DNA of 15,908 nt from Planctomycetia bacterium. Its GTDB lineage: Bacteria > Planctomycetota > UBA1135 > GCA-002686595. The notes under the pieces were generated by a model. It was not told the origin of the DNA and made no database searches. It saw only the letters and a list, made by a program, of their open reading frames with translations. Within the stretch, counting starts at the first letter, position 1; every line of letters starts with the position of its first letter. The stretch covers positions 1-15,908 of the forward strand of contig SXKQ01000141.1 of assembly GCA_005778045.1 (NCBI GenBank), given 5' to 3'. The position numbers and the translations under genes are program-made. Shown here one piece after another: positions 1 through 15,908 of this stretch.

Positions 1-347
1 CAGTCGGCGATCTCGGCGAAGCCCTCTTCGCGGGCCGCCTTCGCCATGCCGGGGTACATGTCGGTGTACTCGTGGGTCTCGCCCGCGACCGAGGCCTTGA
101 GGTTGAGGACCGTGTCGCCGATCGGCAGGTCGGTCGCCGGGTCGCCAGCCTTCTTCAGGAAGTCGAGATGGCCGTGCGCGTGGCCGGTCTCGCCTTCGGC
201 GGTGTCGCGGAAGTTGCCGGCCACTTCGGGGTAGCCCTCGACGTCGGCGATCTTCGCGAAATACAGGTAGCGGCGGTTGGCCTGGCTCTCGCCGGCGAAC
301 GCGGCCTTCAGGTTGGCGTGGGTCTTCGAGCCCTTCAGGTTGCTCAT
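1..347 (-). CDS. rbr: Rubrerythrin, 3' end beyond window
   Basis: Non-haem di-iron peroxidase that reduces hydrogen peroxide in the cytoplasm. The first 115 residues are visible; the C-terminus lies off the left edge, so a rubredoxin-like tail cannot be judged. The ferritin-like four-helix bundle is clear. Iron-ligand motifs are [12 protein letters not shown] (Glu20), [10 protein letters not shown] (Glu53, His56) and [12 protein letters not shown] (Glu90, Glu93), the last being the classic rubrerythrin signature. The ATG follows AAGGAACCCC, a good Shine-Dalgarno. It lies 58 nt downstream of a PerR-like regulator on the same strand, so the two are probably cotranscribed and peroxide-controlled. 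Family identity is secure; the operon and its control are inferred. Confidence 0.95.
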
Positions 348-405
348 GGGGTTCCTTGGTTGCGGGGTTGGGAGACGATGGGTTTCGAGGGGGCGCGAGA
401 GGCTC

Positions 406-900
406 TCACGCCCCGTTCCTGCGCGGCGCGGGACGCCGGCGGTCGGTGGAGCGCGCGCACGCGGCGCACTGGCCGCGGAACTGCACGCTGTAGCCCTGCG
501 CCTCGAAGCCGCTCGCGCGAGCGGGGAGGGGCAGGCGATCGAGGGCCGGCGCCTCGTGGTCGAGCACGGCGCCGCAGGTGTCGCACACGAGGTGGTGGTG
601 GAGGTCGGTGCGCGGGTCGTAGCGCTGTTCCCAGCCCGGGTGCGGGATGCGCACGGCGAGCCCGAGCTCCACCAGCGTCTCGAGGGTGCGGTATACGGTC
701 GCGCGCGAGAGGCTTGGCATGCGGACGGCGACGTCGGCGTGCAGCGTGTCGGCCGCGGGGTGGTCCGTGCAGCCGAGGAAGCGCTCGAGGATCGCGCGGC
801 GCTGCAGCGTGAGCGGCAGCCCGCGGGCGCGCAGGGCCTCGGCGGCGCGCTCGAGCGCGGACTCGCGTTCGGCGGCGTGGGGCTGGACCAAGCGGCTCAT
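406..900 (-). CDS. Fur-family regulator, PerR-like
   Basis: Metal-dependent DNA-binding repressor of 164 aa, the usual Fur-family length plus a short tail. The N-terminal winged helix is residues 15-90, with TLQRRAIL and recognition helix [14 protein letters not shown] (63-76). The C-terminal dimerisation domain contains [10 protein letters not shown] (101-110). By alignment to B. subtilis PerR the regulatory metal ligands are His47 (PerR His37), Asp95 (Asp85), His101 and His103 (His91 and His93) and Asp114 (Asp104). Aspartate rather than glutamate at that last position is the PerR-type residue. Cys106/Cys109 and Cys145/Cys148 form the structural zinc site. Rubrerythrin, a classic PerR target, follows directly. 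There is no Shine-Dalgarno before the ATG; a palindrome and a -10-like hexamer lie just upstream. A manganese or iron-responsive Fur paralogue is the alternative. Confidence 0.93.
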
Positions 901-909
901 CGATGCAGC

Positions 910-938
910 ACTATGCCGTTGCGAACTTGTCGCAACAA
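910..938 (-). promoter_or_regulatory. Possible promoter of the PerR-like gene
   Basis: On the minus strand TTGTTG (938-933) and CATAGT (915-910) are 17 bp apart, matching sigma70 consensus at 3/6 and 4/6. Transcription would begin about 3 nt before the ATG, giving an almost leaderless mRNA. The -35 hexamer lies inside and just beyond the palindrome. Confidence 0.35.
918..936. promoter_or_regulatory. 19-bp inverted repeat, candidate Fur/PerR operator
   Basis: GTTGCGA-acttg-TCGCAAC is a perfect palindrome with 7-bp arms and a 5-bp spacer. It lies 17 bp upstream of the regulator's start codon, in the space shared with the divergent carbonic anhydrase gene. It is about the size of a Fur-family box and overlaps the likely promoter of the regulator, consistent with autorepression. 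Assignment to this regulator is inferred from position. Confidence 0.55.
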
Positions 939-1036
939 GGGGCGCGCGAGCGCGGCCGGGCGCTCCGACCCGCAGCAGGCTAGGCTCGCGGCGCGGAAAC
1001 CGTCCGAAACCGACCGCGCCCGCAAGGAAGTCCCTG

Positions 1037-1594
1037 ATGCAAGCTCTCGTGCTGCCCTACGGTTCCCGCGCGCCGCGCTTCGCGCCGGGGGTGTTCCTCG
1101 CGCCAACCTGCTCGGTGGTCGGCGAGGTCGAGCTCGGCCTGCGGGTCTCGGTCTGGTATGCGGCGGTGGTGCGCGGCGACGTGAACTCGATCCGCATCGG
1201 AGCGGAGTCCAACGTGCAGGATGGCGCGGTGCTGCACGGCACGCTGGGCGAGTGGCCCGTGGTGATCGGCGAACGCGTGTCGATCGGGCACCAGGCGACG
1301 CTCCACGGCTGCGTGGTCGAGGACGGCGCCCTGATCGGGATCGGAGCGCGTGTGCTCGACGGTGCGCGCATCGGAGCGGAGGCGCTGGTCGCCGCGGGCG
1401 CGCTCGTGCGGGAGGGCCTGCAGGTTCCGCCACGGACGTTGGTCGTCGGCGTGCCCGGCGTCGTCAAGCGCGAGCTCACCGAGCGCGAACTCGAGATCGT
1501 GCGGCGCACGAGCGGGCGCTACCTGAAGCTGGCGCTCGACACGCGCGCGGCGTGCATCGCCGCAGGGCACCCCGATCCGTTCGTGGTGGGCTAG
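1037..1594 (+). CDS. Gamma-carbonic anhydrase family hexapeptide-repeat protein
   Basis: Left-handed beta-helix protein of 185 aa, the usual length for the YrdA/PaaY/CaiE group of gamma-class carbonic anhydrases; it is expected to be a cytoplasmic trimer with metal at subunit interfaces. RGDVNSIRIG (46-55) and NVQDGAVLHGT (59-69) are the family signatures, and the metal-binding histidines are His67, His85 and His90 (IGHQATLHG). Hexapeptide turns of the IGxGA type run from about residue 20 to 125, with a short C-terminal helix after that. The chosen ATG has a strong Shine-Dalgarno AAGGAAG seven bases upstream. It is divergent from the PerR-like gene and alone on its strand here. The fold and metal site are clear; carbonic anhydrase activity is not guaranteed because many homologues are inactive or act on other substrates. 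Confidence 0.93.
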   Translation: MQALVLPYGSRAPRFAPGVFLAPTCSVVGEVELGLRVSVWYAAVVRGDVNSIRIGAESNVQDGAVLHGTLGEWPVVIGERVSIGHQATLHGCVVEDGALIGIGARVLDGARIGAEALVAAGALVREGLQVPPRTLVVGVPGVVKRELTERELEIVRRTSGRYLKLALDTRAACIAAGHPDPFVVG

Positions 1595-1896
1595 CGCCGC
1601 GTCTTCGCGCGGACGAGCGCCCGCGACTCGCGGAACACGCTCGTGAGAATGCGCGCGAGAGCGGCGCGCGAGAAGCCTTCCGGTGCGGAGTCGAGCAGCT
1701 GCGCGAGCATCTCGCGCTCGCGGCGCGGGTCGGCGGCAGCGAGGCCGAGGCGCCGCTTGAGCGCGCCGATCGCGAAGGCGATGCGCGCCCGAGCGGCGAG
1801 CGCGGCGAGCAGGCGAGCGTTCGCGCGATCCATCGAGCGGCGAGCGCGGACGAGCTCGCGCGGCGGGGCAGCGGTGGCAGTGCGCTGACGGGGCAT
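1591..1896 (-). CDS. Chorismate mutase, AroQ type, monofunctional
   Basis: Small all-helical enzyme predicted to convert chorismate to prephenate for phenylalanine and tyrosine synthesis. With the ATG at 1896 it is 101 aa, normal for a stand-alone AroQ domain. Alignment to the E. coli P-protein mutase domain places active-site residues at Arg19 (Arg11), Arg36 (Arg28), Lys47 (Lys39), Asp56 (Asp48), Arg59 (Arg51) and Glu60 (Glu52), with helix 3 ending in VFRESRALV. The position of E. coli Gln88 appears to be Val95, a possible change in the active site. The gene overlaps the stop of the carbonic anhydrase gene by 4 nt on the opposite strand and is divergent from the U32 gene. An upstream in-frame ATG at 1944 is possible but would overlap the U32 start. 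The chosen ATG has no Shine-Dalgarno but has TAGCAT 7 nt upstream. Confidence 0.85.
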   Translation of the reverse strand: MPRQRTATAAPPRELVRARRSMDRANARLLAALAARARIAFAIGALKRRLGLAAADPRREREMLAQLLDSAPEGFSRAALARILTSVFRESRALVRAKTRR

Positions 1897-1903
1897 GAGT
1901 GGG

Positions 1904-1909
1904 ATGCTA
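1904..1909 (-). promoter_or_regulatory. TAGCAT -10-like hexamer before chorismate mutase
   Basis: On the minus strand TAGCAT lies 7 nt before the chorismate mutase ATG, which lacks a Shine-Dalgarno sequence. The same hexamer precedes both STT3-like genes. No convincing -35 box was found, so the promoter role is a guess from recurrence. Confidence 0.3.
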
Positions 1910-1942
1910 CCGTCGCACGCCATGGAACGCGGCGGAGAACGC

Positions 1943-4543
1943 ATGCCGGAGGTGCTCGCGCCGGCGGGGGATGACGCGGCCCTCGCCGCAGCGCTGTGGG
2001 CGGGAGCCGACAGCGTCTACTTCGGGCTCTCGGAGGGCTTCAATGCCCGTGCGCGCGCCGGGAACTTCACCTCGGAGCGCTTGCCGGAGACCGTGGCGCG
2101 CATCCACCGTGCCGGGGCGCGTGCCTACCTCGCGCTCAACACGCTCGTGTTCGAGCCGGAGCTCGAGCTGGTCGAGCGCATCGTGCGCCTCGCCGCGGAG
2201 GCTGGAGTCGACGCGCTCATCGTGCAGGACCCGGCCGTGGCGCGCATCGCGCGCGCGACCTGTCCGGCGCTCGAGGTGCACGCCAGCACGCAGATGACGA
2301 TCTCGAGCGCCGAGGGCGCCGAGTTCGCGCGCTCGCTCGGGGCCACGCGCGTGGTCGTGCCGCGCGAGCTCTCGGTCGACGAGATCGCGCTGCTCCGCAA
2401 GGGCACCGACATCGAGCTCGAGGTGTTCATCCACGGCGCGCTGTGCGTGTCGTGGTCCGGCCAGTGCCTGACCAGCGAGGCTTGGGGCGGCCGCTCCGCG
2501 AATCGCGGCGAGTGCGCCCAGTCCTGTCGCATGCCCTACGACCTCGTCGTCGACGGCGAGGAGCGCGAGCTAGGTGACGTGAAGTACCTGCTGAGCCCGA
2601 AGGATCTCGCCGGCGTGCGCGCGGTCGAGGAACTCGCGCGCATCGGCGTGCACGGCCTCAAGATCGAGGGGCGCCAGAAGAACGCGACCTACGTTGCGAC
2701 GGCGACGGAGACGTATCGCCGCTACGTCGACGCGCTCGCGCAAGGCGAGCAAGCGGTCGCGCGCGTGCGACGCGATCTCTTGCGCGCGTCCCTCGCCTAC
2801 ACGCGCGGCTTCAGCGACGGATTTCTCGGCGGCAGCGACCACCAGACGTTGGTCGAAGGGCGCTTTCCCAAGCATCGCGGCCTCTACCTCGGCGTGGTCG
2901 AGCGCGTGGAGGGTGCGAGCGTGTGGGTCGAGCGCGACCTCGCGGGCCGGCCGTGGACCGGCGGTCTCGCGGCGGAGTCGCGCGCGGGCGGTCCGCAGGG
3001 CGTTCCCAATGCGGCACTGAGCGGCTTCGGCGGCTCCGGAAGCGCGAGTGAGGGACCGCAGCCCGAGGAACTCGAGGTGCGGCCGGGCATGGGCGTCGTG
3101 TTCGACGCCGGCAACCCGGAGGACAAGCGCGAGCAGGGCGGCCCGATCTTCCGCGCCGAACGCACCGAAGATGGCTGGCGACTGTGGTTTGGCGTGCCGG
3201 GGCCGGATCTCGGACGCGTCGAGCCTGGGCAGCTCGTGTGGGTGAGCGGAGACCCGTCGATCCAGCGCGAGGTCGAGCGCGCGCTCGGGCTCGGCGAGCC
3301 CTCGGGGCGCCTGCCGATCGCGCTGACGCTCGAGGGGCGCGCCGGCGAACCGCTGCGCGCGAGCGCCCGCTGTGGTCAGGCGACAGCCTTCGCACAGAGC
3401 GCCGCGGCGCTGGCGGAAGCGTCGGGCGCGGGCCTCGATGAGGCGCTCGTGCGCTCGAAGCTCGCCGCGTTCGGCGGTACGCCGTTCCGGCTCGAGCGCT
3501 TGCAGCTCGGTGGCCTCGCGCGCGGACTGCACCTGCCCGTCTCCGAACTCAAGGGCCTGCGGCGCGAGCTGGTGGCCACGCTGCAGGCACAGGTCGAGCG
3601 CGGGCCCGAACGCGAGATCGCGGCGCAGCCGGTGTTGCCCGGCCTGCACGCGGCGGCGCGGCGCCAGACGAGCGCGCCGGAGGCCGAGCCGAAGCTCGTG
3701 CCGCTGTGCCGCGAGCTCGGACAGCTCGAAGCCGCCATCGCGTGCGGCGTGCGCGAGGTCGAGCTCGACTGGATGGAGATGGTCGGGCTCGCGCAGGCAG
3801 TGACCCGTGCGCGCGCAGCCGGGCTGTCCGTCACGCTCGCGACGGTGCGCGTGCAGAAGCCCGGCGAGGAAGGCTACGATCGGCGGCTCGAGGCCCTCGC
3901 GCCCGACGCGGTGCTCGTGCGGCACTGGGGTGCGCTGGTGCAGTTCCAGCGCCATCGCCGCGACGGCGGCCGCCCGCTGCTGCACGGCGACTTCTCGCTC
4001 AACGTCACGAACTCGATCACGGCGCGCGAGCTCTTCGACCGCGGGCTCGACACGCTCACGGCGTCGCACGACCTCGACGAGGCGCAACTGCGAGCGCTGC
4101 TCACAGCGAGTGAACCGGCGCGCTTCGCCATCACGCTGCACCACCGCATCGCGACCTTCCACACCGAGCACTGCGTCTATTCGCACCTGCTCTCGCGCGG
4201 TCGCGACCACCGCACCTGCGGCCGTCCCTGCGAGAGCCATCGCGTCGCGCTGCGCGACCACAAGGGACGCGAGCATCCCGTGATCGTCGACGTCGGCTGT
4301 CGCAACACGGTGTTCGACGCGACGCTGCAGAGCTCCGCGCTGCTCGTTCCGGAGCTGCTCGCTCTCGGTGTGCGTCGCTATCGCGTCGAGTTCGTGCGCG
4401 AAACCCGCGTCGAAGCCAAGGCAGCGCTCGAGGCCTACTCCGAGCTGCTCGCGGGGCGCGCTTCCCCGAGCGAGGCGGCGGAACGGGCCGGGTCGCGGCT
4501 GCAACTCGGAGTGTCGAGCGCACCGATGGCGCTGATGCGATGA
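1943..4543 (+). CDS. Long U32-family protein (RlhA/YhbU-like), two Cys clusters
   Basis: U32 proteins are annotated as peptidases, but studied members (RlhA, TrhP, UbiU/UbiV) are Fe-S proteins that support RNA or ubiquinone hydroxylation. This one is 866 aa. The N-terminal U32 barrel (about 1-300) opens with PEVLAPAGD and contains the signature EVFIHGALCVSWSGQC. Cys168, Cys175, Cys191 and Cys195 are spaced like the UbiU-type cluster ligands. A DUF3656-like middle domain (about 300-570, PGMGVVFDAG) includes a Gly/Ala/Ser-rich insert. A second U32-like half (about 590-850) carries Cys744, Cys759, Cys763 and Cys786. The start is chosen because GGAG lies 5 nt upstream and MPEVLAPAG matches the family N-terminus; an ATG at 1922 is possible. 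It is alone on its strand. The 23S rRNA hydroxylation role of RlhA is the best-known parallel, but the substrate here is unknown. Confidence 0.92.
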   Translation: MPEVLAPAGDDAALAAALWAGADSVYFGLSEGFNARARAGNFTSERLPETVARIHRAGARAYLALNTLVFEPELELVERIVRLAAEAGVDALIVQDPAVARIARATCPALEVHASTQMTISSAEGAEFARSLGATRVVVPRELSVDEIALLRKGTDIELEVFIHGALCVSWSGQCLTSEAWGGRSANRGECAQSCRMPYDLVVDGEERELGDVKYLLSPKDLAGVRAVEELARIGVHGLKIEGRQKNATYVATATETYRRYVDALAQGEQAVARVRRDLLRASLAYTRGFSDGFLGGSDHQTLVEGRFPKHRGLYLGVVERVEGASVWVERDLAGRPWTGGLAAESRAGGPQGVPNAALSGFGGSGSASEGPQPEELEVRPGMGVVFDAGNPEDKREQGGPIFRAERTEDGWRLWFGVPGPDLGRVEPGQLVWVSGDPSIQREVERALGLGEPSGRLPIALTLEGRAGEPLRASARCGQATAFAQSAAALAEASGAGLDEALVRSKLAAFGGTPFRLERLQLGGLARGLHLPVSELKGLRRELVATLQAQVERGPEREIAAQPVLPGLHAAARRQTSAPEAEPKLVPLCRELGQLEAAIACGVREVELDWMEMVGLAQAVTRARAAGLSVTLATVRVQKPGEEGYDRRLEALAPDAVLVRHWGALVQFQRHRRDGGRPLLHGDFSLNVTNSITARELFDRGLDTLTASHDLDEAQLRALLTASEPARFAITLHHRIATFHTEHCVYSHLLSRGRDHRTCGRPCESHRVALRDHKGREHPVIVDVGCRNTVFDATLQSSALLVPELLALGVRRYRVEFVRETRVEAKAALEAYSELLAGRASPSEAAERAGSRLQLGVSSAPMALMR

Positions 4544-4572
4544 TGCGGACGTGCCAACGAGTCCCCGCACGT

Positions 4573-4578
4573 TAGACT
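4573..4578 (+). promoter_or_regulatory. TAGACT -10-like hexamer before small membrane gene
   Basis: TAGACT lies 10 nt before the ATG at 4589, which has no Shine-Dalgarno. This matches the spacing seen before other such genes in the window. No clear -35 is visible 17 bp upstream. Confidence 0.28.
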
Positions 4579-4588
4579 TCCCACACCG

Positions 4589-5086
4589 ATGGACTCGCAG
4601 ATCCACTTCGCGCTGGCGGTCGCGCTGCTTCCGACGCTCGGGCTGTGCCTCGCCGCGCTCTCGCTCGTGCTCGTCGCACGCGGGCGCCTGGCAGGACGTG
4701 TGGGGCCGGTCGTGGCGAGTGAGCGCGCCTCGCGGCTCTGGCTGCGCTCTGCGCTGACGTTCACGGCGCTGCCGGTGGCCGCGGTGATCGTGCACTGGGA
4801 AGATCTGCCGGCAGCGCTGGCGCTGGCCTCGCTCGCGGTGTCCGTGGCGCTCTTCGTCGCCAGCCCGCTGGCGCAGGACGCGGACGTCGGAGAGCGTGGC
4901 GTGCGGCGTGGCTGGAGCGCGCGCGAGTTTGCGCAGCTCGAGGAATGGCGGCTGACGGGCGAGCACTTGCGCTGGCGCTTGCGCAGCGAGTGGTTCGCGT
5001 GTCGGGTGCCCGTCGAGCTGCAAGCGAGCGTGCGTACGCGCCTGCAGGCTGTCTGTCCCGATCGTGAGAGCCCGTTTCGCGACTAG
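4589..5086 (+). CDS. Hypothetical small membrane protein
   Basis: I do not recognise this 165-aa protein. Hydrophobic segments lie at about 7-30, 52-67 and 72-92, which predicts three membrane helices. They are followed by a charged, Trp- and Arg-rich soluble tail of about 70 residues containing EFAQLEEWRLTGEHLRWRLR, probably helical. It starts 45 nt after the U32 stop, without a Shine-Dalgarno but with a -10-like TAGACT nearby. Its TAG stop overlaps the TAG stop of the convergent kinase-like gene on the same four bases. Codon use looks like that of neighbouring genes, and the hydrophobic pattern makes it more than a chance frame. Confidence 0.65.
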   Translation: MDSQIHFALAVALLPTLGLCLAALSLVLVARGRLAGRVGPVVASERASRLWLRSALTFTALPVAAVIVHWEDLPAALALASLAVSVALFVASPLAQDADVGERGVRRGWSAREFAQLEEWRLTGEHLRWRLRSEWFACRVPVELQASVRTRLQAVCPDRESPFRD

Positions 5087-5916
5087 CGTGTCGCTCCGGC
5101 TCGCGCGAACGGTCGCCAGTCCCACTCCGGCGGGACCTTCGCTCCGCCGCGCGCGTTGCGGCGCGCGACGAGCTCGCCGCGATGCGCCGCGGCCTTCGGC
5201 AGCAGCCTCGTCAGCTCGATGGGTACGCCTTGCGCGTCCCGCTCGCGCGCATAGAGCCGGATCCAGCGCCCGAGCTCGTCGGCGGTGAACAGCGTGACAG
5301 CATCGAGGAACAGGCATCCGAGATCGTAGGCGACGTCGCGGCAAGGCCGCGCATAGGGCGCATGCCAAGCATCGAGGAAGCACAGCTCCCGTTCGTCGGT
5401 GCCGGCAGGGTCGCGGCCGACGACCACGTTGCGCAGGAAGAGATCGCGGTGCACGAAGTGCAGCGCATGCAGGCGCGCGACTTCCCGCGCGAGCTCCTCG
5501 ATCCAGCGCGCGCGATCGAGCGGGTCGGCGACAGCGAGCGCGTCGGGGAGCGGGCGATGCTCAGGCAGCGGGGCGAGGACGAGGAGTTGGTAGCGCACGA
5601 GGGCGCCGCGCACCAGCACGCAAGAAGCGAGGGGCTGTGGAGCGCGGAACAGGCGCTCGCGCAGCCACTGCAGGTTGCGCGCCTCGCGCTCGCGCGGCAG
5701 GGGCAGTCCGGCGAGTCGACGCAGGCTGTAGCGCCAGCGCGCCGAGCCGGGCAGGTGGTCTCCCTTGAGCCACAGGTGCCGATTTGCGAGCTCACGCAGG
5801 CCACCGAGGACGAGTCGATCGCGCTGGGCGGCCAGCACGACATGGGCCAGCTCCGCGACCAAGCCGGGCCATTCCTCGTGCCCCACGAGCGAACCTTCGG
5901 CCGTCGTGACGCGCAC
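5083..5916 (-). CDS. WaaP/Kdo-kinase-like (lipopolysaccharide kinase family) protein
   Basis: Predicted small-molecule kinase of the protein-kinase-like fold, related to LPS-core sugar kinases (WaaP/InaA, KdkA). From the GTG at 5916 it is 277 aa. Visible landmarks are HLWLKGD (candidate ATP-binding Lys51), REREARNLQWL (Glu78, helix C), the catalytic loop HFVHRDLFLRN (His156-Arg157-Asp158, Asn163) and CFLDAWHAP (metal-binding Asp182, in place of DFG). The beginning is uncertain. A TTG at 5925 overlaps the methyltransferase stop with GGAG 8 nt upstream, and a GTG at 5886 has AAGG 7 nt upstream. The open frame continues to 6294, but only across the methyltransferase gene. It is last in the glycosylation operon, which suggests it phosphorylates a sugar on the glycan or its lipid carrier. 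A general small-molecule kinase is possible. Confidence 0.8.
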   Translation of the reverse strand: MRVTTAEGSLVGHEEWPGLVAELAHVVLAAQRDRLVLGGLRELANRHLWLKGDHLPGSARWRYSLRRLAGLPLPREREARNLQWLRERLFRAPQPLASCVLVRGALVRYQLLVLAPLPEHRPLPDALAVADPLDRARWIEELAREVARLHALHFVHRDLFLRNVVVGRDPAGTDERELCFLDAWHAPYARPCRDVAYDLGCLFLDAVTLFTADELGRWIRLYARERDAQGVPIELTRLLPKAAAHRGELVARRNARGGAKVPPEWDWRPFARAGATR

Positions 5917-5921
5917 GGGTT

Positions 5922-6545
5922 TCAACGAACTCGCTCCGCGACGAAGAATGTCTGCTGACTCAGGAAGCGCAGGCTGGTCGCGTACTCGAGCACGCGCGCT
6001 CCACAGTCGGAAACCAGCCCCTCGAGCTCCGCGCGGGAGCAGGCCGTGCGACCCTTGGCGCCTTCGCTGCGGCGCAGCCCGAGCCGCACGCGCAACGCGG
6101 GCCAGGAGGCGGAGTCCCAGAACGACGCGACCACGAGCCGGTCGCTCGCGCGCAGCAATTCGCGCAGCGTCGCGCGGCGTGCCTCGCGCTCCTGCAGGTG
6201 GTGCAGGAAGCGACAGCTCACCACGATGTCGAAGGAGCGCTCCTTGAAGGGCAGGGAGCTCACGCTCGCCTGCAGGGCCGCGCCCGGGAGACACTCGCGC
6301 GCGGAGGCGAGCATGGAGGCCGAGAGATCGAGCGACACGACGCGCTGGCCGAATCGCGCGAGCGTGGTCGACAGGCGTCCCGTTCCGCAGGGTGCGTCGA
6401 GGATGGGGCCTCGGGCCCCGTAGCGCTCGAGGAGGCGCGCGATGGTGCGCGGGTCACGACCGGCCGCGCGCGCGGTCGCGAAGCGCGGCCCGGCATAGTG
6501 CTCGCCGCTGCCCGGCGCGCTCCACTTGTCCGTGGCCTCGCTCAC
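5922..6545 (-). CDS. Class I SAM-dependent methyltransferase
   Basis: Soluble Rossmann-fold methyltransferase of 207 aa. Motif I is ILDAPCGTGRLS (48-59), the acidic ribose-binding residue is Asp73 in VVSLDLS, the adenine-contact region is SVSSLPF (94-100), and FDIVVSCRFLHHL (105-117) is the post-II motif. It resembles UbiE/type-11 methyltransferases. It starts with GTG, and its first bases form a GTGA overlap with the stop of the upstream oligosaccharyltransferase-like gene, strong evidence of translational coupling. It also abuts or overlaps the start of the kinase-like gene. The substrate cannot be read from sequence; position suggests a sugar, lipid carrier or protein terminus in the glycosylation pathway. 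Confidence 0.9.
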   Translation of the reverse strand: MSEATDKWSAPGSGEHYAGPRFATARAAGRDPRTIARLLERYGARGPILDAPCGTGRLSTTLARFGQRVVSLDLSASMLASARECLPGAALQASVSSLPFKERSFDIVVSCRFLHHLQEREARRATLRELLRASDRLVVASFWDSASWPALRVRLGLRRSEGAKGRTACSRAELEGLVSDCGARVLEYATSLRFLSQQTFFVAERVR

Positions 6546-8818
6546 GGCACCTGCACGACGCGGCCCTCGAGCACGCTGGCCTCGGGAATCGTGAGCGTCC
6601 CGCGCTCACTCCCGATGCGCCACGTGGCGCGCACGAGAGTCGCGTCACCGTTGGACTCGGTCGAATAGGGCACGCGGAACGTGATCCGCTGGTCGTCGCC
6701 GAGGCGTGCGCTGGCGCGCCACGGCACGCGATAGCGACTGGCGGCGAAGTCCAGCTTGATCTCCAGCTCGACGTCCGCGCCGCGCGGCCCGAGAACCTCG
6801 ACCTTCGCGCCCTGTACGTGCTCCCAGACGAAGGCCACGGGGAAGCGCAGCCCGGTGACCGGATCGAGGTGACGCGGATCGCGCTGGGGGGAGACGTGCA
6901 CGAGTCGCAGGAAGCCCGGAGCCTCGGGCTGGTCGTGGATCGGCACCCCATTGGGCAGCACGGCCGTGCCGTTGAACAGCAGACGCGAAGCCAGCGTGGC
7001 GTACCAGCGATCCGCGAGCACGAGATGACCCTGCGAGCCCTCGCGCAGCAGCTGCTCTCGGCGCTCCGGCGCGGCGATGCGACACATCGAGGGGACGAGC
7101 TGCAGCAGCGTCGCGGGAGCGAAGACAAACCGCACGTGACGGCGCACGAGCAGCTCGCGCGCCTCCGTCAGGTCCTCGCCGAGGAAGAAGCGCGCCGGGT
7201 CCTTGTAGCTGTCGACGCCGATGTAGCTGCCGAAGTTCGTCGCGACGCTCGGGGCGGCCGCGGCCCACTCGATCACGTGACCGCGATCCCAGTGCGCGAG
7301 CACGCTCCAATCGTCGGCACCGCTCGTGCGCGAGCGGATCCACTCCAGCGCGATGCGCTCACCCGCCACGGGATCGAACGGTCCACCGAGCTGCGGATCG
7401 CGCGGCGACGAGAGCCGGCGCCACGCGGAACTGGCGCTCGGCCAGTGCGCAGCGAGCGCGAGCAACGCGCAGGACACGGCGAGCGTGCGCGAGCGAAAGC
7501 GCGCCGCGAGGTGCGCGGCGGCGAGCCCCAGCAGCACCGCCATCGGGATCGCGAGGGCATCCGCAAAACGACGCTGCTGCAGCGCCTGAGGAAGGAGCAG
7601 CGCGGTCGCGGCCACCCACGGCAGCAGCTCGTCTTCGCGCTGGCGGAAGGCTCGCAGCGCGGCCCAGCCGAGCGCGATCGGCACGAGCAGCACGCTGTAG
7701 CCGAGCGCGAGAAACAGCACGCCCTCTTCGGCTCGGCTGCCGACGAGCGGCATCGACTCCTGCACGCTGTCCATGAAGCGATCGACGCGCGCGACCCAGT
7801 CGAAGCCCTCGGCAATGCCGCGCGCCGGCGCGAGCTCGAGCGCCCAGCCAAGCGAGGCGCTCGAGGCGAGCGTGACGAGCGCCAGCGCGGGGTAGAGCTG
7901 CGACGCGCGTGTGCCCTGCGCCAGCGAGCGATGCCACAGCGGCACGAACACGAGCGCTCCAAGCGCGAACTCGGCGCAGTGGAACCACGAGAGATTCACG
8001 ACCATCCACGGGAACTCCGCTCGCCAAGGGCTGGCGAGGACGGCTGGCAGGAGCACCAGTGCGGCGGCGCCGTGCATCGCGACCCCCAACGGGGCCAGTC
8101 CAGGCAAGTCGGTGCACGAGCGACGCCAGAGCATCCAGCCCAGCACCAGCTGCAGCTCGAGCACATAGAGCAGCGAAGCGACCCACGAACCGACGAGCAG
8201 GCCACACAGTGCGCCGAGGAGCGCACCCCAGACGAGCGAGCGTCGCGGGCTCGCGAGCTCGGTCGGTCGCAGGGCCTGCGAGAGCACCAGCAAGCTCGCT
8301 CCCGCGAGCAACGAGACCCATGCATGATGGTCGCCGGTGCCGACCACGCTGTAGTTGATCGAGCCGCGGCACAGGGCGACGCCGACGCCTGCGACGAACG
8401 CGGCCAGCAGTCCGCCCATGCGCCACGCCGCGCACGCGGCGAGGAGCGCGCCGAGGACACCGAACACCCGCGGGGCGCTCGCCGTCGCGCGCTCGATCCA
8501 GCGCCAGCGCGCCTCGGGTTCGGCCGGTGCGAATGGTGCGAGCGCGGCCGCCAGAAATCCGTCGTAGTAGGGCGGCCACGGAATCGGAGCGCCCTCCGGG
8601 TAGTTCATGCGCGGGTCCGTCGCAGCGACCGCACCTTCCGCCATGGCGCGTTCGACGCGCCGCGCATGGTAGAGCCCGTCAGGATCGCGCGAGAACCACG
8701 CGCTGCCCTCGTTCGAGTAGGGATGCTTCAGCCCCTCGACGCTGCGCGGCAGCCACGCGAGCACGCCGACGAAGGCGAGGATCGCGACGAGCCAGAGGGG
8801 GCGGAGGCGGGCGGCCAT
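6542..8818 (-). CDS. STT3/AglB-like oligosaccharyltransferase, paralogue A
   Basis: Large membrane protein (758 aa) predicted to transfer a lipid-linked glycan to protein on the outer face of the inner membrane. About 12 hydrophobic helices fill residues 8-460, followed by a soluble domain. STT3 landmarks are RDPDGLYHARR (Asp45/Asp47, first catalytic acidic loop), GDHHAW (Asp163, His165, the archaeal D-x-H metal site) and SVQE (351-354, the SVxE motif of external loop 5). HWDRG (509-513) stands where WWDYG is expected. The C-terminal domain has FLRLVHVSP, WEHVQGA (665-671) and VPYST (716-720), all typical of archaeal AglB. The DxxK motif position reads T570...Q573, so it is lost. The start is ATG 8818; GTG 8824 is an alternative. 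It lies 46 nt downstream of paralogue B. Confidence 0.86.
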   Translation of the reverse strand: MAARLRPLWLVAILAFVGVLAWLPRSVEGLKHPYSNEGSAWFSRDPDGLYHARRVERAMAEGAVAATDPRMNYPEGAPIPWPPYYDGFLAAALAPFAPAEPEARWRWIERATASAPRVFGVLGALLAACAAWRMGGLLAAFVAGVGVALCRGSINYSVVGTGDHHAWVSLLAGASLLVLSQALRPTELASPRRSLVWGALLGALCGLLVGSWVASLLYVLELQLVLGWMLWRRSCTDLPGLAPLGVAMHGAAALVLLPAVLASPWRAEFPWMVVNLSWFHCAEFALGALVFVPLWHRSLAQGTRASQLYPALALVTLASSASLGWALELAPARGIAEGFDWVARVDRFMDSVQESMPLVGSRAEEGVLFLALGYSVLLVPIALGWAALRAFRQREDELLPWVAATALLLPQALQQRRFADALAIPMAVLLGLAAAHLAARFRSRTLAVSCALLALAAHWPSASSAWRRLSSPRDPQLGGPFDPVAGERIALEWIRSRTSGADDWSVLAHWDRGHVIEWAAAAPSVATNFGSYIGVDSYKDPARFFLGEDLTEARELLVRRHVRFVFAPATLLQLVPSMCRIAAPERREQLLREGSQGHLVLADRWYATLASRLLFNGTAVLPNGVPIHDQPEAPGFLRLVHVSPQRDPRHLDPVTGLRFPVAFVWEHVQGAKVEVLGPRGADVELEIKLDFAASRYRVPWRASARLGDDQRITFRVPYSTESNGDATLVRATWRIGSERGTLTIPEASVLEGRVVQVP

Positions 8819-8829
8819 GCTCACGCGTC

Positions 8830-8835
8830 ATGCTA
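8830..8835 (-). promoter_or_regulatory. TAGCAT -10-like hexamer before paralogue A
   Basis: On the minus strand TAGCAT lies 11 nt before the ATG at 8818 (5 nt before the alternative GTG at 8824), inside the 46-nt gap between the two STT3-like genes. It may be a secondary promoter within the operon. No good -35 is visible. Confidence 0.28.
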
Positions 8836-8864
8836 TCGAGCGATGGGCAGCGCTCCCACGAGCC

Positions 8865-11156
8865 TCACCGGACCACGACGGTGTTTCCCGCCACCACGTC
8901 CGCCTCGCCGATCAGGACCTCGAGCGCTCGCGAGCCGAGCTGCACCCGCAGCGGCCCGCGTGCGAGCGTGTCCCCGTTGGGAGCGTCGGTCGAGTAGGGA
9001 ACGCGGAGGCGCGCGAGGCCGTCCTCACCGACGAGCGCACTGCCCACCCAGCTCCAGCGCTCCCCAGCCAGCGGACATTCGAGCTCGAGGCTCGCGTTGA
9101 CGCGCTCTCCCGCGGTCCCGCCGATCTCCAGCCGCGCGCCAGCAACCCGCTCCCAGATCCAGCCCGTCCGCACCGGTCCGTTGGTGTGTCGCACGGGCGG
9201 CGCGAAGGGCAGGAAGCTCGGCGACACATGCACGAGCCGCAGGAAATCGAGGGAATCGCCGACCAGCCCGCGTTGCTCGAGGCTCGCCACGCGTCCGCCC
9301 ATCATCAGCCGACCGGCGAGCGTGTCGAGGAAGCGCTGGGAGGTGAACACGCTGCCTTCGCGCGGGATCAGCAAGTACGAGCGCCGCTCCTCGGAACGCA
9401 GCAGGCGCAGCATGACCTCGAGGTCCTTGGCGAAGTCGCCCGGCAAGAGCACGTGACGAGCGTTGCGCCGTTCGAGCAACTCCTCCGCCGCGCGCAGGTC
9501 CGACTCGAGGAAGAAGCGCCACGGATCGAGGTAGCTGTCGGCGCCGAGGTAGCTGCCGAAGTTGGTGGCGATTGAAGGTCGATCCGCGATCCACTCGATC
9601 GCATGGCCGTGATCCCACGAGGCGAGCACGGCCTCGTCACCCGCGGGGAACGAGCCCAGCCGCTCGTACAACGCGCGCTTCTCGCGCGCCGGATCGCGCC
9701 CGTCTGCATTCCATGAGCGTTCCGCACGCTGCTGTGCCAGCGCTAGGGTGGGCCATCCGGAGAGCAGGGCCAGTCCGAGGCCGAGCGACGACGCGAGGCC
9801 CTGAGCAGGGCTGACGAGGCGCTCGACGAGCGCTGCGGTCGGCACGGCGAGTACGAGCGCCAGCGGGACTCCGAAGGCATCCGCGAAGCGGCGCTGGGCG
9901 AGGGCCTGCAGCAAGAGCGCGGGGAAGAGCACGCAGACATACGCCAGATCGACGCGCCGCTTGCGCCATGCATCGCGGACGAGCCACAGCCACGCGATGG
10001 GGGCGAGCAGCGCGGCGTACCCCAACATGCTGGTGGCCACGCCCACGCCTCCGATCGGACCCCACAGCATGGGCTGGGATTCCGTGATGAACGCCATGAA
10101 CTCGTTCGAGCGCGCGGCCCAGGCGAAGCCTTCGCGGACGGCGCGGGCCAGCGAGAAGTCTCCGAAGGCGAGGCTCGCCGCGAGCACCACCAGCGCACCA
10201 GCCACGATCCACGGCCAGCGTGTGCGCAGCCTGTCGCTCGCTCGCAGGAGCGGCACGAACACGAGCGCGCCGAGCAGCGGGTGAGCGAGGTGCAACCAGG
10301 AGAGGTTCACCATCATCCACGGCTCGACGCTCCGCCAGGGGCTCGAAAGAACAGCCGGCGCGATGCCCACGGCCCACGCCAGGTGCAGGGCGAGCCCGAG
10401 GGCTGGAAGCCCGCGGTGGGGAGTCCGCGCATGCGCCAGCAGTGCGATCCCGAGCGCAACTTCGAGCAGGACCGCGTAGACCAGTCCGCCGACCCAGGAG
10501 CCGACGAGCAGGGCGCAGAGCGTTCCGAGCGCAACGCCATGGCGTATCGAAATGCGTGGATCCGCGAGCTTGAGCGCCTCGAGCGCATCCGCGCCGATGC
10601 ACGTGATGGCGGCCAGCAACATCACGACCCACGCATGGTGGTCGCCATTGCCGACGGCGCTGTACTGCAGGGATGCGCCGAGCAGTGCGTACGTTCCTCC
10701 GGCGAGTGCGGCCGCACACAGCCGCTCGCTGTCCGCTCGCGAGCGCGTGAGTTTCCAGGCAGTGAGCGCGAGCAGCACGCTCGTCACGGCGGCGAACACG
10801 GCCGGCAGGACGGCGACGCGTCGCTCGATGTGGAGCTGGCGCTGCGTCGCGTCCGCGGGAGCCAGCGGCTTGCACGCAGCCCACGTCACGTACGTGTAGT
10901 AGGGTGGCCAAGGAACAAGCGCGCCTTGGGGCGCGTTCATGCGCGCGTCGGTCTCGGCCGGTGGCAGCCCCTCGTCCAGCGCTCGCTCGGCGCGCCGCAT
11001 GTGGTAGAGCGAGTCCGGATCCAGCGTGAACCAGCCCGCCGCGGCCTGCCCCTGCACGCGTGCGTGGCGCAAGTCGCAGGTCTCCCGCAGCACGAGCGCG
11101 AGCAGCGCCACGCAGGCGAGCAGCACCAGCAATCCTCGTCGCGCGCGCCGTTCCAT
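8865..11156 (-). CDS. STT3/AglB-like oligosaccharyltransferase, paralogue B
   Basis: First gene of the minus-strand operon, 763 aa, with the same layout as paralogue A: about 12 membrane helices to residue 470, then a soluble domain. Catalytic landmarks are LDPDSLYHMRRAE (Asp46/Asp48), GNGDHHAW (Asp172, His174) and FITE (356-359; Glu359 at the SVxE/TIxE position). SWDHG (513-517) replaces WWDYG. DFAK (Asp574, Lys577) lies about 60 residues further on, exactly where archaeal enzymes carry the DxxK motif. The C-terminal domain has FLRLVHVSP, WERVAGA (668-674) and VPYST (719-723). Together these argue for a true AglB-type enzyme rather than a generic GT-C glycosyltransferase or PMT-type mannosyltransferase. 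The ATG has no Shine-Dalgarno but TAGCAT 9 nt upstream. The glycan and acceptor sequon are unknown. Confidence 0.88.
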   Translation of the reverse strand: MERRARRGLLVLLACVALLALVLRETCDLRHARVQGQAAAGWFTLDPDSLYHMRRAERALDEGLPPAETDARMNAPQGALVPWPPYYTYVTWAACKPLAPADATQRQLHIERRVAVLPAVFAAVTSVLLALTAWKLTRSRADSERLCAAALAGGTYALLGASLQYSAVGNGDHHAWVVMLLAAITCIGADALEALKLADPRISIRHGVALGTLCALLVGSWVGGLVYAVLLEVALGIALLAHARTPHRGLPALGLALHLAWAVGIAPAVLSSPWRSVEPWMMVNLSWLHLAHPLLGALVFVPLLRASDRLRTRWPWIVAGALVVLAASLAFGDFSLARAVREGFAWAARSNEFMAFITESQPMLWGPIGGVGVATSMLGYAALLAPIAWLWLVRDAWRKRRVDLAYVCVLFPALLLQALAQRRFADAFGVPLALVLAVPTAALVERLVSPAQGLASSLGLGLALLSGWPTLALAQQRAERSWNADGRDPAREKRALYERLGSFPAGDEAVLASWDHGHAIEWIADRPSIATNFGSYLGADSYLDPWRFFLESDLRAAEELLERRNARHVLLPGDFAKDLEVMLRLLRSEERRSYLLIPREGSVFTSQRFLDTLAGRLMMGGRVASLEQRGLVGDSLDFLRLVHVSPSFLPFAPPVRHTNGPVRTGWIWERVAGARLEIGGTAGERVNASLELECPLAGERWSWVGSALVGEDGLARLRVPYSTDAPNGDTLARGPLRVQLGSRALEVLIGEADVVAGNTVVVR

Positions 11157-11165
11157 GGGCGAGTC

Positions 11166-11194
11166 ATGCTACGTCCTGCACGCTCCGCGCTGAA
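11166..11194 (-). promoter_or_regulatory. Candidate promoter of the glycosylation operon
   Basis: On the minus strand TTCAGC (11194-11189) and TAGCAT (11171-11166) are separated by 17 bp, matching consensus at 3/6 and 4/6. The start would fall about 3 nt before the paralogue B ATG, so the transcript would be almost leaderless. Its -35 overlaps that of the divergent M16 promoter. Confidence 0.4.
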
Positions 11195-11218
11195 CCAGAG
11201 TGTGTCGCTGGCTACAAT
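11190..11218 (+). promoter_or_regulatory. Candidate promoter of the M16 protease operon
   Basis: CTGAAC (11190-11195) and TACAAT (11213-11218) are spaced by 17 bp; the -10 matches sigma70 consensus at 5/6. It predicts a leader of about 27 nt containing the Shine-Dalgarno AGGGA at 11241-11245, six bases before the ATG. This is the best promoter-like sequence in the window. Confidence 0.55.
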
Positions 11219-11251
11219 CCAGTCCCGTCTCTCGCCCCATAGGGAACCGCC

Positions 11252-14144
<2,893 letters not shown>

Positions 14145-14146
<2 letters not shown>

Positions 14147-14150
14147 GAGG
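14145..14150 (+). promoter_or_regulatory. Shine-Dalgarno overlapping a stop codon
   Basis: AGGAGG is a perfect Shine-Dalgarno that shares two bases with the M16 stop TAG and sits 6 nt before the ATG of the next gene. Ribosomes ending the protease could re-initiate directly. It fixes the start of the downstream gene at 14157. Confidence 0.8.
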
Positions 14151-14156
14151 CTCGCC

Positions 14157-15362
14157 ATGTTGCTCGCCTCGCTTGCTCTCTGCCTCGCGCAGACTGCGGA
14201 CCCCCTGAAAGAGCTGCTCCAGATGACGGCCTCGACGCCGTTCTTCAGCGCTCGCTACGACCTCACGACGACAACGAGCACCGAGCCGAGCGTGATCGAG
14301 ATCGACTACATCGCGCCTGACCGGCTGCGCTTCTCGCGTGCGAGCAGGGCGCGCTCCACAACGATGTGGGCCGTGGGCGGCGTGCTGTCGGTGCGCTCGA
14401 CGGAAGGCGGCACTCCGCTGCACGGCTCGGTCGATTGCAGTGGCGTGCACGCCGAGCTCGCTCCCGTCGAGACGCTGCTTCGTGCAGCGATTCCGGCCGT
14501 GGAGCCGCGCGGTGAGCTGAAGCCCGCGCTCAGCTTCCGCTGGAACTTCGACGAGGCCGCCCAGAAGGCCAACTTCGGCATCGAGGCCGCGCTCGCTGAG
14601 GACATCACCACGCCGATGGGCTGGGTCGACACGCTGCGAGAGAAGGCCGCTGCGCCGCGGGCGGACGGAGGCCTGCTGCGCTTCTCGACCGACGGGCACT
14701 TCGAGCTCGCGCTCGACGCCTCGAACGGCATGCTGCGCGAGTTCAAGGGGCGCAGCCCCAAGGGCGAGATGACGCTGGCCCTGCGCGCCGCTCGCATGGA
14801 CTACGCGCCGCCTGTCGGCCTGTTCACAGTGTCGCCGCCGGTCGATGGCGCGAAGGATGTTTCCTTGGAGCTGCGTAGGACGGCGGCGCGCAGCCTCGAG
14901 GTCGGCATGCGTCGGCGCATCTTCCGCGCATTCGCGGCCGACAAGGGCCCGCTCGTAGGCACGGGCGACGAGCTCGCGGCAGCGCAGCAGTCCGCGCGCG
15001 GCGTCCTGCGCGCCCTGCACGTCCTGACGCTCGCCCCGGTGGTGGAAACGATGCTGCCGCGCGCCGGCGCGATGAACGAGGGCGTGGTCAAGCGCCTCGT
15101 GCAACTACGTGACTCCGGCAAGGCCGCCGAGGAGCTGGCAGCGGCTCGCGCTCGCGAGACCGAACTCCTGCGCGCCAATCTCGGCAAGCTCGAGTCCCAG
15201 ATGCTCGAGGGCAGCGCGCTGCCGCCCGGCTGCGAGAACCTGCCTCATGGCGCGGCGATGCTGTCGCTCGAGTCCGAAGTGCTCAAGGCGCTCTTCACCG
15301 AGCGCGTCGTCGACCCGCTGGTGCGCTCCTTCGAGGCCGCCTGCGACGCCAAGCTGCGCTGA
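14157..15362 (+). CDS. Secreted protein of unknown function, LolA-like N-terminal part
   Basis: A 401-aa protein with a short hydrophobic leader (1-11) and likely signal cleavage near CLAQ-TADP, so probably periplasmic. There is no proper lipobox. Residues 25-230 resemble LolA/LolB-type lipid-binding sheets in pattern: FSARYDLTTTT, then IEIDYIAPDRLRFSR, and later HFELALDASNGMLREF. The last 150 residues are helical and charged, with an Ala/Glu/Arg-rich stretch at about 318-350 that could form a coiled coil. It is translationally linked to the M16 lipoprotease by the AGGAGG at that gene's stop, which suggests a shared envelope role. The LolA resemblance is a visual impression, not an alignment; only secretion and the operon link are firm. 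Confidence 0.82.
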   Translation: MLLASLALCLAQTADPLKELLQMTASTPFFSARYDLTTTTSTEPSVIEIDYIAPDRLRFSRASRARSTTMWAVGGVLSVRSTEGGTPLHGSVDCSGVHAELAPVETLLRAAIPAVEPRGELKPALSFRWNFDEAAQKANFGIEAALAEDITTPMGWVDTLREKAAAPRADGGLLRFSTDGHFELALDASNGMLREFKGRSPKGEMTLALRAARMDYAPPVGLFTVSPPVDGAKDVSLELRRTAARSLEVGMRRRIFRAFAADKGPLVGTGDELAAAQQSARGVLRALHVLTLAPVVETMLPRAGAMNEGVVKRLVQLRDSGKAAEELAAARARETELLRANLGKLESQMLEGSALPPGCENLPHGAAMLSLESEVLKALFTERVVDPLVRSFEAACDAKLR

Positions 15363-15374
15363 GCAACGCACGCG

Positions 15375-15480
15375 GACAGACCGTTCGATCGTCCACTGGC
15401 GACGAGTTCATCTCGGTGGAGAACGGCGAAATGAACCTCACTGAGGACGAGGTCGGCCGACAGTCTTTCGAACGGTCCAC
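15375..15480. repeat. Nested inverted-repeat element in convergent spacer
   Basis: This 106-bp stretch sits between two convergent genes. Outer perfect 10-bp arms are GACCGTTCGA (15379-15388) and TCGAACGGTC (15468-15477). Inner arms are GAGTTCAT (15404-15411) and ATGAACCTC (15431-15439) with one bulged base, and GTCGGCCGAC (15452-15461) is a perfect palindrome. The ends are also related directly: GACAG-N12-GTCCAC occurs at 15375 and at 15459, 15/22 identical and offset by 84 bp. It could be a structured RNA, a paired operator, a small mobile repeat or a bidirectional terminator without a T tract. The structure is visible; the function is not. Confidence 0.45.
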
Positions 15481-15667
15481 GACCCATCTTGGAGTGGGTT
15501 CTGGGTGGGCGCCGAGACGGGCTTGAAGCGGCGCTCGGGCTGGCGCAAGCGCTCGCGCCGTCCCCGAAAGGAGAGACAGCTCCCTCGGCTGACCCAACTG
15601 CTTGCAGATCTCGAAGCTCGCGGGGCGCGTATTCAGACCGCCTGCGCAGACGGGGCGAGCGCAGCGG
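15481..15667. other. Remainder of convergent spacer, no gene seen
   Basis: This is the rest of the 305-bp gap between the LolA-like gene and the ABC-F gene. The open frames here are short, basic or low in complexity and resemble nothing I know. A weak hairpin ACCCA/TGGGT (15482-15499) lacks a T tract. No convincing intrinsic terminator was found on either strand. Confidence 0.5.
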
Positions 15668-15908
15668 CTAGCGGTGCACGCCGGGCGCCTCGTGGCCCGT
15701 CTTTTCGACCCACTTGTCGTAGCACGAGTGGAACACGAGCGGCTTGCGCGACGTGCCCTCGCCACCGCCGGAGAGGTCGAGCACCTTGGTGGCGAGACCC
15801 TTCAGGAAGGTGCGGTCGTGGCTGACGAAGAGCATCGTGCCGTCGAAGCCCGCGAGTGTCTTCACCAGCATGTCCTTGGTGTCGAGGTCGAGGTGGTTGG
15901 TGGGCTCG
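15668..15908 (-). CDS. ABC-F family ATPase, C-terminal end
   Basis: The last 79 codons of an ABC-F ATP-binding protein (Uup/EttA type), a soluble ribosome-associated or ribosome-protecting ATPase without membrane domains. The frame enters from the right edge at EPTNHLDLDTKD, the part just after the Walker B aspartate together with the D-loop. The switch histidine follows in LFVSHDRTFLKGLATKVLDL. The end, YDKWVEKTGHEAPGVHR, corresponds to the usual ABC-F tail after the second nucleotide-binding domain. No C-terminal coiled-coil domain follows, unlike Uup. The start and the first ATPase domain lie outside the window, so the subfamily cannot be named. It converges on the LolA-like gene across a 305-bp spacer. 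Confidence 0.95.
   Translation of the reverse strand, partial: EPTNHLDLDTKDMLVKTLAGFDGTMLFVSHDRTFLKGLATKVLDLSGGGEGTSRKPLVFHSCYDKWVEKTGHEAPGVHR

What the first reader, a model, noticed from the sequence alone, without database searches (positions are those of the whole stretch)
5083..11156. Apparent bacterial operon with two archaeal-type AglB/STT3 oligosaccharyltransferases, a methyltransferase and a sugar-kinase-like protein
Seen: four minus-strand genes with gaps of 46 nt, a GTGA overlap, and an overlap or near-abutment. Both large proteins carry the DPD loop, GDHH, an SVxE-position Glu, xWDxG, and the C-terminal FLRLVHVSP / WExVxGA / VPYST signature typical of archaeal AglB. Known: bacterial N-glycosylation is best described for PglB of Campylobacterota. 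Inferred: a protein glycosylation system in which the glycan or its carrier is methylated and phosphorylated. I know of no described system with this gene set, but I cannot search.
Basis: partly seen in the sequence, partly recalled or inferred. Interest (0 to 1): 0.78.

Follow-up and report, generated by a model that had tools for sequence, protein, structure and literature searches.

The report
Twin archaeal-type glycan transferases in planctomycetes
A planctomycete carries two side-by-side copies of an enzyme that archaea use to attach sugar chains to proteins, with an altered target-reading site, sitting upstream of an older pair of genes that probably phosphorylate and methylate a surface sugar chain.

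Summary

(1) The acceptor-reading motif, called strictly conserved in N-oligosaccharyltransferases (WWDYG), is rewritten to xW(D/other)xGH: the first Trp is absent in 120 of 120 homologues examined (the best 120 of 157 hits), the Asp present in 60 of 120. OST1 and OST2 keep the Asp; two further paralogue clades have lost it. The acceptor may not be an ordinary N-x-S/T sequon; a sequon count was null. (2) The methyltransferase-kinase pair is an older module: adjacent in 59 of 81 family genomes, 24 of them without any OST match. An OST lies next to the methyltransferase in 13 genomes of 5 genera; one relative keeps the locus without OSTs. WaaP-type kinase family and WbdD-like gene order suggest phosphorylation or methyl-phosphate capping of a surface glycan. 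Whether that glycan is the OST donor is unproven.

No paper describing this system turned up in the library searches made.

The parts
8865..11156 (-). OST1: STT3/AglB-class membrane oligosaccharyltransferase, 763 aa
6542..8824 (-). OST2: paralogous STT3/AglB-class oligosaccharyltransferase, 760 aa (GTG start; ATG 6 nt downstream)
5922..6545 (-). MT: class I SAM-dependent methyltransferase, 207 aa, overlaps OST2 stop (GTGA)
   Evidence: Methyltransf_11 E 2.4e-18; SAM motif DxPCGxGR, each named residue in 31-34 of 34 rows
5083..5925 (-). KIN: Kdo/WaaP-family kinase, 280 aa from TTG overlapping MT stop (TTGA)
   Evidence: PF06293 E 5e-10, 39.6 bits against cut-off 21.3; K53, E80, N165, D184 in 33/33 rows, D160 30/33; profile best PDB hit WaaP 6dfl E 2e-7
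11013..11021 (-). OST1 first DxD motif (D46-P-D48), metal ligand loop EL1
   Evidence: D48 60/60 rows with a letter there, one of 61 rows gapped; aligns to the G-N-D47 region of AfAglB
10635..10646 (-). OST1 GDHH (D172, H174), second metal motif EL2
   Evidence: D172 61/61, H174 60/61; aligns to DHH of AfAglB
9603..9620 (-). OST1 SWDHGH in place of WWDYGH (acceptor +2 pocket)
   Evidence: gapless alignment of the profile to VISWWDYGH of AfAglB; first Trp 0/61 and 0/120
7277..7294 (-). OST2 HWDRGH in place of WWDYGH
8877..9140 (-). OST1 AglB_L1 C-terminal peripheral domain (residues 673-760)
   Evidence: Pfam PF18079, 39 bits, cut-off 23.6
6554..6811 (-). OST2 AglB_L1 domain (residues 672-757)
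   Evidence: Pfam PF18079, 25.6 bits, cut-off 23.6
11252..14146 (+). divergent M16 peptidase: left border of the cluster, also next to MT in the OST-less locus of G011
   Evidence: PF00675/PF05193; L073
4589..5086 (+). small membrane protein (no Pfam match) convergent with KIN: right border

Best explanation
OST1 and OST2 are two paralogous AglB-class oligosaccharyltransferases in the cytoplasmic membrane of a planctomycete. Each takes a preassembled glycan from a polyprenyl carrier, using the metal site (Asp48, Asp172, His174) and the loop-5 Glu359 (OST1 numbering), and transfers it to a side chain of exported protein held against the C-terminal domain. The acceptor-reading pocket has been rebuilt (xW-D-xGH instead of WWDYG), and differently in each paralogue clade, so the paralogues probably serve different acceptor sites. 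MT and KIN are an older two-gene module that phosphorylates and methylates a sugar of a surface glycan, by the logic of WbdD (kinase plus methyltransferase on a lipid-linked glycan) or of WaaP on lipopolysaccharide core. OST2 joined it upstream, most simply once in the ancestor of genera g1, g5, g27 and g254 (g255 has the same OST2-MT junction but its MT is unplaced in the tree), and has been inherited with it since. The most economical reading is that the glycan handled by OST2, and by OST1 where present, carries that modification. Shown by sequence or structure: the enzyme class, the residues, the linkage, the matching trees for four genera. Inferred: transferase activity, donor, acceptor, and the link between MT-KIN and the transferred glycan.
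For: Fold and domain matches to A. fulgidus AglB for both proteins. Catalytic residues nearly invariant in 61 OSTs, matching the roles given in PMC8342417 (passages). Purifying selection on all four genes. Conserved order in 6 of 7 genus loci and in G377. OST2 tree and MT-KIN tree agree on (g254,(g27,(g5,g1))). KIN keeps the kinase core residues and MT the SAM motif. MT gene then KIN gene is the same order as the MTase (1-210) and kinase (211-459) domains of WbdD (PMC3482155, passages), and WbdD His132-His133 align with His115-His116 of MT, invariant in 34 of 34 rows.
Against: MT-KIN is adjacent without any OST match in 24 of 59 genomes, so it does not need OSTs. 36 of 49 OST-positive genomes have no OST next to MT in the rows compared (one of them, G006, is cut at a contig end). 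The MT-KIN tree leaves g255 at an open fork outside the other OST2-bearing genera, on a third of the columns. 11 of 13 genomes tested have WaaA, so the kinase may simply act on LPS (the nearest genome, G001, had none). WWDYG is not met and no N-x-S/T enrichment was seen in exported proteins. No glycosyltransferase gene other than the OSTs was recognised among the 10 window proteins scanned. The position of WbdD Arg203 holds Gln in MT, and WbdD's own paper notes His-His in NodS/RebM-type relatives too (passages).
Confidence: 0.5

Rival explanations
1. Two unlinked functions share an operon. The OSTs glycosylate exported proteins, while MT-KIN modifies lipopolysaccharide core (a Kdo/heptose kinase and a methyltransferase) and has nothing to do with the transferred glycan. 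The adjacency is an accident of insertion, kept by linked inheritance.
For: MT-KIN without OST in 24 of 59 genomes, 17 genera; G011 keeps the pair without the OSTs; KIN's best solved relative is WaaP; WaaA in 11 of 13 genomes.
Against: The OST2-MT junction is found in five genera, with KIN beside it in four, although upstream context differs (M16 in g1, g5 and, across a contig break, g27; sulfatase-like plus PMT_2 in g254 and g255).
Confidence: 0.35
2. AglB-derived transferases with a changed acceptor: they use the same donor chemistry but attach the glycan to something other than N-x-S/T (another sequon, a hydroxy amino acid, or a non-protein acceptor). This does not exclude the best explanation; it narrows its acceptor step.
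For: First Trp of WWDYG absent in 120 of 120 homologues and Asp present in 60 of 120; Asp lost in all 9 OST3 and all 4 OST4 rows while donor-site residues stay (one OST4 row has Gln for His174); PglB mutants in WWDYG are inactive (PMC3527161, passages); sequon count null.
Against: OST1 and OST2 themselves keep Trp-Asp of the motif in 10 of 10 and 15 of 15 rows; the peptide-binding loop-5 Glu is invariant; the sequon test has little power.
Confidence: 0.3
3. Not oligosaccharyltransferases but a different GT-C enzyme (C-mannosyl, PMT or arabinosyl type) that resembles AglB.
Confidence: 0.05

Closest known systems
AglB-Long of Archaeoglobus fulgidus (3waj, 3wak, 5gmy, 7e9s)
   Same: GT-C membrane fold plus C-terminal domain and AglB_L1; D47/D161/H163/E360 equivalents present
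   Different: bacterial host; 15-18% identity in the structural alignments; WWDYG rewritten to xWDxG; no clear DK motif in OST2; tandem pair next to MT-KIN
PglB of Campylobacter (3rce, 5ogl, 6gxc)
   Same: single-subunit bacterial OST, same reaction class
WaaP/RfaP lipopolysaccharide core kinase (6dfl) and KdkA
   Same: PF06293 family, kinase core residues
   Different: KdkA and RfaP NCBIfam cut-offs not reached (30.9 of 142 and 15.6 of 170 bits)
WbdD of E. coli O9a (methyltransferase-kinase chain terminator)
   Same: methyltransferase followed by kinase; His-His of the phosphate site aligned
   Different: two separate genes; KIN's sequence is nearer WaaP than the WbdD kinase; Gln at the Arg203 position; linked to OSTs in some genera, and no ABC exporter gene was recognised beside it in the window

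Membership tests
N-oligosaccharyltransferase (STT3/AglB/PglB) | GT-C membrane fold with AglB-type C-terminal domain | tested here: met
N-oligosaccharyltransferase (STT3/AglB/PglB) | metal and catalytic residues of two DXD motifs and TIXE/SVSE Glu | tested here: met
   D48, D172, H174, E359 aligned to AfAglB: 60/60 (one row gapped), 61/61, 60/61, 61/61
N-oligosaccharyltransferase (STT3/AglB/PglB) | WWDYG motif that reads Ser/Thr at +2 | tested here: not met
   SWDHG and HWDRG in the window; first Trp 0/120, Asp 60/120 in homologues
N-oligosaccharyltransferase (STT3/AglB/PglB) | DK or MI motif | tested here: inconclusive
   Lys at the DK-like position in 7 of 10 OST1 rows with one extra residue before Met, no such Lys in 15 OST2 rows
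N-oligosaccharyltransferase (STT3/AglB/PglB) | transfer of a lipid-linked glycan to Asn of N-x-S/T | not testable with these tools
   only an indirect sequon count, null
TIGR04154 archaeosortase-associated STT3 | curated cut-off 450 bits | tested here: not met
   153.9 and 162.1 bits
PglB | closest sequence relationship among solved OSTs | tested here: not met
   profile hits AfAglB E 8e-23; no PglB listed at E 0.01
Kdo/WaaP kinase family (PF06293) | curated cut-off | tested here: met
   39.6 bits against 21.3; 27 of 27 members of A3 match at E 0.001
Kdo/WaaP kinase family (PF06293) | active kinase core residues | tested here: met
   K53, E80, N165, D184 33/33, D160 30/33
WbdD methyl-phosphate terminator | fused methyltransferase-kinase polypeptide | tested here: not met
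   two overlapping genes
WbdD methyl-phosphate terminator | His132-His133 and Arg203 phosphate site | tested here: inconclusive
   His-His aligned; position of Arg203 holds Gln, an Arg invariant in 22 of 22 rows lies four residues upstream
WbdD methyl-phosphate terminator | coiled-coil ruler and polymerase partner | not tested
   none run

The most novel reading that the evidence does not exclude
A bacterial protein-glycosylation system built on AglB-class transferases whose acceptor pocket no longer uses the WWDYG rule. Up to four paralogue lineages with differently rebuilt pockets divide different acceptor motifs among exported proteins. The glycan of the OST2 branch is capped by a split WbdD-like kinase and methyltransferase, giving a phosphorylated or methyl-phosphorylated protein glycan.
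Probability: 0.2. Interest if true: 0.78.

Novelty: new variant of a known kind. Interest (0 to 1): 0.52.

Why it matters
The WWDYG motif is described as strictly conserved in N-oligosaccharyltransferases (PMC3527161, passages), and its Trp-Trp-Asp part forms the pocket for the Ser/Thr of the site (PMC3703281, passages). A bacterial clade that keeps the catalytic centre but lacks the first Trp in every member examined, and the Asp in some paralogues, is a natural test of that rule and a possible source of transferases with other site preferences. The one planctomycete glycoprotein paper met in the searches describes an O-glycan (PMC5088730, passages), so which linkage these enzymes make is a directly testable question.

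Tried and rejected
Sequon test: observed/expected N-x-S/T in exported proteins was 1.03 in G377 (OST-positive, 79 proteins) and 1.04 in G011 (OST-free, 116 proteins). Null. In membrane proteins it was 1.09 against 0.88, but the reversed motif moved the same way (1.09 against 1.01), and I make nothing of it. The test used about 0.8 Mb of each genome, a home-made gene caller and a crude signal-peptide rule; 64 and 52 ambiguous proteins were left out of the counts.

Archaeal donor: I wanted archaeal AglB sequences for a tree. A plasmid search with OST2 found nothing at E 1, and the genome search would not centre on an archaeal plasmid, so archaeal origin was not tested here. PMC4973528 (passages) places a few bacterial homologues inside the euryarchaeal clade, with at least two transfers proposed.

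'Paralogues in one organism share one pocket type' (PMC3703281, passages): I looked for a breach. OST1 has a DxxK-like stretch and OST2 does not, but the Lys is kept in only 7 of 10 OST1 rows, so I do not claim a breach.

Tandem neighbours of OSTs in other genomes (L008, L048, L050, L052, L054) looked like second OSTs by length but match DUF5916. Sulfatase-like neighbours lack the CxPSR motif in 4 of 4 tested, so they were not taken as evidence of sulfated glycan. Rfam (gathering threshold) and tRNA scans of the window were empty. A promoter and terminator scan of 4900-11400 gave one weak promoter-like and five terminator-like sites (three of them overlapping), all inside OST1 or OST2, so operon structure rests on overlaps and conserved order only.
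Full report
What is in the window. The 15.9 kb window is planctomycete DNA. Its own assembly is not held, but a relative (L001/G001, MAG Erken-D4_bin-1070, titled uncultured planctomycete) carries the same locus with 86-98% protein identity. The finding covers four minus-strand genes between a divergent M16 peptidase (11252-14146) and a convergent small membrane protein (4589-5086): OST1, OST2, MT and KIN. All four are under purifying selection against L001 and L002 (dN/dS 0.165-0.267; the flanking U32 and M16 peptidases 0.078-0.136).

Catalytic centre kept, acceptor motif changed. In 61 OSTs from this order (one row, L008, from a named MAG not placed by handle), the residues that align with the AfAglB metal ligands and loop-5 Glu are D48 60/60 (one row gapped), D172 61/61, H174 60/61 and E359 61/61, with R423 61/61 (roles from PMC8342417 passages). 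The C-terminal WWDYG motif aligns without gaps to xWDxG. The first Trp is found in 0 of 61 rows and in 0 of the 120 homologues listed out of 157 hits, the window's own OST1 cluster among them: 118 by pattern, two (P0064, P0118) read by eye in the same output. The Asp is present in 60 of those 120 (59 by pattern, one by eye). By clade it is kept in OST1 10/10 and OST2 15/15, lost in OST3 0/9 and OST4 0/4, Ser in the g255 OST1-like row, and kept in 14 of 22 other rows. PMC3527161 (passages) calls the motif strictly conserved, with 15 inactive PglB variants in it; PMC3703281 (passages) assigns Trp-Trp-Asp to the Ser/Thr pocket. I therefore treat these proteins as an AglB-related variant and do not file them as canonical N-oligosaccharyltransferases.

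Paralogues. A quick-method tree of 61 rows, midpoint-rooted, gives an OST1 clade (g1, g5, g27; SH-aLRT 98), an OST2 clade (g1, g5, g27, g254, g255; 89), an OST3 clade (g1, g5, g252; 96) and an OST4 clade (g1, g5, g254; 99). The upstream OST of g255 is OST1-like by position but not placed inside the OST1 clade. Each of the 7 same-genus genomes has the tandem pair and at least one further copy elsewhere.

Does the set travel together? Within the genus, 6 of 7 loci show M16 | OST1-OST2-MT-KIN | small membrane protein (in L007 M16 is cut by the contig end), and the seventh (L004/G006) is cut inside MT. G377 (g5) has the same set. In G033 (g27) the parts lie on two contig ends, M16-OST1 and OST2-MT-KIN-small protein, which fits the same order but does not prove it. 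G364 (g255, the same contig as L009) has sulfatase-like, PMT_2, OST1-like, OST2, MT, then the contig ends. Four g254 genomes have sulfatase-like genes, PMT_2, other sequence of 0.7-3 kb (in L101 and L102 an opposite-strand methyltransferase-like frame), one OST2, MT, KIN.

Against this, over 81 genomes of the family, MT and KIN are adjacent (under 400 nt) in 59 (34 of 42 genera), and 24 of these 59 (17 genera) have no OST match. OST matches occur in 49 genomes, and next to MT in 13. Completeness of these assemblies is 64-93%, so some absences may be gaps. G011, sister of G377, has U32 ... small protein, KIN, MT, M16 with about 0.2 kb between MT and M16 and no OST match in two searches.

The MT-KIN tree (34 rows, midpoint root) gives (g13,(g254,(g27,((G011,G377),g1)))), the order of the OST2 tree for the four genera shared; g13 is OST-free. 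It leaves g255, with a third of its columns, at an open fork outside this group, whereas the OST2 tree puts g255 at the base of the OST2 clade. The simplest history is one joining of OST2 to an existing MT-KIN pair, co-inheritance, and loss of the OST pair in G011; other gain-loss orders, and a separate history for g255, are not excluded.

MT and KIN. KIN is a Kdo/WaaP-family kinase: 27 of 27 relatives match PF06293, and the kinase Lys, Glu, catalytic-loop Asn and Mg-binding Asp are in 33/33 rows. Its best solved relative is WaaP (E 2e-7), with the WbdD kinase far down the list, below many protein kinases, at 0.0019. MT is a generic class I methyltransferase by its PDB matches. WbdD of E. coli O9a has the same two activities in the same order and makes a methyl phosphate on a polyprenol-linked glycan (PMC3482155 passages); a methyltransferase-kinase with a different kinase does so in Klebsiella O7 (PMC11231755 passages). 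The 708-residue E. coli HS protein used as WbdD (annotated only as a methyltransferase) has the eight residues checked from that paper at their numbers. Profile alignment gives probability 90 for the MT domain with the His-His aligned but Gln at the Arg203 position, and 56 for the kinase. So 'works like WbdD' is possible and 'is a WbdD' is not claimed. WaaA in 11 of 13 genomes keeps an LPS-core role open; G001 and G006 were the two without.

Literature. Searches for oligosaccharyltransferase with planctomycete, AglB with planctomycete (75), N-glycosylation with planctomycete and STT3 (76), and bacterial OST, PglB, AglB or WWDYG terms listed no title or abstract describing AglB-type glycosylation in Planctomycetota; only the papers named in this report were opened, as passages. 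The library lacks most subscription papers. PMC4973528 (passages) mentions a few bacterial homologues within the euryarchaeal AglB clade.

Verdict. The four-gene 'system' is two modules with a long shared history in a few genera, and the acceptor chemistry is genuinely open.

Noticed in passing
L041, L042, L043, L045 (third OST paralogue of the genus): OST3 lies beside a convergent gene that in L043 is a type II/IV secretion ATPase (PF00437, PilT-like); L041 and L042 show a gene with a like start and length, L045 a frame cut by the contig end. Its Asp in the acceptor motif is replaced by Ser, Gly or Thr.
   Followed up: partly
L100-L104: In g254 and g255 the OST cluster is preceded by sulfatase-superfamily genes and a PMT_2-like GT-C gene, suggesting a larger surface-glycan cluster that the window lacks.
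   Followed up: partly
L051, L053, L111, L112, L114: In other genera of the family single OST homologues follow a membrane sulfatase-like protein with DUF3413 (Pfam on L051 and L053, similarity in the others).
   Followed up: partly
L008, L048, L050, L052, L054: In other genomes the gene upstream of the OST is a 660-730 aa protein with a partial DUF5916 match, function unknown to me.
   Followed up: partly
L003:16649-18924, and genes of like size in L005 and L006: Two genes sit between the small membrane protein and the U32 peptidase where the window has none: HDOD and pyridine nucleotide-disulphide oxidoreductase in L003 (Pfam run there only).
   Followed up: partly
window 14157-15362: 401 aa protein with a signal-like start, no Pfam match, fast evolving (36-90% identity), beside the M16 peptidase in 6 of 7 genus loci (L007 ends inside M16).
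   Followed up: no
L083, L075, L087: In three genera the MT-KIN pair follows genes of a molybdopterin xanthine-dehydrogenase-like enzyme (Pfam on L083; genes of like size in the others).
   Followed up: partly
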